From contig CP082230.1 in NCBI GenBank assembly GCA_019856515.1, positions 2,852,001 through 2,916,000 of the forward strand: a DNA stretch of 64,000 nucleotides, read 5' to 3'. Shown one piece after another: positions 1-64,000 of the stretch. Source of the DNA: Prolixibacteraceae bacterium (GTDB lineage Bacteria > Bacteroidota > Bacteroidia > Bacteroidales > Prolixibacteraceae). Position numbers and translations under genes: made by a program. Under the pieces are notes generated by a model. It saw only the letters and a list, made by a program, of their open reading frames with translations. It was not told where the DNA came from and ran no database searches. Positions within the stretch are counted from its first letter, which is position 1, and each line of letters starts with the position of its first letter.

Positions 1-3000
1 CTAGCTGTGGATCCTTTTACAAACTCAACTTCTATATCTTTATGGGTCTCACATAATCGATCACCATCAGGTGTTACATTCAACATGCTCCATCTGAAGA
101 CATATGTTCCAGGATTTGTAATCGAAGCTGTTGAATTAGCTGAGTTAGATGTCCATGCCACAATACCTGCCACAATATCTGGTCCAGATACCATATTCCA
201 TCTTCCTTCCAATAAATCACCAACTAGATCTGGATCGGTTGCTAAAGCAGATATATTAGCTCCATTTAATTTTATTTTATTGTCTGAAGTTATCACCTGT
301 AAGTTAACACTTGCCCCAGAAGTTCCTTTCTTATATTGAACTGTTGCTCCTGCTGTTCCAGATGCCTTTGCATCAGGTACAGTGATACTCGCAATTGGTT
401 TTTCAAGTACATGAATATCGAACGTCTCCGTCACCACTTGAATACTTCCATGATTATCAGTGGCGGTCAACGTCGCAGTATAAACACCTTCAACCACAGC
501 ATTAGTCATATTAATTTGTGGTGCTTTTACATTACTTGCATTTAATATCGTAGCTGTAACATCCGTTTTACCAGCATCGACGACATTCCAACGATAAGTA
601 ATTCCATCTGCACTTCCACCTTTAATACTGACCACTCCATTTAATGGTGCATTATTATCACCTCGACAGAAATAGAAATCATCAATCGGATCGATTTCAA
701 TAGGCTCAATAAAGTTAAGTAATACAGGTAAATCAACTTGACATATTCCATTATTCAATCTCCAATTAGCTCTTACTTGTCCAAAAACAGTAGAGGTATA
801 ATCATACAATGGCTTAACGGTTTCATTAACCCATTTGGTTCCATCAAAACGTTGCCAAGTACCATTTACTAATCCCGCAGGAGCCATTCCATCATCACTA
901 CCCTCTAATTGAATATGCTTCCCAATAATAAAATACTCAGGAGCAGCTACATTAAACACTTGTGCTTTTTGAACATCTGCAATCGTTCCATAAACTTCAG
1001 GAGTCGTCCCCATCACCCTTATCTGTGGCAACATAGCTTTGGTGACATGAATCGTACGTATTGCATTATCACTACTTACAGAATTGAATGGATCATTTAT
1101 AGTAAGCGTTACTTTATATGTCCCCTCTGTAGCATGCAATGCATCAAATCGAAGATTCTTGTCGGCTGCATTATCATCCAATAATAAATGAGAGAAATCT
1201 GTTGGATCTCCATCTTTTGTTACAGTATAAGTATAATTAGTAATTGGAGCAGAACCACCGGTCACAGTAAATTCATTTCCAATCTCTAATTCACCATTAG
1301 ATGGACAAAATGTTGACTCTCCGACTGTGTTCACCTCAATTGGTGCAACGAAAGTTACTTCAACTGTAATTTGTGATGCTCTTAAAGTAGCTGGAGTCAA
1401 TCCACTATTAATCGTATAAGTAAACTCATACGTTCCATAGTCTGTAACTTTAACTGTTGGATTATGAATATCCCATCTATCAACATATCCTGTTGGTTTA
1501 TTCACTGTCCACTCTCCAGAAATATGGTCCAAAGGAGCCGCATCAGGTTGTATTCCTCCAACGAGTTCATTAAAACCATTTATCTGCACCTGTTTTCCAA
1601 CAACAATATATTTCGGATTAATAAGAGTATGTCCTGTATATTCTTGGACAGGGTCTCCTACTGTCGTTGTTGCAGTTAGAATATTTGCTCCTGCTACAGG
1701 AACTTCCAATACATGTACATGAACGACTTTTGAAACATCAGTACAAATACCTGCCTTATCTGAGATAGTTATGGTAAGATCAAAATCCCCTTTTACAGTT
1801 GTATCAAACGTCGGCTTCTCAATATTAGTTGCTCCTAACTTGCCACTCGCATCTGTCCATAAGATATCATATTCTGCCGTCAATGCGCCACCTGTAAGAA
1901 CCGTTCCATCTCTTTCAACATTCGGGTTCATTGTCGGTGCATCACCAACATTAAAATAGATATCATCTGCAGCAAATGCTACCGTTACTGGTGCATGATA
2001 GGTGATATCCACTTCATCAAACTCAGTACAAGTAACCCCGGATTTGGTACTCGTCACTGTCCATCGATAAGTATAGGTTCCGTATACATTAACCGTAACT
2101 CCAGCAACATTACTATTTACTGGTTTAATATCCGAAATACCAGGTCCATTTATCTGTGTCCAAGTTCCTTCTCCTGCCGAATTGGGAGCAATAACTTTAT
2201 CCGCAGCAAAACCAGCTGACTTACCACAAACATTTTGATTTGGTCCTGCAACGGCAGGAAGACGATCAACAACCTCCATTGGAATAGCAGGAGAGTCTCC
2301 CTCACAAATACCACCTCGATTATCTATAACATGCAATGTAAATCGGAAGGTACCAATTCCAATAGCACTATATGTAGGCGATTCTTTTCTCGATTCAGCT
2401 GACGCATTAAATACTGCATCAGGAGTACCGTCAGGTTTAGTAACTTCCCATTGATAAGTATAAGCACCTGAACCTCCAGTAATATTTACTGTTGGCTGTA
2501 AATCAGTTGGTCCCACAACTGTAGTTTCTTCAACAACTGAAGGTGCAGTTGTATTTACTACCGTAATTGGATCAAATACATTTACCGTCACAAGAACGGA
2601 ATGTTCACATGGGGCATAACCTGGATCTGCCACTCCTGCAATTCTATTGGTTAGAACGAACTGAAATACATATGTACCTGCTTTTAAACCATTAACATCA
2701 ACATTTGCTCCATTTGGAATGACAGGAGCTGTAGTACCTAGAGGGAAAGTATGTAACCTCCACTGTGCTTGCATTCCAACGATAGCCCCTCCATTATGTT
2801 GACCATTTAAAGTAACACCACTTCCACATACATTGTATTCAATACCAGGATTAACCTCTACAAGATGGTTGGCATCCAGTTGAACAGCATTGGTAGTAGG
2901 AAGAGGGTCTTCTGCAACTGTAATCGTAAACTCATTAGATGCAGTACAGCCCGCAACATCAACAGCGGTATACCTTACAATATAATCACCAGGAACAGAT

Positions 3001-6000
3001 GGTGTAAATGTAAACGACTCATTCTTTCCAGCAACTCCCGTTGGAGTTCCTGCAGTCAAATCTCCTGGAGATGGATCTGTTACTTCATCCCATTGATGGG
3101 TACGCCCTGCTTTATTACCACCAGTTGTTTTTGGAGTAAAGGTAAATGGAAGTCCAGTACATCCATAATAATGTTGATCTTCAACATTAAGCTCCGAAAC
3201 ATCCACAGTATAAGTTCGTACAAAATTACACTCTTGAGGAGTTCCAGGATTATTTCTAACGGTAAAGGTTATTGTAAATACACCCTTAACATTCAATGTT
3301 GGACTTAAAGATGAATCAAAAGTGTAAACACCAGTTGACTTCTCAGTCAAAAGACCATCAACTTGTGCTTTGGTTAAAGTTCTACCTGTGTCATCGGTAG
3401 CGGCTCCACCAGTACCACTTCCTCGTCCTACGATATCTACATCAATGCGAGATACTCCTGGTGCCTTAATTAATGAACCAATAACAACTGGATGAAGATC
3501 TTGAGAATCTCCAGGACATTTATCCCAATCTACCTTTTCAGTAGATTCTTGTGGAGATGGTGGTATAACCACATCATGAATCTCTTCTACTTGTTTCACA
3601 TAGTCTCCAACAAACCCAGTAGCTCCCCCTCCTTTAATAGTAGCTGTCAATACCAATTTAACTCTGACATTAATATCAGCACCAGTATTATTCGGATATA
3701 TTAGTTTTGAAGTTAATCCTGTCCCTTGAGGAGCCCAACCTGCACTAGTTGGTGTTTCAAAATACCACTCTCGTAACACTGTTTTATCTGCAGTAGGATC
3801 AGTTTTAAAATCTGAATGTATATATGAGTCATCAGTAAAATCATATACTCCATTGCAGCGATCTGTTTCTGTAATACTAAAATCAGTACCTACACGATAG
3901 ATTGTAACATTTTTGTTTATAGGTAAAGAAGTACAGCCATCCTTCTCTACTGCTAATTCAACGGGATATTGATGCCTCTTTCTCGTTAAACCTGTATAAC
4001 CAGGAACATTGAAAGTATATTTATCAGCAGCAGCAAAATCGGCACTTGTTAATGTCTTTTTGGTTCCATTTCCAAAATCAACTTGTAAGTTGGCTCCTGT
4101 TGCCAAATAAGACGAGCCTGTGAAATCAAAAATAATATCCGTTTTTGATGCATCAGCTCTATCAACAAAGAAGAAGCCATTATGACCATCAATCGTAAAT
4201 GCCCCATTAGGATCTACAACCTCTATTGTTTCTGTCTTTCTCTTCACCTCACATCCATGTGCACTTATCACTTCAAGACGAACATCATACTCCCCTTCTG
4301 TAGTAAAATCATAAACTAGATCCCTTGCCGTAACAACACCTGGAGCCAAGACAACATTTGTTGCAGTCGTTCGATTGAAAATACTCCATTGATATGTTAA
4401 CCCAACACCAGTTGTATTGTTAGTAAATGTAACATCTCCGGTATCCATACAGTTTGCATCCGCAGGAGAATCAAAGTTAACTACTGTTTTTGGATATACT
4501 CGTATTGTTTTTGTTACAGTACTCTCACAAGTTGCTGCTGCAGAAATTACCTTTATCTTCAAACGATAATCTTCGAATGCATTCGCATTTGGGCCTACAT
4601 TATAACTATGTGTCATTTGCCAACCTGCAGCATCCAACCATGCATAGTCTCTTATAACCTTAACTGTACCATCTCCCCAGGTAATTTCATATGTCGTTCC
4701 GTTGCTTTGCGGAGAAACACCTCCTAAGTTGAGCGTATATTCTACTTGATCGTCATTTGGATCTGCTCCGCCTGTATCAGAACAAAACTCTTCCGTAACT
4801 GCAGCACCAGCATCCACACGCTCTACGTTAAATCTATGCGTATCGGTTTTGAGAGCACATGGTCCTGAAACTTCTAGTATTGCTTCATATTCAACGTTTC
4901 CAACTAATGTAGATATATTAGGAACAGCTTTTGTTTGTTCTCCTGGAGGTAACAACTCAGGTCCTCGACCTCCTACTGTCACCTCTTTTATCGACCATTG
5001 ATACTTCTTGTCAAACCCTTTAGAGTTATTCACAAAAGCAATGGCATCTCCCTGACAATTAACTGTAGGAACGGTGAATGCAGCCACCGTATGTGGATTT
5101 ATCGTAAAGTTCAGAACCTTATTCTCTGTACACAGACCTAATGCAGATATCGCATCAACCACAATACCTTTCACTTGTGGTGTATTTCCATCTCCTGTAT
5201 AGTTATAAGGATGAGTAATAACCCAGCTATTAGATCCATCACGATCATTAATCAAATCTCCTGCACCATTAACGGTATATGTATCTGTTACTCCTGGACT
5301 CCATGAAACAGAATATTTAGAGCCAGTTCTTTTAGGTGTAGACACTCCTAAATCCAAGTTTGCAGTAGCCACTCCAGCCACTTCACATTGCTGGGGATTT
5401 GTAAGTGTTCCATCTGGGACTTCAGGCTTATCTATAGTGATAGTTACTGGATCAGAGGTCCTCTCACAACCTCCACCATCTAGTACTGCTGTCCCTGTGA
5501 CACTATATTCCCCGTTTATATCAAAAGTATGGCGAAGAGTCGAAACTTTTGTAGTAGCAGTTCTTACTTTAAGTCCATTAGGATCTGTAATTTCCCAATA
5601 ATAGCTTAGTGTTCCATGTTTCGAAGTCAAATCAAAATCTAAGTCAACAGTAGCTCTCGCACATGCTTCCGTTGTTCCTGCAATAATCCTTGGTTTAGGA
5701 TATACAACGATCTCCTGAGGAGCACTAGACTCTGGACAAATCCCATTGGTAGCTGTAAGTACAATATTGCGTAACTTAACTGCATCGGATGGATTCTCAT
5801 ATAGATGCTTTTTAGTTAAAGTTGTCCCTGGAACTCCTCCAACTCCTGTATAGATATCTTCTACTTTACCATCTCCCCAATCCACAGTTACTCTCGTACC
5901 TGCAACTAATGGAAGTGCATTATTTAGCTCATATTGCAAGGTAACTTCTCCATTTTGACAAATTTGCTTGGGGTTTGCCACAAAATCGGTAATTGGTTTA

Positions 6001-7424
6001 CGATAAACGGTTATTGTTCCATGATCCACATTAACACAACCTGTAGTACCCCCTTGTACAGAAACATCGACTTCCACTTCCATAAAACCATCATCAAACT
6101 CACTGGCTGGAACTCCTGTCAAATCTAAAGTAGCATTCTGCTTATCTGAATTATGAATTGCTACACCTGCGGTTGTAGTTGTCCAAATTATTTTATCATA
6201 TCTAGGGTGTCGAGGATTATTATCCGTAAATGTAATATCAACTCTCTTATCATCCGGCAAACATAAAGTTTCCTCAGTTACCACAGGAATAGGAGCAGCT
6301 ACAATACGAATAAAAGCTTCTATCGGTGACGAAAACCCACATGCATTCTGGTTTATTAAACGCAGTCTAAACAGCTTTCCAAGATCACCAATACCAGTGG
6401 TTGGTATTTTTATAAACTTATAATCTGCCCCAGTTGATGGTCCAGTCGTAGGGTGTGCATACTCTTTCAAAGGACCATGAAAAGCCCCATTAGAAACTAC
6501 AGTATATGCTATACCTGTTGGTATTGCATCCACAAAACCACTAGCAGCAAGATTACTTACCTGTATACCTGTCAAAAATCCAGCATCAGCTTCTCCATCA
6601 TCTAAACCATATTCCCAATATGTTAGACGTTTCTCATTATTTATTGGAGGGACAGTTCCTTTAAAGTCCTCTTTAGGATACTCATCTACTTGACAATTCC
6701 AGGTTGACTGATCCTCAAAAGGATTTTCAATAACCTGTTCGTTACCCATACATACATCGTAGTATAGAACACCGCCTTCTAATTTTACATCTGCTGCATA
6801 TTTCGCAGTTCCTCCAATCATTAAAGGATTTACTTTATCATCCTTAAACCATACATTCGTACCAGGTGCATCAATTGTTTCAACTAAAGTTCCATCAACA
6901 TATATTTTCATTTTTGGTTTATAATAGCACTTTATTTTTGCCGATGTTTCGTCAAATCTTGCCGCTACAAACACTGTTGGTTTCAACTCATAACCTATAT
7001 ACTTTAGACCTGTTATTGGTACGACAACAGGTGTTGCAACTAGGTCTGATCCTGCTTCATCAAGAGGATTGTATCGCAATGTTTGGGTTGTTCCATTATC
7101 AAAATCAATTTCAAATCTAATATTCTGTTTAACAGTTCCCTTAACATTCGCATAAGCTCTATATAAAACATCATAAGGAGCACACGGTGTTTCTACTATT
7201 GATGTAACTTTAGTTCCATCAAAATAAGTTCCACATGTACCACAAGCTGATGAGGAATAGTTCGGACTAAAACCTTTTCCTGTTAATACATCACTTTGTG
7301 CTATACTATAGTCTGATATCAACATTGTTATCGCTATAAGCAAATAATTTGCCCACGGCCAACTTCGACCTCGTATGCCTTTTGTTTTAAAAAACTCTCG
7401 CCATAAAATACTCATAGCTCTCAT
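1..7424 (-). CDS. Giant PKD/Ig-like repeat surface protein (5' part)
   Basis: An uninterrupted minus-strand frame runs from ATG at 7424 off the left edge: at least 2474 codons, no stop and no C-terminus seen. A second in-frame ATG lies at 7415. A basic stretch and hydrophobic segment (ANYLLIAITMLIS) ending near AQ give a long signal peptide at about residues 20-45. After roughly 370 residues of N-terminal sequence come many beta-rich units of about 80-120 residues. They carry PKD-like signatures such as WGDG (near residues 515 and 915), NPGTYVFRW-type strand ends and regularly placed cysteines. This is the architecture of very large Bacteroidota surface proteins exported by T9SS and ending in a C-terminal sorting or gliding-type domain; that end is outside the window, so export by T9SS is inferred. 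A role in adhesion is likely but unproven. Confidence 0.9.
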   Translation of the reverse strand, partial: MRAMSILWREFFKTKGIRGRSWPWANYLLIAITMLISDYSIAQSDVLTGKGFSPNYSSSACGTCGTYFDGTKVTSIVETPCAPYDVLYRAYANVKGTVKQNIRFEIDFDNGTTQTLRYNPLDEAGSDLVATPVVVPITGLKYIGYELKPTVFVAARFDETSAKIKCYYKPKMKIYVDGTLVETIDAPGTNVWFKDDKVNPLMIGGTAKYAADVKLEGGVLYYDVCMGNEQVIENPFEDQSTWNCQVDEYPKEDFKGTVPPINNEKRLTYWEYGLDDGEADAGFLTGIQVSNLAASGFVDAIPTGIAYTVVSNGAFHGPLKEYAHPTTGPSTGADYKFIKIPTTGIGDLGKLFRLRLINQNACGFSSPIEAFIRIVAAPIPVVTEETLCLPDDKRVDITFTDNNPRHPRYDKIIWTTTTAGVAIHNSDKQNATLDLTGVPASEFDDGFMEVEVDVSVQGGTTGCVNVDHGTITVYRKPITDFVANPKQICQNGEVTLQYELNNALPLVAGTRVTVDWGDGKVEDIYTGVGGVPGTTLTKKHLYENPSDAVKLRNIVLTATNGICPESSAPQEIVVYPKPRIIAGTTEACARATVDLDFDLTSKHGTLSYYWEITDPNGLKVRTATTKVSTLRHTFDINGEYSVTGTAVLDGGGCERTSDPVTITIDKPEVPDGTLTNPQQCEVAGVATANLDLGVSTPKRTGSKYSVSWSPGVTDTYTVNGAGDLINDRDGSNSWVITHPYNYTGDGNTPQVKGIVVDAISALGLCTENKVLNFTINPHTVAAFTVPTVNCQGDAIAFVNNSKGFDKKYQWSIKEVTVGGRGPELLPPGEQTKAVPNISTLVGNVEYEAILEVSGPCALKTDTHRFNVERVDAGAAVTEEFCSDTGGADPNDDQVEYTLNLGGVSPQSNGTTYEITWGDGTVKVIRDYAWLDAAGWQMTHSYNVGPNANAFEDYRLKIKVISAAATCESTVTKTIRVYPKTVVNFDSPADANCMDTGDVTFTNNTTGVGLTYQWSIFNRTTATNVVLAPGVVTARDLVYDFTTEGEYDVRLEVISAHGCEVKRKTETIEVVDPNGAFTIDGHNGFFFVDRADASKTDIIFDFTGSSYLATGANLQVDFGNGTKKTLTSADFAAADKYTFNVPGYTGLTRKRHQYPVELAVEKDGCTSLPINKNVTIYRVGTDFSITETDRCNGVYDFTDDSYIHSDFKTDPTADKTVLREWYFETPTSAGWAPQGTGLTSKLIYPNNTGADINVRVKLVLTATIKGGGATGFVGDYVKQVEEIHDVVIPPSPQESTEKVDWDKCPGDSQDLHPVVIGSLIKAPGVSRIDVDIVGRGSGTGGAATDDTGRTLTKAQVDGLLTEKSTGVYTFDSSLSPTLNVKGVFTITFTVRNNPGTPQECNFVRTYTVDVSELNVEDQHYYGCTGLPFTFTPKTTGGNKAGRTHQWDEVTDPSPGDLTAGTPTGVAGKNESFTFTPSVPGDYIVRYTAVDVAGCTASNEFTITVAEDPLPTTNAVQLDANHLVEVNPGIEYNVCGSGVTLNGQHNGGAIVGMQAQWRLHTFPLGTTAPVIPNGANVDVNGLKAGTYVFQFVLTNRIAGVADPGYAPCEHSVLVTVNVFDPITVVNTTAPSVVEETTVVGPTDLQPTVNITGGSGAYTYQWEVTKPDGTPDAVFNASAESRKESPTYSAIGIGTFRFTLHVIDNRGGICEGDSPAIPMEVVDRLPAVAGPNQNVCGKSAGFAADKVIAPNSAGEGTWTQINGPGISDIKPVNSNVAGVTVNVYGTYTYRWTVTSTKSGVTCTEFDEVDITYHAPVTVAFAADDIYFNVGDAPTMNPNVERDGTVLTGGALTAEYDILWTDASGKLGATNIEKPTFDTTVKGDFDLTITISDKAGICTDVSKVVHVHVLEVPVAGANILTATTTVGDPVQEYTGHTLINPKYIVVGKQVQINGFNELVGGIQPDAAPLDHISGEWTVNKPTGYVDRWDIHNPTVKVTDYGTYEFTYTINSGLTPATLRASQITVEVTFVAPIEVNTVGESTFCPSNGELEIGNEFTVTGGSAPITNYTYTVTKDGDPTDFSHLLLDDNAADKNLRFDALHATEGTYKVTLTINDPFNSVSSDNAIRTIHVTKAMLPQIRVMGTTPEVYGTIADVQKAQVFNVAAPEYFIIGKHIQLEGSDDGMAPAGLVNGTWQRFDGTKWVNETVKPLYDYTSTVFGQVRANWRLNNGICQVDLPVLLNFIEPIEIDPIDDFYFCRGDNNAPLNGVVSIKGGSADGITYRWNVVDAGKTDVTATILNASNVKAPQINMTNAVVEGVYTATLTATDNHGSIQVVTETFDIHVLEKPIASITVPDAKASGTAGATVQYKKGTSGASVNLQVITSDNKIKLNGANISALATDPDLVGDLLEGRWNMVSGPDIVAGIVAWTSNSANSTASITNPGTYVFRWSMLNVTPDGDRLCETHKDIEVEFVKGSTA

Positions 7425-7472
7425 TTGTTTATATGATTGTTTATTTATTTTATTTCGTAAGAAGAAATGGCA

Positions 7473-7559
7473 CCAAGAGATAGGAATATCTCTTTGGCAA
7501 CTTGAAGACGTCTCTGAAGTATCGCCACGACATTTCACCTCATGATTCCATGGAGTCAT
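7473..7559 (-). promoter_or_regulatory. Structured 5' leader of giant surface protein gene
   Basis: Read on the minus strand, an 18-bp imperfect palindrome centred on TCCATGGA (7542-7559) comes first. TGGCGA (7522-7527) can then pair with TTGCCA (7495-7500). A third stem pairs CCAAAGAGATA with TATCTCTTGG (7473-7497). The second and third stems share the CCA at 7495-7497, so they are mutually exclusive. It matches no riboswitch class I recognise. Confidence 0.35.
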
Positions 7560-8228
7560 AAAATGTAGCTTACCCTCTTTTTTGTATCGTGTCATCAATC
7601 GTTTTTTTACTTTAAATACTTACCACCAAACGAATGCTCAAAATTGAGAAGGCACAAAAAGACACAGTAATCGATTATTTAAAAAATAGAATCCTCTACA
7701 CATAAACCCATCAACCCCGCATCCAACCGTTTCTAAAAAGTGTTTCCTACTGTATTAAACATACTGAGAAATAACTCATTTGCACCCTTACCACAAATAG
7801 CTAATTCTTAATTTATTAATAATATATTATATACAGTCATAATATTCTCAAAATTAACAATAATAGTCCATTTTCTTTTAACAATAAAAGAGAAAGATAT
7901 TCAAATAGTAAATTATTTTTACCGTAAAATGTTATGTGCAAATAGACATTTAAAGCCTAATAGATATAACATAACCGTTCAATAAAGAATAACCCCCACC
8001 TTAATAATTACTATTATTCATAAATTTAATCAATTATATCAATATTTTAATCATACAATATGCTTAATCATCATAACATCTATTTATAAGATTAATTGCA
8101 TAACATAAGTGTTTTAACATTTCATCTACACTGTAGATAAAGGATCATAGTATTGACATGTTTAGGAAGAAATGACAACATATAGATTAATTGCTTTGTT
8201 TCGAATTGTCGTTATTGCAACATGTACT

Positions 8229-8266
8229 GAAAGTGATACACTTTCTAGCCCAGTGCGAAGCGCTAG
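8229..8266. repeat. Two adjacent intergenic hairpins
   Basis: A perfect 7-bp stem GAAAGTG-ATA-CACTTTC (8229-8245) is immediately followed by CTAGC (8245-8249) pairing with GCTAG (8262-8266). Neither has a T-run, so neither looks like a simple terminator. Confidence 0.4.
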
Positions 8267-8380
8267 ATATAGGTAAAAAAACACGAAAGGTATTCAAGTA
8301 CGTTGACCATCGATTTAACAACGTTGTAGAGCTTCACAATGTCACGATTTAATAGCTTGTCTTCACCAAAATTGAGACAC

Positions 8381-8409
8381 AAAAAAAGGCAGCTAAAAGT
8401 AGCTACCTT
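8381..8409 (-). terminator. Rho-independent terminator of folA
   Basis: On the minus strand, AAGGTAGCT pairs with AGCTGCCTT (8386-8394 / 8401-8409, one wobble) and is followed by a run of seven T (8381-8387). It lies 36 bp after the folA stop. Confidence 0.85.
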
Positions 8410-8444
8410 ATACAAATATGATGTATTAAATCTTGTCCAAATTA

Positions 8445-8933
8445 TCAACGCTTCACATAGTCAACAAAAGTATATGCAGGATTCTTATCACTCTTTTCTC
8501 TATGCGATGTTTCTACAATCTGCCATTGAGACATGTCTAACTCAGGAAAAAATGTATCCGCCTCTTTTTCCTCTTCAATATGAGTCAAAAACAGATGTGT
8601 TGCAAGAGGCATAAATTCAGTATATATTACCCCACCACCAATCACAAAGAAACGTGAAACATCATTCAATAAAGCTTTTACTTCATCAATGGAATGAACT
8701 ACTTCGGCATCTTTAATTGCCAAATCCATCTGACCAGAGATGACAATATTACGCCTATTGGGCAGAGCTCCATGGGGCAAAGATTCATAAGTCTTCCTAC
8801 CCATTACCACGGGATAACCTGTGGTCAGCGATTTAAAACGACGCAGATCTTCTGAAATAAAAAATAACATATCATTCGCATTTCCTATTCCCATCTTTTG
8901 ATCCACTGCTGCAATCATTGCAATATCACCCAT
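8445..8933 (-). CDS. folA: Dihydrofolate reductase
   Basis: Reduces dihydrofolate to tetrahydrofolate with NADPH in the cytoplasm, regenerating the folate oxidised by thymidylate synthase. The 162-residue length is typical of bacterial DHFR. Visible marks are the N-terminal strand IAMIAAVDQ, the substrate-binding EDLRRFK helix with acidic D29 (equivalent to E. coli Asp27), VVMGRKTYESLP for NADPH binding, and FVIGGGVIY. It sits 19 bp downstream of thyA on the same strand, so the two are probably co-transcribed, a common pairing because ThyA produces the DHFR substrate. ATG at 8933 is used; the later Met6 would cut into the first strand. A strong terminator follows. Confidence 0.97.
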   Translation of the reverse strand: MGDIAMIAAVDQKMGIGNANDMLFFISEDLRRFKSLTTGYPVVMGRKTYESLPHGALPNRRNIVISGQMDLAIKDAEVVHSIDEVKALLNDVSRFFVIGGGVIYTEFMPLATHLFLTHIEEEKEADTFFPELDMSQWQIVETSHREKSDKNPAYTFVDYVKR

Positions 8934-8952
8934 ACCTTTTCATTTTTATGGA

Positions 8953-9747
8953 TTAAACAGCCACAATCCCTTTAATATGAGGATGAGCCTGATAGTCTAC
9001 TAACTCAAAATCTTCATACTTAAAATCAAATATCGAATCCACTTCTGGATTTATATTCATCTTAGGCAGATCATAAGGAGTCCTTTCAAGTTGGGTTCTA
9101 ACCTGCTCTTTATGATTATTATAAATATGTGCATCACCTAGTGTATGAATAAACTCTCCACACTCCAATCCTGTCACTTGGGCCATCATCATGGTAAGCA
9201 AAGCATATGAAGCAATATTAAATGGCACACCTAAGAAGATATCCGCACTTCTTTGATATAGTTGACATGAAAGTTTCCCATCATTAACGTAAAACTGAAA
9301 CATAATATGACATGGAGGTAAAGCCATACTATCCACCTCTGACACATTCCAAGCATTAACCAATAAGCGACGTGAGTCTGGATTCTTTTTAATTTGCTCT
9401 ACCACCTCTGTGATCTGATCAACCACTTTACCATTAGCACCATTCCATGAACGCCATTGAGCACCATACACAGGACCTAAATCACCATTTTCATCAGCCC
9501 ATTCATTCCAAATTCTCACTCCATTATCCTGAAGATATTTAATATTAGTATCTCCAGTTAAAAACCACAATAGCTCATGAACAATCGACTTTAGATGTAA
9601 TTTCTTTGTGGTTAATAAAGGAAAACCTTTTTGTAAATCAAATCTCATTTGATAGCCAAAAACACTCTGTGTTCCAGTACCTGTACGATCCTCTTTTTGA
9701 TTTCCATCTTTCGAAACATGTTGTAGTAAATCCAGATATTGCTTCAT
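8953..9747 (-). CDS. thyA: Thymidylate synthase
   Basis: Methylates dUMP to dTMP using methylene-tetrahydrofolate, giving dihydrofolate for FolA next door. The 264-residue length matches the short ThyA class such as E. coli. The folate/phosphate loop EDRTGTGT is near residues 19-26. The catalytic cysteine is C146 in ALPPCH, followed by the dUMP-binding [20 protein letters not shown] segment in which the Arg-Ser-Ala-Asp run is conserved. [12 protein letters not shown] lies near residue 200. The C-terminus ends IKGIVAV, close to the usual ...VAI end. Order on the minus strand is thyA-folA. Confidence 0.98.
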
Positions 9748-9824
9748 ATAAACACGCGCTATTTTACTTATTGTTTAATAATATTTTAAAAAAATCACAC
9801 CAATAGATATAGAGAACAAAACTA

Positions 9825-9863
9825 CAAAAAAAACCACTGATTCTAATATCTAAGAACCAGTGG
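9825..9863 (-). terminator. Terminator after CNT transporter gene
   Basis: On the minus strand, CCACTGGTTCT (9853-9863) pairs with AGAATCAGTGG (9834-9844, one wobble) and is followed by eight T. It lies between the transporter and thyA, so thyA-folA probably has its own promoter. Confidence 0.85.
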
Positions 9864-9897
9864 CATAAATTATCACTTGAAATATCTAATATAGATA

Positions 9898-11211
9898 TTA
9901 CCCCATAATCATTCCTATTACTGTAGCGGACAAACAAGAAGCTAAAGTACCTGCAAGTAGTGCTCTCATTCCATATTCAGAGAGCCATTCGCGCTTAGAT
10001 GGAGCCAAAGCTCCGATGCCACCTATTTGGATACCTATTGATCCTACATTTGCAAAACCACAAAGTAGATAAGTCGACATAATAATAGACTTCTCTTGTG
10101 CGAAAGCTCCAGCAGCTTTCAATTCAGCCAAACTAGCATATCCAATGAACTCATTAATGATCACCTTCTCTCCAAGAAGACGTCCAACAAGAGTAATATC
10201 TTCTTCACACACACCCAGCAACCACATCAAAGGAGACAATAAATAACCTAAGATAAATTGAAGAGAGAAAGTCTCATATTGACCATCAGTGAAGTTATCT
10301 ACCCAGCCATTTAATCCAGTCAAACGACCAATACCTCCTGCAAAAATATAGTTTATGAATGCTATTAGAGCCAAGAAAACCAACAACATGGCTGCGACAT
10401 TCACTGCAAGTTTAACACCCTCAACCGTACCATTAGATATAGCATCTAACGCATTAGAGCCAATCTGTTCCTTTGGAATAGTTACATTCGTATCAGGCTC
10501 CTCTGTTTGAGGCACGATAATCTTAGAGATCACCACTGCACCTGGTGCAGCCATCACAGAAGCGGACAATAAATGCTTTGCAAACATCAAACGTTGGACA
10601 GGATCTGATCCTCCCAAGAAATCGATATAAGCTGCCAGCACACCTCCTGCTAGCGTAGCCATACCACCAACCATCACTAAGAATATCTCTGAACGATTCA
10701 TCTTTGGAAGATATGCCTTAATCATCAATGGGGACTCGGTTTGGCCCAAGAAAATATTTCCTGCGACAGATAAGCTCTCCATACCACTAATTTTCAACCC
10801 CTTGGAAAGGCACCATGCCAACACATAGACAATTTTCTGAATTACCCCCAAATAGAACATCAAACTTGTTAAAGCTGAGAAGAAAATGATTGTAGGAAGC
10901 ACCTGAAAGGTGAAAATAAATCCATACGTTTCGGTATTTAAAAGATCCCCCAAAAGAAATCCACTTCCTGCACGTGTAAAATCTAGAATTTTCACGAATA
11001 CTTTACCAAAAAACGCAAAAAAACCTTGAATTGCTGGTACGTACAACACCCCCACAGCAAAAAATATTTGAATGGCAATACCAATACCGACAAGTTTCCA
11101 ATCCACTCGTTTCCTATTCGTACTAAACAGCCAAGCAATTAAAATAATTGTCACCATTCCAAGTCCTCCTCTAAGTAAGGACTCTAACGAAAAACCTTGA
11201 ACTTGTTGCAT
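9898..11211 (-). CDS. Concentrative nucleoside transporter (NupC/CNT family)
   Basis: Inner-membrane symporter that imports nucleosides driven by a cation gradient. The 437 residues contain about ten hydrophobic segments, starting with GMVTIILIAWLF and a second helix near residue 45. The CNT nucleoside-site motif GQTESP is at about residues 156-161 (GNIFLGQTESPLMIKAYL region), followed by the GGMATLAGGVLAAY helix. The C-terminal CGFANVGSIGIQIGG stretch is also typical. NupC Na+ versus H+ coupling cannot be told from sequence alone. It precedes thyA-folA on the same strand, fitting a pyrimidine salvage theme, but terminators separate it on both sides. Confidence 0.93.
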   Translation of the reverse strand: MQQVQGFSLESLLRGGLGMVTIILIAWLFSTNRKRVDWKLVGIGIAIQIFFAVGVLYVPAIQGFFAFFGKVFVKILDFTRAGSGFLLGDLLNTETYGFIFTFQVLPTIIFFSALTSLMFYLGVIQKIVYVLAWCLSKGLKISGMESLSVAGNIFLGQTESPLMIKAYLPKMNRSEIFLVMVGGMATLAGGVLAAYIDFLGGSDPVQRLMFAKHLLSASVMAAPGAVVISKIIVPQTEEPDTNVTIPKEQIGSNALDAISNGTVEGVKLAVNVAAMLLVFLALIAFINYIFAGGIGRLTGLNGWVDNFTDGQYETFSLQFILGYLLSPLMWLLGVCEEDITLVGRLLGEKVIINEFIGYASLAELKAAGAFAQEKSIIMSTYLLCGFANVGSIGIQIGGIGALAPSKREWLSEYGMRALLAGTLASCLSATVIGMIMG

Positions 11212-11231
11212 CTTTAGATCGTTTTATTAGA

Positions 11232-11271
11232 TAAAAAATCCTTTGGATAGCACCCGTTGTGTATCCAAAGG
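11232..11271 (-). terminator. Terminator after bifunctional nuclease gene
   Basis: On the minus strand, CCTTTGGATA (11262-11271) pairs with TATCCAAAGG (11240-11249) and is followed by ATTTTTTAT. It also lies in the 5' region of the transporter gene (start 11211), so it could act as an attenuator there. Confidence 0.85.
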
Positions 11272-11339
11272 AAAATTTAAAGAGTTAGTTCAGCTAAAAT
11301 ACTCTTTTTATTTAATTCTAAATATTGTTAAAAATCAGT

Positions 11340-11957
11340 CTATTTATCTTTTCTTTTTTTTACTTCATCACTTATTAAGGAAGCTAATTCATAATCTTCC
11401 TCCTCTATCGCCTTCTGCAAATACATCTCAAGGTCTTCAAGATTTGCTGATGCTATACGATCTTTTCTATCATCAACACTCTCCTCTGCGACTTCTGAAG
11501 AGTCCACTACACTTTCGGAAGGGGATATAACCTCCTCTTGCTCTTTAATTTCAAAAGAGATGCTGGCACGATCCATAATATCAGAATCAATATATATTGG
11601 AGCAGTAAAACGTAATGCCAATGCAATAGCATCCGAAGTTCTCGACTCCACCTCTTCTATCTTATTATCTCTCTTATAAATAAGCTTTGAGAAATAGATG
11701 CCGTCATCTAATTTGTAAATTTGAACCTCTTCTAAATTAACCCCAAAACTCATCAAACTTTGGTGAAACAGATCGTGTGTTAAAGGACGGGGGGGACTCA
11801 TTTGCTCCAAATGAATAACAATAGCCTGTGCTTCTATCGCCCCAATAATGATTGGCAATCGACGACTTCCATCCACCTCTGTCATCAACAAAGCATAAGC
11901 TCCAGTTTGCGTCTGACTCGTGGTTAAACCCAGTATCCTCAGTTTAATTTTTTGCAT
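11340..11957 (-). CDS. Bifunctional nuclease family protein (DUF151) with UvrB/UvrC motif
   Basis: Start chosen at ATG 11957 (MQKIKLRILGL), where the family's first strand begins. The frame is open to 12026, but those extra 23 residues read as low-complexity leader sequence. The 205-residue product has the DUF151 domain at about residues 1-135 (ALLMTEVDGSRRLPIIIGAIEAQAI, then SRTSDAIALALRF). A charged linker follows, then a C-terminal UvrB/UvrC-like helix pair (about 170-203, with EEEDYELASLISDEVKKRK). Plant and archaeal relatives have RNase/DNase activity; the Bacteroidota members are uncharacterised. It is divergent from rplU and followed by its own terminator. Confidence 0.9.
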   Translation of the reverse strand: MQKIKLRILGLTTSQTQTGAYALLMTEVDGSRRLPIIIGAIEAQAIVIHLEQMSPPRPLTHDLFHQSLMSFGVNLEEVQIYKLDDGIYFSKLIYKRDNKIEEVESRTSDAIALALRFTAPIYIDSDIMDRASISFEIKEQEEVISPSESVVDSSEVAEESVDDRKDRIASANLEDLEMYLQKAIEEEDYELASLISDEVKKRKDK

Positions 11958-12147
11958 AGTATCTAGATATTCGATAGATAAAGATATATTCGTGTTGAAG
12001 TTACAACTTAATCCCACAGGAAACAAAATAGATATTTCGATCTTTTCCTAATTTGGCTTCACACATATCGAACCAAATGCTTCATCTTCAATTATTAAGC
12101 GCTTTACGTTTTCTCCCCTTAAATTTACACATTTTTTATTCTAATAC

Positions 12148-12178
12148 TTTGGGAATCATACAAAAATTCCTACTTTTG
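12148..12178 (+). promoter_or_regulatory. Bacteroidota-type promoter of rplU-rpmA
   Basis: TTTG at 12148-12151, a 19-bp spacer, then TACTTTTG at 12171-12178: an exact match to the primary sigma consensus TTTG-N19-21-TAnnTTTG. Transcription would start near 12184, leaving a leader of about 88 nt before the rplU ATG. Confidence 0.85.
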
Positions 12179-12185
12179 CCGATCG

Positions 12186-12249
12186 AATAACTCTAGGTTG
12201 GTTTGTTATAAGTGCTCACTCATTTTGATGAGACACCTTCCAGAGTATT
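12186..12249 (+). promoter_or_regulatory. Structured leader of rplU, candidate L21 autoregulatory element
   Basis: AATAACTCT (12186-12194) pairs with AGAGTATT (12242-12249) with one bulge. It encloses GTG/CAC plus CTCAT-TTTG-ATGAG (12212-12236). The structure starts at the predicted transcription start and lies just before a ribosomal protein gene. No T-run follows, so it is not a terminator. Confidence 0.5.
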
Positions 12250-12271
12250 TAATTACAATTAACAAAAAGCT

Positions 12272-12583
12272 ATGTACGCTATTGTAGAGATTGCTGGACA
12301 GCAATTCAAGGTTGAAAAAGACCAAAAAGTGTTCGTACACCGCTTAGGTGTTGAAGAAGGTGCTGATGTTGAATTTGACAAAGTACTTTTGATCGACAAT
12401 GATGGCGATGTAAAAGTTGGTGCTCCTTCTGTAGAAGGTGCTAAAATTACTGCGAAAGTAGTAAGTCACCTTAAAGGAGACAAAGTGATCGTATTCAAAA
12501 AGAAACGCCGTAAGGGTTACAAGAAGAAGAACGGTCACCGTCAGTATTTAACTCAGATTGTAATTTCTGATATTGTAGCTTAA
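12272..12583 (+). CDS. rplU: 50S ribosomal protein L21
   Basis: Large-subunit protein binding 23S rRNA. The 103 residues start [14 protein letters not shown], the family's N-terminal signature (YAIVExGGKQYKV), and end with the basic [16 protein letters not shown] loop and a final strand [10 protein letters not shown]. Length is normal. rpmA follows 19 bp later, the near-universal L21-L27 pair. The upstream region has a consensus promoter and a hairpin leader. Confidence 0.98.
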
Positions 12584-12602
12584 TTTTTAAAAACATTAGA
12601 TC

Positions 12603-12866
12603 ATGGCACACAAAAAAGGTGTAGGTAGTTCTAAGAACGGCCGCGAGTCAGAAAGTAAACGTCTAGGTGTAAAAATCTTCGGTGGTCAAGCTTGTAAAGC
12701 TGGTAATATCATCGTTCGCCAACGTGGTACTGCTCATAACCCAGGTGAAAACGTAGGTATGGGTAAAGATCATACTCTATTTTCTCTTGTTGAAGGAACA
12801 GTTGTTTTCCGTAAAAAGAGAAATAACAGATCATACGTTTCAGTAGAGCCTCTTACTGCTGAGTAA
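12603..12866 (+). CDS. rpmA: 50S ribosomal protein L27
   Basis: Large-subunit protein near the peptidyl-transferase centre. The 87 residues begin [24 protein letters not shown], the family signature, followed by [25 protein letters not shown]. The N-terminal tail lacks the extra cleaved extension seen in Firmicutes. A strong terminator lies 25 bp after the stop, so rplU-rpmA form a two-gene unit separate from serS. Confidence 0.98.
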
Positions 12867-12891
12867 TTAATATCTCAGTAGATAGAATATG

Positions 12892-12937
12892 AATCTCCCG
12901 TTTTGTTACGCTTGTAATAATCCGGGAGATTTTTTTA
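12892..12937 (+). terminator. Terminator of rplU-rpmA
   Basis: AATCTCCCG (12892-12900) pairs with CGGGAGATT (12923-12931) and is followed by a T-run. The 22-nt loop contains a minor TTACGCTTGTAA stem. Confidence 0.92.
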
Positions 12938-12966
12938 TTATTTTTGTAGACATAGCTCATAAGAGT

Positions 12967-13007
12967 GCCGTGAAAACACGGCTACCATATATATAGGGAG
13001 AGTTCCC
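12967..13007 (+). promoter_or_regulatory. Two-hairpin leader upstream of serS
   Basis: GCCGTG-AAAA-CACGGC (12967-12982) is a perfect 6-bp stem with a tetraloop. It is followed by GGGA-GAGT-TCCC (12996-13007). Neither has a T-run. A TATTTTTG -7-like box is at 12939-12946, without a well-spaced -33 box. The role is unknown. Confidence 0.35.
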
Positions 13008-13057
13008 AAACAAAATATTATAACAACAGATTATACGCTGACATATAACAATCTACT

Positions 13058-14332
13058 ATGTTAAATCTTAAGTTTATCCAAGACAACCCACAACTAGTGG
13101 TTGAGCGTCTGAAAGTGAAAAACTTCGACGCAGAGAAAATCGTAGAGGAAATTCTAGAAATCTACAAACTTCGTAACCAATCCCAACAAGAGGTTGATGG
13201 GTATAAGTCGGAGATGAATCAACTTTCGAAGGAGATTGGAGACCTTTTCAAACAAGGAAAGGTGGAAGAAGCGAACCAAGCAAAACAAAAAACTGCCACC
13301 CTTAAAGAGAAAATCAAGGAAGCAGACACAACATTTGCTACCACTGATGAAAAACTTCAAGCACTACAAGTGCAACTTCCAAATCTTCCACACCCTTCTG
13401 TACCTACAGGTAAAAGTGATGAAGACAACGAAGTGATACGCGAAGTGGGACAGATCCCTAATCTAGGTGACAACGCTGTGCCACATTGGGATCTTGCTTC
13501 TAAATATGATTTGATTGACTTCGAATTAGGTGTTAAGATCACAGGTGCAGGTTTCCCTGTGTACAAAGGAAAAGGAGCACGCCTACAACGTGCATTGGTC
13601 AACTTCTTTTTAGATCAGGCACGCGAAGCTGGATATCTTGAAGTACAACCTCCATATCTAGTAAACGAAGCTTCAGGATTCGGTACAGGACAGTTACCAG
13701 ATAAGGAAGGACAGATGTATCATGCCACTGCAGATAACCTTTACCTTATTCCAACAGCTGAGGTTCCTGTGACCAATATCTATCGTGACGTGATTCTTGA
13801 CGCAAAGAACTTCCCTATCAAAAACACAGCATATAGTGCATGTTTCCGTCGCGAAGCAGGTTCTTATGGTAAGGATGTAAGAGGTTTGAATCGACTTCAC
13901 CAATTTGACAAAGTAGAAGTTGTTCAAATCGCACACCCAAGCAAATCATATGAGATCCTTGATGAGATGGTAGCATATGTTGAATCGTTGGTTGCAAAAC
14001 TAGAGTTACCTTACCGCGTTTTACGTCTATGTGGTGGTGACCTTAGCTTTACCTCTGCACTTACTTTCGACTTCGAAGTATGGAGTGCAGCTCAAGAGCG
14101 TTGGTTAGAAGTATCTTCTGTCTCTAACTTCGAATCATTTCAAGCAAATCGCCTGAAACTACGTTTCAAAGAAGAAGGAAACAAGAAGCCACAAATCGCA
14201 CACACACTTAACGGTAGCGCACTTGCATTACCACGTATTGTTGCCTCTATTCTTGAGAACAACCAAACAGAAAACGGAATTAAAGTACCAGCTGTACTTG
14301 TGCCATATATGGGATGTGAGTTGATAGACTAA
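13058..14332 (+). CDS. serS: Seryl-tRNA synthetase
   Basis: Charges tRNA-Ser (and tRNA-Sec where present) with serine in the cytoplasm. The 424-residue product has the long antiparallel coiled-coil tRNA-binding arm at about residues 30-105 (charged, Lys/Glu/Gln-rich). The class II core follows. Motif 2 is visible as ACFRREAGSYGKDVRG near residue 261, with TAEVPVT for serine binding just before. Motif 3 is the NGSALALPRIVASILE stretch near residue 388. Length is normal. It stands alone between the rpmA terminator and a convergent terminator. Confidence 0.98.
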   Translation: MLNLKFIQDNPQLVVERLKVKNFDAEKIVEEILEIYKLRNQSQQEVDGYKSEMNQLSKEIGDLFKQGKVEEANQAKQKTATLKEKIKEADTTFATTDEKLQALQVQLPNLPHPSVPTGKSDEDNEVIREVGQIPNLGDNAVPHWDLASKYDLIDFELGVKITGAGFPVYKGKGARLQRALVNFFLDQAREAGYLEVQPPYLVNEASGFGTGQLPDKEGQMYHATADNLYLIPTAEVPVTNIYRDVILDAKNFPIKNTAYSACFRREAGSYGKDVRGLNRLHQFDKVEVVQIAHPSKSYEILDEMVAYVESLVAKLELPYRVLRLCGGDLSFTSALTFDFEVWSAAQERWLEVSSVSNFESFQANRLKLRFKEEGNKKPQIAHTLNGSALALPRIVASILENNQTENGIKVPAVLVPYMGCELID

Positions 14333-14343
14333 GATACAATCAT

Positions 14344-14380
14344 CAAAAAATAAAAATAGGCTGCTCCAATTGGGCAGCCT
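14344..14380. terminator. Bidirectional terminator between serS and a membrane protein gene
   Basis: AGGCTGC and GCAGCCT arms (14358-14380) flank a CC-AATT-GG core. On the minus strand the hairpin is followed by ATTTTTATTTTTT, serving the gene at 14426-14797. The plus-strand side has only a short AT tail for serS. Confidence 0.8.
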
Positions 14381-14425
14381 ATAACAATTTATATCACATT
14401 TAATCTTACTCTACTCGCTTTCCTT

Positions 14426-14797
14426 TTAAATGATCTCTCGATACTTAAAATGTAGATAAACAGTGTAAGCAAATACCTCTAAATAGAATATACCACCTAT
14501 AGAAAGTATCGCATTTTCCTCATGAACAAGTAAAAACACCAAAGGACAAATGATCGTATAAGGAACCAATATTCCCAAAATTGAATATAATATTTTCACA
14601 TCCGCTTTTCCCTTTGCATAAATAGCAATATTCATAGATACTAGAAACATAAAAAAATATGTACTATAACTATAAGCCAAAATATTTTGTGAATTATAAT
14701 GACCGAATACCAACATTATAGAGCCAAACAAAATCATTGAGAGCTCCATCAACAGTGTAGGATTCTTCAACCTATACACGAAATGTTCTAAGTTCAT
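14426..14797 (-). CDS. Small four-helix membrane protein, unknown function
   Basis: I recognise no family. The 123-residue product has about four hydrophobic segments (about 14-33, 38-60, 68-92 and 97-118). A short basic N-terminus (VYRLKNP) and a charged loop between helices 2 and 3 (AKGKADVK) separate them. It lies 66 bp downstream of the frameshifted glycine-zipper lipoprotein on the same strand and ends at a clear terminator, so the two may be one transcript. A small multi-helix partner after a bacteriocin-like gene is what an immunity protein would look like, but that is inference from size and position only. Confidence 0.6.
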   Translation of the reverse strand: MNLEHFVYRLKNPTLLMELSMILFGSIMLVFGHYNSQNILAYSYSTYFFMFLVSMNIAIYAKGKADVKILYSILGILVPYTIICPLVFLLVHEENAILSIGGIFYLEVFAYTVYLHFKYREII

Positions 14798-14863
14798 ATT
14801 TAACTATTTTTAATTATAATGACTAAATAGTCATTGAATGACCTAACAAAAAAGTCTATTACA

Positions 14864-15585
14864 TTAGCAAAAAGTTGCTGCACCAACCAATGTTCCAGAA
14901 AATCCGCCCCAAAAACCTCCGACTGCAAAACCAACAATTCCACCAGCAAGAGTCCCTGCTCCAGGTATCCCAGATCCAATGGCAGCACCTCCTGCAAGAG
15001 ATCCAGTCATACTTGATCCAATGACACCAACAGCACATTGAGCCCACTCACCCCACGCATCTCCTTTACTGTCCGTAAAATCATCTTGAACAGATAAAGA
15101 ATCATAATGAGATCTTTGCCACTCTACAATAGCATTCATCAGTTCAACATGATTAACCAACAGCACCTTCTCTTCAAAAGGCAAATCTCCATTAATAACT
15201 TCATCTTTTACAAACTGCAAATAATTTTGGTATTCAAGAGCAGTCCAAAACCGCTTAGTATCTGAAATATCATCTAGATATTGTAAGCTGCTCTTACTAA
15301 GTGAAAAAATTCCTTCCCCATCCAATAGGTCTGGAGAAGATTTGGTTTTAACACTCTGTGCTTGAGGAAAAGACTCATATACAATTTGATTCACTTTCGC
15401 AGCATCTAAATTATCACCTGCTGTAATCTTATATTTATACACTTCCTCTAAAACATGAACAAACTTATCTCTAGAAGACCGATCTATCTCAATCTCTACC
15501 TTTTCTTCTATAGAGACTTCTGTTAGTTCTTCATTATCACAGCCAATATTAGCAAATAAAATAAAATAAAGTAAAACTTTTTCAT
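14864..15585 (-). pseudogene. Frameshifted lipoprotein with Cys-bounded glycine-zipper C-terminus
   Basis: The main frame (14864 to about 15560) has no ATG at its 5' end, only GTG at 15442. An ATG at 15585 reads ATG-AAAAA-G in the wrong frame and stops after 20 codons. One extra A in that run (15578-15582 on the plus strand) gives MKKVLLYFILFANIGC: a complete lipoprotein signal peptide with Cys at the lipobox, 240 residues in all. The last 57 residues run from a Cys (codon at 15035-15037) to a terminal Cys and are rich in GxxxG/GG (GSLAGGAAIGSGIPGAG). This is like class II bacteriocin or membrane-inserting segments. It may be a real frameshift, phase variation, slippage or a sequencing error. 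Confidence 0.6.
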
Positions 15586-15759
15586 AATTAAAATTTAAGA
15601 TTGTAATTCAAATATAAACATTTATTCACATAAATAAAACATATTACAACTAAAACAAGCGGACAACTATCATTTTGTCACATAAATAGACACATACTTT
15701 CAATTAAACAATCCAATTTTACTCGAATTACACAATCCAACAATTTAACACTCTTAAAT

Positions 15760-15791
15760 AAAAAAACAGTCATCTTCTCAGAAAATGACTG
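15760..15791 (-). terminator. Terminator of NadR-like ATPase gene
   Basis: On the minus strand CAGTCATTTTCT pairs with AGAAGATGACTG (one G-T wobble) and is followed by seven T, 33 bp after the stop. Confidence 0.85.
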
Positions 15792-15824
15792 CTGACTGCT
15801 CTTACGTAGATATATATAAAATAT

Positions 15825-16364
15825 CTATATCTCCAAGTAATCCAAGATATAATCGACTCGATTATCCACCGACATCTGAGGTATTTCTACCACATGATAT
15901 CCTGACTCTTCATATGATCGAATAAGATGGTTGTGAAGACATATCGCTTCAGAGAACGGCTCTTTTCTTGCATTATCAGTTTCATAAATCTCCTTCCAGG
16001 GTGGTAAGATAAAAACAGTTTTATGATAATGATAAGCGTCAATATTATCTCTTATATCCTGCATATCTTCACAGCCAGTAAGATAGAGGTAACCTAGAAT
16101 ATCAGGAAGACCTCTGTCAAAAAAGGTAGGGTGATCACATGACTTATTGTAGAATATTTTCATCCGCTCCATACAAGCAAAAGAAAAACGATCCATATCA
16201 ACCCATGGAACTAAATCACCCCCTATTTGCAACTGCTCTTCAATAATGGATCTTGAGGCCTCTGGAAAACATAAAAAGCCTTTCTTAGCCAACTCATATA
16301 ATAGTGTCGATTTTCCTGTTCCAGGACCACCGGTAATAACAAACTTATTAATGCAACTCTTCAT
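15825..16364 (-). CDS. P-loop ATPase, AAA_28/NadR-like
   Basis: The 179-residue protein starts with MKSCINKFVITGGPGTGKSTLLYEL, a strand plus Walker A. It continues with FPEASRSIIEE and FFDRGLPDILGYLYL, where DRGLPD fits a kinase-like Walker B/lid substrate site. This layout is that of the AAA_28 family, small P-loop proteins related to NadR ribosylnicotinamide kinase and thymidylate kinases. The substrate is unknown. It is a lone gene: a terminator follows and a divergent GH29 gene begins 320 bp away. Confidence 0.8.
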   Translation of the reverse strand: MKSCINKFVITGGPGTGKSTLLYELAKKGFLCFPEASRSIIEEQLQIGGDLVPWVDMDRFSFACMERMKIFYNKSCDHPTFFDRGLPDILGYLYLTGCEDMQDIRDNIDAYHYHKTVFILPPWKEIYETDNARKEPFSEAICLHNHLIRSYEESGYHVVEIPQMSVDNRVDYILDYLEI

Positions 16365-16684
16365 TACGCGTCGGTTTTAAAAAGTGCAAAACAATAAATT
16401 ATTTACCAATAGATCAACCTTTAAAACCCATTTTATTACGAAAATATGTTCGAAAACAATATACCACACCGCCACTGGAGCTATAACCTTATTTTTATCA
16501 TTAAATATGTGTTTATATCTCCTTCTTATTGCCCCCAAAATCAACATCATTTTACGACCAAAGAGCTTTATCCATAATAAAGTCCCATATGATATGAGCA
16601 TTACAAAATGAGATAATTGAGTTACTACATCTATAAGAATCAGGCTACATTTCCATCAGAATTAGTAACTAAATAAACTATCTT
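16365..16684. other. Intergenic region between divergent ATPase and GH29 genes
   Basis: About 320 bp. Overlapping open frames exist on both strands (for example 16377-16601 minus, 74 codons, directly upstream of the ATPase). Neither has a recognisable family or a convincing start, and the composition is the same AT-rich pattern as other gaps. I see no promoter matching the consensus on either strand. Confidence 0.5.
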
Positions 16685-17875
16685 ATGAATTTATCACCAA
16701 AAGCTCTAATACTTATCCTATCAGTACTACTTCTTAACAGCTGTACTAAACCCAAAAGCCAAGTTCCTTATTGGCTTAATGATTACCAAGAAAGCTATCA
16801 ACAGAGCCCTGTCGAAGCCAACAAGCAATGGTTTAAAGATGCAAAATTCGGGATGTTCATCCACCTAAATCTCGCAAGTCTATGTGAAAATGGTAGAGAT
16901 GACTACTTTATATGGAAAAAAGGGAACGCATCTGATCAGTTATTAAAATACGTTGGAATAGATAGGACAACTTATGAATCTAGCAACAATAAAGACAGCT
17001 TGTTATTTCAGAAATACTCTCTTAAGAATTTTGATGCAGATAAGATTTGCCAACTGGCGAAAAAGGCAAAGATGAAATACATTACCTTTACAACACATCA
17101 TCTTGGAGGTTGTTATAACTTCAACACCTCTCTTTCTGACCGCAATAGTTTAAATGCACCATGTAAAAAAGATCTTGTTCAAGAACTTTCTATAGCATGT
17201 AAAAAACACGGCATTGCTCTTTTCATGTATGTTCCTCCTCATATCTCACATACAAATAAGGAAGAGTACGAACACAACAAAAAATATCTAACAGAGCTTC
17301 TAACACAATATGGAGACATCGCTGGTATATGGTTTGACGGAATTGGAGGTTACTACAGAGATCCAAGTAAATACACCCACCTACATGAACTACACCAACT
17401 GGTTAAAGATCTGCAGCCACATGCCCTTGTTTCATTCAAAGAAGGAGCAGTTGGGGATGAAGATTTCATATCTCCTGAACACTTTATGCTTCCTTTCAAT
17501 TACTCATGGGACAACCCTGGGATCACCAAAAGATTTAATATTAGACAGAAAAGATGGAATGGAAAACAGTCTAAATTATGGGATAAATTCAATGCTACCA
17601 AACTACGTGAAATCAATACTGTAATGTTAGAATGTGCAGGACGAGACGATACACATGCAGGAGGTGGATGGATCAATGATGATAGTGCAATACACTACAC
17701 TGCTACGCAAGTCTATGGTTGGTTAAACTACTCAAGAGCCACTGGTTCCAATATGCTTATGAATATAGGAATCTGCAAAGATGGTTCAATCCACCCAGAT
17801 GACACAAAGGCATTAGCACAAGTAGGTGAAATTATCGAAGCCAAAGGGTGGCCTGAAGTTCATAATGAACTATAA
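16685..17875 (+). CDS. GH29 alpha-L-fucosidase-like lipoprotein
   Basis: Predicted to release fucose from glycans at the cell surface or in the periplasm. The 396-residue product has a lipoprotein signal peptide with LLLNSC and lipidated C20. The GH29 barrel is visible as WFKDAKFGMFIHLNLAS (about 49-65), KYITFTTHHLGG (about 131-142) and GIWFDGIGG with likely nucleophile D218. YSWDNPG and LMNIGICKDGSIH follow. The family's THHDGF motif here reads THHLGG, and substrate specificity cannot be assigned. It lacks the C-terminal carbohydrate-binding domain of longer members. A decayed GH2 fragment follows, suggesting the remains of a glycan-use locus. Confidence 0.85.
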   Translation: MNLSPKALILILSVLLLNSCTKPKSQVPYWLNDYQESYQQSPVEANKQWFKDAKFGMFIHLNLASLCENGRDDYFIWKKGNASDQLLKYVGIDRTTYESSNNKDSLLFQKYSLKNFDADKICQLAKKAKMKYITFTTHHLGGCYNFNTSLSDRNSLNAPCKKDLVQELSIACKKHGIALFMYVPPHISHTNKEEYEHNKKYLTELLTQYGDIAGIWFDGIGGYYRDPSKYTHLHELHQLVKDLQPHALVSFKEGAVGDEDFISPEHFMLPFNYSWDNPGITKRFNIRQKRWNGKQSKLWDKFNATKLREINTVMLECAGRDDTHAGGGWINDDSAIHYTATQVYGWLNYSRATGSNMLMNIGICKDGSIHPDDTKALAQVGEIIEAKGWPEVHNEL

Positions 17876-17929
17876 ATCTCAAAAAGATTAAAAACCCGCA
17901 GTTCCTCCTTATGGAACACACATATGCAA

Positions 17930-17969
17930 TATTATCTTCTTGATTTTAGCCTAAATCAAGAAGATAATA
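17930..17969. terminator. 17-bp perfect hairpin after GH29 gene
   Basis: TATTATCTTCTTGATTT (17930-17946) and its exact complement (17953-17969) flank a 6-nt loop, 54 bp past the GH29 stop. There is no T-run after it on either strand, so this is a terminator-like or RNA-stabilising hairpin. A smaller GTTCC/GGAAC hairpin precedes it at 17901-17915. Confidence 0.5.
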
Positions 17970-18107
17970 CATACAGATCCTTCTATGTTGAAGGAAAAAT
18001 AACCTATAAAACAGATAAAATGATTAACCGAAAACAATCAATCTTAGTAAAATAACTTATCCTATTCGAGATTAATATATCTTTAATATCATGTAAAGAA
18101 GAGCCTA

Positions 18108-18398
18108 TTGAGAGAGTCGAACCCTTGGTTTGAACACCAACGCAAAAGCTGGGGATGGAGAGCTTCTCTATCTTCTTGGACATGGAATATTGAAAAGACA
18201 ACCCCAATGACCGTTGAGATCTTTTCAGGATGTGAAAAGGTGGAGCTACTCTTAAATGGGAAGTCATTAGGTAAGAAAAATACCAATGACTCAACAAAAC
18301 TCAGAGCTTATTGGACCGTTCCATATGAAAAAGGAGAAATAACCATAGAAGCTCGAGCAATAGATATTACAACCAATCCGAGCAACATCGCAAACTAA
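18108..18398 (+). pseudogene. Remnant of GH2 beta-galactosidase-like C-terminal domain
   Basis: No ATG start: the frame opens at TTG. The residues WTWNIEKTTPMTVEIFSGCEKV then ELLLNGKSLGKK and WTVPYEKGEITIEARA match the DUF4982-type Ig domain of GH2 beta-galactosidases (pattern WNW...VxVxxNCDxVELFLNGKSLG...VPYxPGxL). Only about 95 residues remain of a protein normally over 700 long, and the catalytic barrel is absent from the window. It lies between two 17-bp hairpins, downstream of the GH29 gene and in the same orientation. This is consistent with decay of a glycan-degrading operon. Confidence 0.75.
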
Positions 18399-18411
18399 CA
18401 TATATTTCAAT

Positions 18412-18460
18412 CATAAACACTTGAAGCCATTACACAACCGATCGGCTTCAAGTGTTTATG
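18412..18460. terminator. 17-bp perfect hairpin after GH2 remnant
   Basis: CATAAACACTTGAAGCC (18412-18428) pairs exactly with 18444-18460 across a 15-nt loop. No T-run follows. It begins 14 bp after the GH2 remnant's stop, where a terminator is expected. Confidence 0.5.
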
Positions 18461-18621
18461 CATATTCTCGCCACAAAAAATACACCTTCAACAAGCAACA
18501 AGAGAAGAACAAAGAGCTTATAAACTTATTTAATGACCTCACTCCAGTAAAAGGAGATTTCTCGATCAATGAGAGTGGATACCATAGGGTAAACCTTTTA
18601 AACCATTGCATAATAATATGA
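18421..18621 (+). pseudogene. Unidentified coding remnant
   Basis: A short open frame starts without ATG inside the hairpin arm. Its later part (NKELINLFNDLTPVKGDFSI, then NESGYHRVNLLNH) looks like real protein sequence, but I do not recognise the family. It is probably the tail of another decayed gene, as with the GH2 fragment just upstream. The likely coding part is about 18465-18621. Confidence 0.3.
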
Positions 18622-18728
18622 CCAAAATGAATCCATAAATATAAAATGCAGCCTCATAAACAATAACCAAGGCCAAAAATCGTAGTTATGTTGTTATCAA
18701 TACATAATAATTAACAAACAATTACAAA

Positions 18729-19700
18729 ATGAAGACAAACTTAATTATTGTTGGAATCTTATGCAGCACTATTCTGATGGGTGGTTGTAGCAAAAGTGAC
18801 GACACTACAGAAACCGTAACAACAACGAATACAACATCAAAGAATGTTGGAGGAACATCAACCACTAAAGGAGATATGACCAAAACGAAATATTCCGTAA
18901 GTAATTTCATTGATCTAACCGCATCACTACCAATGGATGTTGAAATAACTTTTGTGGAAGAAAATAGAACAGAGGTTACCATCGAATGTGATGCAGCTAT
19001 TGCGGATAAATATACGGTGAAGCAAAATGGTACATCAATAGATATTACAAAAAAAGATGGTGTAAAAGAGATTAAAACTAAAAACAAAACGACTGCACAT
19101 ATTACAGTAAAAACACTATCTGCAATCAAAGGATTAGGTGCATCTACAATTAAATTTAAGAACAAACTGAAAAGGGAAGATTTGACTTTAACACTAGATG
19201 AAGCAAGCTCTTTAACTGGAGATATCGAAATTAACATGTTCGTATTTGATGGGAAAGGTGCAAGTGATACAACAGTCAAAGGAGATAGTCGAAAAGTAAC
19301 AACAACCCTTGATCAAGGGGCTGTATTGAACTTTAACGGAAATACCGAAATACTTAAATCAACACTATCTGGTGCCTCAACATTTTCGTTAAAAGGTTCG
19401 AGCAAAGCGCAGACATTCAATGCAACTTTAAAAGGAGCTTCTACATTCAATGCGATAGGTGTAATGACAACGGATGAGTTCACAGTAAAGGCTGATGGCT
19501 CCTCTACCGTTATGGCAGAAGATCTAGAGATTAAAAAACTTGATTGTATTTGTACTACCGGATCTTCGGTATACGTCGGGAAAACAACGGAAATAGAAAC
19601 GAAAGTTACTGAAGCAAGTAAACTTAATTACAGAGGAGAACCAAAGTTCACAAAAAAAGAATCTGATATTACCAGCACCATCGAAAAATCATTATTATGA
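18729..19700 (+). CDS. GIN-domain (DUF2807) lipoprotein
   Basis: The 323-residue protein has a lipoprotein signal peptide (ILMGGC, lipidated C20) and a Thr/Ser-rich linker (about 24-50). The putative autotransporter adhesin head GIN domain (DUF2807) follows, a right-handed beta-helix-like repeat region. Repeats of the form LSGASTFSLKG / LKGASTFNAIG / DGSSTVMAEDL recur about every 20 residues from about 130 to 290. The family is abundant in Bacteroidota envelopes; its function is unproven, with adhesion or envelope-stress roles suggested. The N-terminal part contains VSNFIDLTASLPMDVEITF, the usual domain start. It is a lone gene, converging on glgB. Confidence 0.88.
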   Translation: MKTNLIIVGILCSTILMGGCSKSDDTTETVTTTNTTSKNVGGTSTTKGDMTKTKYSVSNFIDLTASLPMDVEITFVEENRTEVTIECDAAIADKYTVKQNGTSIDITKKDGVKEIKTKNKTTAHITVKTLSAIKGLGASTIKFKNKLKREDLTLTLDEASSLTGDIEINMFVFDGKGASDTTVKGDSRKVTTTLDQGAVLNFNGNTEILKSTLSGASTFSLKGSSKAQTFNATLKGASTFNAIGVMTTDEFTVKADGSSTVMAEDLEIKKLDCICTTGSSVYVGKTTEIETKVTEASKLNYRGEPKFTKKESDITSTIEKSLL

Positions 19701-19736
19701 TATAATCTAATACATCATATTTATTAGGTCATGAAA

Positions 19737-19768
19737 CAGGGGAAACAACCATTGATTTGTTTCCCCTG
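19737..19768. terminator. Bidirectional terminator between GIN lipoprotein and glgB
   Basis: CAGGGGAAACAA (19737-19748) pairs exactly with TTGTTTCCCCTG (19757-19768). CTCTTTTAT follows on the plus strand and TTTC on the minus strand, between convergent genes. Confidence 0.85.
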
Positions 19769-19804
19769 CTCTTTTATAGTTGAAATAATCCTATTGTGCT
19801 ACCA

Positions 19805-21805
19805 CTAGAATCTACTCTCTTTCAATACCAAGGCAGTACGAGATGGAAGATAGATCTTGATGTGTCTTTTATTACCTTGATGCATATTAGGCATAGCATA
19901 ATATGACATCTCCGTATCTACACGATTAAAACCACCATAGGCAATTGCATCGGTATGAAGGACTACATTATATTTAGCGCCCGTTACGGGTATCGAATAT
20001 CCATCATATGAATTCTCATAATGGAAATTAAAGAGAAACAGGTAGCCTCCCCTACGATATACCAACACTTTATCTTTCTCATTACAGACCTCAGAAGAGA
20101 TGTCCTCAGACCTCAGAAGTTGTGTCTCCTCAACCCAGTTTACCATATCTCGATCGAAATCACCTAACCAATGAAACTTAAGCTCTGTGTTATCCATCAG
20201 CTCCCACTGTCGTCTTGCATGATGATACGACCAATTATTACCTTCTCTTGGAAAATCGATCCACTCTGGATGACCAAATTCATTTCCCATAAAGTTAAGA
20301 TAAGCACCTCCTGCAGTAGTAATGGTTGCCAAACGAATCATTTTATGCAGAGCTACACCTCTATCGACCTCCATAGAAGGTTGATCCTTGCGCATCGAAT
20401 CATACATCGTCTTATCCAATAGTCGAAAAATAATCGTCTTATCTCCCACCATCGCTTGGTCGTGACTCTCCACATAAGAGACCACCTTCTCCTCCTCTCG
20501 GTGAGATGTCAATTGGTGAAATATTTCTCCCATAGACCAATCTGGATCCAACGTATCCTTTATCATACGAATCCAAAAATCAGGAACTCCCATCGCCATA
20601 CGATAGTCAAACCCATAGCCACCTTCAGAAATTTTGCCTGCCAATCCTGGCAAACCACTCATCTCCTCTGCAATGGACAATGCATTCGGATGGATTGCTT
20701 TGACCAATTTGTTGGCCATGCGTAGATAAGCCAAAGCATCCCAATCCATTCCTCCATTATAATAGTCATTATATTCTGTAAAAGCTCTCTCTAATCCATG
20801 ATCTTGATACAACATGCTGGTCACCCCATCAAAACGGAAACCGTCAAAACGAAACATCTCCATCCAATATTGAATATTAGACAACAAGAAGTGTACCACC
20901 TCCGACTTTGCGTAATCAAAACACATCGAATCCCAAGCAGGGTGTAATCCTCTATTGCCATCATGAAAGAACTGATATTGTGATCCATCATATTTTCCAA
21001 GTCCTTCCACCTCATTTTTTACAGCATGCGAATGAACCAAATCCATAATCACAGACATCCCCAAACCATGAGCTGTATCAATCAAACGGCGTAACGAATC
21101 GGGAGAACCAAAACGAGACGATGGCGCATAAAAATTTGACACATGATACCCAAAACTACCATAATAAGGGTGCTCTGGGATAGCCATCAACTGAACCACA
21201 TTATAGCCTGCACGATGAATACGAGGTAAAACATTATCCGTAAAATAGTCATAACTATGCACCTTCTCCTCTGGTCCAGACATCCCGACATGTGCTTCAT
21301 ATATCAATGCCGGTTCATCTGTAGAAGGAGAGGTATGCTTCCACTCATAAGTTGTAGGTGGAATATATTTTGCACTAAATGCTAAAGTCTCTTCGTCTTG
21401 AACAACATACTGTGCCCAAGCAGGAATCCGCCTTCCAGCACCACCTTCCCACTCCATCCATAATGCATACAGTGCATCCTTAGGCAAAGAGTCCTGAGGT
21501 ACTTGAATAATCCAGTTACCAGAGTTTGTAGCAGTAAACTCAAACGATGAAGTAGGAGTCCAATTATTTTTGTCACATAATAAGAAAATACGCTTCGCAT
21601 TCGGGGCCCATTCTCTGATCACAAGGTGTGCATCAAAACGATGGATACCATAATAGTCGTAACCTCGAGCAAAAGATCGAATATCCATCCCATTCAGAAA
21701 CACCTCTTCACGTGCATCACAATAAGCATTCATCTTATCGATCTCCGCTGCATAAGGAGCCAACCAAGGGTCCGACGTGACGAAATTACTATTTTTCATA
21801 ACCAT
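19805..21805 (-). CDS. glgB: 1,4-alpha-glucan branching enzyme (eukaryote-like GH13_8)
   Basis: Makes alpha-1,6 branches in glycogen. The 666 residues begin with an N-terminal helix (DPWLAPYAAEI) and a CBM48-like domain (about 50-150), as in GH13 subfamily 8 branching enzymes of eukaryotes and some Bacteroidota. The GH13 barrel shows DLVHSHAVKN (about 255-264), nucleophile D326 in FRFDGVTSMLY, acid/base E380 in SIAEEMSG, and D449 in VESHDQ. NFMGNEFGHPEW is also present. Start at 21805; Met3 at 21799 is possible. It is separate from the other glycogen genes at 36.7-43.9 kb. Confidence 0.93.
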   Translation of the reverse strand: MVMKNSNFVTSDPWLAPYAAEIDKMNAYCDAREEVFLNGMDIRSFARGYDYYGIHRFDAHLVIREWAPNAKRIFLLCDKNNWTPTSSFEFTATNSGNWIIQVPQDSLPKDALYALWMEWEGGAGRRIPAWAQYVVQDEETLAFSAKYIPPTTYEWKHTSPSTDEPALIYEAHVGMSGPEEKVHSYDYFTDNVLPRIHRAGYNVVQLMAIPEHPYYGSFGYHVSNFYAPSSRFGSPDSLRRLIDTAHGLGMSVIMDLVHSHAVKNEVEGLGKYDGSQYQFFHDGNRGLHPAWDSMCFDYAKSEVVHFLLSNIQYWMEMFRFDGFRFDGVTSMLYQDHGLERAFTEYNDYYNGGMDWDALAYLRMANKLVKAIHPNALSIAEEMSGLPGLAGKISEGGYGFDYRMAMGVPDFWIRMIKDTLDPDWSMGEIFHQLTSHREEEKVVSYVESHDQAMVGDKTIIFRLLDKTMYDSMRKDQPSMEVDRGVALHKMIRLATITTAGGAYLNFMGNEFGHPEWIDFPREGNNWSYHHARRQWELMDNTELKFHWLGDFDRDMVNWVEETQLLRSEDISSEVCNEKDKVLVYRRGGYLFLFNFHYENSYDGYSIPVTGAKYNVVLHTDAIAYGGFNRVDTEMSYYAMPNMHQGNKRHIKIYLPSRTALVLKESRF

Positions 21806-22044
21806 GATAATTTAATAGGTTTGGTGTCCTTTCATTCAAATCAAAAGTTCAATATACACATATTTCCATAGAGTTAACCCTATTCTTTTTCGAAAAAACA
21901 ACGAAAACCACAAGAAATTAAGGCATACGAATACATTCTTTGGTATCGCCAATAAAAGATTAACCAATACGCCTTCAAATGAAATAGACCCAAACAATCC
22001 ACCCTCTCCGGCAAATAAAGATCATGTACATCTATCCAAAAGAT

Positions 22045-22794
22045 CTACAACTCCCCTTCCTGAAGTGCACGCAATAGATCCTCCGGAGTATCAATCCCCA
22101 TACCCTTATGGTCCGTTGTTTCCACATGAATATGATAGTCATTCTCCAACCAACGCAACTGCTCTAAAGACTCACACTGCTCCAATTTCGACGGCGCTAG
22201 TTTTGTAATCTTTCTCAACACATCACTACGATAACCATACATCCCTATATGACCCCAAAAATCCACCTTCTCAGGCCACAGTGATCTGTCCACACCACGA
22301 ACGAATGGGATAGGACTACGACTAAAATAGATGGCCCTTTGCAACGGTGAAAAGATCACCTTCACCTGATTCATATCTTCCACAGTAGAGATCTCATGAA
22401 TAGGATTAGCTAGTGTGGCAATATCCACCCTCTCCGTCTCAAAAGAACGGATTAACTGCTCCACTTGTGAAGGCAAGATAAATGGTTCGTCTCCTTGAAT
22501 ATTAATGACCACATCAAAAGATGTCGACAATTTTGCCTCGATCAAATCCAACGCTTCCGCAATACGATCAGTTCCACTAGGATGGTCACTACGTGTCATC
22601 ACCACGTTTCCTCCAAAGTTATCAACATGTTTATAAATACGATCATCATCGGTAGCAACCCACACTTGGTCACCTACTTGACTGGCTTTTTCTACTACTC
22701 TCTCAATCATACTTTTCCCATGAATATCAGCCAAAGGCTTTCCTGGAAAACGAGTCGACGCATATCGCGCTGGAATAATTATTATCGATTTCAT
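22045..22794 (-). CDS. kdsB: 3-deoxy-manno-octulosonate cytidylyltransferase (CMP-Kdo synthetase)
   Basis: Activates Kdo with CTP for lipopolysaccharide inner-core synthesis in the cytoplasm. The 249-residue length is typical. Motifs are the N-terminal nucleotide loop IIPARYASTRFPGKPL (about 6-21), VATDDDRIY, SGTDRIAEA, NIQGDEPF (metal-binding D) and HIGMYGYR. The C-terminus carries GMGIDTPEDL, where Asp is usual. It has no close partner on its strand. Upstream is an 860-bp gap with a large palindrome; a TAACTTTG -7-like box at 22913-22920 (minus) lacks a well-spaced -33 box. Confidence 0.97.
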   Translation of the reverse strand: MKSIIIIPARYASTRFPGKPLADIHGKSMIERVVEKASQVGDQVWVATDDDRIYKHVDNFGGNVVMTRSDHPSGTDRIAEALDLIEAKLSTSFDVVINIQGDEPFILPSQVEQLIRSFETERVDIATLANPIHEISTVEDMNQVKVIFSPLQRAIYFSRSPIPFVRGVDRSLWPEKVDFWGHIGMYGYRSDVLRKITKLAPSKLEQCESLEQLRWLENDYHIHVETTDHKGMGIDTPEDLLRALQEGEL

Positions 22795-23132
22795 ACCCTA
22801 TCTCTTTTAAACTTTTGCACTATGGTGAAGGAGCATCAATATCACACTGAAGCGATCATTAAAAGGTTTCAAACCAAAATAGGCATAAAAAAAACCTCCT
22901 TCTCCACTTTCACAAAGTTACAATAAATCAAACGCAAAAGTTTATCCCCATCAAAATCCCATCCCCACAAAAGAGATAAATTCATACCCCCAAATCCCCA
23001 CAAAATATAACGGTAGCTTAATTCACAACGTCAGTACACACCCCCTTACACTTGTCGTAGGATGCAAAATATCTCCCCACAACAAAAAAACTGTTGTCTT
23101 CCATCAACTCCCTACTTAACTATGACTTTAAA

Positions 23133-23353
23133 GCTACCAACTTCGGACCTAATCCGTCCCTAACCTATCTTTAATCCGTCCTTAATCCGTCCTTTGTCCA
23201 TGGTTTAGCCATGCTTCGTCCATGGTTTGTCCATCGATTTCGGGGGTTTCGATGGCTGAACCATGGATCAATGATGGACGAATCATGGACAAAGGACGGA
23301 TTAAGGACGGATTAAAGATAGGTTAGGGACGGATTAGGTCAGGGAAAGGTAGC
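23133..23353. repeat. 221-bp near-perfect palindrome with 11-bp internal units
   Basis: Arms 23146-23202 and 23284-23340 are exact reverse complements over 57 bp. Beyond an unpaired 7-bp step, GCTACC (23133-23138) pairs with GGTAGC (23348-23353). Inside, 23203-23283 continue as a less perfect hairpin ending in a G-rich tip (TTTCGGGGGTTT). Each arm has about four tandem 11-bp units of the type GACGGATTAAG. No transposase or reverse transcriptase is adjacent. Confidence 0.95.
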
Positions 23354-23523
23354 AGGGAAGTACGATTGATATAGGTAGGATATGGCTGTCGGCAAGTGAT
23401 TGATGTTTCGTTGATCATTCGTTAATGATTGATTTACAACAGGGGTAATCAGGGTTGAATTTTGTTTGATAAGGGGTGGGGAAATAGTTTGCTTGAATGC
23501 TTTTTGCTTTAAAAGAAAGGTAG

Positions 23524-23562
23524 TGACATATTGTCATATAATCAAATAATACATTAACTTTG
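23524..23562 (+). promoter_or_regulatory. Promoter and palindromic operator of sigma-54 activator operon
   Basis: TGACA-TAT-TGTCA (23524-23536) is a perfect 5-3-5 palindrome. Its ATTG (23530-23533) sits 21 bp before TAACTTTG (23555-23562), which fits the -33/-7 layout. The same core TGACATATTG occurs upstream of groES. Confidence 0.55.
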
Positions 23563-23653
23563 TTGTTGAATAGAGGAGATATATCATCTTATTCTTTTCT
23601 AGGTTTTTACAAGAAAAAAGAATTAATAAAGCAAAACAATAGTAGTTCGCAAT

Positions 23654-24916
23654 ATGGTGAATATTCAAGAAGTAAAACAACGTTTTAAACTGATTGGTAA
23701 TTCTGTTGGATTGAACCGAGCCATTGAAGTTGCATTGCAAGTAGCTCCCACCGACCTCTCTGTGTTAATTACAGGGGAAAGTGGAACAGGGAAAGAGTCG
23801 TTTCCACAAATTATTCATAATTACTCTCATCGTAAACATGGTAAGTATATTGCGGTAAACTGTGGAGCCATTCCTGATGGGACTATTGACTCGGAGCTTT
23901 TTGGACATGAGAAGGGCTCTTTTACTGGGGCAGTAAATGATCGTAAAGGGTATTTTGAGGAGGTAAATAATGGAACCATATTCTTAGATGAAATTGGGGA
24001 GCTTCCATTGTCTACGCAGGTTCGATTGCTTCGTGTGTTAGAGACAGGTGAATTTATGCGCGTTGGGTCGTCTAAAGTCTACAAGACCGATGTTAGAGTG
24101 GTGGCAGCGACAAATGTTAATCTACCACAGGCCATTCAAGATGGAAAGTTTAGAGAGGATCTTTTTTATCGTCTCAATACGGTGCCAATCAAAGTGACAC
24201 CATTGAGAGAGAGAGGAGATGATGTGCTGATGCTTTTCAGAAAGTTTGCCATCGACTTTGCAGATAAATATAATATGCCATCGATTAAGCTTCAAAGCGA
24301 TGCGAAGGATCTGATGTTGAAATATGATTGGCCAGGTAATATTCGTCAGTTGAAGAATATAGCCGAACAGATCTCCATTATTGAGTCGGAGAGAGAAGTG
24401 AGTGTTCAGACGCTTTTGAAATACCTTCCTAAGGACACACAGGTTCTGAAATCCAATCTTCCTGCGATCTATAGTGGTGTAGATGAGAAGACGTTCAATT
24501 CGGAGAGGGAGATTTTATATCAGATTCTTTTTGATATGAAAAATGATATGAATGATCTGAAGAAGCTTGTTCATGATATTATGGATAAGAATCCTAGTTC
24601 ACTCAATACCGAGGAGACCAAACAGTTTCTGAACAAGTTGCACAATGATCAAGAGATGAGTTTGACGCCTGCGGTTCCTGCCACGATTGCGACACCTAGA
24701 ATAGAGGTAGAACCGAAAGAGTATCTCCATAGAGCTGGGGATATTGAAGATACAGAAGAGATTGTGGAAGAGTCATTATCTCTTGTAGATAAAGAGATCG
24801 AACTCATCAATAAAGCACTCAAGAAACATTCGGGGAAAAGAAAGCAAGCTGCGCAAGATTTAGGGATCTCTGAGCGTACATTATATCGTAAAATTAAAGA
24901 ATACAATATATCATGA
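23654..24916 (+). CDS. Sigma-54-dependent transcriptional activator without receiver domain
   Basis: AAA+ activator that remodels sigma-54 RNA polymerase. The 420 residues start almost directly with the AAA+ domain (about 13-250): Walker A GESGTGKE, the sigma-54-contacting loop GSFTGA (consensus GAFTGA), IFLDEIGELPLSTQ as Walker B, and REDLFYRLN. An acidic, variable linker (about 285-370) follows, then a Fis-type helix-turn-helix (about 375-419: KRKQAAQDLGISERTLYRKI). No N-terminal receiver, PAS or GAF sensor is present, so control must come through expression or a partner. Its stop overlaps the lptE start by 4 bp (ATGA), first gene of the lptE-TPR-secG operon. Confidence 0.95.
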   Translation: MVNIQEVKQRFKLIGNSVGLNRAIEVALQVAPTDLSVLITGESGTGKESFPQIIHNYSHRKHGKYIAVNCGAIPDGTIDSELFGHEKGSFTGAVNDRKGYFEEVNNGTIFLDEIGELPLSTQVRLLRVLETGEFMRVGSSKVYKTDVRVVAATNVNLPQAIQDGKFREDLFYRLNTVPIKVTPLRERGDDVLMLFRKFAIDFADKYNMPSIKLQSDAKDLMLKYDWPGNIRQLKNIAEQISIIESEREVSVQTLLKYLPKDTQVLKSNLPAIYSGVDEKTFNSEREILYQILFDMKNDMNDLKKLVHDIMDKNPSSLNTEETKQFLNKLHNDQEMSLTPAVPATIATPRIEVEPKEYLHRAGDIEDTEEIVEESLSLVDKEIELINKALKKHSGKRKQAAQDLGISERTLYRKIKEYNIS

Positions 24917-25437
24917 AACAACGCATTGCCATTATCATAGCGTGTGTCATCACATTTTCGCTGTATAGCAGTTGCAAGATTGGCTATTCATTTACTGGAG
25001 CATCTTTATCTCCGGAAGTGAAAACTTTTTTTGTGGATTACTTCGCGAACCGTGCAAGGATTGTCAATCCGAAACTTAGTCAAGAGTTCAATAACAAGAT
25101 GAATGATAAATTCTCTAATGAACTAGGTTTGACTTCTCAACGTAACGGTGGAGACATTGAGTTTTCTGGACAAATTACTCGATACGAAACACGTCCATTA
25201 GGTATTGAGACGACAAGTGATGGTCGAGATATAGCAGGTCAAATGAGATTTACCATTGGTGTCCGTGTGAAATTTGTAAATAATATTGACCACGATAAGG
25301 ATTTCAATCAAACATTCACAGCGTATGAAGATTATACGTCTAGTCAGAACTTCGCTTCTATCGAAGATGAGTATGTAGGTGTTATTTTAGATAAAATCAT
25401 AACCGACATTTTTAATAAGTCGGCTGCCAATTGGTAA
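24913..25437 (+). CDS. lptE: LPS-assembly lipoprotein LptE family
   Basis: Outer-membrane lipoprotein that plugs and assembles LptD for lipopolysaccharide insertion. The 174 residues have a signal peptide with lipobox YSSC (lipidated Cys near residue 21). The Bacteroidota LptE hallmark KIGYSFTGASLSPEVKTFFV, GDIEFSGQITRYE and a C-terminal helix (VILDKIITDIFNKS) follow. It overlaps the sigma-54 activator gene by 4 bp and precedes the TPR-like gene by 15 bp, a gene order conserved across Bacteroidota. Kdo synthesis (kdsB) lies just across the divergent gap. Confidence 0.93.
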   Translation: MKQRIAIIIACVITFSLYSSCKIGYSFTGASLSPEVKTFFVDYFANRARIVNPKLSQEFNNKMNDKFSNELGLTSQRNGGDIEFSGQITRYETRPLGIETTSDGRDIAGQMRFTIGVRVKFVNNIDHDKDFNQTFTAYEDYTSSQNFASIEDEYVGVILDKIITDIFNKSAANW

Positions 25438-25452
25438 ATCGATATTCGTATT

Positions 25453-26115
25453 ATGAATCTCAAATTATTTCGTGATATTTTAGATCGTCCAGATCAAATT
25501 ACAGAAGAGACTATAGGGATGCTAGAAGAGGTAGTAGAAGCTTATCCTTCATTTGCAACGGCACACCTTCTTTTGTGTAAAGCATATTATATGCATCATA
25601 GTTTGAAATTTGAGAAACAGAAAACAAGGTGTGCCATTCGAATGGAATTTAGAGAGAAGCTCAAAGATCTGCTGACGGCAGAGATAGAAACGTCGACAGA
25701 GGGTCTTGATAATGATGAATTGATGGCATTGATTGATCCACCATCCCAATATCAACTGGAAGGTAGTAATCAACATAACGTGCCATTTGAAAGTTTGGCA
25801 AAAGAACTTTTTGAGATACAGAACCATCGTAAGTCACATCGCCAAAACCAGGAAGTGTTGATTTCTTCGTTTGTCTCATCGTTTGAGAATAAAGTAAAAC
25901 GACCAACGAGACGAAACATTGGGCTTCTAGAAGAGCAACCAGAGAAGGAATCAGAAGGGCTGATAAGTGAAACATTAGCAAAGATCTATATCAAACAAGG
26001 TCTTTATGTAGAGGCAATAGAAGCTTACGAGACATTAAGTTTGAAATATCCCAAAAAAAATGCTTATTTTGCTGAACGGATAGAAGAGATTAAAACGTTA
26101 CATAAAAAACAATAG
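25453..26115 (+). CDS. Conserved TPR-like protein of the lptE-secG operon
   Basis: A 220-residue soluble protein with no signal peptide. The N-terminus (about 1-50, with [23 protein letters not shown]) and the C-terminus (about 175-218, [21 protein letters not shown] then [15 protein letters not shown]) look like tetratricopeptide helices. The middle is charged and variable. Function is unknown. It lies between lptE (15 bp) and secG (3 bp), so it is translationally tied to envelope-biogenesis genes. Confidence 0.8.
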
Positions 26116-26118
26116 AAA

Positions 26119-26490
26119 ATGTACAGTGCCCTTATTATTACTATGATAATTGTATCAGTGCTTCTTATTTTGATTGTATTGGTACAAAACCCTAAAGGAG
26201 GAGGTCTTTCGAACTCATTCTCTGGGTCGACTCAAATTATGAGTGTAAAGAATCAGAAGGATAGATTGTCAAAAACAACTTGGATTTTTGCAGGTGTTAT
26301 CTTTTTCTTGTGTATTATTTCGTCATCAGTTCTTCCAAATAGAACTGCACAAAACGGAACTCGCATTAAAACAGAGAATATTCAAGATTTAAATACTGGT
26401 ACAGGTATTGAGGTTCCTGAGTCAACAGCAACTCCTATGGAAGATGCGACAGCAACTCCAGATGCGGGTGACAACAACGAAGTGAAGTAA
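26119..26490 (+). CDS. secG: Preprotein translocase subunit SecG
   Basis: Small inner-membrane subunit of the SecYEG translocon. The 123 residues contain two transmembrane helices (about 2-22 and 52-72) around the conserved loop VQNPKGGGLSNSFSGS. A Thr/Glu/Asp-rich C-terminal tail is usual in Bacteroidota SecG. It is the last gene of the operon; a strong terminator follows 38 bp later, separating it from groESL. Confidence 0.93.
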   Translation: MYSALIITMIIVSVLLILIVLVQNPKGGGLSNSFSGSTQIMSVKNQKDRLSKTTWIFAGVIFFLCIISSSVLPNRTAQNGTRIKTENIQDLNTGTGIEVPESTATPMEDATATPDAGDNNEVK

Positions 26491-26528
26491 TCACTTTTGC
26501 AGTCAAATGCAAACCGTATAGATAAAAG

Positions 26529-26567
26529 AAGGTTATCCCAGACATATGAGGGATAACCTTTTTTTAT
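26529..26567 (+). terminator. Terminator of the lptE-secG operon
   Basis: AAGGTTATCCC (26529-26539) pairs exactly with GGGATAACCTT and is followed by a run of T. Confidence 0.93.
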
Positions 26568-26612
26568 TAGGACATTGTGACAGTTTCATTAACGACCGTT
26601 TGACACAAAATA

Positions 26613-26666
26613 TGACATATTGTTCCACAAATAATTTTGGCACAATATGTGATTAATGACATATTG
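26613..26666 (+). promoter_or_regulatory. Operator-like cluster upstream of groES
   Basis: TGACATATTGT (26613-26623), its inverse CACAATATGTGA (26641-26652) and TGACATATTGG (26657-26666) lie within 54 bp. The first two form an inverted repeat, extended by CCA/TGG, around TAATTTTG (26632-26639), a possible -7 box. The core matches the palindrome at 23524 upstream of the sigma-54 activator. Confidence 0.5.
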
Positions 26667-26697
26667 GTTTTGAATAAAATAATAGTATCAATTCAAT

Positions 26698-26744
26698 GAT
26701 GAAATAAGTGATAAGTTATTTTGAATATAATCACTCATTTCATC
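26698..26744 (+). promoter_or_regulatory. 15-bp inverted repeat in groES leader
   Basis: GATGAAATAAGTGAT (26698-26712) and ATCACTCATTTCATC (26730-26744) match at 14 of 15 positions around a 17-bp AT-rich spacer. It ends about 90 bp before the groES start. It could be an RNA hairpin (thermosensor or leader) or a protein site. It is not CIRCE. Confidence 0.45.
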
Positions 26745-26836
26745 ATTCGATTGGTAAATAATCTCTCGACGTCCTGACGATAGAGGAAAAAGAGAGAAGA
26801 TCGTTTCTAAAAAAACAAACTAAAATATAACGTAAA

Positions 26837-27115
26837 ATGGCAGAACTTAAAGGTAAAATCTTGGCAGGAAAGATTCTTGTGGAGCCACAAGAAGCAGTTA
26901 CACAGACAGCAGGTGGATTGTATATTCCTGATTCAGCGAAAGAGAAACCACAACAAGGAAAAGTTAGAATGGTTGGTGCTGCAAAAAAGGATGAACCGAT
27001 GGAGATAGAGGTAGGAGATGTTGTTTCATATGGTAAATATGCTGGAACTGAATTAAACATCGACGGATTCGATTATCTATTGTTATCTCAAACTGATGTT
27101 CTTTACATTAGCTAA
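26837..27115 (+). CDS. groES: Co-chaperonin GroES
   Basis: Heptameric lid of the GroEL folding chamber. The 92-residue protein carries the family features GKILAGKILVEPQEAVTQTAGGLYIPDSAKEKPQQGKVRMVG (mobile loop about 16-32) and GDVVSYGKYAGTELNIDG, ending LLLSQTDVLYI. Length is normal (about 90-100). groEL follows after 42 bp. The upstream region has several operator-like repeats, consistent with stress control. Confidence 0.97.
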   Translation: MAELKGKILAGKILVEPQEAVTQTAGGLYIPDSAKEKPQQGKVRMVGAAKKDEPMEIEVGDVVSYGKYAGTELNIDGFDYLLLSQTDVLYIS

Positions 27116-27154
27116 TTGAGAGTACATCTATTTTTACGTATAAGAAAATATTAA

Positions 27155-28792
<1,638 letters not shown>

Positions 28793-29397
28793 TACCAATG
28801 CTATAATTAAATGAGTGTAACATTGGCATGTTATCTTGATTTATACATTGTTTTTAGATGTAGCTAGAGGTAAAGTTATCCTTGCATATCTTGCCTTATC
28901 GAAACAAGATATATTTGGAATGTCATCGCTTGTATAAGAAGTAGAAATGGTATAAGAAGATCTTATGTTATAGATATTTCAAAGGTTTGTGGATCTCGAT
29001 TCACAAACCTTTTTTTGTCTCTTTACTTCTCTACCTTTCACCATACTCTTTCCTTGAAATTCATACGACCACAATAGAAACCCATGAATTTATCATAATG
29101 TCACATGAAATATCATAGGACATCGATGCTATTTTTCTTTTTTGCTAATATGACCTGTTAAAAAGAAAACTACTAGATATCAACAGAATATACCATTGTC
29201 ATAGTCATACTATAATTTGTTGCCTTAGGACAACCATCTTACAGCATCACATAATCCAACACACTTATTTTATTTATTTAACATTTTTACCTTAGTTTGC
29301 AATCTGCTAAAATCAGAAAGAGTAAGAGTGAATTAGCCTTTAAGACGGGGAAACAGAGTTACAAGTCTGTTATTAATAAGTAATTAAGGAGAAAAGG
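28793..29397. other. Intergenic region after groEL
   Basis: About 600 bp with no convincing coding frame. It holds a terminator (28981-29016) and, just before the next gene, an AACAGA/TCTGTT hairpin (29352-29371) followed by a purine-rich AAGGAGAAAAGG ribosome-binding region. I see nothing else I can name. Confidence 0.6.
28981..29016 (+). terminator. Terminator after groEL
   Basis: AAAGGTTTGTG (28981-28991) pairs with CACAAACCTTT around a 10-nt loop and is followed by a T-run. The stop of groEL lies 189 bp upstream, so the 3' UTR would be long. Confidence 0.85.
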
Positions 29398-30531
29398 ATG
29401 AAAGAGTTAAAGTTAGTTATTGCCATGGCAATAATCCTATGTAGTTGTTCAAAGATAAAGAAGGAACAATTCACACAGGAAATTCTAAAAGATGGGAAGA
29501 TAGAGACAAAAACAATAGACATTGATTTTGTCACTAAAGATGGAGCGATATCATCTCCTCATTTACGAAGTATACACTGTACAAATTTAGAGTCACTATC
29601 ATTCCCAGGTAATAAACTGAAGAATGTAGTAAAACATGAGAAGACACTTCCTTACGATCTATTATCAAAAGATGTTAAGAAAGGGAGTCCAACTTATTAC
29701 ACAATATTTACAGCATACCACTTTATTAAAGCATCAGAGTACTATACTAGTTTGATGTCAGAATATATCACTCCAGAGATTAAAGAATCGGATAAGGATA
29801 TTATTGTGAGTATTGCGGATTACATGCCAATGGCAAACAACAATAGCCGTTTTATTTTTTCTACTAAAGCGGCCATCAATCCATCCTCAGTATATCATAA
29901 AGTAGGACACCGGTATGAGCAATTCATCAAGACGAAAACGAATATCGTATATAAAGAGAATCGTTATATTGGAATCGGTTTTATGGAGTATTTTACCACT
30001 TCACTTAATCAGTCGCCTAAAATATTTGAAGGAGTATTACCTGAGGCATTGAGTAGAGATGTATCAAAACCCGTAACACTACCTATTGATATGGATCAAA
30101 ATAGTCTGTACAAAGGAATCATGATAATGAAAGAGTCTTATATTGATGTTTACAATCAAGAGGGATCTGCAATGCGTCAATATATTGATATTGTTCTTCA
30201 GTCAGAAAACATCCTAAAGAATCGTTACGACTCCAATCTTGCAGCTCTATATATAACCTATCCTCTATGGAAGATTAGAGAGACTATTGGAGCAGAGAAG
30301 ACAGATAGATTAGTTATGCATGCATGGACTATTCTTGGAAATGAAGGACGTAAGAACAGTTCATTCTATACCCCTAACAATGGAGAAGAGGTAAGTGAGA
30401 AAGTATGTTGGTACACTGTACTCCATGCATTACTAACTGCAGATCAACAAGACTTTAAAGGGGAAAACAACAAGCTTATCCGAGATATTTTTGCTAGTGT
30501 AAAATATCCTGTAGACAGAGTATCTAATTAA
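29398..30531 (+). CDS. Zincin-like lipoprotein with degraded active site
   Basis: A 377-residue protein with a lipoprotein signal peptide (LCSC, lipidated Cys near 17). The middle resembles the M4/M36-type metallopeptidase core. SVYHKVGHRYEQFI (residues 165-178) aligns with the HExGH helix, but Glu is replaced by K168. IGIGFMEYFTTSLNQSPKI (191-209) aligns with NEGFADYFAASL, with the zinc-ligand Glu replaced by I193. The surroundings (acidic SIADYMPM, GVLPEALSRDV) are also family-like. Hence it is probably a catalytically dead relative with a binding or structural role. The family assignment is by motif only. It is a single gene between terminators. Confidence 0.6.
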   Translation: MKELKLVIAMAIILCSCSKIKKEQFTQEILKDGKIETKTIDIDFVTKDGAISSPHLRSIHCTNLESLSFPGNKLKNVVKHEKTLPYDLLSKDVKKGSPTYYTIFTAYHFIKASEYYTSLMSEYITPEIKESDKDIIVSIADYMPMANNNSRFIFSTKAAINPSSVYHKVGHRYEQFIKTKTNIVYKENRYIGIGFMEYFTTSLNQSPKIFEGVLPEALSRDVSKPVTLPIDMDQNSLYKGIMIMKESYIDVYNQEGSAMRQYIDIVLQSENILKNRYDSNLAALYITYPLWKIRETIGAEKTDRLVMHAWTILGNEGRKNSSFYTPNNGEEVSEKVCWYTVLHALLTADQQDFKGENNKLIRDIFASVKYPVDRVSN

Positions 30532-30575
30532 ATTGCATCTTCCATAATTAAATGAGAATTTGTACTATATATTAG

Positions 30576-30619
30576 AAGGACAAAAGAACTTAAGCATAAT
30601 AGTTCTTTTGTCCTTTTTT
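30576..30619 (+). terminator. Terminator after zincin-like lipoprotein
   Basis: A 15-bp perfect stem, AAGGACAAAAGAACT (30576-30590) with 30601-30615, has a 10-nt loop and is followed by T residues. Confidence 0.95.
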
Positions 30620-30741
30620 AACGTAACAATAGTTAGAACTTAACCTAAAAAGGGAAATTATTTATTTATTTTTTGCTAACTTAATAGTATGATTTTTAGT
30701 TGAAGATCATACGCAATATTGGAACGCAAAAAATTATTACT

Positions 30742-31491
30742 ATGAATACTTTTTCCCCCGAAGTAGCATACTTAACAGTTATTATCCCTGTATACAATGA
30801 AGAGGAGAGCCTCCCACGGGTTTTTAATGAAGTAACACAGTTCATTAATTACCCTGATAAAAGAGTGGAAATATTATTTGTTAATGATGGATCCACTGAT
30901 AACAGCCAAGAGATTATTAAGGAGATATGTACCCAATCTTCTCCATTCCACTTTATTGAGCTACAGAATAACAGTGGTTTAAGTGCAGCCCTAAAAGCAG
31001 GTATTGACTTCTGCAGCAGTCCATTTATTGGTTATATAGATGCAGATCTACAAACTTCTCCAATGGAGTTTATGGAGCTGATGAGATACTGTGAATCATA
31101 CGAAATGGTTACTGGTATTAGGCAAAATAGGAAAGATTCGTCAACCAAAGTAATCTCGTCAAGAGTGGCCAATACCATGAGAAAGTGGATCACTAATGAC
31201 GGAGTATCTGACACAGGTTGTCCTTTAAAAATTCTTCAGAGACAAACAGCAAAGAGAATCCCATTCTTTAAAGGAATGCATCGGTTTTTAGCAGCACTTG
31301 TACTCTTACAAAAGGGTCGGGTGAAGGAAGTTCCTGTAACGCATTACGAAAGAATTGAGGGAGAAGCAAAGTATCATTTCTGGAATCGATTACTTGGACC
31401 TTTCACTGATCTAATAGCTTTTGCTTGGATCAAGAGAAGGTATATCAACTATAAAATTAAATCGAGTGACTTAACTCTAGTTAAAAACTAG
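30742..31491 (+). CDS. Family 2 glycosyltransferase (polyprenyl-phosphate sugar transferase type)
   Basis: Start set at ATG 30742 (MNTFSPEVAYLTVIIPVYNEEESL); an upstream in-frame TTG at 30700 only adds low-value residues. The 249-residue GT-A domain shows VVIPVYNE-type strand 1, FVNDGSTDNS, LQNNSGLSAALKAGID, and the DxD-like YIDADLQTSP, then DTGCPLKIL. This resembles dolichol/undecaprenyl-phosphate mannose or glucose synthases without the C-terminal membrane helices. The next gene, 2 bp downstream, encodes a multi-helix LAB_N protein, a common Bacteroidota pairing for lipid-linked sugar or lipid A modification. Confidence 0.88.
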   Translation: MNTFSPEVAYLTVIIPVYNEEESLPRVFNEVTQFINYPDKRVEILFVNDGSTDNSQEIIKEICTQSSPFHFIELQNNSGLSAALKAGIDFCSSPFIGYIDADLQTSPMEFMELMRYCESYEMVTGIRQNRKDSSTKVISSRVANTMRKWITNDGVSDTGCPLKILQRQTAKRIPFFKGMHRFLAALVLLQKGRVKEVPVTHYERIEGEAKYHFWNRLLGPFTDLIAFAWIKRRYINYKIKSSDLTLVKN

Positions 31492-31493
31492 CA

Positions 31494-32159
31494 ATGTTTA
31501 AATTCCTATACGATATGATACACCAAGATCAGTGGTATGTGTTTGCCATTGGTCTCTTAGGAAATATACTTTTTTCCTCAAGGCTACTAATACAGTGGTT
31601 TTTATCCGAAAAAAGTGGGAAATCAGAATCTCCTCTATTATTTTGGCAGATAAGTCTTTTGGCCTCATTCACCTTTCTTATTTATGGGATATTACGTAAA
31701 GACCTAGCTATTGTAATGGGTCAACTAATGGTCTACTTTATTTATATTAGAAATATACAACTACATAATAAATGGAAGGTGCTTCCACATGCAATAAGGA
31801 TTCTTTGTATAATCTCTCCATTCCTAGTAATTCTGTATGTCTCGTGGTTTAAACAAGGCCTATTCAGCAATATAATCTCTAATGATAGCATCCCACTACA
31901 ACTACTTCTTTGGGGGTCATTAGGTCAATTTATTTTTGTCTTCCGTTTCTTCTATCAATGGATTGTATCCGAAGAGGAAGGCAAATCGGTACTTCCTCTT
32001 GGTTTTTGGGTTATTAGCCTTTGTGGATCTTTGATTATTATATCCTATGCTATTTTTCGACATGACTTTAATCTGCTTCTAGGACAAATCTCGGGTGCAT
32101 TCGTATATAGCCGAAATATTATTATCCACTTAAAAGGTAAAGGGCTATTCCAAAAGTAA
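31494..32159 (+). CDS. Tandem LAB_N domain membrane protein (lipid A biosynthesis N-terminal type)
   Basis: The 221-residue inner-membrane protein has two copies of the LAB_N unit. Copy 1 is at about 13-90 (GLLGNILFSSRLLIQWFLSE then SPLLFWQISLLASF, and RNIQL). Copy 2 is at about 135-215 (GSLGQFIFVFRFFYQWIVSE, LPLGFWVISLCGS, then SRNIIIHL). Each has about three helices and the S-R-x-x-x-QW motif. LAB_N domains are found fused to LpxB or next to GT2 proteins and resemble SWEET/PQ-loop-like transporters, so flipping or handling of the lipid-linked sugar is plausible. It is separated from the GT2 gene by 2 bp. Confidence 0.85.
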   Translation: MFKFLYDMIHQDQWYVFAIGLLGNILFSSRLLIQWFLSEKSGKSESPLLFWQISLLASFTFLIYGILRKDLAIVMGQLMVYFIYIRNIQLHNKWKVLPHAIRILCIISPFLVILYVSWFKQGLFSNIISNDSIPLQLLLWGSLGQFIFVFRFFYQWIVSEEEGKSVLPLGFWVISLCGSLIIISYAIFRHDFNLLLGQISGAFVYSRNIIIHLKGKGLFQK

Positions 32160-32419
32160 CACTACTTCTAAAATAATTCAAACAAGCGCTACAATATTGA
32201 ACATAAGCAATGCAGGTTATCTTTTAATTTTAATGAACATGGCCAGATGTCATTACTTATCGCCTAACAAATGGGCTGCTATTCTTGGGAATATAGCATT
32301 ATGATAATATTTATATTGAAAACATTTTATTTCATATTATGTTTACAATTATTTTTAATATTTTTAACACCTAAAATCAACTGTCTATCCCCACAAGTTC
32401 AATACTAATCACTTCAATA

Positions 32420-35400
32420 ATGAATAGACTTTATACTTTTATTTTATTAATGCTTACTTGTACAATGGGTAGTTATGCACAAGTAGGCTATTTATCTGCT
32501 CATCGAAAAAAAGGAGCAGAGATGGAATTAAGCAACATGCCCAAAATCGATGTTAAACAGAGTAACAACAAAACAAAAGTTAATATTGATTTATCTGCTT
32601 GTAAATATTTCCATAAAAAGTTCAATAATAACAAGGAATGGGTATTTCTTCAAATTAAAGACTTTGGATATATCCACCATGCTGGTGCTCCTGCTGTTCC
32701 AACAAAACAGTTTCTACATGAAGTGAAAGATGAATATAAGCTTGAAGTAGAAAAAGGAGATTTCATTGTTCACAATAATATCATGGTTCATCCGATGAAA
32801 GCAGATGATATAGATACAGAAGGAGTTCCTAATGTACCATATGATATTGATGAGGCGATCTACAGTAAAAATGAGTTCTATCCTAAGGGTGTTATCGAAA
32901 TACATAACGTTCAAAAGGCTAGTGGAAAGACTTATGTCACAGTAAGGATTAATCCTATCCAGTATAATCCCGTAACAAAAGAGTTACGTATTTATAGTAA
33001 CCTTTCCTACACATTGAAAGGTGTAGAGAATGGTATCAATCGAAAGATGAAGGATCTATATGCAAATCAGATCCCAAGCTATTTAATTGTTACCACCAAT
33101 AAATATCGAGCGGCTGCAAACGAATTAGCATCATGGAAAGCACTACAAGGCTTTAACACGGAAGTAGTTTCTCGTGATTCATGGGAGGCAAAAGACGTAA
33201 AAAAGACCATCCACGATAAATATAATAATCTACCGAACCACTTACAGTATTTTCTTATTATTGGAGACCACGAAGATGTGCCTGGAGAGCTTTATAATAA
33301 AAAATCAAATGGTAAGACAACAGTATATGCATCCGATTTGTATTATGCCTGTCTAGATGGGAAAAGTGATTATACTTCAGATATTGCGCACGGAAGAATA
33401 TCTTGTAAGAATGCCAATGAAGCAAATACAATTGTTCAGAAGGTTATCAATTATGAGAAAAGTCCTGTAGAGAACCCTGATTTCTATAGAACAGCATTGT
33501 GTTGTGCTCAGTTTCAAGATGTGGCAAATAAAGAGGAGCCTGATGGAGAAGCAGCACGTCGATTCTGTCAAACAAGTGAAGAGGTAAGAAATTATCTAGT
33601 CGATGAGCAAGGTTATCAAGTTAATCGAGTTTATTATACAGACCCAGCCAATGAACCAATGAGATGGAATAATGGATCTTTTGGAGATGGCTCACCAATA
33701 CCAGTGGAACTCAGAAGAGCTAGTGGTTTTAACTGGGATGGGGATGCAGCTGATATTAAGAGAGAAATAGAAGAGGGTAAATTCTTTGTACTACACCGAG
33801 ACCATGGATACTCAGGTGGTAGTGGTTGGGCACATCCACGTTTTGTAACAAGAGATATTGATAAGTTGGAAAACGGAAATCTTTTACCTGTCGTTTTCTC
33901 GATGAATTGTCACACTGGTGAGTTTAAGCTTAATGAATGTTTCGCAGAAAAGTTCGTTAAGAATCCAAATGGTGGTGCTATTGGTGTGATTGCAGCTTCA
34001 AACTTCAGCTATAGTGGGTATAATGATGCGCTAACATGTGGTATGATCGATGCATTGTGGAATAACCCAGGGTTAATACCTGTTTTCGGTTATGCTAAAA
34101 GAATTGTTCAAAAACCAGGACACCTTGATCGTGTAGAGCGAATGGGTGATATACTTAATCAAGGGCTTCTAAGGATGCAAGAGACTTACTATAGTGGAGG
34201 AGAAAGTGACATTTACACCCATCGTCTTTTCCACTATTTTGGAGATCCAACGATGAAGATGTGGACTGCGGCTCCTACTGATATTACTGCAACTATCCCA
34301 AATCAAGTTAACCTTAATAGCAAGTCGTTGTCTATCCGAAATATTTCAGATGGAAGCATGACCATATCGTTAGTGCAGAATGGAAAGATTATTGCATATA
34401 AGAAGAAAGCTGTTGCTAAGAAGGATATTAATTTAGAAATCGAAAATATTTCACCTCAGTACCCTTTATACCTTGGAATCTTTGGGACGAATAAGAAGCC
34501 AATCATTAAAGAGATTGTTATCAGTGGTAATACACACAAACCTGTTGCAGACTTTACTTATATCAAAAGTTATAACTCGATTCAGGATGACAATACTCCG
34601 ATTGTATTTACTTTCGATAATTTATCTACATATATCCCAAAATCATATAAATGGAGTTTTTCACCCAATAATATTAAATTTATTGATGATGACTCGAATA
34701 TATCAAAGAATCCTAAAGTTCAATTTACGAAGGCAGGTTCTTATACTGTTTCATTAACGGCAAAGAACAGCAATGGAGAAGGTTCGAAAACCATAGATAC
34801 TCCGATTAAAATTGAATCGGTGAAGGCGTGTACCGTTCCGAAAATTAAGAACAATTACTATAAAATAATCAATTTCAAGATAGCTAATATTGATGTTACG
34901 AGTCCTAACAACTATGAAGTCGCTGGCTATCTATCTCATATTGATAAAGGGGTGGCGATATTGAAAAAAGGAATAAGAACCCCATTCACCCTCTCCATAT
35001 CAGGAAGTAGCTGTAACTATCATATCTATGTCGATCTCAACAATGATGGTAAATTTACTAATGACGAAAAACTATATGAAACCAAGGAAGGTAAAGGGGT
35101 AAAAGACAAGTCCCTACGTGGTAATATTACCATTCCTGAAAATATCTCGACAAAATATTGTAATACTCCTTTAAGGTTGAGAATCTCTCAGTTTACTTAT
35201 TGGGCATCACCATCACCTACAGAAGATAAAAGCAGTGGGCAAACTCATGATTATGCAGTAGTAATTAGAGACGGAGAAGCCACTCCAATGATCACTTCGG
35301 TGTCAAGTACACCAGAAAAAGTGACTGTTAATTGTGATATTAAGAACGGATACGACATTGAACGAAAAGGTATTGTTTACTCTACAACAAAAGCATTTAA

Positions 35401-36613
35401 CGAATCAGAGAGAGTGGATAGCGATGCTAAAACATCTCAATATCACTTTGATTTCACCAAACTTAGAGAGGCAACTACTTATTACTTTAAATCATATTGT
35501 GTAGGGCCTGATGGAACAAGTTATAGTAATGTAAAAGAGACAACCACTTTCTATAAACGACCTATAGCAAATCCATCCAAGCTAACTGGACGAGCAGAGA
35601 GTGCTTTTGCAATTCGTCTGAAATGGAATAAACCAACGTCTTCTTGTCAAAAACTATGGGTAGTTGGTAGCTCTAAAGGAGAAGATGCGATCAATCTTCC
35701 TTCTCCATCTTCAGATCAAAAAGAGTATGAAGTATGTAGAGTTATAGAAGGAAATACAAAAGAGGTGTTATTTACGAACCTTAATGCCGATACTTCTTAT
35801 GACTTTAAGATTTATGCATGCAATAATACGGGGACCAATAAACGTTTTAATACAACTAAGGTCCCGCATCTCAGTTTAATGACTCCAGATAATAGCGAAT
35901 ACCCATTAATGCTATATCCATTAGGAACCTCAAATATGATAGAGGGGGTTACATTCAATTCGATTAAGAATAACAACCCTAGAGAAAATACTGGAGGTAA
36001 TTTTCATATCTTCAATGATCTGAGAACTAATGTTGAAATTGGAAACAAGTATCCATTAGAAGTTCAGGTAAATAAAGAATTTGGTAAGAAATATTTTGCT
36101 AAAGGATGGTTTGATTGGAATCACAACCTTCAATTTGAGAATGATGAAGAAGTTGCATTACAAGAGAAATCTAGCAAGATATATATTGCAGATGTAGAAA
36201 TTCCAGCACATGCTAAAGTTGGTGAAACTGTTTTTAGAGTGGTATACTCATCTACTGATAGTGAAAGTCAACTAAGCCCGACAGGACTTATTGTGGATAA
36301 GAAAGGAATGACAGAAGAGTACCCTATTACAATTAAAGAAGGGGTAATACATACATCTAACAAAGATGGAATAAAGAAAATGGGTGCATCTGCATTTCCT
36401 AACCCTGTCGAGAAAGAGATGACACTAACAGTCAAAATGGAGTTAAGTACAGATGCTTCATATATGATATATGACACAAATGGTAAATGTGTAATGCAAA
36501 ATAAAATTACAGAGAGTACAACCTTAATTCAGATGAACCTTATAACAGGTATCTATACACTCGTTCTCATAAACAATGGAGAGCGTGGTTCTAAGAAGAT
36601 CATTGTTAAATAA
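32420..36613 (+). CDS. Gingipain-like C25 cysteine protease with PKD, GEVED, FN3 and T9SS sorting domain
   Basis: A 1397-residue secreted protease. A signal peptide (cleavage after SYA, residue 20) is followed by a propeptide-like region (about 50-205). The peptidase C25 domain (about 215-620) has candidate catalytic H462 (HRDHGY) and C497 (FSMNCHTGEF), 35 residues apart as in gingipains (about 33). IIGDHEDVPG is also present. Then come a PKD domain (about 708-795), a GEVED domain (about 840-955, DLNNDGKFTNDE), FN3-like domains (about 965-1160), a second GEVED (about 1170-1310, DWNHNLQFENDE) and a T9SS type A CTD (about 1324-1397, FPNPVEKEM ... SKKIIVK). It should be exported by T9SS and surface-bound or released. 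Confidence 0.92.
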   Translation: MNRLYTFILLMLTCTMGSYAQVGYLSAHRKKGAEMELSNMPKIDVKQSNNKTKVNIDLSACKYFHKKFNNNKEWVFLQIKDFGYIHHAGAPAVPTKQFLHEVKDEYKLEVEKGDFIVHNNIMVHPMKADDIDTEGVPNVPYDIDEAIYSKNEFYPKGVIEIHNVQKASGKTYVTVRINPIQYNPVTKELRIYSNLSYTLKGVENGINRKMKDLYANQIPSYLIVTTNKYRAAANELASWKALQGFNTEVVSRDSWEAKDVKKTIHDKYNNLPNHLQYFLIIGDHEDVPGELYNKKSNGKTTVYASDLYYACLDGKSDYTSDIAHGRISCKNANEANTIVQKVINYEKSPVENPDFYRTALCCAQFQDVANKEEPDGEAARRFCQTSEEVRNYLVDEQGYQVNRVYYTDPANEPMRWNNGSFGDGSPIPVELRRASGFNWDGDAADIKREIEEGKFFVLHRDHGYSGGSGWAHPRFVTRDIDKLENGNLLPVVFSMNCHTGEFKLNECFAEKFVKNPNGGAIGVIAASNFSYSGYNDALTCGMIDALWNNPGLIPVFGYAKRIVQKPGHLDRVERMGDILNQGLLRMQETYYSGGESDIYTHRLFHYFGDPTMKMWTAAPTDITATIPNQVNLNSKSLSIRNISDGSMTISLVQNGKIIAYKKKAVAKKDINLEIENISPQYPLYLGIFGTNKKPIIKEIVISGNTHKPVADFTYIKSYNSIQDDNTPIVFTFDNLSTYIPKSYKWSFSPNNIKFIDDDSNISKNPKVQFTKAGSYTVSLTAKNSNGEGSKTIDTPIKIESVKACTVPKIKNNYYKIINFKIANIDVTSPNNYEVAGYLSHIDKGVAILKKGIRTPFTLSISGSSCNYHIYVDLNNDGKFTNDEKLYETKEGKGVKDKSLRGNITIPENISTKYCNTPLRLRISQFTYWASPSPTEDKSSGQTHDYAVVIRDGEATPMITSVSSTPEKVTVNCDIKNGYDIERKGIVYSTTKAFNESERVDSDAKTSQYHFDFTKLREATTYYFKSYCVGPDGTSYSNVKETTTFYKRPIANPSKLTGRAESAFAIRLKWNKPTSSCQKLWVVGSSKGEDAINLPSPSSDQKEYEVCRVIEGNTKEVLFTNLNADTSYDFKIYACNNTGTNKRFNTTKVPHLSLMTPDNSEYPLMLYPLGTSNMIEGVTFNSIKNNNPRENTGGNFHIFNDLRTNVEIGNKYPLEVQVNKEFGKKYFAKGWFDWNHNLQFENDEEVALQEKSSKIYIADVEIPAHAKVGETVFRVVYSSTDSESQLSPTGLIVDKKGMTEEYPITIKEGVIHTSNKDGIKKMGASAFPNPVEKEMTLTVKMELSTDASYMIYDTNGKCVMQNKITESTTLIQMNLITGIYTLVLINNGERGSKKIIVK

Positions 36614-36623
36614 GACAATATAG

Positions 36624-36672
36624 GTAAAAAAACAGAGGGAGTAATTCATTCAAGAATTACTCCCTTTTTTAT
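36624..36672. terminator. Bidirectional terminator between gingipain-like gene and glgP
   Basis: AGGGAGTAATTC (36636-36647) pairs with GAATTACTCCCT (36654-36665) around a short loop. A T-run follows on the plus strand, and an A-run on the left serves the minus strand. Confidence 0.92.
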
Positions 36673-36685
36673 TCTATTCATTTTA

Positions 36686-39277
36686 CTATATCCAGCGCAC
36701 TAGCTTCAGATCTTGTCTATTGGCTAACAATGGATTCGAAGGATATATTCTTATTCCATAATTATATGTTCCAGGCTTGGTGAGATTAAGCTCTAACTCA
36801 TAATGAGTAAAATGACTCTCATCAATATTCGTATCAATCTGGTAAAGGTCTTTAGAGACAATCGTAGGATTTTCATCTAAAGTGGCAATCACTAACTCTA
36901 CATTAATATCTTTGGTATCTAATCCTTTTAGATCTAAAGTTACTCTAGAAGTATACTGATGACCCATAATGTATGAATTACGTATACCATCTTCTAAATC
37001 GATATTGATCACTTCGATCTCATTCCAATGAGTAAGTATCTTATCTTTCCATGCAACCAGCTCAGACATACTCTTTCTATTATCTGCCTCAAGCAAATCT
37101 TTACGACCTTTCATTGGCAGATAGTATCTTTGGTTGTAGTCATTCACCATACGGCTCATGGTAAAATGAGGAACAACTTCAGCAAACGAATTCTTAATAT
37201 ACTGAACCCAACGGTGAGGAACATCAAACTCATCACGATAGTAATATGCAGGAGCTATTTCATTCTCTATAATATTATAGATAGTATCTGCATCTAATTC
37301 ATCCTGATAATTCTGATTTTCATATGATCTCTCTTGTGCCAAAGCCCATCCAGCCTCTGGACGATACCCTTCACACCACCAACCATCTAGAACAGAAAAA
37401 TGGAGTGTACCATTCATCACAGCCTTCTCACCACTCGTTCCTGATGCCTCTAAAGGTCTTGTTGGTGTGTTCATCCAAACATCAACACCCTGAACAAGTT
37501 TCTTCGCAACCTCCATATCATAGTTCTCTAAGAAGATAATCTTTCCAATAAACTCCTTACGTTGAGAAACCTCGTGAATAAAACGAATTAAATCCTGACC
37601 TGCTTTATCTGCGGGGTGAGCCTTTCCAGCAAACAACAGTTGTACTGGACGATGTGGATTATTTACAATTGCATTTAATCTTTCAATATTTCTAAAGAGA
37701 AGATGTGCTCTTTTATACGTAGCAAACCTACGCGCAAAACCTAAGGTTAGAGTCGCTGGATTGAACTTATGCAAAATGCTTGAAACAAGATTGGGATCTA
37801 TCGTGCCTTTAAAAGTATGGCTTTTAACTCGTCGTTGAATATCATCAAACAATAGCGTTTTTAACTTTAACTTTGTCTGCCAGATCTCAGAATCATGGAC
37901 TCTATAAATTTGGTTCCACACATTCGTCTCTTCAGCCTCACTATAATTATTGATATCAATGGCTTTATCCTCACCTCTCAGCTTCTTATGAATTACTTTC
38001 CATATTGGATTTGTCCAAGTAGGATAGTGTACTCCATTCGTTACAAAACCGATATTAGTTAACTCCTCAGGACTGTAGCCAGGGTATAATGGCGCAAGCA
38101 ATTCTTTGCTCACATCACCATGTAGTTTACTTACCCCATTGATATTATTAGACATATTCGATGCCAAATAACTCATATTAAAATGATCTTCATTAGGAGC
38201 TGCTTTACCATACTCTAATAGTTGATCATAGCTAATGCCTAACTTTGATGCATAGTGATAAAAATATGTTCTAAATAGATCGACATGAAAGGCATCATGC
38301 CCTGCTGGGACAGGTGTATGAGTGGTAAATAGGTTAGTTGCCTTTACAAGCTCTAATGCTTGATAGAAAGTTAATTTTTCATCAGCAACATAACTTGCGA
38401 TTCTTTCTAAGCAGATAAATGCAGCATGACCTTCATTACAATGATAGATATCTGAATTTACCTCACAACGCTGTAATGCTTTAATACCACCAATACCTAA
38501 AACAATCTCTTGTTTCAATCTATTCTCATTATCACCACCGTATAAATGGTGAGTTATAGAACGATCATAGTCTTGGTTTGCTTCAAAATCAGTATCTAAT
38601 AAAAGTAATGATATCGAACCAACTTTAACCTCCCAAACTCGAACAAATACTTTTCTATTGGGTAGATCGACATCAACAATGACCCACTCTCCATTTTTAT
38701 CATATACCGGCTTTACTGGGATCTTAGTAAAAGTCTCTTCTTCATAAAGCGCATTTTGTTCACCTTTTCCATTAATGACTTGAGTGAAATAGCCATAACG
38801 ATAGAGCAAACCAACTCCTTTCATATTAACATTCAAGTCTGAACACTCCTTCAGATAATCTCCTGCTAATACACCTAAACCACCTGAATAAATCTTCAGG
38901 CTTGCATGTAGACCGAACTCCATACTAAAATAAGAGATCGAAGGCCCTAGAGCTACTTTTCTCTTTTCCATATAACGATCCAAACGATTTTCTACTTTCT
39001 TCATCTGAAGGCAGAAATCATGATCTTCCGCAAGTTCCTTTAAACGATCTAAAGAGACCTCTTGTAATAATACAATAGGATTCTTATTGCATTCATACCA
39101 TAAATTTGGATCTATTGCTTCAAAAAGATCTTGAGCGTCATCATTCCATGTCCACCACAGATTACTCGCAATCTTTTTAAGTGGTGAAAGTTCTTCAAAC
39201 AACTCTGATTCAATAACTATCTTTTTCCATATTGGAGCCATCGAATTGTTAGCTCCAAAAAGTGAATGATTTTCCAT
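36686..39277 (-). CDS. glgP: Alpha-glucan (glycogen/maltodextrin) phosphorylase
   Basis: Releases glucose-1-phosphate from alpha-1,4-glucan. The 863-residue protein is of the Thermotoga-like GT35 class. The N-terminal DUF3417 region (about 25-130, PLKKIASNLWWTWN) is followed by the phosphorylase core (ISYFSMEFGL, YSGGLGVLAGDYLK, YHCNEGHAAF). The PLP-lysine region reads EASGTSGEKAVMNG, where SGEK is the usual short form. A C-terminal beta-sandwich (about 760-863) is typical. It is the last gene of the operon GH133-GT4-GH57-glgP; the gap to the GH57 gene is 88 bp and a strong terminator follows. Confidence 0.96.
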   Translation of the reverse strand: MENHSLFGANNSMAPIWKKIVIESELFEELSPLKKIASNLWWTWNDDAQDLFEAIDPNLWYECNKNPIVLLQEVSLDRLKELAEDHDFCLQMKKVENRLDRYMEKRKVALGPSISYFSMEFGLHASLKIYSGGLGVLAGDYLKECSDLNVNMKGVGLLYRYGYFTQVINGKGEQNALYEEETFTKIPVKPVYDKNGEWVIVDVDLPNRKVFVRVWEVKVGSISLLLLDTDFEANQDYDRSITHHLYGGDNENRLKQEIVLGIGGIKALQRCEVNSDIYHCNEGHAAFICLERIASYVADEKLTFYQALELVKATNLFTTHTPVPAGHDAFHVDLFRTYFYHYASKLGISYDQLLEYGKAAPNEDHFNMSYLASNMSNNINGVSKLHGDVSKELLAPLYPGYSPEELTNIGFVTNGVHYPTWTNPIWKVIHKKLRGEDKAIDINNYSEAEETNVWNQIYRVHDSEIWQTKLKLKTLLFDDIQRRVKSHTFKGTIDPNLVSSILHKFNPATLTLGFARRFATYKRAHLLFRNIERLNAIVNNPHRPVQLLFAGKAHPADKAGQDLIRFIHEVSQRKEFIGKIIFLENYDMEVAKKLVQGVDVWMNTPTRPLEASGTSGEKAVMNGTLHFSVLDGWWCEGYRPEAGWALAQERSYENQNYQDELDADTIYNIIENEIAPAYYYRDEFDVPHRWVQYIKNSFAEVVPHFTMSRMVNDYNQRYYLPMKGRKDLLEADNRKSMSELVAWKDKILTHWNEIEVINIDLEDGIRNSYIMGHQYTSRVTLDLKGLDTKDINVELVIATLDENPTIVSKDLYQIDTNIDESHFTHYELELNLTKPGTYNYGIRIYPSNPLLANRQDLKLVRWI

Positions 39278-39365
39278 GTTTTAGTGTTTTTACAAATGAG
39301 TTAATAATCACGGGATACTGATTATCTCATTGTTTATAGGTATCTAAATTTTCCAACATTCTTGC

Positions 39366-40616
39366 TTAATCACATTTCTCCTCAATCATCCTCTTAAGCT
39401 GTCCAATACCATCTTCTAACTGTTTCGTTGGACAATCTCTCTCCAATTGAATCTTGAAATCATTTAATACATTCATATAATTAATGAATGCATCATAAGG
39501 CGATTCATATGGATTATCATTCCATTCAACCTGACCATCTGAAAACCATTTGGTACTCATAAAGCTCAAATGATCTGACGACTGTAATGCATTCCATATA
39601 TGTAACACATCTGTATCCTGACATTTTTTAATAAGTGCAGAAATAGCATATAATTTATTGAATGCCTCTTTCTGTAAATCATTCCCTAACCATGACGACA
39701 AGTCTCTCTCTTCATCTGTCCATGAAATAGGATAAGGAACATGAACTGCTGAAACAGTCTGTAACTGTTTTAAGATCTCTGTTGGTGTCACAAAAGAGGT
39801 CGACTGATTCTCTACGACCAACTCGACGAAACGATTTATGAAATCATAAATACCACTCTCCTTCGCGTTATGCTTTCCTATCGAATCATAATCAAAACAA
39901 AGGTTATAAATCTCTTCGTTTTCATCTCCATCTTCAATCCACGACAAATATTTCTCCGCAGTCAATGGATATTCACTCCACTCTTTATTTGAGAACTTAA
40001 AACGAAGATCATCACTAAGTTTATAATTTCTCATTAGTACTTTTAATCGTGGATTTATGGCATTACAATAAACAAAGTTCGGACTCTTCCATCCAAGTAT
40101 ATGTTTCGCACCTTCCGTGATCACACCATCAAATCCCATAGACGCAATCTGTTCTCCGATCTCGTCAGAGTACACAAGATCAGTATTACAAAACACTCTT
40201 GGTTTCTGTCCAAATAACTCTTCTATCAATGCCTCATGCTGTTGAACTTGCCTTTTAAACTCACCTTCATCGACAATGGACGATAATGAATAAGCATATG
40301 TTCCAGAAAGAAACTCAACACACCCAGTATTTGCCAACTGCTTAAATGAGTCAATAACTATCGGAGCATAACGTTGAAAAAGCTCCAATGTAGTACCTGA
40401 AATAGAGAAAGCAACTTTAAAAGCTCCTTTATACTTTTCAATCAGTGATAGCAACCTTTCATTGTTAGGTAGATATACAGTAGAGGCTACATTCTGTATT
40501 TCATTCTCATTATGATAATCATCAAAATAGTAGTGGTCATTACCAATATCAAGAAAGCGATACTTTCTTAAGTGAAATGGGTGATGTATCTGGAAGTATA
40601 GTGAAATATTTTTCAT
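39366..40616 (-). CDS. GH57-like protein with altered catalytic motifs
   Basis: Homologous to GH57 alpha-amylase-type enzymes: IHHPFHLRKYRF (region 1), CVEFLSGTYAYS (region 2), RVFCNTDLVYSDEIG (region 3, D146), LCFDYDSIGKH (region 4, D242/D244). Close relatives read NTELIY and DYETFGEH at regions 3 and 4. Here the presumed nucleophile Glu is Asp146, and region 4 reads DYDSIGKH. Other family stretches are intact (TEGAKHILGWKSPN, NYKLSDDLRFKFS). GH57 alpha-amylase-like homologues lacking catalytic residues are known. It could be a weak enzyme or a glycogen-binding partner. It lies 11 bp after the GT4 gene. The 416-residue length is slightly short for the family. Confidence 0.85.
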   Translation of the reverse strand: MKNISLYFQIHHPFHLRKYRFLDIGNDHYYFDDYHNENEIQNVASTVYLPNNERLLSLIEKYKGAFKVAFSISGTTLELFQRYAPIVIDSFKQLANTGCVEFLSGTYAYSLSSIVDEGEFKRQVQQHEALIEELFGQKPRVFCNTDLVYSDEIGEQIASMGFDGVITEGAKHILGWKSPNFVYCNAINPRLKVLMRNYKLSDDLRFKFSNKEWSEYPLTAEKYLSWIEDGDENEEIYNLCFDYDSIGKHNAKESGIYDFINRFVELVVENQSTSFVTPTEILKQLQTVSAVHVPYPISWTDEERDLSSWLGNDLQKEAFNKLYAISALIKKCQDTDVLHIWNALQSSDHLSFMSTKWFSDGQVEWNDNPYESPYDAFINYMNVLNDFKIQLERDCPTKQLEDGIGQLKRMIEEKCD

Positions 40617-40627
40617 ATCAATTCGAT

Positions 40628-41926
40628 TTAAGCTTTTACTAATTCAATGGTGTGTTCATAAACTTTCCTTACATGAGCAGCAGAATGCTTCCATTCTAAA
40701 CTATCCACCTCTACTCTTCCATGTTTCTTAAACATCTTTGATAAAGATGGGTAAGTAAGAATTCCATGTATGGCATCTGCTAGGGCATTGACATCCCAAA
40801 AATCAACTTTGATCGCATGTTGCAACACCTCGGCAACACCTGATTGTTTAGAGATAATTACAGGAACATCGGCTTGCATTGCTTCAAGTGGAGAGATACC
40901 AAAAGGCTCAGAAACAGAAGGCATCACATAAACATCACTAATACGAAGCATATCAAATACTTCATCTCCTTTCAGGAAACCAGTGAAATGAAACTTATCC
41001 GTTATTCCTAATGCGGCAGCACGAGTAATCATCTTATTCATGAGATCCCCATTACCTGCCATGACAAATCGAACATTATCCGTTTTCTCAAGAACTTTAT
41101 GAGCTGCTTCGATAAAATATTCAGGTCCTTTCTGCATGGTAATACGACCTAAAAAAGTAACTATTTTTTCATCAACGCCCTTATTTATAGATAGTGCTTT
41201 CTTCTTAATTGGCTCTACGGCATTGTAAACTGTCTCAACCTTGTTTGGATCAATACCATATTTCTCAATTACAATCTTTCGAGTTAGATTACTCACCGTA
41301 ATAATACGATCAGCAACCTCCATTCCCTCACGTTCAATTGCATAAACCTTGGGATTCACACTTCCTCCGCTTCGATCAAAATCCGTTGCGTGAACATGAA
41401 TCACAAGTGGCTTACCAGACACACGTTTCGCTTCAATTCCCGCAGGATATGCAAGCCAATCATGTGCATGAATAATATCAAAATCATTATCTTGGGCTAT
41501 GACTCTCGCCACCAAAGAGTATCTATATATCTCTTGGATAAGATCCACACCATACTTGCCTGAGAAAGTAAGACATCCCTCTTCATTTGTTTCTACAAGC
41601 TTCGTTTGAGCCTTAACCTTCTTCTGTGTTAACTTATAAAACTCCTCTTCTCCAACATAAGGGATCAAATTAGATTCAACCTCATAGAAATCGATCTTCT
41701 TCTGTACATCTTCAAACGTAATATCTCTACGTGCAACGGAGATATCCCCAGCACCAATTATCTTATCCACTTTTGTTGTGTCTTCATCACCATATGCCTT
41801 TGGCACGACAAAAGTGACATCCACATCATCAAAATTGGCTAACCCTTTTGTTAAACCGTAACTGGCCGTACCTAAACCACCACTGATATGAGGAGGAAAC
41901 TCCCATCCAAACATTAATACTTTCAT
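40628..41926 (-). CDS. GT4 glycosyltransferase, probable glycogen/glucan synthase
   Basis: The 432-residue GT-B enzyme starts MKVLMFGWEFPPHISGGLGTASYGL, the nucleotide-sugar loop region typical of bacterial starch/glycogen synthases (K/G-x-G-G-L-x). It continues with DIIHAHDWLAYPAG, ITVSNLTRKI and FLGRITMQKGPEYFIEA. The GT4 motif SEPFGISPLEAMQADVPVI contains the E-x7-E pair. It is placed 9 bp after the debranching enzyme and 11 bp before the GH57-like gene, so it likely elongates glycogen, but the donor (UDP- or ADP-glucose) is not visible. No glgC is in the window. Confidence 0.88.
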   Translation of the reverse strand: MKVLMFGWEFPPHISGGLGTASYGLTKGLANFDDVDVTFVVPKAYGDEDTTKVDKIIGAGDISVARRDITFEDVQKKIDFYEVESNLIPYVGEEEFYKLTQKKVKAQTKLVETNEEGCLTFSGKYGVDLIQEIYRYSLVARVIAQDNDFDIIHAHDWLAYPAGIEAKRVSGKPLVIHVHATDFDRSGGSVNPKVYAIEREGMEVADRIITVSNLTRKIVIEKYGIDPNKVETVYNAVEPIKKKALSINKGVDEKIVTFLGRITMQKGPEYFIEAAHKVLEKTDNVRFVMAGNGDLMNKMITRAAALGITDKFHFTGFLKGDEVFDMLRISDVYVMPSVSEPFGISPLEAMQADVPVIISKQSGVAEVLQHAIKVDFWDVNALADAIHGILTYPSLSKMFKKHGRVEVDSLEWKHSAAHVRKVYEHTIELVKA

Positions 41927-41935
41927 AATACTATT

Positions 41936-43909
41936 TTAAACAGGTGTCACCTCATATTTCTTTTCAACCTCTAGAATCGCTTTCTCTGCGTAGAGTAAGC
42001 TATTCACGGACCATGCTTGAGAAATTGCTCCTGACGGCTCATAAGGTGGATTTCCACTATAAACCTCAGATATAGACCCGACACAATGTTGACTCAACTC
42101 TTTATCAAATTCACTCAATATTGTTTTACAAAAAGAGATCCCACCTCTCTTATGTATTCTTAAATATGATTTAATAAAAGGTGCGACCAACCATGGATGA
42201 GCATTACCTTGATGCATTGCGATAGATCTTTTTACCTGCACTCCTTTGGAGTCTCCTTTATATCGAGTATCTCGTGGAGTTAATGAACGAATACCTTTAG
42301 GGGTTAACAACTCTTTTTTCACCACACTAAGTACCTTCTTCTCCACCTCTCTTGTCACAGGACTATGATCTAAAGAAACTGCAATCAACATATTAGGACG
42401 TACGCTCCAATCTTGTGTTCCATCTTCCGAGACTAAATCAGCCAAATAGCCTTTCCTTTCATCCCAAAATAAGGATCTAAAAGATCTTTTAGTATTGGGT
42501 AAGATTGCTTCTAATTCTCTTGACAATTTACTATTTCCTTCAAGCTTAGCCAAGCACTGTGTATATTTTAACGCATTATACCATAAGGCATTTACCTCTA
42601 CAGCAAATCCATTTCTAGGTGTTACGGGAATACCGTCCACTTCAGCATCCATCCAAGTTAACGCAACAGAACTATCACCACCTGAAATAAGACCATTATC
42701 ATGCATCCTAATATTATGGTTTGTTCCTTCGATAAACGAATGGATAATCTCTTCCATATATTTACCATATTTCCTCCAAACTCTACTTGAGTCTCCAGTT
42801 ACCCTCTCCAACTCTTGCAATGCCACAAAGAAGTATAGAGAGGCATCCATCGTATTGTAGATATATCGACCAACTCCCCAATATTTAGGAAATAATCCAT
42901 GCTTCAGTTTATTAACTTGAGTATCTAATATATTCTCAACCGTATTTGCATTATCAGGATTACTTAACATCCCTAATAATGAAATAAATGTCTGAGAAAC
43001 GATACCATCATACCATGGATATCCTGCTACTAGATCTACATTATTTTTCCTTTTTACTAAGAATTGATTCGAGGCATTGGTGATGAAAGAATGAAATGAA
43101 TTTCTTCTCTTTCTTTTATGAAGTTCTTTTTTAAAGATCGATTCTAACTCTTTCGGTTGTTCTTCTTCAGTTAGCGAACAAGAAAAATAGACACTTTCTC
43201 CTTTCTCAATAGGCACCTCGAAATACCCAGGAACAAATAGATCTTCATGAAAATCATATCCTCTCTCTTGCTCTTTTGTATATTCAATATTCTTATACCA
43301 ATCGGGAATTTCAATAAAGTCACACGGTTTTGATAATTGTAGGTGAAGTTCTGGATATTGATCATACAATCGATGATTCGTTCCATTCACACTGTTACCA
43401 TGTTTTGTTTGGGCATACATATTCTCTTTAGATAGATCATGTGCACCTCTAAAGGCAAGAAAAGGTCTGAAACGTAAAGTCGTTTTGGAATGAGCCTCTT
43501 CTAAAGTGTAACGAACAATAAGTTGATCCTTATTCTCTGTTAACAATCGCTCCATTGTTAAGATTACACCACCAACACGATAAGTTGTCTTTGGTATAAT
43601 ATCAATCGAGAAGTCCCGAATGTATTTATGTCCTTTGGGCTCATAAAAACCACCGGGGTATTTATGTATTCCCAAATTAAACTCCTCACCATGTTGTATT
43701 ACCGTAGTGTCCAATGAAGACAATAATACATGTTTATTTCCGTCCAACTCATCGAGTTGACATACAAATAACCCATGATATTTACGCGTATTACACCCTG
43801 TAAGAGTTGTGCAAGAGTAAGTACCAGACTTGTTAGTTCTAAGAATCTCTCGGGAAAGAGAATACTCTAGATTAACAAGTTGATACTTATCAAACTTTAG
43901 ATAGCTCAT
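41936..43909 (-). CDS. Glycogen debranching enzyme (amylo-alpha-1,6-glucosidase, GH133 type)
   Basis: Hydrolyses alpha-1,6 glucose stubs of limit dextrin. In the 657-residue protein, the N-terminal GDE_N beta domain (about 1-230) opens with YSLSREILRTNKSGTYSCTTLTGCNTRKYHGL, the family's SREW-like start. The C-terminal (alpha/alpha)6 barrel (about 290-650) carries GYPWYDGIVSQTFISL (the usual W-F/Y-x-x-W-GRD is replaced by WYDGIVSQ), YWGVGRYIYNTMDASLYFF, TWMDAEVDGIPVTPRNGFAVEVNALWYNAL (conserved acid D-A) and PSGAISQAWSV. It is first in a tight four-gene operon (gaps 9, 11 and 88 bp). Confidence 0.9.
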   Translation of the reverse strand: MSYLKFDKYQLVNLEYSLSREILRTNKSGTYSCTTLTGCNTRKYHGLFVCQLDELDGNKHVLLSSLDTTVIQHGEEFNLGIHKYPGGFYEPKGHKYIRDFSIDIIPKTTYRVGGVILTMERLLTENKDQLIVRYTLEEAHSKTTLRFRPFLAFRGAHDLSKENMYAQTKHGNSVNGTNHRLYDQYPELHLQLSKPCDFIEIPDWYKNIEYTKEQERGYDFHEDLFVPGYFEVPIEKGESVYFSCSLTEEEQPKELESIFKKELHKRKRRNSFHSFITNASNQFLVKRKNNVDLVAGYPWYDGIVSQTFISLLGMLSNPDNANTVENILDTQVNKLKHGLFPKYWGVGRYIYNTMDASLYFFVALQELERVTGDSSRVWRKYGKYMEEIIHSFIEGTNHNIRMHDNGLISGGDSSVALTWMDAEVDGIPVTPRNGFAVEVNALWYNALKYTQCLAKLEGNSKLSRELEAILPNTKRSFRSLFWDERKGYLADLVSEDGTQDWSVRPNMLIAVSLDHSPVTREVEKKVLSVVKKELLTPKGIRSLTPRDTRYKGDSKGVQVKRSIAMHQGNAHPWLVAPFIKSYLRIHKRGGISFCKTILSEFDKELSQHCVGSISEVYSGNPPYEPSGAISQAWSVNSLLYAEKAILEVEKKYEVTPV

Positions 43910-44002
43910 GTTACTAGATTTTTAGTTTGGTGGTTTGGGCACTCTTTTATGAAATGCCTTCTGACTCACCTAAAGTTAACGGAACTATCTAAAAAGATGA
44001 AA

Positions 44003-45007
44003 TTATTCATGTAAATTTTGACGAAATTGATGAATAATTTCATCTAAATCGATTGCAGGACATCTTTTGCTTATAACTTCAATCTTATCTAACTGCTTCT
44101 TTATGAACTTCTGATGACTTTCACTTGTAGTGTCATTAGGTCGATGGTTTGCAGATTTTACTATCTTATTAATTTCCTTGATCAGCTGTCGAGTTGAATC
44201 ATCAAAATAGGTATTTGAATATAAACTCCAGATATAATCAATGGCTAACTCTGAAGGATGGACCATATCTTTATCATAGAATCGATAATCTCTCAAATCA
44301 TCCATCATGATTTCATACGTTGGAAAATACCCAATATTACGTTCACTAAAACCCTGCCTCAGTCTATCTACAGCCAACAACAGAGAAGCTTTGCTTAACT
44401 GATTCTCTACATGTCCATCCCTCAAATGACGAATAGGGCTTACCGTAAGTGTAACTTGTAAATTAGGATTTAAATCCCAAATTCGTTTTAACAAGTTAGC
44501 CCACTCCATAATGATATCATTTGGCGACAGACGAAAACGCTTAAATTCTTTCTCTGGTTGTTTATGACAGTTACCAACAACCCTTCCTGTCATCTTATGT
44601 TCATATATATATGCTGTCCCAAAAGTAATAAACAGGTGCTGACAGCTCTTTAAGTATTCATGTGCTCTTTCAATCGCTCTATTTATCTTAGATAATGATA
44701 ATTCAACACTCCTATCGTTAAAATCACTATGAAACTCAAAAGAGCCGTAACTGTTTCCCAACCATGATATATCAGAATCATTTAATAAGTTCTTATCTAT
44801 AATTCGATCTAACAGAGACATGATGGAACTTGGATTGTACAGAATGCCTAAAGGATTTATCAAAGTATTAAATAAATTCTGGCTCAACCTGCTCCCTATA
44901 TTATTTGTAAAACAGGAGCCCAGTAGCATCACCTTATCTTCGTAACCTATCTTTTTTGTAACCTCTAGAGGCTTTATTGGAGTTCTAAATATATCAAACT
45001 GATCCAT
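44003..45007 (-). CDS. GSCFA domain protein
   Basis: A 334-residue protein with the family-naming motif LLGSCFTNNIGSRL (about 28-41), then LINPLGILYNPSS, and HPSELAIDYIW near residue 240 containing a His resembling the SGNH/GDSL catalytic end. The GSCFA family is widespread in Bacteroidota and Proteobacteria and related to SGNH hydrolases; its substrate is unknown. It overlaps the preceding alpha/beta hydrolase gene by 14 bp, so the two are translated together and may act on the same lipid or ester compound. The 5' frame start ATG at 45007 is inside the hydrolase tail. Confidence 0.88.
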   Translation of the reverse strand: MDQFDIFRTPIKPLEVTKKIGYEDKVMLLGSCFTNNIGSRLSQNLFNTLINPLGILYNPSSIMSLLDRIIDKNLLNDSDISWLGNSYGSFEFHSDFNDRSVELSLSKINRAIERAHEYLKSCQHLFITFGTAYIYEHKMTGRVVGNCHKQPEKEFKRFRLSPNDIIMEWANLLKRIWDLNPNLQVTLTVSPIRHLRDGHVENQLSKASLLLAVDRLRQGFSERNIGYFPTYEIMMDDLRDYRFYDKDMVHPSELAIDYIWSLYSNTYFDDSTRQLIKEINKIVKSANHRPNDTTSESHQKFIKKQLDKIEVISKRCPAIDLDEIIHQFRQNLHE

Positions 45008-45815
45008 CTATCCATTTATTTATATAAGAAAATATTTCATCCGCTTCCTCTGAATTTTGAAGATGATGACGTGTATTTCGAAACAAGCCAAAAGTAAAAT
45101 TGTTGTGAACTTTCGACAACTCTCTACTTATCAAAGCGGAAGTAGCCATATCTTGAGCTCCATGAACTAAACAGATATTCATATCTCCAAAAGAATCTTC
45201 TCTAAAGAAAAAAGATCCTGCATTTTGTGCTTCATAAAAGGTCCTGGTAGCTATTTTATGGTGAACGAGTGGATCTTCTTCATTATATGATTTAAAGTTC
45301 CATATATTACGTGGTACGATCAACGAAAGCCGCTTTGAATAGAGCCATCGACAGAATCTAAATATTGCACCATACATATTTCCATCCAATCGGACCCATG
45401 GAGCAGTGACAACACAACAACTAACCGAAGATATATTACTATTCTGTATAAAGGATAATAATATATTTCCGCCCAAACTATGTCCATATAAAACCACTGG
45501 AAGAGAAGAGTATTCACTTTTACCCCTTGAAATTGTATCAGAGATTAATTGGTATAGCTTATAATAGTTTCCAACATCCCCACGTTTCCCCGAAGATCGC
45601 CCATGACCAGGCAAATCAAAACTATATACAACATACCCTTTATTCACAAAACGCTCCAACCAATCAAGATAGGAGGTGACATGCACACCTAAACCATGAA
45701 TAAAAACAAAAATCTTCGTTGGATCTACCTCGCTAGAGAATATCTTGTATAAACAAGTATGTTGTCCTCTACTCGAGTCTATATCAGAAGTCTCTATGTT
45801 TAAATTAGAAATCAT
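44994..45815 (-). CDS. Alpha/beta hydrolase (monoglyceride-lipase-like)
   Basis: A 273-residue serine hydrolase with no signal peptide. It shows FIHGLGVHVTSY (oxyanion HG), DLPGHGRSSGKRG, nucleophile elbow GHSLGG with S113, the acid segment LVHGAQDMATS, and catalytic His in RNTRHHLQN. This pattern is that of lysophospholipase/monoacylglycerol lipase-type hydrolases. It overlaps the GSCFA gene by 14 bp, which suggests a shared substrate. Upstream is a 313-bp gap to the tRNA-Gln gene on the same strand. Confidence 0.9.
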   Translation of the reverse strand: MISNLNIETSDIDSSRGQHTCLYKIFSSEVDPTKIFVFIHGLGVHVTSYLDWLERFVNKGYVVYSFDLPGHGRSSGKRGDVGNYYKLYQLISDTISRGKSEYSSLPVVLYGHSLGGNILLSFIQNSNISSVSCCVVTAPWVRLDGNMYGAIFRFCRWLYSKRLSLIVPRNIWNFKSYNEEDPLVHHKIATRTFYEAQNAGSFFFREDSFGDMNICLVHGAQDMATSALISRELSKVHNNFTFGLFRNTRHHLQNSEEADEIFSYINKWIDGSV

Positions 45816-46128
45816 ATTTTGTATGATCTTTGAAGATTATTAATCCAATAAACAGCTCTTTTATTATAAGCATAAATTGCTTTGATCTTTTTGTTTTAAT
45901 CAAACAGAAAATGGAAGAAAACCGTAACTGTAATGTCCTCTTCTAACATCTCAAACTGCATAAAGCGTAGATTCTAAAGATAATCTCAATGCAGTATTGG
46001 TATACAACAATGAGCATAATTCAATAGTTGTATTGTAAATGTTAAAGTACAAAAAAGAATCCTCTTTTCTCGAAGTATAAAGTAGAGATAAAAAAAAAGA
46101 ACATCCATAAGAATGTTCTTTTAAAGGT
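45816..46128. other. Intergenic region between hydrolase and tRNA-Gln
   Basis: 313 bp, AT-rich. It holds the tRNA terminator (46087-46122). Short open frames on the minus strand are not convincing as genes. Confidence 0.6.
46087..46122 (-). terminator. Terminator of tRNA-Gln
   Basis: On the minus strand, AAAAGAACAT pairs with ATGTTCTTTT (46113-46122 / 46095-46104) and is followed by more T residues. It starts 6 bp past the tRNA 3' end. Confidence 0.9.
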
Positions 46129-46200
46129 TGACCCACCAAGGCTCGAACTTGGACTCTTCTGAACCAAAATCAGATGTGTTGCCAATTACACCATAGGTCA
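46129..46200 (-). tRNA. tRNA-Gln (anticodon TTG)
   Basis: On the minus strand, a 72-nt cloverleaf. The acceptor stem TGACCTA pairs with TGGGTCA (one T-G wobble), the D-arm lies near GGTGTAATTGGC, and the anticodon stem TCTGA/TCAGA has loop TTTTGGT (anticodon TTG). The T-arm loop is TTCGAGC. CCA is not encoded. A promoter and a terminator flank it. Confidence 0.97.
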
Positions 46201-46231
46201 ATCATGTGCGCCTTATTTCTTTAAGACGATG

Positions 46232-46262
46232 CAAATAAAAGCTCTTTTTAGTAAACTTCAAA
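46232..46262 (-). promoter_or_regulatory. Promoter of tRNA-Gln
   Basis: On the minus strand, TTTG (46259-46262), a 19-bp spacer, then TTTATTTG (46232-46239), one mismatch from TAnnTTTG. It lies about 30 bp before the tRNA 5' end. Confidence 0.65.
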
Positions 46263-46339
46263 ATTTTAGAATAATAAAAATATAGTTTTTTTTCATCATC
46301 CCTCATTCACAATCCGTTACCAAAACAGCTTTTTTTACA

Positions 46340-46642
46340 TTACATAAATCCTAACTCAAGTCTTGCCTCTTCCGACATCATAGACTTATCCCAAGCAGGT
46401 TCAAAAGTTAGCTCTACTTTCGCCTCCTTAATCCCTTCTGTCTTTTCCGATGAGTACTTTACATCTTCTAAGATCATATCTGCTGCAGGACAATTTGGTG
46501 CTGTCAATGTCATCACAACATATGCAACATCATCCTTCACATCTACACTATAAATCATTCCAAGGTCATACACATTCACTGGAATCTCAGGATCATATAC
46601 CTCTTTCAGGTTTTCAATTATCTCATCAATACGCTTATCCAT
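46340..46642 (-). CDS. sufT: SUF-associated MIP18/DUF59 iron-sulfur assembly protein
   Basis: A 100-residue MIP18 family (DUF59) protein. The helix-strand start KRIDEIIENLKEVYDPEIPVNVYDLGMIY is the family signature (DPExPxNIxDLGLIY), followed by MTLTAPNCPAADMI with the conserved Cys and FEPAWDKSMMSEEARLELG. Such proteins (SufT/PaaD-like) help mature Fe-S proteins. It is 10 bp downstream of sufE on the same strand, at the end of the SUF region. The symbol is assigned by context. Confidence 0.9.
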   Translation of the reverse strand: MDKRIDEIIENLKEVYDPEIPVNVYDLGMIYSVDVKDDVAYVVMTLTAPNCPAADMILEDVKYSSEKTEGIKEAKVELTFEPAWDKSMMSEEARLELGFM

Positions 46643-46652
46643 GATCTTTCTT

Positions 46653-47081
46653 TTAGCTATTTATTTTTCTATCATAGGCGATCGCATATAGTCTCATCTG
46701 TTTTACCATAGACAATAAGCCATTGGATCTTGTAGGAGACAAATGCTGTGTCAAACCTATATCATCAATAAAATATAATTCCGATTCAAGAATCTCTTTT
46801 GGAGTACGATCTTCATACACCTTCAAAAGTAGCGATACCAAACCTTTAACAATAATAGCATCACTCTCGCCCTCAAAATGAATCTTTCCATCTTCAAAAG
46901 TGGGATAAAGCCAAACACGACTCTGACACCCCTTAATCAAGAAATTATCTACCTTGTATTTCGGATCGATATCATTGAGTTCATTACCCATCTCAATCAG
47001 ATTAGCATATTTATCCATCCAATCATCAAACATCGAGAACTCTTCAATAATTTCGTCTTGAACCTCGTTTATTGTTTTCAT
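46653..47081 (-). CDS. sufE: Cysteine desulfuration protein SufE
   Basis: Accepts persulfide sulfur from SufS and passes it to SufB. The 142-residue length is normal. The reactive cysteine is C52 in LIKGCQSRVWLYP. Other family marks are EEFSMFDDWMDKYANLIEMG and the C-terminal SPTRSNGLLSMVKQMR. The gap to sufS (222 bp, with a weak terminator) suggests its own or read-through transcription. sufT follows after 10 bp. Confidence 0.95.
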   Translation of the reverse strand: MKTINEVQDEIIEEFSMFDDWMDKYANLIEMGNELNDIDPKYKVDNFLIKGCQSRVWLYPTFEDGKIHFEGESDAIIVKGLVSLLLKVYEDRTPKEILESELYFIDDIGLTQHLSPTRSNGLLSMVKQMRLYAIAYDRKINS

Positions 47082-47249
47082 CTAATTTTATCTTTTTTCT
47101 TTGGTGTAATAATTATACCCTACATGAAACGATCAAAACTCATATGCTCTATTTTTGCTTATACTACTTGAAAATATTACTATAGAGAACTCTATACCTC
47201 TATTTATTAACTTTGTCTAAACAAAATATATTTGAGTCAACTTATCGTT

Positions 47250-47275
47250 CATTAAAAATGTAATTCATATTACAT
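47250..47275 (-). terminator. Weak terminator after sufS
   Basis: On the minus strand, ATGTAAT-ATGA-ATTACAT (47258-47275) is followed by TTTTTAAT. The stem is only 7 bp and AT-rich, so it may be partial. Confidence 0.4.
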
Positions 47276-47303
47276 GTAAAATTACAAAAAAGAATTTTCT
47301 GAT

Positions 47304-48527
47304 CTAAACAAACATCTGCTGCAAACGTAACAGAGCATTATAGAAAGCATCTATTTCCTCTTTGGTATTATATGGTGAAAGTGCGGCTCTAGTCATTCCC
47401 TGCATTTCAAAATGATCCATTATTGGATCTACACATAAACGACCAGTACGTACTGCAAAACCAAGCTGATCAAGTAATGTGCCTAAGTCAAAATGATGTA
47501 CACCATCAATTGCAAAAGAGATTATACCTACTTTGTTCTCAGACTCGCCAAAGAAGCGAATACCCTCTATCTGACTTAACTTAGAGATAGCATAACGATA
47601 CAACTCCTCTTCCCATGCAACCATATTTGCTTTACCATAAGTCTCTACAAAACCAATAGCTGCACCTAAACCAATAATATCAGTATAATTGGGGGTACCT
47701 GGTTCAAACTTATAAGGAAGAACATTGAAAGTTGTCTCTTTAAAAGTAACAGTTTCAATCATTTCACCTCCCGTCATAAATGGCGGCATCTGCTCTAAAA
47801 TATTTTTCTTACCATAAAGCACACCTGTTCCCGTAGGTCCATATATCTTATGACCAGAAAAAGCATAAAAATCACAATCAAGTTTCTGTACATCCACATC
47901 ACAATGAGCAATACCTTGGGCTCCATCAATTAGCACATAAGCACCTCTCTCATGAGCTTTCTCTATGATATATTCTATTGGATTAATTGTACCCAAAGCA
48001 TTGGATGCATGATTCACTGAAACGATCTTTGTTTTATCACTTAACAATGATTCATACACCTCTAACATCAATTCTCCTTTATCATTAAAAGGAATAACCT
48101 TTAATGTCGCGCCTTTTCTTTGACATAACATCTGCCAAGGAACAATATTTGCATGATGCTCCATCTCTGAAACGATAATCTCATCTCCAGAATGAATACA
48201 CATTTCACCTAATGATGATGCTACTAAATTAATCGATTCTGTAGTACCTTTGGTAAAGATGATCTCTTCCCTCGACGCCGCATTTATAAAAGAACATACT
48301 TGATCTCTAACAGCCTCATATGCCACCGTCGCCTCTGATGCCATTCGATGTGTTCCTCTATGAATATTTCCATTCACCTTCATCATATAATGCTCTACGG
48401 TTTCAGACACACATTTAGGCTTCTGAGTGGTAGCGGCATTATCAAAATAGACAAGGTTTTTCTTTGGATAGATTTCCTGATCTAAGATTGGAAAATGACT
48501 TCTGAATTCTTGAACATCAAAACTCAT
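47304..48527 (-). CDS. sufS: Cysteine desulfurase SufS
   Basis: PLP enzyme that takes sulfur from cysteine for Fe-S cluster building. In the 407 residues, YFDNAATTQKPKCV is near the N-terminus. The PLP-lysine is K227 in YAFSGHKIYGPTGTG, and His is in SEMEHHANIVPW. The persulfide cysteine is C365 in VRTGRLCVDP; SufS proteins more often read R-x-G-H-H-C-A, so GRLCVD is a variant around an intact Cys. It lies downstream of sufBCD but is separated from sufD by 139 bp containing a terminator. Confidence 0.95.
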   Translation of the reverse strand: MSFDVQEFRSHFPILDQEIYPKKNLVYFDNAATTQKPKCVSETVEHYMMKVNGNIHRGTHRMASEATVAYEAVRDQVCSFINAASREEIIFTKGTTESINLVASSLGEMCIHSGDEIIVSEMEHHANIVPWQMLCQRKGATLKVIPFNDKGELMLEVYESLLSDKTKIVSVNHASNALGTINPIEYIIEKAHERGAYVLIDGAQGIAHCDVDVQKLDCDFYAFSGHKIYGPTGTGVLYGKKNILEQMPPFMTGGEMIETVTFKETTFNVLPYKFEPGTPNYTDIIGLGAAIGFVETYGKANMVAWEEELYRYAISKLSQIEGIRFFGESENKVGIISFAIDGVHHFDLGTLLDQLGFAVRTGRLCVDPIMDHFEMQGMTRAALSPYNTKEEIDAFYNALLRLQQMFV

Positions 48528-48542
48528 GACTTATATAGTTAT

Positions 48543-48587
48543 TAAAAAAGGTACCCCATTGTTTATTAAAAAAACCAATGAGATACC
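48543..48587 (-). terminator. Terminator between sufD and sufS
   Basis: On the minus strand, GGTATCTCATTG pairs with CAATGGGGTACC (two wobble pairs) and is followed by six T. The loop itself is T-rich. It would separate sufBCD from sufS. Confidence 0.65.
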
Positions 48588-48666
48588 CTTCTATAGAATA
48601 CATTACTTACCTATAGCACCTATAGGCTATTATTTATTGAAGTAATCTCGTTGTCCCTAAAGAGAG

Positions 48667-50034
48667 CTATGAATTACACTCAATCGCACATGAATCACAT
48701 GGAGAATCTTCCCCACGAAGTCTCCTCTCTAACAACTGATCAATACGATCACGTAAAGGTTCTATTCGTAAATTCGAAAGAACATCATGTGCAAAAGCAA
48801 AAATCATCATTAAACGAGCCTCATCTTCACCAATACCTCTTGTTCTAAGATAAAATAGAGCCTCTTCATCAATTTGACCAACAGTAGCACCATGACTACA
48901 TTTCACATCGTCATTATCAATAATCAGTTGGGGCTTCGCATTCATCTGAGCGCTATCTGTCAACAACAAACTATTATTTTGTTGAAAAGCTGCTGTTTTC
49001 TCTGCATAAGGCAACACGTGAATACAACCAGTAAATACTCCTTCAGAGTTCCCTGACATCACATTCTTGTACACCTGATTACTAGTACAGTGAGGCTTAC
49101 TATGATATATCGTAGTGAAATTATCCACATGCTGTTCTTGATCGGCAACCGAAATACCATACATCTTAGCATTCGCATTCTCCCCATTCAAGTTAATGGT
49201 CAAGTTATTGCGAATAACACCTCCATGAAGTACTACAGCATGAGTCAGCACATTACTGTTTGACTGCTGCTCAATATTCAAACCACTTAGATTGATAGTT
49301 TGATTATTTTGATTCTGAACATTATAAATATCCAATGATGCATTCTCTTTCAACAAAACCTCTGTCATATTATTGAAAACAAAAGCATTGCTAGACAAAG
49401 TATGGTCACAAACAGCAATTTTAGCCTGACTTCCTTGCTCTAAGAGTACCACATTTCTCTGTGAACACATTCTATCAGAATCACCATTCAACAAATTAAT
49501 AACCTGTAATGGACGTTCTAGCACCACATTCTTTGCTATGTGAACAAAAAGACCATCTTGGGCAAACATACCATTCAATGCTAGCACAGGATCCTTTGCA
49601 TTATCTGTATAACGACACAGAACCTCTTCAACCAACTCTTTATGCTGATTTAGCGCATCCTGCAAGCTACATACAGTAACTCCCTCAGGCAAAGCCTCTA
49701 AATTATTCTTAGGATAGTACCAACCATTTACCATTAAAATGGTAAAAGTATCTAGATCAGGAACATCACACTCAAAGACTTCTTCAATATCAATATTGGC
49801 ATCATCTTTAGAAGCGATAATATCCCAAGGCTTATCAAAAACTTCAACTAAGTTAGTATACTTATAGTTTTCCACCTTTTTTGAAGGAACACCTTGAGTA
49901 AGAAAACTCTCCAAAGCACAACCTCGTCTCTCATTAAGAAAAGCAGGAGCATTATTAGCAATAGCATCCCTTTTCTCTAAAAAAAGAGTTTCAAGTGCAG
50001 TGGTTGCATTATTTATAGCATTTTTATCGCTCAT
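48667..50034 (-). CDS. sufD: Fe-S cluster assembly protein SufD
   Basis: SufB-paralogous partner of the SufBC2D scaffold. The 455 residues have an N-terminal helical part (about 1-95) and a beta-helix core. Typical segments are GCALESFLTQGVPSKKVENYKYTNL (N-terminal), HSKPHCTSNQVYKNVMSGNSEGVFTGCIHV and CSHGATVGQIDEEALFYLRTRGI (C-terminal). A Cys-rich C-terminal tail (SPCDSCAIECNS, last 12 residues) is unusual. It lies 3 bp after sufC, in the order sufB-sufC-sufD. Confidence 0.95.
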   Translation of the reverse strand: MSDKNAINNATTALETLFLEKRDAIANNAPAFLNERRGCALESFLTQGVPSKKVENYKYTNLVEVFDKPWDIIASKDDANIDIEEVFECDVPDLDTFTILMVNGWYYPKNNLEALPEGVTVCSLQDALNQHKELVEEVLCRYTDNAKDPVLALNGMFAQDGLFVHIAKNVVLERPLQVINLLNGDSDRMCSQRNVVLLEQGSQAKIAVCDHTLSSNAFVFNNMTEVLLKENASLDIYNVQNQNNQTINLSGLNIEQQSNSNVLTHAVVLHGGVIRNNLTINLNGENANAKMYGISVADQEQHVDNFTTIYHSKPHCTSNQVYKNVMSGNSEGVFTGCIHVLPYAEKTAAFQQNNSLLLTDSAQMNAKPQLIIDNDDVKCSHGATVGQIDEEALFYLRTRGIGEDEARLMMIFAFAHDVLSNLRIEPLRDRIDQLLERRLRGEDSPCDSCAIECNS

Positions 50035-50037
50035 AAA

Positions 50038-50790
50038 TTATTCCCCCATCTCTTCTTTAATCCAATCGTATCCTTTCTCTTCTAGTTCTAATGCCAACTC
50101 TTTTCCTGCAGTCTTCACAATACGACCTTTATACAAGATATGTACATAATCAGGAACGATGTAGTCAAGAAGACGCTGGTAGTGAGTTACAACGATGGTA
50201 GCATTATCTTTCGTCTTAAGTGCATTCACACCATTGGCAACCACTCGCAATGCATCAATATCGAGACCTGAATCTGTTTCATCTAGGATAGATAGTTTTG
50301 GCTGCAACATAGCCATCTGAAAGATCTCATTCTTTTTCTTCTCTCCTCCAGAAAAACCTTCGTTTACAGAACGGTTAGTTAGAGTCGAATCGATATGAAC
50401 TAAATCTTTCTTCTCTCGCATCATCTTCAAGAAATCACCAGCCTTCAAAGGTGGCAAACTACGATATTTACGATGCTCGTTTACTGCCGTCTTTAAGAAG
50501 TTAACCATACTCACACCTGGAATCTCTACCGGATATTGGAAACTAAGAAACAGGCCCTCTCTTGACCTATCCTCTGGCGAAAGATCCAATAGATCTTTTC
50601 CTCCAAAATCAACAGATCCACCGATAATCTCATATTTGTCATTTCCAGACAAAACATTAGCCAATGTTGATTTACCTGCACCATTTGGTCCCATAATGGC
50701 GTGTACCTCTCCAGGTTTAACTTCTAGATTTAGACCATTTAATATCTGTTTTCCTTCTACCGAAGCTTGAAGGTCTTTTATTTTTAGCAT
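50038..50790 (-). CDS. sufC: Fe-S cluster assembly ATPase SufC
   Basis: ABC-type ATPase of the SufBC2D complex. The 250 residues carry Walker A GPNGAGKSTLANVLSG (about 34-49), a signature FSGGEKKKNEI, and Walker B LSILDETDSGLDIDAL. The signature reads SGGEKKK rather than SGGQ, as is normal in SufC, and the family-typical NEIFQM follows. It starts 33 bp after sufB and ends 3 bp before sufD. Confidence 0.98.
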   Translation of the reverse strand: MLKIKDLQASVEGKQILNGLNLEVKPGEVHAIMGPNGAGKSTLANVLSGNDKYEIIGGSVDFGGKDLLDLSPEDRSREGLFLSFQYPVEIPGVSMVNFLKTAVNEHRKYRSLPPLKAGDFLKMMREKKDLVHIDSTLTNRSVNEGFSGGEKKKNEIFQMAMLQPKLSILDETDSGLDIDALRVVANGVNALKTKDNATIVVTHYQRLLDYIVPDYVHILYKGRIVKTAGKELALELEEKGYDWIKEEMGE

Positions 50791-50823
50791 AACTCTTTTC
50801 TCTTTTTTACTTCAACATTTTCT

Positions 50824-52269
50824 TTAGCCTACACTACCTTCTAAACTAATCTCAAGAAGACGTTGTGCTTCAACAGCGAATTCCATTGGTAGTTTATTAA
50901 TCACCTCTTTGGCATATCCATTTACGATCATACCAATTGCGTCTTCCGTGGAAATTCCACGTTGGTTACAATAAAAGATTTGATCTTCTCCAATTTTTGA
51001 AGTGGTAGCTTCATGTTCTACAACCGCAGTATTGTTTGCCACTTCAACGTATGGGAAAGTATGCGCTCCACATTGGTTACCCAATAGTAAAGAATCACAT
51101 TGCGAGAAATTTCTTGCATTATTTGCCTTCTTTCCTACTTTAACCAATCCTCTATATGCATTGCTTGATTTTCCTGCAGAGATACCTTTAGATACAATTG
51201 TACTCTTTGAGTTCTTTCCAATATGTATCATTTTGGTACCAGTATCTGCTTGCTGGTAATTATTGGTCAATGCTACGGAGTTAAATTCAGCAACCGTATC
51301 ATCTCCTATCAATACACAACTTGGATATTTCCATGTTACAGCCGATCCTGTTTCCACCTGATTCCAAAGAAGCTTTGATCTATTTCCTTTACAGATACCT
51401 CTTTTGGTAACAAAGTTAAAGATTCCACCTTTTCCATTCTTATCTCCAGGATACCAGTTTTGAACCGTACTATATTTAACTTCAGCTCCTGCCTCAGCAA
51501 TAATCTCCACAATAGCAGCGTGAAGTTGATTCTCATCTCTCTGAGGAGCGGTACACCCCTCCAAATACGAAACATACGAATCATCCTCTGCAACAATCAA
51601 AGTACGTTCAAACTGCCCAGTATTTGATGCATTAATACGGAAATATGTAGATAGCTCCATAGGACACCTTACCCCTTTAGGGATGTAACAGAATGACCCA
51701 TCACTAAAAACGGCTGAATTTAATGCCGCAAAATAGTTGTCCGTATAAGGGACCGCTTTACCTAGGTATTTTTGTATTAGGTCTGGATGTTCTAAAACGG
51801 CTTCACTAAAAGAACAAAATATTATTCCTTTCTCTGAAAGCGTCTCTTTAAAAGTCGTTTTCACCGATACACTATCGATAACAGCATCGACAGCAACTCC
51901 GGTGAGTTGCTTCTGTTCTTGCAAAGGTATCCCTAATTTGTCAAAAGTGGCCAAAAGCTCTGGATCCACTTCATCCAAGCTCTCATATTTAGGTGTACTC
52001 TTTGGTGCAGCGTAGTAAATTATATCTTGAAAGTCTATCTCTGGTATGTTAAGATGAGCCCATTTAGGCATCTCCATCTTCTGCCAATAACGATATGCCT
52101 TCAATCGAAAATCCAACATAAACTTCGGCTCTTTCTTCTTTGAAGAGATAAGGCGAATCACATCTTCATTAAGGCCTTTCGCAATTGTCTCCGTCTCAAT
52201 ATCTGAGACAAAACCATATTGATATTCCCTCTGCGTAACTTCGTTAAGTAACTTATCTTGATCTCCCAT
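50824..52269 (-). CDS. sufB: Fe-S cluster assembly scaffold SufB
   Basis: Scaffold on which the cluster is built, with SufC and SufD. The 481-residue length is standard. Marks include [73 protein letters not shown] and the conserved Cys in SQCDSLLLG (C-terminal beta-helix). It is first in the sufBCD operon. Its promoter region overlaps that of divergent thiL, and the 130-nt leader can form two exclusive stems. Confidence 0.98.
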
Positions 52270-52330
52270 CTTGATTCCTTAATTTTTTATCTAAAAAACA
52301 TCTTTTTTAGACTTTTAATTATCTGGCTTA

Positions 52331-52380
52331 ATGCCTCAGCAAACCACCTCTCTCTCGCAGGCAATATCACGTTAACTGAG
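52331..52380 (-). promoter_or_regulatory. Leader of sufB with two mutually exclusive stems
   Basis: On the minus strand, CTCAG (52376-52380) can pair with CTGAG (52335-52339), while TGCCT (52359-52363) can pair with AGGCA (52332-52336). The two share bases 52335-52336. The element lies between the predicted sufB start site and the gene; a minus -7-like TATCTTTG is at 52408-52415 without a matching -33. Confidence 0.3.
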
Positions 52381-52403
52381 TTATTCAGACTGATTTAAAA
52401 TTA

Positions 52404-52435
52404 ATTGCAAAGATAACAAACAAATCTTACTTTTG
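52404..52435 (+). promoter_or_regulatory. Promoter of thiL
   Basis: ATTG (52404-52407, one mismatch from TTTG), a 20-bp spacer, then TACTTTTG (52428-52435). It ends 52 bp before the ATG and overlaps the minus-strand TATCTTTG of sufB, so the divergent promoters may interfere. Confidence 0.65.
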
Positions 52436-52487
52436 CATCAGAAAAGTTATAAATCATACCAATAGGTCTTAAAAAACTGTGATCCTT

Positions 52488-53540
52488 ATGAGCAATCAAA
52501 AAACGGAGTTATCCGAGCTTGGAGAATTTGGTCTAATTAAACATTTGACCAATAAAATCGAGATAAAGAACGACAGTACCATTAAAGGCGTTGGTGACGA
52601 CTGTGCAGTTCTTAATTACCCAAAGAATAAGATAGTTGTAACCACAGATATGCTTACAGAGGGGATTCATTTCAACCTAATGTATGTCCCATTGAAGCAT
52701 CTAGGATACAAAGCAATTACAGTGAACCTTTCTGATGTTTATGCAATGAATGCTAAACCAAAACAGGTGACTGTATCCCTTGCATTATCGTCTAAATTCT
52801 CTTTAGAGGCGATAGAGCAACTCTATCAGGGTATACACTTAGCATGTCAAAGATATGGGGTAGATCTTGTTGGTGGAGACACCACTTCTTCTCTTACAGG
52901 ACTGACCATTTCAGTCACAGCTATTGGAGAAGTAGAAGAGGATAAAGTAGTTTACAGAACAGGAGCAAAACCTGGCAATCTTCTATGTGTTTCAGGTGAT
53001 CTTGGAGGGGCTTACATGGGGCTTCAACTATTAGAAAGAGAGAACGAAGTTTTCAAAGTTGATCCTAACATGCAACCAGAATTCAAAGAGTTTGACTACC
53101 TCTTAGAGCGCCAGTTAAAACCTGAACCTCGAATGGATATTATTAAGATGTTTGAAGACTACGAAATCTGTCCAACATCAATGATCGATATTTCAGATGG
53201 ACTTTCATCTGAAGTCCTTCACCTTTGTGAACAATCTGAAGTGGGATGTAGGGTTTACGAAGATAAGATCCCGTATCATCCAAACACACAAGATCTAGCA
53301 CAAGAGATGAATATGAATCCTATTGTAGCTGCATTAAATGGAGGGGAAGACTATGAACTACTTTTCACCATGGACATAAAAGACTATGACAAGATCAAAA
53401 ACAACCCTTCAATCTCCGTACTAGGTCATATTACAGAGAAAGAAGAAGGAGCAAACCTTGTTACTGCTGGAATGGGCAAATTCATTCCTCTTGAAGCACA
53501 AGGGTGGAATCCAATGATGAACAAGAGAGACACAGAATAA
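52488..53540 (+). CDS. thiL: Thiamine-monophosphate kinase
   Basis: Phosphorylates thiamine phosphate to the active diphosphate. Start set at ATG 52488 (MSNQKTELSELGEFGLI); a GTG at 52479 is in frame but less likely. In the 350 residues the AIRS-like fold shows KGVGDDCAVL (ATP-binding DD), VTTDMLTEGIHF, VDLVGGDTTSS, and the C-terminal GGEDYELLFT. It stands alone among neighbours, with a terminator after it. Confidence 0.95.
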   Translation: MSNQKTELSELGEFGLIKHLTNKIEIKNDSTIKGVGDDCAVLNYPKNKIVVTTDMLTEGIHFNLMYVPLKHLGYKAITVNLSDVYAMNAKPKQVTVSLALSSKFSLEAIEQLYQGIHLACQRYGVDLVGGDTTSSLTGLTISVTAIGEVEEDKVVYRTGAKPGNLLCVSGDLGGAYMGLQLLERENEVFKVDPNMQPEFKEFDYLLERQLKPEPRMDIIKMFEDYEICPTSMIDISDGLSSEVLHLCEQSEVGCRVYEDKIPYHPNTQDLAQEMNMNPIVAALNGGEDYELLFTMDIKDYDKIKNNPSISVLGHITEKEEGANLVTAGMGKFIPLEAQGWNPMMNKRDTE

Positions 53541-53544
53541 AAAA

Positions 53545-53575
53545 AAAGGAGCTCAATGAGCTCCTTTCTTTATTC
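53545..53575. terminator. Bidirectional terminator between thiL and rprY
   Basis: AAAGGAGCTC (53545-53554) pairs with GAGCTCCTTT (53558-53567) around a 3-nt loop. The A-run on the left and T-rich right side serve both convergent genes. Confidence 0.92.
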
Positions 53576-53586
53576 TTATATTGTAC

Positions 53587-54288
53587 TTATACAATAAGCT
53601 TATATCCTTTTCCGTGAACATTAATAATTTCAACACTAGGCTCCTGCTTTAAGTGCTTACGTAGTTTTGTGATATAAACATCCATGCTACGTGCGTTGAA
53701 ATAATTATCATCAACCCAAATAGTCTTCAATGCAAAATTACGTTCAAGAACTTTATTCGCATTAACACACAATAGACGTAAAAGATCAGATTCCTTTGTT
53801 GTCAATTTAGTCACTTCCTCACTCAACTGATTTGTCAGTGTCTGTTTACGTGAATCAAAACTAAGGTTTCCTAACTTAAATACTGTTTGTGCAGACTCTT
53901 GGTTCTCTTGAGAGATACGTCTTAAGATAGCTTCAATACGGAAAATTAACTCTTCCATACTAAATGGCTTCGTCATATAATCGTCAGCACCAATCTTAAA
54001 CCCTTCAAGAACATCCTCTTTAAGATTTTTCGCTGTCAAGAAAATAATTGGAATATCCGCATTTACCATACGAATATCTTTTGCTAACGAGAAACCATCT
54101 TTCTTTGGCATCATCACATCAAAAATACAAAGACTATATTTGCTCTTCATAAAACCGTGATATGCTGCCTCGCCATCTTCAAATAAATCTGTATCGTACC
54201 CCTTGGCTACAAGATACTCTTTAAGCAATAGACCTAAATTTTCGTCATCCTCTGCTAGTAAAATGCGTGTCTTTTGTTCCATAATCAT
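53587..54288 (-). CDS. OmpR-family response regulator, RprY-like
   Basis: A 233-residue two-domain regulator. The receiver (about 7-120) has LLAEDDENLG acids, phospho-acceptor D57 in CIFDVMMPKKDG, and LTAKN then MTKPFSMEEL at the signalling face. The winged-helix DNA-binding domain (about 135-232) carries FNARSMDVYITKLRKHL and INVHGKGYKL. Met3 is an alternative start. It is 3 bp after its kinase gene. The pair resembles Bacteroidota RprXY; targets are unknown. Confidence 0.9.
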   Translation of the reverse strand: MIMEQKTRILLAEDDENLGLLLKEYLVAKGYDTDLFEDGEAAYHGFMKSKYSLCIFDVMMPKKDGFSLAKDIRMVNADIPIIFLTAKNLKEDVLEGFKIGADDYMTKPFSMEELIFRIEAILRRISQENQESAQTVFKLGNLSFDSRKQTLTNQLSEEVTKLTTKESDLLRLLCVNANKVLERNFALKTIWVDDNYFNARSMDVYITKLRKHLKQEPSVEIINVHGKGYKLIV

Positions 54289-54291
54289 ATT

Positions 54292-55716
54292 CTATTTTTT
54301 TGCCGGTAGATAAATCTTAAACGTTGTCCCTTTCCCCAAAACACTTTCTACTTTTATAGTACCTGAATGTTCGTGTACTACTTTCTGAACATAACTAAGG
54401 CCTAAACCAAAACCTTTTACATCATGTACATTACCTGTTGGGACTCTATAAAAACGATCAAAAATCTGCTTTACATGTTCTTTAGCAATTCCTATGCCAA
54501 AATCTTTGATCTCAACAACAATATTGTTATCAACATTGTAAGTTCGAACTTCAATTTTTGATATTCCCCCACTATATTTACATGCATTATCTAATAAATT
54601 AAATATCACATTAGAGAAATGAACCTCGTCAGCTTTGACCCGATCAAAAGTCGCTTGCAAATCAACATCCAATGATCCTTCCTCTTTATTAAAACGGAAA
54701 CCAAAATTCTCTGTTACTTGATAAACAATATCATTTACTTTTAGTTCATTAAAAATTAACTTTAATTTACCTTCATTAAAAACAGCCATCTGCAAAACCT
54801 TTTCCACTTGATGACTTAGGCGCTTACTTTCATCGAAAATAACCTTCGAGATATGACCAACAGAAGACTTTGAATGCTCAAAACTGGTGTCTTTCAACAT
54901 TTGAGAAGCCAAAGAAATTGTCGATATCGGGGTTTTTAACTCATGGGTCATATTATTAATAAAATCATTCTTTATTTGTGACACCTTCTTCTGCCGAAGA
55001 ATCACATTTAAAGTCAGTATAAAAACCAATAGAACGATAGAGGTAAGTAAAATAGATGGTAGTATAAATTTTCCGATCTGGTTCCGAATATAATCAACCT
55101 TATCCGGAAAATAGATGGCCAATACATATGCCTTCGGATGAATATCTCCTGGAAATAACATGATGGTCTCTTCTCCATAACCTTTACTATTATACCCTTC
55201 AGATCTCCACACATAACTGTTATAGCCAGTGTAGCGTGTTTTTATCGCACATAAGAACTTGGCATGAATACCATTATTATGTAACTCCTGATAAATGATC
55301 GAACGTAGAATAGTAGTGTCGATACGATCCAATATAGGACGATCCTCTAGTTGTAACCTTCGATTCATGTCCAGTTTAGAAACACTACTCGAATCTAATG
55401 CCTGTAACCAATGCTCTTTGCTGGGATTTAAATCGGGATCTTCATAGCGTAGGGTATCCAAAATCACAATCTTACTTGAGTCTGCCATCATGATTACAGA
55501 CTCAAAGGTCTCCAGCGACTCGAAAGACAAGCTCTTTTTGATCTCATCATTCTCTAATCGCCTAACAACATTGACTAGAGTACTATTAACCAGATTATGG
55601 AAATACCCCTCCTTTAGCTCTACATTACTTCTCACAGACATAAACTGGACTAGTATAAGTAGAACTACCACTACGGCCATTACACCACCTAATATGTATA
55701 CAAACCTTTTATTCAT
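54292..55716 (-). CDS. Membrane sensor histidine kinase, RprX-like
   Basis: A 474-residue kinase. Helix 1 (about 7-27) and helix 2 (about 218-240) bound a periplasmic sensor (about 28-217). The cytoplasmic part has a HisKA with phospho-acceptor H258 in NNMTHELKTPIS and a HATPase_c (about 360-474) with NLLDNACKYS, DFGIGIAKEH and GFGLGLSYVQK. It is first in a kinase-regulator operon. Direct CATG-centred repeats sit just before its ATG. Confidence 0.92.
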   Translation of the reverse strand: MNKRFVYILGGVMAVVVVLLILVQFMSVRSNVELKEGYFHNLVNSTLVNVVRRLENDEIKKSLSFESLETFESVIMMADSSKIVILDTLRYEDPDLNPSKEHWLQALDSSSVSKLDMNRRLQLEDRPILDRIDTTILRSIIYQELHNNGIHAKFLCAIKTRYTGYNSYVWRSEGYNSKGYGEETIMLFPGDIHPKAYVLAIYFPDKVDYIRNQIGKFILPSILLTSIVLLVFILTLNVILRQKKVSQIKNDFINNMTHELKTPISTISLASQMLKDTSFEHSKSSVGHISKVIFDESKRLSHQVEKVLQMAVFNEGKLKLIFNELKVNDIVYQVTENFGFRFNKEEGSLDVDLQATFDRVKADEVHFSNVIFNLLDNACKYSGGISKIEVRTYNVDNNIVVEIKDFGIGIAKEHVKQIFDRFYRVPTGNVHDVKGFGLGLSYVQKVVHEHSGTIKVESVLGKGTTFKIYLPAKK

Positions 55717-55770
55717 GACATGTTAAAGATACATGTTAAATCTTTCATGATTAAGATTTGAAACATGATT
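55717..55770 (-). promoter_or_regulatory. CATG-centred repeats upstream of the kinase gene
   Basis: On the minus strand, TTTAACATGT occurs twice at 13-bp spacing (55718-55727 and 55731-55740). Related TTAATCATG and TTAAATCATG lie just upstream (CATG at 55746 and 55764). OmpR-family regulators bind direct repeats near their own operons, so autoregulation is possible. Confidence 0.3.
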
Positions 55771-55973
55771 TAACTTTAAAATGCGCCAATAAGACATTAT
55801 TTTACACCAATTTGTGTCATAAGCAGAACTATTTGATACTTATTCACAAAAAAACAACGTCAACTGTTTGCGTTTCTAAACAAAACGTATAATTTCGCAG
55901 CTGAAAACGTGGTTAATAGGTTTTATTTTTGGGGTTAACTAAGTTTTTCACAAGGTGAATTTAGGTTTTGGTT

Positions 55974-55999
55974 AAAAAGGCGGGATTACCCGCCTTTTT
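55974..55999. terminator. Terminator of acpP-fabF-rnc operon
   Basis: AAAAAGGCGGG (55974-55984) pairs exactly with CCCGCCTTTTT (55989-55999) around ATTA. It lies just after the rnc stop on the minus strand. Confidence 0.93.
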
Positions 56000-56004
56000 T
56001 ATTT

Positions 56005-56742
56005 TTATATGTTCTTGGAATTCATCTTTTCATAAGCATTCTTTGCAGCATGCTGCTGTGCTTCTTTCTTCGAAAAACCTCTTCCATTACCTCGCTTTTG
56101 TCCATCTATTTTTACGACTGCAACAAATGGTGGAAGGCCTGTTTGTTGTCTAGGCTCTTCTCGGGTTTCGAACTCTACAGAGACTTTATTTTTTTGTCCC
56201 CACTCGATAAGCTGGCTCTTGAAATTTGTGTTAACCTCCTGTACCTCATCAATATTGACATACTTTCGGATAATATTTTGCACGATTACTCTTTGGGTAA
56301 TCTCATAGCCTTTATCCAAATAAAGTGCTCCAATAAGTGCTTCAAAAGCGTCCCCATAAATATGGCTCGTTTCATTCTTTGAATTAGTGGTCGATTCAAC
56401 ATATCGATCCAATCCCGTCTGAAACGTTAGCTTTGTTAAAAAAGAGCGATTCACTAACTTAGATCGCATCTGAGTTAGAAAACCCTCATCTTTATTGGGA
56501 AATCTCTTAAATAAATAGTCGGCAACTACCGCCCCTAAAATCGCATCGCCTAGATATTCTAGTCGCTCATTATTTACAGGGAACCCTCTTAAATCTGTCT
56601 TTGATGCAGATTTGTGTATGAAGGCCATATCGTAAAATCGTAACTTGCCGGGAGTCACACCTAACACAGATTTCAAAAACAAGTAAAACTCTTTCCTAGG
56701 AGAAGAAAAGAGTTTTACCCTATGTATTAACGTTTTGATCAC
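56005..56742 (-). CDS. rnc: Ribonuclease III
   Basis: Cleaves double-stranded RNA such as rRNA precursors. In the 245-residue protein, the RNase III domain (about 20-165) shows the signature NERLEYLGDAILGAVVADYLF (about 58-78) with the metal-binding acids, and DAFEALIGALYLDKG. A dsRNA-binding domain follows (about 170-240, FKSQLIEWGQKNKVSVEFET, GFSKKEAQQHAAKNAYEKM). It follows fabF with a 2-bp gap, a common Bacteroidota order. Confidence 0.97.
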   Translation of the reverse strand: MIKTLIHRVKLFSSPRKEFYLFLKSVLGVTPGKLRFYDMAFIHKSASKTDLRGFPVNNERLEYLGDAILGAVVADYLFKRFPNKDEGFLTQMRSKLVNRSFLTKLTFQTGLDRYVESTTNSKNETSHIYGDAFEALIGALYLDKGYEITQRVIVQNIIRKYVNIDEVQEVNTNFKSQLIEWGQKNKVSVEFETREEPRQQTGLPPFVAVVKIDGQKRGNGRGFSKKEAQQHAAKNAYEKMNSKNI

Positions 56743-56744
56743 TG

Positions 56745-57995
56745 TTAATTCATTTTTTTGAATATTAAAGTCGCATTGTGACCTCCAAATCCAAAAGTGT
56801 TACTCAAGAATGCATTTACCTCACGCTCTTTCGCCTGATTGAATGTAAAATCAATATTTGGATCCACTTCTGGATCTAATTCAAATTGGTTGATTGTTGG
56901 AGGAACAATGTTATTTTGCATTGCTAAAATTCCAGCAATTGCTTCTACTGCTCCCGCAGCTCCTAATAAGTGACCTGTCATCGATTTGGTAGAACTGATG
57001 CTAACATCATAAATCTTATCACCAAATACTTCTTTGATCGCCTTAGGTTCCGCGATATCTCCTAATCCTGTAGATGTTCCATGAACGTTGATATAATCTA
57101 TATCATTTACACTCATATTAGCATCTTCTAGGGCTAAACGCATACATAATGCAGCTCCACCTCCATTTGGATCTGGGGCAGTCATATGATATGCATCTGC
57201 ACTCATACCAACACCTGCTACTTCAGCATAGATCTTAGCACCACGTGCAACAGCGTGCTCATACTCTTCAAGAATAAGTGCAGCACCACCTTCGCTCATC
57301 ACAAAACCATCACGATCCTTATCAAAAGGACGAGAGGCGGTTTTAGGATCATCGTTACGTGTTGAGATTGCTCTCATTGCATTAAATCCACCGATACCAG
57401 CTTTATTAATTGCTGCCTCAGAACCACCTGCAATCAACACATCGGCTTTACCCAAACGGATAAGGTTCGCTGCATCATAAATTGCATGAGATGAAGAAGC
57501 ACAAGCTGTAACAGTTGTTAAGTTTGGTCCTCTAAAACCATATTTGATTGAAATATTACCACAAGCAATATTTGCAATCATCTTAGGAATAAAGAAAGGA
57601 GAGAATTTTGGAGACTCTGGTCTCGAATTGAATGCGGTCACTTCATTATAAAAAGTGTCCAAACCTCCAATACCAGCACCCCAGATAATTCCGGCTCTAT
57701 CCTTATTAACGTTTTCTAAATCAAGACCACTGTCCTCGATTGCCTGATCAGAAGCGATGTAAGCGAATTGTGCATACAAATCGTGCTTACGTACCTCTTT
57801 ACGGTCAAGATAATCCGTTGGATTATAGTCCTTAACCTCACAAGCAAAATGAGTTTTGAACTTTGAAGAATCAAATCTGGTAATGGGACCAGCACCACTG
57901 ACCCCATTTTTTAATCCTTCCCAGTATTCTTCAATGCTCTTTCCGAGTGGGTTGATTGTTCCTAGTCCAGTGACTACTACTCGTTTCAATTCCAT
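56745..57995 (-). CDS. fabF: Beta-ketoacyl-ACP synthase II
   Basis: Elongates fatty acids by condensing malonyl-ACP with acyl-ACP. The 416 residues include the nucleophile C165 in TVTACASSSHA, and the two histidines in NVHGTSTGLGD and MTGHLLGAAGAVEA. The glycine-rich FGFGGHNATLIF is at the C-terminus. It follows acpP by 28 bp and precedes rnc by 2 bp, forming the operon acpP-fabF-rnc. Confidence 0.98.
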   Translation of the reverse strand: MELKRVVVTGLGTINPLGKSIEEYWEGLKNGVSGAGPITRFDSSKFKTHFACEVKDYNPTDYLDRKEVRKHDLYAQFAYIASDQAIEDSGLDLENVNKDRAGIIWGAGIGGLDTFYNEVTAFNSRPESPKFSPFFIPKMIANIACGNISIKYGFRGPNLTTVTACASSSHAIYDAANLIRLGKADVLIAGGSEAAINKAGIGGFNAMRAISTRNDDPKTASRPFDKDRDGFVMSEGGAALILEEYEHAVARGAKIYAEVAGVGMSADAYHMTAPDPNGGGAALCMRLALEDANMSVNDIDYINVHGTSTGLGDIAEPKAIKEVFGDKIYDVSISSTKSMTGHLLGAAGAVEAIAGILAMQNNIVPPTINQFELDPEVDPNIDFTFNQAKEREVNAFLSNTFGFGGHNATLIFKKMN

Positions 57996-58023
57996 ACCGG
58001 AAGAAATCCTTTATATGTATAAA

Positions 58024-58260
58024 TTACTTCTTAGCTTCTTCAATGTGAGAAATCGCTTCACCTACTGTACCGATCTTTTCAGCTTGATCGTCTGCGATCT
58101 CAATATCGAATTCTTTTTCGAATTCCATGATCAACTCAACAGTATCTAAAGAGTCAGCTCCAAGATCGTTTGTGAATGAAGCTTCTAGTGTTACTTCGCT
58201 TTCGTCAACACCCAATTTTTCTACGATAATTTCTTTTACTTTTGCTGAAATGTCAGACAT
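58024..58260 (-). CDS. acpP: Acyl carrier protein
   Basis: A 78-residue acidic carrier whose phosphopantetheine attachment serine is in [12 protein letters not shown] (about residue 37). It starts [18 protein letters not shown] and ends ISHIEEAKK, typical of AcpP. It is the first gene of acpP-fabF-rnc and is divergent from purN. Confidence 0.98.
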
Positions 58261-58450
58261 AACTGTAAATTTTAAATGATTAAATTTGAATGAAATATTT
58301 TCTACGATACAAAGTAATAAAGAATCGGTTTTAATTTCAAAGCTTTTTATCTGAATTATATCGTTTGGAGAGGCATTCAGTGCAAAGTCGATCCTTTTTC
58401 GAAAATATGGGTCAAAAAGTCCACATTATTTACACCCCAAAACCTTAATA

Positions 58451-59014
58451 ATGAAACAAATATCAATATTCGCCTCTGGAACGGGATCTAATGCTAAAAA
58501 TATAATTGAGTATTTTAGGAATGATCCCAACACAAACATTAACTTAATTATTTGCAATAATGAGAATGCGGGAGTCCTTGACATCGCCAGCCAAGAGGAT
58601 ATACCCGTGATACTCATTAAAAGAAGTGAACTTGAAAGTCCATCGAACTTAATCACCATTTTAAAAAATCGAAAAATTGACTTAATTGTTCTTGCTGGAT
58701 TTCTTCTTAAAATACCTTCAGTGCTCACAACAACTTTTCCTATTATTAATATACACCCTGCACTGCTACCTAAATATGGTGGAAAAGGAATGTATGGAAA
58801 ACATGTTCATCAAGCAGTTCTTGAAAATAGAGATAAAGTTAGTGGGATAACAATTCACCATGTAAATGAAGTCTACGACAAAGGGGAGATACTTCTACAA
58901 AAAGAGGTAGAGATTGAAAACCTTGAAACAGCTCAATCGCTACAAGAAAAGATACATAAATTGGAACATCACTACTACCCTTTAGTCATAAAGGAAATCC
59001 TCGAGCAAATGTAA
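58451..59014 (+). CDS. purN: Phosphoribosylglycinamide formyltransferase
   Basis: Third step of purine synthesis, formyl-THF dependent. The 187 residues are normal length. SIFASGTGSNAKNIIEYF is the phosphate-binding start, INIHPALLPKYGGKGMYG holds the catalytic Asn-His pair, and HHVNEVYDKGEILLQ holds the Asp. It is a single gene, divergent from acpP, followed by a long perfect hairpin. Confidence 0.96.
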   Translation: MKQISIFASGTGSNAKNIIEYFRNDPNTNINLIICNNENAGVLDIASQEDIPVILIKRSELESPSNLITILKNRKIDLIVLAGFLLKIPSVLTTTFPIINIHPALLPKYGGKGMYGKHVHQAVLENRDKVSGITIHHVNEVYDKGEILLQKEVEIENLETAQSLQEKIHKLEHHYYPLVIKEILEQM

Positions 59015-59173
59015 CACCCATTGAATTATGAAATGAGCCATAAAACCTGTCGATGGTAGTTTGTCTAGACAAGGCATTAAATTAGAAAGACACCTCTCCC
59101 TTCGTGGTCAAACATAACGATGCATGAGCAACTAGAAGACATAAGAATGTAGCCCACCTTACGATTCAATGAG

Positions 59174-59231
59174 TATAGTAGACAAAAGAGCCTTCTTTCA
59201 CTATTGAAAGAAGGCTCTTTTGTCTACTATA
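59174..59231. terminator. 27-bp perfect bidirectional terminator between purN and M23 peptidase
   Basis: Arms 59174-59200 and 59205-59231 are exact complements with a CTAT loop. The inner part (AAAAGAGCCTTCTTTCA) is the usual terminator core, with T-rich ends on both strands between convergent genes. A separate TTGTCTAGACAA palindrome lies upstream at 59061-59072. Confidence 0.85.
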
Positions 59232-59242
59232 TATTTGGTATA

Positions 59243-60562
59243 CTATCCCTCAACAGAAGGCGTAGACGAAACTTTAATATCATTTGCAACTATAGTATCA
59301 TTTAACACTACAGGAACCTCTAATAGGTTCTTTAAACTGTCAGCCACATGCTCAAAAGCAACCATATTCGCTTTCTTAACAGGTGCAACAGGAGGTGCTT
59401 TTAATTTCAATGGGTCCATCGCTTTTCCATTTCTAAAAACTCTGAAATCTAGATGAGGACCAGTAGCCAAACCTGTCGATCCAACGAAACCAATAAGATC
59501 TCCTTGACGAACACGCTTACCAACAACCATTCCTTTAGCAAAGTTATGTAGATGCATGTAGGTCGTGGTATAAACTGAATTATGCTTAATCTTCAAATAC
59601 TTTCCACCACCTCTCTTCTGATAACCTCTCTTAATGATCACCCCATCACCAATGGTATGAACAGGTGTACCTGTTGCTGCAGCATAATCAATACCTAAAT
59701 GAGGACGACGATAACGTAATACAGGATGAAGTCGACTGTAAGAGAACTTCGAACTAATACGTGAATATTTTAATGGAGCCTTAAGGAAAGCTTTCTTCAA
59801 ACTGTTCCCCTTATGATCAAAATAAGAAACAACACTATCCTGTGCAAAACGATATGCATCATAAGGCTCTCCTCGATGAACAAAATTTGCAGCATAAACA
59901 GCTCCTACGCCGATAGATTCACCATCAACATATAGCTCATCATAGATCACATTAAATGTGTCTCCTTTTTGAATTCCAAAGAAGTCAATCGTCCAAGCAA
60001 AAATATCAGACAGCGGTATCGAGAGTTGTACATTAATATTGTTGTCAACCATTGCATTCCAAAGAGAAGAAGTAATGACACCTTTTCTATGTTTTAGTTT
60101 ACGCTCAATGACTTTCTGTCCTTTTTCAATAGACAATGAATCCCTGAAATCATAACAAACATAATCTGTATTGTCTATCTCATACACAAAAAATGCAGCC
60201 CTATTCAAGCTATCTTTCGTGCTGAAAATAGTATACTTATTTCCTCTTCTAATCTTTCTGACATCGAAAACAGACTTTGAACTTTTAGCCAACCTATCGA
60301 TCATCTGATAATTAATGCCATATTTCAATAGTATATCCGCTAAAAACTCATTCTTTTTCACCTCAGAACTTTGAACATTAAAAGAGTCGATGGGGATACC
60401 ATACAATAACTCAGGTTCAGGCTCAGGTAAAGAGTCCACAACTGCAACTTCCTGTGGAAGATCATATTCCGTGAATTTATCGCCACGAAAATAGAACCAA
60501 AGCACTACAGTTGATATTAATATTACTACTAGGGATATTATTAGAGGTCTATTCTTTTTCAT
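59243..60562 (-). CDS. M23 family peptidoglycan endopeptidase (murein hydrolase)
   Basis: A 439-residue envelope protein. One N-terminal helix (about 7-25) anchors it in the inner membrane. A LysM-like/OapA-like middle region (about 60-270) follows, then the LytM/M23 domain (about 280-400). The zinc site is HPVLRYRRPHLGIDYAA (H-x3-D) and YMHLHNFAKG plus GPHLDFRV. The metal-binding residues are intact, so it should be active on peptide cross-links. A -7-like TATTTTTG box at 60622-60629 (minus) is the best promoter candidate. Confidence 0.92.
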   Translation of the reverse strand: MKKNRPLIISLVVILISTVVLWFYFRGDKFTEYDLPQEVAVVDSLPEPEPELLYGIPIDSFNVQSSEVKKNEFLADILLKYGINYQMIDRLAKSSKSVFDVRKIRRGNKYTIFSTKDSLNRAAFFVYEIDNTDYVCYDFRDSLSIEKGQKVIERKLKHRKGVITSSLWNAMVDNNINVQLSIPLSDIFAWTIDFFGIQKGDTFNVIYDELYVDGESIGVGAVYAANFVHRGEPYDAYRFAQDSVVSYFDHKGNSLKKAFLKAPLKYSRISSKFSYSRLHPVLRYRRPHLGIDYAAATGTPVHTIGDGVIIKRGYQKRGGGKYLKIKHNSVYTTTYMHLHNFAKGMVVGKRVRQGDLIGFVGSTGLATGPHLDFRVFRNGKAMDPLKLKAPPVAPVKKANMVAFEHVADSLKNLLEVPVVLNDTIVANDIKVSSTPSVEG

Positions 60563-60906
60563 CTCAATTATTATTCTGTCATTTTTGGAATGACGAAGTT
60601 AACGATCGTAAATCACTTATGCAAAAATACAATTTGACCATAACAAACATGGCAAAAAACTACAAATCAACATCATAACAAACATTCATCACCTGAAATA
60701 TTATATCAGGATGGTTTAAAACACTTTTCAAACAAAAACTTTAACACAACAATAACCTTTCTGATTATCCACACACCACAATATATCACGGCATAAATAA
60801 CCATTGAATGATTTGCCATGACCATGATAAAATAAGAAAAAGGGCACTCTTTGCTCTTCAAAGAATGCCCTTTTTTAATATGTAGTAAGTAACCATTAAA
60901 CAGAAA
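60563..60906. other. Intergenic region between M1 and M23 peptidase genes
   Basis: 344 bp. The M1 gene's terminator (60837-60875) is at its right end; the M23 promoter candidate is near 60622. Nothing else recognisable. Confidence 0.6.
60837..60875 (-). terminator. Terminator of M1 peptidase gene
   Basis: AAAAAGGGCACTCTTTG (60837-60853) pairs with CAAAGAATGCCCTTTTT (60859-60875) with one wobble, with T-rich tails on both strands. Confidence 0.9.
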
Positions 60907-63060
60907 CTACTGTCTCACAGCCTTTATATCACGCCCAAAAGCAGTAATAATTAACCCAACGATCTTACCATCCTTTTTATCCAATGTGATCTTCGCAAAG
61001 TTATCAACAGTCACAAAATGATCTTCATCTAAAGGAATTAAAAATTGAGCCACTCGCCTTGATTTCACCTCAAAAAATAACTTCCCATCTTTTATAGTGA
61101 TCGTAGCATTAGCTCGCAACATCTTTACCATATACTCTCCTGTAATTGAAGATAAATCACTAACCTTCTTATATCTATCCTCTACCGATGGATAATAGTT
61201 ATTCCAAACATCAAAATCTGGCATATCATCATTCACAACAATACTTAATACTTTATCTGCATTCGGGATCAACTCGTCTAAAACATTGCGATCATCCTTC
61301 CATACCGAAATATTATGACTTGTATAATATGGCTTTAACTCACTCTGATCTGTATAATTTACTGTAATAGATACTCCTAATGGTCGACTCCCAACTTTAT
61401 TCACTTTTAGAACTCCGTTTTCAAAAGATTCCACCGCTAAATCGGCTGACCCCATCTCAAAAAACCAAGGTTTCCATATCCAAGAAAGATCTTCTCCTGA
61501 CATCTTCTCAAAAAAGAAAAAATAATCATACGGAGTAGGTGACTTCTTTGCCCATGTTTCAACATACTTTTTATATATACCTTTAAACTTTGCGTCACCT
61601 AAATATTCAAAAAGAAGATGATTCACGTAACCCGGTAAAAGATACATCTGATAATCTGTTGAATTTGACACATTCACATCGTAATTGAGATACCCTTTAC
61701 TAAAACCAGCACAGACTTTTATATCCTCACTAACATTATTCATCTCTTTTTTAAATCTGGAAGCGATGCTTGCTCCACCTCTCATCCTAAATACGCGAGG
61801 AAATCGCTCTTTCATTAACATCGTATTTGTAAAGAAAGCAAAACCTTCATCCATCCATGCAAAGCGTCGCTCATTCGTTCGAACATACATAGGTAAATAA
61901 GAATGAAATAACTCATGCATTAAAACACCTGTGTTAATTGAACCAACATTGGTAATCATTGGAAACTCCATACCCCCCATATCACTTAAGCCCAGAAAAC
62001 TATTATATGTTGGGTAGGGGTAGGGAACACCTGGCATCTCCTCGGAGAAGAACTTCATGGCAGTTTGAAGGACCTCTACGCCATCACCTAAAACCCTTCG
62101 TTTATCTTTATAATAGGCATTGTTAATTAACACCCTTCTATCATTGATTTGTTGTGAAGCGGCATCCCATAGAAAATGATCACTCATAGCAAAAGCAAAA
62201 TCAGAAATATCATCTGCCTTAAACGTCCATGTTGTTGACTTCATTTTAAGATCCTTTAAATCATTTTTTGTCACAACATGAACCACCTTGTCCGATCTCT
62301 TTGCTTTCGTATATCTTTCATATATCTTATCCGAAAACACCTCTTTAGCATTTTCCATAGTACCTGTAGACCAAACAAGAAAGTTATCAGGAACAGTAAT
62401 ATTTACATTAAAATCAGCTAAATTATTATAAAACTCCGAATCAAAAGTATACTGCAGCTGATCCCAGCCATAGACATCATCATATACAGATATTTGTGGA
62501 TACCAGCCACCAACAAAAAATGAAGAATCATCAAGATAACCTTGCCTTATTGTTGATTTAGGAATCTGATGATCCCATTTAAATGAAATATCTAAATCAC
62601 TATTTGGAAGCAATGGTTCTTCCAATTGAATAATCAGATTTGTACCATTCACATGGAACAGACGACTATCTTCTATATTGACCGTTTTACCAGAAATAAC
62701 ACACTCCTTGATATTCATACCATTTGTCGTACCATCTAATGGAAGAGGAATATTATGAGCAGCACCTTTTTTAAAAGCATTTTGATATAGTCGTACAACT
62801 ATTTGATTCAAAACATCAGGACTATTATTCGTAAAAACAATTGACTCTGATCCTTTTAACATCTTCGTTCCAGGAACCACCTCCACATGAATATCATACT
62901 TCACATGGTTTTGCCAATAATTCTCCCCTGGTATTCCTTCTTTAGATCTTGTTCCTTTCTCATATGCATTACGGAAATTCTTTCCAACAAATAGATTACT
63001 CTGTCCATAAGAAGCAAACGCTGTCGCAATTACACAAAATACAATTAATAGATTTCTCAT
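60907..63060 (-). CDS. M1 family metallopeptidase
   Basis: Start set at ATG 63060 (MRNLLIVFCVIATAFASYGQ, a clean signal peptide); an upstream in-frame start at 63090 would extend it by ten residues. In the 717-residue protein, the N-terminal beta domain (about 30-210) is followed by a thermolysin-like domain with zinc site H382, E383, H386 (HELFHSY) and E405 (WMDEGFAFF), 18 residues further on. GGMEFP stands in for the aminopeptidase GAMEN loop. The C-terminus (about 580-717) is a beta-domain. The substrate is unknown. It is secreted or periplasmic. Confidence 0.93.
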   Translation of the reverse strand: MRNLLIVFCVIATAFASYGQSNLFVGKNFRNAYEKGTRSKEGIPGENYWQNHVKYDIHVEVVPGTKMLKGSESIVFTNNSPDVLNQIVVRLYQNAFKKGAAHNIPLPLDGTTNGMNIKECVISGKTVNIEDSRLFHVNGTNLIIQLEEPLLPNSDLDISFKWDHQIPKSTIRQGYLDDSSFFVGGWYPQISVYDDVYGWDQLQYTFDSEFYNNLADFNVNITVPDNFLVWSTGTMENAKEVFSDKIYERYTKAKRSDKVVHVVTKNDLKDLKMKSTTWTFKADDISDFAFAMSDHFLWDAASQQINDRRVLINNAYYKDKRRVLGDGVEVLQTAMKFFSEEMPGVPYPYPTYNSFLGLSDMGGMEFPMITNVGSINTGVLMHELFHSYLPMYVRTNERRFAWMDEGFAFFTNTMLMKERFPRVFRMRGGASIASRFKKEMNNVSEDIKVCAGFSKGYLNYDVNVSNSTDYQMYLLPGYVNHLLFEYLGDAKFKGIYKKYVETWAKKSPTPYDYFFFFEKMSGEDLSWIWKPWFFEMGSADLAVESFENGVLKVNKVGSRPLGVSITVNYTDQSELKPYYTSHNISVWKDDRNVLDELIPNADKVLSIVVNDDMPDFDVWNNYYPSVEDRYKKVSDLSSITGEYMVKMLRANATITIKDGKLFFEVKSRRVAQFLIPLDEDHFVTVDNFAKITLDKKDGKIVGLIITAFGRDIKAVRQ

Positions 63061-63427
63061 TATTGACCTTAAATAAATTAATATTACCAACCTATTGGTC
63101 CTAAAAGAAATAACTTAATTACACCAGTTAACTTGTTTTAATAATTAAACGTATACTCTCCTTCATTCAAGTCATTTACACATAAGTCCACTCCGTAATG
63201 GATCACACACATTTGATTAAACACCACACTATTAGTCTGTAAGAAATTGGAAAGATAAAAAACATGGCCTTATATGAAAATATACCACCACAATTGTCAC
63301 TTTAAATATAGATGTAGGATAAACATGAACAACAACCAAAAGAGGCGTTATATCACTCCTTCAATAGAGTTAAATAACGCCTCTTTACTTCTTAATAATG
63401 TAAATTAAAATTACATCCGAAAATGCC
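63061..63427. other. Intergenic region upstream of M1 peptidase gene
   Basis: 367 bp with no gene. It holds the terminator of the YitT-family gene (63338-63386). The rest is AT-rich and I see no consensus promoter for the M1 gene. Confidence 0.6.
63338..63386 (-). terminator. Terminator of YitT-family gene
   Basis: AAAGAGGCGTTAT (63338-63350/51) pairs with ATAACGCCTCTTT (63374-63386) with a 22-nt loop. The minus-strand tail is T-rich (TTGGTTGTTGTT). Confidence 0.8.
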
Positions 63428-64000
63428 CTAATATTTCAATACATCAAAACCATCCCCATAAACTCCCATCACACTATTTTGAGAGATAAAGGCATTGGGA
63501 TCGATCTCTTTAATCTTTCTAAAGATTGGAGCAGCTTCTCGTTTACGAATCACCGTCATGATCATCTTGACATTACGTTTCGTGTACCAACCGGTCCCAT
63601 CAAAAACAGTCAACCCTCTGTTCGTTTCATGGTTAATAAAATCTGCAAGTTCTTCATATTTCTCAGAAAAGATAAACATCTGTACCGATTGTTTGGCTCC
63701 ATTCAGATAGGCATCGATAGCATAAGACACCACCCACATGGAGACATAACCATATACCATCTTATCAAGGGTGTGAAATACGAAATAGGATGAACCTATA
63801 ATCACCACATCACAGAGTAAAATCACCTTACCTGGACTGATATTACGATATTTGTTCACCATCATCGCGATGATATCTGTTCCTCCACTTGAACCGCCTT
63901 CATTAAAAACAATTCCCAACCCAAGGCCACATAACAAACCTCCAAGAATGGTATTTAAGAACATATCATCCACAATAGCCGTCGTAATATACTGCTGCAT
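63428..64000 (-). CDS. YitT family (DUF161/DUF2179) membrane protein, C-terminal part
   Basis: The frame reaches the right edge, so the N-terminus lies outside. Visible are membrane helices (about 18-35, 60-78 and 82-98), the family motif FNEGGSSGGTDIIAMMV, and a soluble C-terminal DUF2179 domain (about 108-190) with NRGLTVFDGTGWYTKRNVKMI and FISQNSVMGVYGDGF. YitT proteins are multi-helix inner-membrane proteins of unknown transport or regulatory role. ATG at 64000 is probably internal. Confidence 0.9.
   Translation of the reverse strand: MQQYITTAIVDDMFLNTILGGLLCGLGLGIVFNEGGSSGGTDIIAMMVNKYRNISPGKVILLCDVVIIGSSYFVFHTLDKMVYGYVSMWVVSYAIDAYLNGAKQSVQMFIFSEKYEELADFINHETNRGLTVFDGTGWYTKRNVKMIMTVIRKREAAPIFRKIKEIDPNAFISQNSVMGVYGDGFDVLKY

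Follow-up and report, generated by a model that had tools for sequence, protein, structure and literature searches.

Palindromic arrays of 11-bp units at GC-skew switches in a genus of Prolixibacteraceae: possible secondary sites of replication initiation

Introduction

There are several kinds of dispersed non-coding repeats in bacterial genomes. REP/BIME sequences with a RAYT (Y1_Tnp) transposase are intergenic and palindromic, occur many times per genome and are confined to near relatives. MITEs are non-coding and dispersed, carry inverted repeats and are gained at a syntenic site. PINSR, a 188-bp intergenic repeat of Prevotella intermedia, is present in many copies and confined to a group of related Bacteroidota (PMC4755523). 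These likenesses extend to an element found in a 64,000-nucleotide stretch of the chromosome of a Prolixibacteraceae bacterium (the window; positions 2,852,001 to 2,916,000 of contig CP082230.1, assembly GCA_019856515.1). However, it differs from REP/BIME in being an array of 11-bp units of up to about 220 bp, with no RAYT link and located at origin-type skew switches. It differs from MITEs in that neither a target-site duplication nor a transposase was found (Y1_Tnp being the one searched for) and in that its gap has gained much more DNA than the palindrome. Unlike it, PINSR lacks terminal inverted repeats, and the accessible part of its report describes no link to skew (PMC4755523).

One origin per bacterial chromosome is the textbook rule. 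Plasmid iteron origins are made of short direct repeats in helical phase. The element resembles the latter in its phased short direct repeats, whereas here two arrays run outward from a hairpin and dozens are present per chromosome. In cyanobacteria with multiple-origin replication, there are likewise several start places and an irregular GC skew, although the available portion of that account describes no marked element, unlike the recognisable array, in a genome with a dnaA gene, found here (PMC7198777). Constitutive stable DNA replication in E. coli RNase H mutants (oriK, R-loops) also starts away from oriC and is possibly RNA-primed, but it is seen in mutants and is not known to involve a dispersed palindromic element. 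Multiple bacterial origins have been argued from skew, which rearrangement and other causes can mimic, according to the accessible parts of two papers (PMC3269012; PMC4403523). In the portions of the open-licence full-text literature that were covered, no bacterial element was seen that is both dispersed and linked to local switches of skew.

Structure of the element

The element occupies 23133..23353 of the window (no strand assigned) within an 859-bp intergenic gap (22795..23653). A kdsB-like gene (22045..22794, minus strand) lies on its left and a sigma-54-activator-like gene (23654..24916, plus strand) on its right, both directed outward and both named after the earlier note on this DNA. 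That note had described a 221-bp near-perfect palindrome of 11-bp units, which is indeed present: the left arm (23146..23202, plus strand) and the right arm (23284..23340, minus strand) are exactly reverse-complementary over 57 bp, the outer GCTACC and GGTAGC pair, and the inner hairpin, at about 23203-23283, is imperfect, all as stated there. A central 11-nt loop (23238..23248) is enclosed between CCATCGA and TCGATGG. The folding energy of the 221 nt is -160.9 kcal/mol for the plus strand and -149.8 kcal/mol for the minus strand, as against means of -63.3 and -55.7 after shuffling (z -23.1 and -22.4), and none of 200 shuffles was equally low on either strand.

The 11-bp units are also real. 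Over the 38 copies in the genome (see below), at distances of up to 60 bp from the centre, identity at a lag of 11 is 0.593 (other lags 0.247), and at 60-120 bp it is 0.460 (other lags 0.267). Beyond 120 bp, lag 11 is at background and nothing notable was found, apart from small excesses in the host genome at 300-400 and 500-700 bp (z 4.0 and 3.3). In their length and exactness, the arms of the window copy are an extreme of the family and untypical of it, this copy having the most stable of the 38 folds.

Distribution and placement

The host genome (G000, 5.19 Mb in one contig) was compared with those of three other species of the same genus (G001, G002 and G003). BLAST with the element finds dozens of matching places in G000, and a 24-nt core pattern, with at most three mismatches, finds 38 copies, 19 on each strand (none with the reversed control). 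The window element, a member of the long class of family 1, has 37 further copies and is not single-copy, which answers the question of copy number raised in the earlier note. In a BLAST search of a sample of 61 genomes, matches were obtained in all four of the genus and in none of the 57 others; G003 holds at least 40 copies (40 of 76 candidates scored). Long copies measure about 200-220 bp and have outer units of the TTAATCCGTCC type, and short copies measure about 105 bp and consist of CCATGG-N5 units. Two of the 126 copies located in the four genomes lie inside a called gene. The palindrome belongs to an intergenic class specific to the genus, in which two arrays of 11-bp units face outward from a central hairpin. 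Plasmid and phage records contain no match to the element, nor do viral contigs to two exact motifs.

Both neighbouring genes were called for 30 of the G000 copies (in the other eight they run beyond the sequence piece examined), and these copies lie between tandem genes in 13 cases, divergent genes in nine and convergent genes in eight. Since all orientations occur, the elements do not form a uniform set of terminators or promoters, and the 30 copies do not show the placement downstream of genes that an intrinsic terminator or 3' hairpin would have. The same count speaks against a transcribed long hairpin RNA acting as an RNase III target, terminator or 3' stabiliser, which we find barely credible in spite of the very good fold on either strand. 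Nor is a single strand favoured by mismatches across species: at 15-58 nt from the centre, A-C and G-T mismatches number 95 to 64 in G000, 184 to 79 in G002 and 61 to 90 in G003. Rfam gives no match at the element. The long double-stranded RNA proposed in the earlier note gains little from this comparison, its fold being strong but neither gene orientation nor strand being constant.

Five of seven rRNA clusters of G000 and three of eight of G002 (clusters counted by hand) have a copy about 1 kb upstream of their first 16S gene. There are at least 13 16S genes in G000 and at least 12 in G002, minimum counts from 23 of 48 and 23 of 33 scored candidates, respectively, and many are in tandem operons about 5.2 kb apart. 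G002 also carries ten tandem tRNA-Val(TAC) genes with a spacing of 99-100 bp (L163 190-1158, about 3.302 Mb). At 14 of the 38 G000 loci, at least one neighbouring gene is shared with an element locus of a relative (single shared genes, paralogues possible), suggesting that many element sites are not new. Two loci, L012 (4.63 Mb in G000) and L123 (contig 79 of G001), are nearly identical over about 900 bp of element and flanks, unlike other compared loci, perhaps by recent transfer. A recurring GTGTAAATTAACTCTG-type motif, perhaps an insertion-sequence end, is found at up to about 600 bp from several elements of G000 and G001 (e.g. L039 and L128).

The gap syntenic to that of the window measures 320 bp (G002) and 226 bp (G003), both times without the element; kdsB has no match in G001 (77% complete). 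The G000 gap exceeds these by 539 or 633 bp, far above the 221 bp of the palindrome. The MITE-like insertion suggested in the earlier note agrees with the dispersal of 38 copies and with the gain at this gap, but this does not extend to showing a strict MITE: no target-site duplication is definable, no Y1_Tnp transposase is linked, and the gain is far larger than the palindrome. The cruciform or protein-binding array, another candidate of that note, may hold in the form of a phased array. The syntenic element-free sites are too diverged to define insertion junctions. A search for Y1_Tnp gave two matches in G000, one in G002, none in the incomplete G001 and none in G003 despite its at least 40 copies, and the RAYT association typical of REP/BIME was not found.

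GC-skew switch at the elements

GC skew in 400-kb stretches takes the form of a sawtooth that rises at the elements. At the window element, it is mostly negative on the left, mostly positive on the right (23243..36000, boundary approximate) and negative again from about 36 kb. The local switch, which is invisible by eye, maps to genome position 2875200, a distance of 19 bp from the core pattern of the element. The minus-to-plus switch of leading-strand skew expected of a replication origin was found, as a 5-kb jump, at all 34 family-1 copies tested out of the 38 in G000; it is weak in G002 and G003. Fourteen of the 34, in two 400-kb stretches, show jumps of 0.10-0.38 (means 0.248 and 0.240; none of 20,000 random draws as high). 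The 20 further copies, with about 10 kb examined on each side, show jumps of 0.01-0.40, so that the weakest are almost without one (0.01 at 1744049). Among the top 20 upward jumps of the two stretches, 12 have a family-1 core no more than 1 kb away (eight of them no more than 100 bp away), and six are over 15 kb from the nearest.

The mean jump is 0.244 at 21 elements versus -0.004 at 117 long intergenic controls without an element (P 2.4e-12), the 21 being the 14 above and seven of a second family, exclusive of family-2 copy 3088755 and of families 3-5. The difference persists when gene pairs are split into tandem (13 elements, 68 controls), divergent (six and 29) and convergent ones (only two and 20), with genes called by a simple codon-usage script. 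The intergenic DNA flanking the G000 copies is rich in C on its left side and in G on its right, and coding-strand GC3 skew near them is +0.27 in outward genes and -0.17 in inward genes; within 25 kb of elements there are 348 outward versus 250 inward genes. Over intervals shorter than 90 kb, the strand-corrected outward component drops from 0.233 at 0-2.5 kb to 0.016 at 20-25 kb, with slightly negative values farther out; the gene-strand component is steady at 0.07-0.14. By codon position, the outward GC asymmetry is 0.165 (family 1) and 0.201 (family 2) at third positions and 0.010-0.056 at the first and second. The excess of T over A is parallel, with 0.061 and 0.080 at third positions and 0.005-0.040 at the others. 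The maximum from 500 circularly shifted position sets was 0.112. A minus-to-plus skew switch is present at the elements, independent of gene strand, graded with distance and strongest at third codon positions.

Long divergent transcription could be considered, with the elements as strong two-way promoters and the outward non-template strands gaining G and T. The sign would fit, the genes' own strand component is likewise positive, and the outward strands of families 1 and 2 are G-rich and 55-80% purine. However, the outward component near the elements surpasses the one due to transcription of the genes themselves, inward genes have their skew reversed by it, the transcripts would need to pass up to 20 kb through opposing genes, and the copies lie between genes of every orientation; we regard this explanation as rather improbable. 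Inversion between copies was rejected as the cause, since it predicts opposite switches at paired elements, whereas all elements switch from minus to plus and the return takes place between them. Break resection was rejected as well because it would give the opposite sign, on the assumption that deamination of exposed strands drives skew.

The asymmetry is not seen in orthologous genes of a species that has no element at the site. Relative to G002, GC3 skew differs by +0.136+-0.025 in outward genes (n=21) and -0.117+-0.040 in inward genes (n=8), from 29 of 38 reciprocal pairs (those less than 15 kb from an element, retaining pairs whose G002 copy is possibly near one). At the window locus, a trio of genes has GC3 skews of 0.41, 0.58 and 0.43, as against 0.00-0.24 in six element-free orthologues: the kdsB-like gene is at +0.58 (orthologues +0.18 and +0.24) and the sigma-54-activator-like gene at +0.43 (+0.18 and 0.00). 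Six pairs were available for G029, of another genus, four outward with a difference of -0.004 and two inward. In 120 kb of G029, a small sample, no element was detected and 5-kb skew stays between -0.12 and +0.09. The third-position strength, the distance gradient and the orthologue contrast together point to a mutational process running outward from the elements.

The orthologue contrast also bears on the idea that the elements are palindromic repeats spread by mobility or gene conversion, passengers of the BIME or MITE kind that settle inertly at pre-existing skew switches. Many cores in G003 are near-identical (identity 0.97-1.00 within each arm), the element was gained at the kdsB site, and over-dispersion of the copies could reflect target immunity. 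Yet the skew is not found in orthologous genes at element-free sites, so that the switch is not simply old. Moreover, many sites are not new, as the shared neighbour genes at 14 of 38 loci suggest, there is no RAYT link, and an origin-like process would still be required for the switches. We judge inert passengers to be improbable to much the same degree as divergent transcription.

Variation among the four species

The 1.4-kb jump is positive at 36 of 38 loci in G000, 19 of 19 in G001 (23 located), 25 of 32 in G002 (P 0.001; mean 0.072) and 18 of 30 in G003 (33 located; P 0.18), all loci of G000 and G002 being used. The outward/inward GC3 contrast is significant in G000, G001 and G003 (P 0.003) and not in G002 (P 0.18), and one of four elements in a 400-kb stretch of G002 is without a jump. 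The skew effect is strong in two species and weak in two, and its strength varies greatly within the genus. Stem stability does not significantly predict the jump (rho -0.27, P 0.10).

Identity of the two arms within a copy exceeded all 2,000 permutations up to 94 bp from the centre in G000 and 70 bp in G002, and only at 70-94 bp in G001; no excess was found in G003 with as many permutations. As copy centres were chosen for best pairing within about 50 bp, within-copy identity is favoured there, and the 48-94 bp range in G000 is largely free of this effect. The excess suggests that arms copy one another, or that pairing is selected, in some species. The active correction invoked in the earlier note agrees with the likeness of arms in G000 and G002, hardly holds for G001 and does not for G003.

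Further families and spacing

Family 2 was found by a sequence-blind scan for 11-bp periodicity and palindromes. It has the same build as family 1 and unrelated sequence, with units of the ATATGTGACCA and CGAAGGAGGTA types. At the threshold used, the detector gave 0 and 0 matches in shuffled G000a versus 9 in the real sequence, 1 and 1 in shuffled G002 versus 12, and 9 and 6 after block reversal, which leaves part of the repeats in place. A 400-kb control stretch without family-1 copies shows upward skew jumps too, the five largest being within 1.1 kb of family-2 elements. All seven family-2 elements of this stretch have 3-kb jumps of 0.14-0.45, a result less independent than that for family 1, as the family was recognised after the jumps of its stretch had been seen. 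The eighth, at 3088755 elsewhere in the chromosome, has a 5-kb jump of 0.04. The palindromes of families 3-5 mostly show little or no jump. Other-family 11-bp palindromes, with GGTAACC/GGTAAAGG and TTCGAAG-type units and mostly without a clear jump, occur at 2766454, 2081429, 2271340, 2375071, 3493252, 3725842 and 3754258 in G000 and at 960601, 1071899, 1116700, 1169303, 1218129 and 1276572 in G002.

The copies are over-dispersed along the chromosome in both G002 and G000. In G002, the spacing of 39 copies has a coefficient of variation (CV) of 0.44 versus 0.965 for random places, and none of 20,000 draws was as even (length rounded to 4.5 Mb from 4,465,088). Family 1 of G000 by itself is not significantly even by CV (0.80, P 0.10), and its minimum spacing of 27.6 kb is larger than chance (P about 1e-4). 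With families 1 and 2 taken together in three 400-kb stretches of G000, the mean spacing is 54.6 kb and the CV 0.44 (18 intervals, P 0.0003; one family-2 copy omitted). The seven family-2 elements in the stretch without family 1 are spaced by 50.8, 49.1, 47.2, 57.1, 63.8 and 47.3 kb.

Such even spacing would suit sites that organise the chromosome, loop anchors or nucleoid-protein arrays placed for architecture with the skew as a secondary matter, and phased inverted 11-bp units might suit an oligomeric binder. We consider this very improbable, as anchoring has no known way of producing a mutational asymmetry in both directions at third codon positions. The spacing is, on the other hand, not predicted by palindrome-triggered recombination-dependent replication, in which an SbcCD-like nuclease would cut the hairpin and repair forks would leave the site as a by-product, with no dedicated origin. 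This has a precedent in E. coli lacking RecG, where cutting of an interrupted 246-bp palindrome by SbcCD is followed by divergent replication, though the available part of that report indicates that the extra DNA is not seen in Rec+ cells (PMC4752480). The window element is of similar size and pairs strongly. However, the common 11-bp build of unrelated families is not predicted either, and short copies of about 105 bp show the switch too, so that we hold break-induced forks to be unlikely as the explanation. A RecG motif scan over 1.2 Mb of the host genome gave no match, which is no test of absence.

Replication from the elements

A strand-asymmetric process would appear to run outward from the elements in both directions over about 20 kb, and, judging from the skew, diverging replication forks may cause it. 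Bacterial leading strands are commonly enriched in G and T. The outward strands at the elements share this composition at third codon positions, and outward forks would explain the sign, the symmetry, the gradient and the independence of gene strand at once. That families 1 and 2 are secondary bidirectional replication-initiation sites, present about once per 50 kb where examined beside a normal oriC, is in our estimate evenly poised between true and false.

DnaA boxes (TTWTNCACA) are not enriched near the elements, with 0.119 per kb within 600 bp of the 21 elements versus 0.110 elsewhere, and the box cluster of a DnaA-type oriC was not found at them; as secondary initiation sites, they would probably be DnaA-independent. 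Since two families of unrelated sequence share one build at the switches, and since DnaA boxes are not enriched, recognition of structure is favoured over a sequence-specific initiator. Forks may start at an extruded cruciform or at an R-loop on the outward strand, the purine-richness of which might favour R-loops; these routes are speculative, and any one of them is by itself unlikely. In G002, four DnaA-like ATPase matches of 256 aa, below the cut-off and of equal score (1671281, 3899014, 3912329 and 4285088), are perhaps IstB-type transposition helpers.

The global skew of G000 has a negative mean at 2.06-2.46 and 2.72-3.12 Mb and a positive mean at 3.44-3.84 Mb, the rRNA clusters switch strand between 2.97 and 3.34 Mb, and the one perfect parS-type site is at 3335869, the others having one mismatch. 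These features make an oriC near 3.336 Mb likely, although the dnaA gene is at 4.708 Mb. Given the normal global skew and the presence of dnaA, replication from oriC must dominate or coexist, and the elements would be secondary. A wider proposal is that the genus replicates from oriC together with dispersed bidirectional origins, 70-100 by a very rough count, which lie at intervals of about 50 kb and are marked by structure-recognised 11-bp arrays. It is put forward tentatively, as one we would sooner doubt than rely on, the number of origins being extrapolated from 21 elements in 1.2 Mb.

Should something other than replication be responsible, a further mutational process in bacteria, strong, bidirectional and centred on elements, calls for explanation. 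If the wider proposal is true, there would be a eukaryote-like origin landscape in a bacterium. With a recognisable class of elements at dozens of origin-type switches, the question of multiple origins becomes testable with one sequencing experiment.
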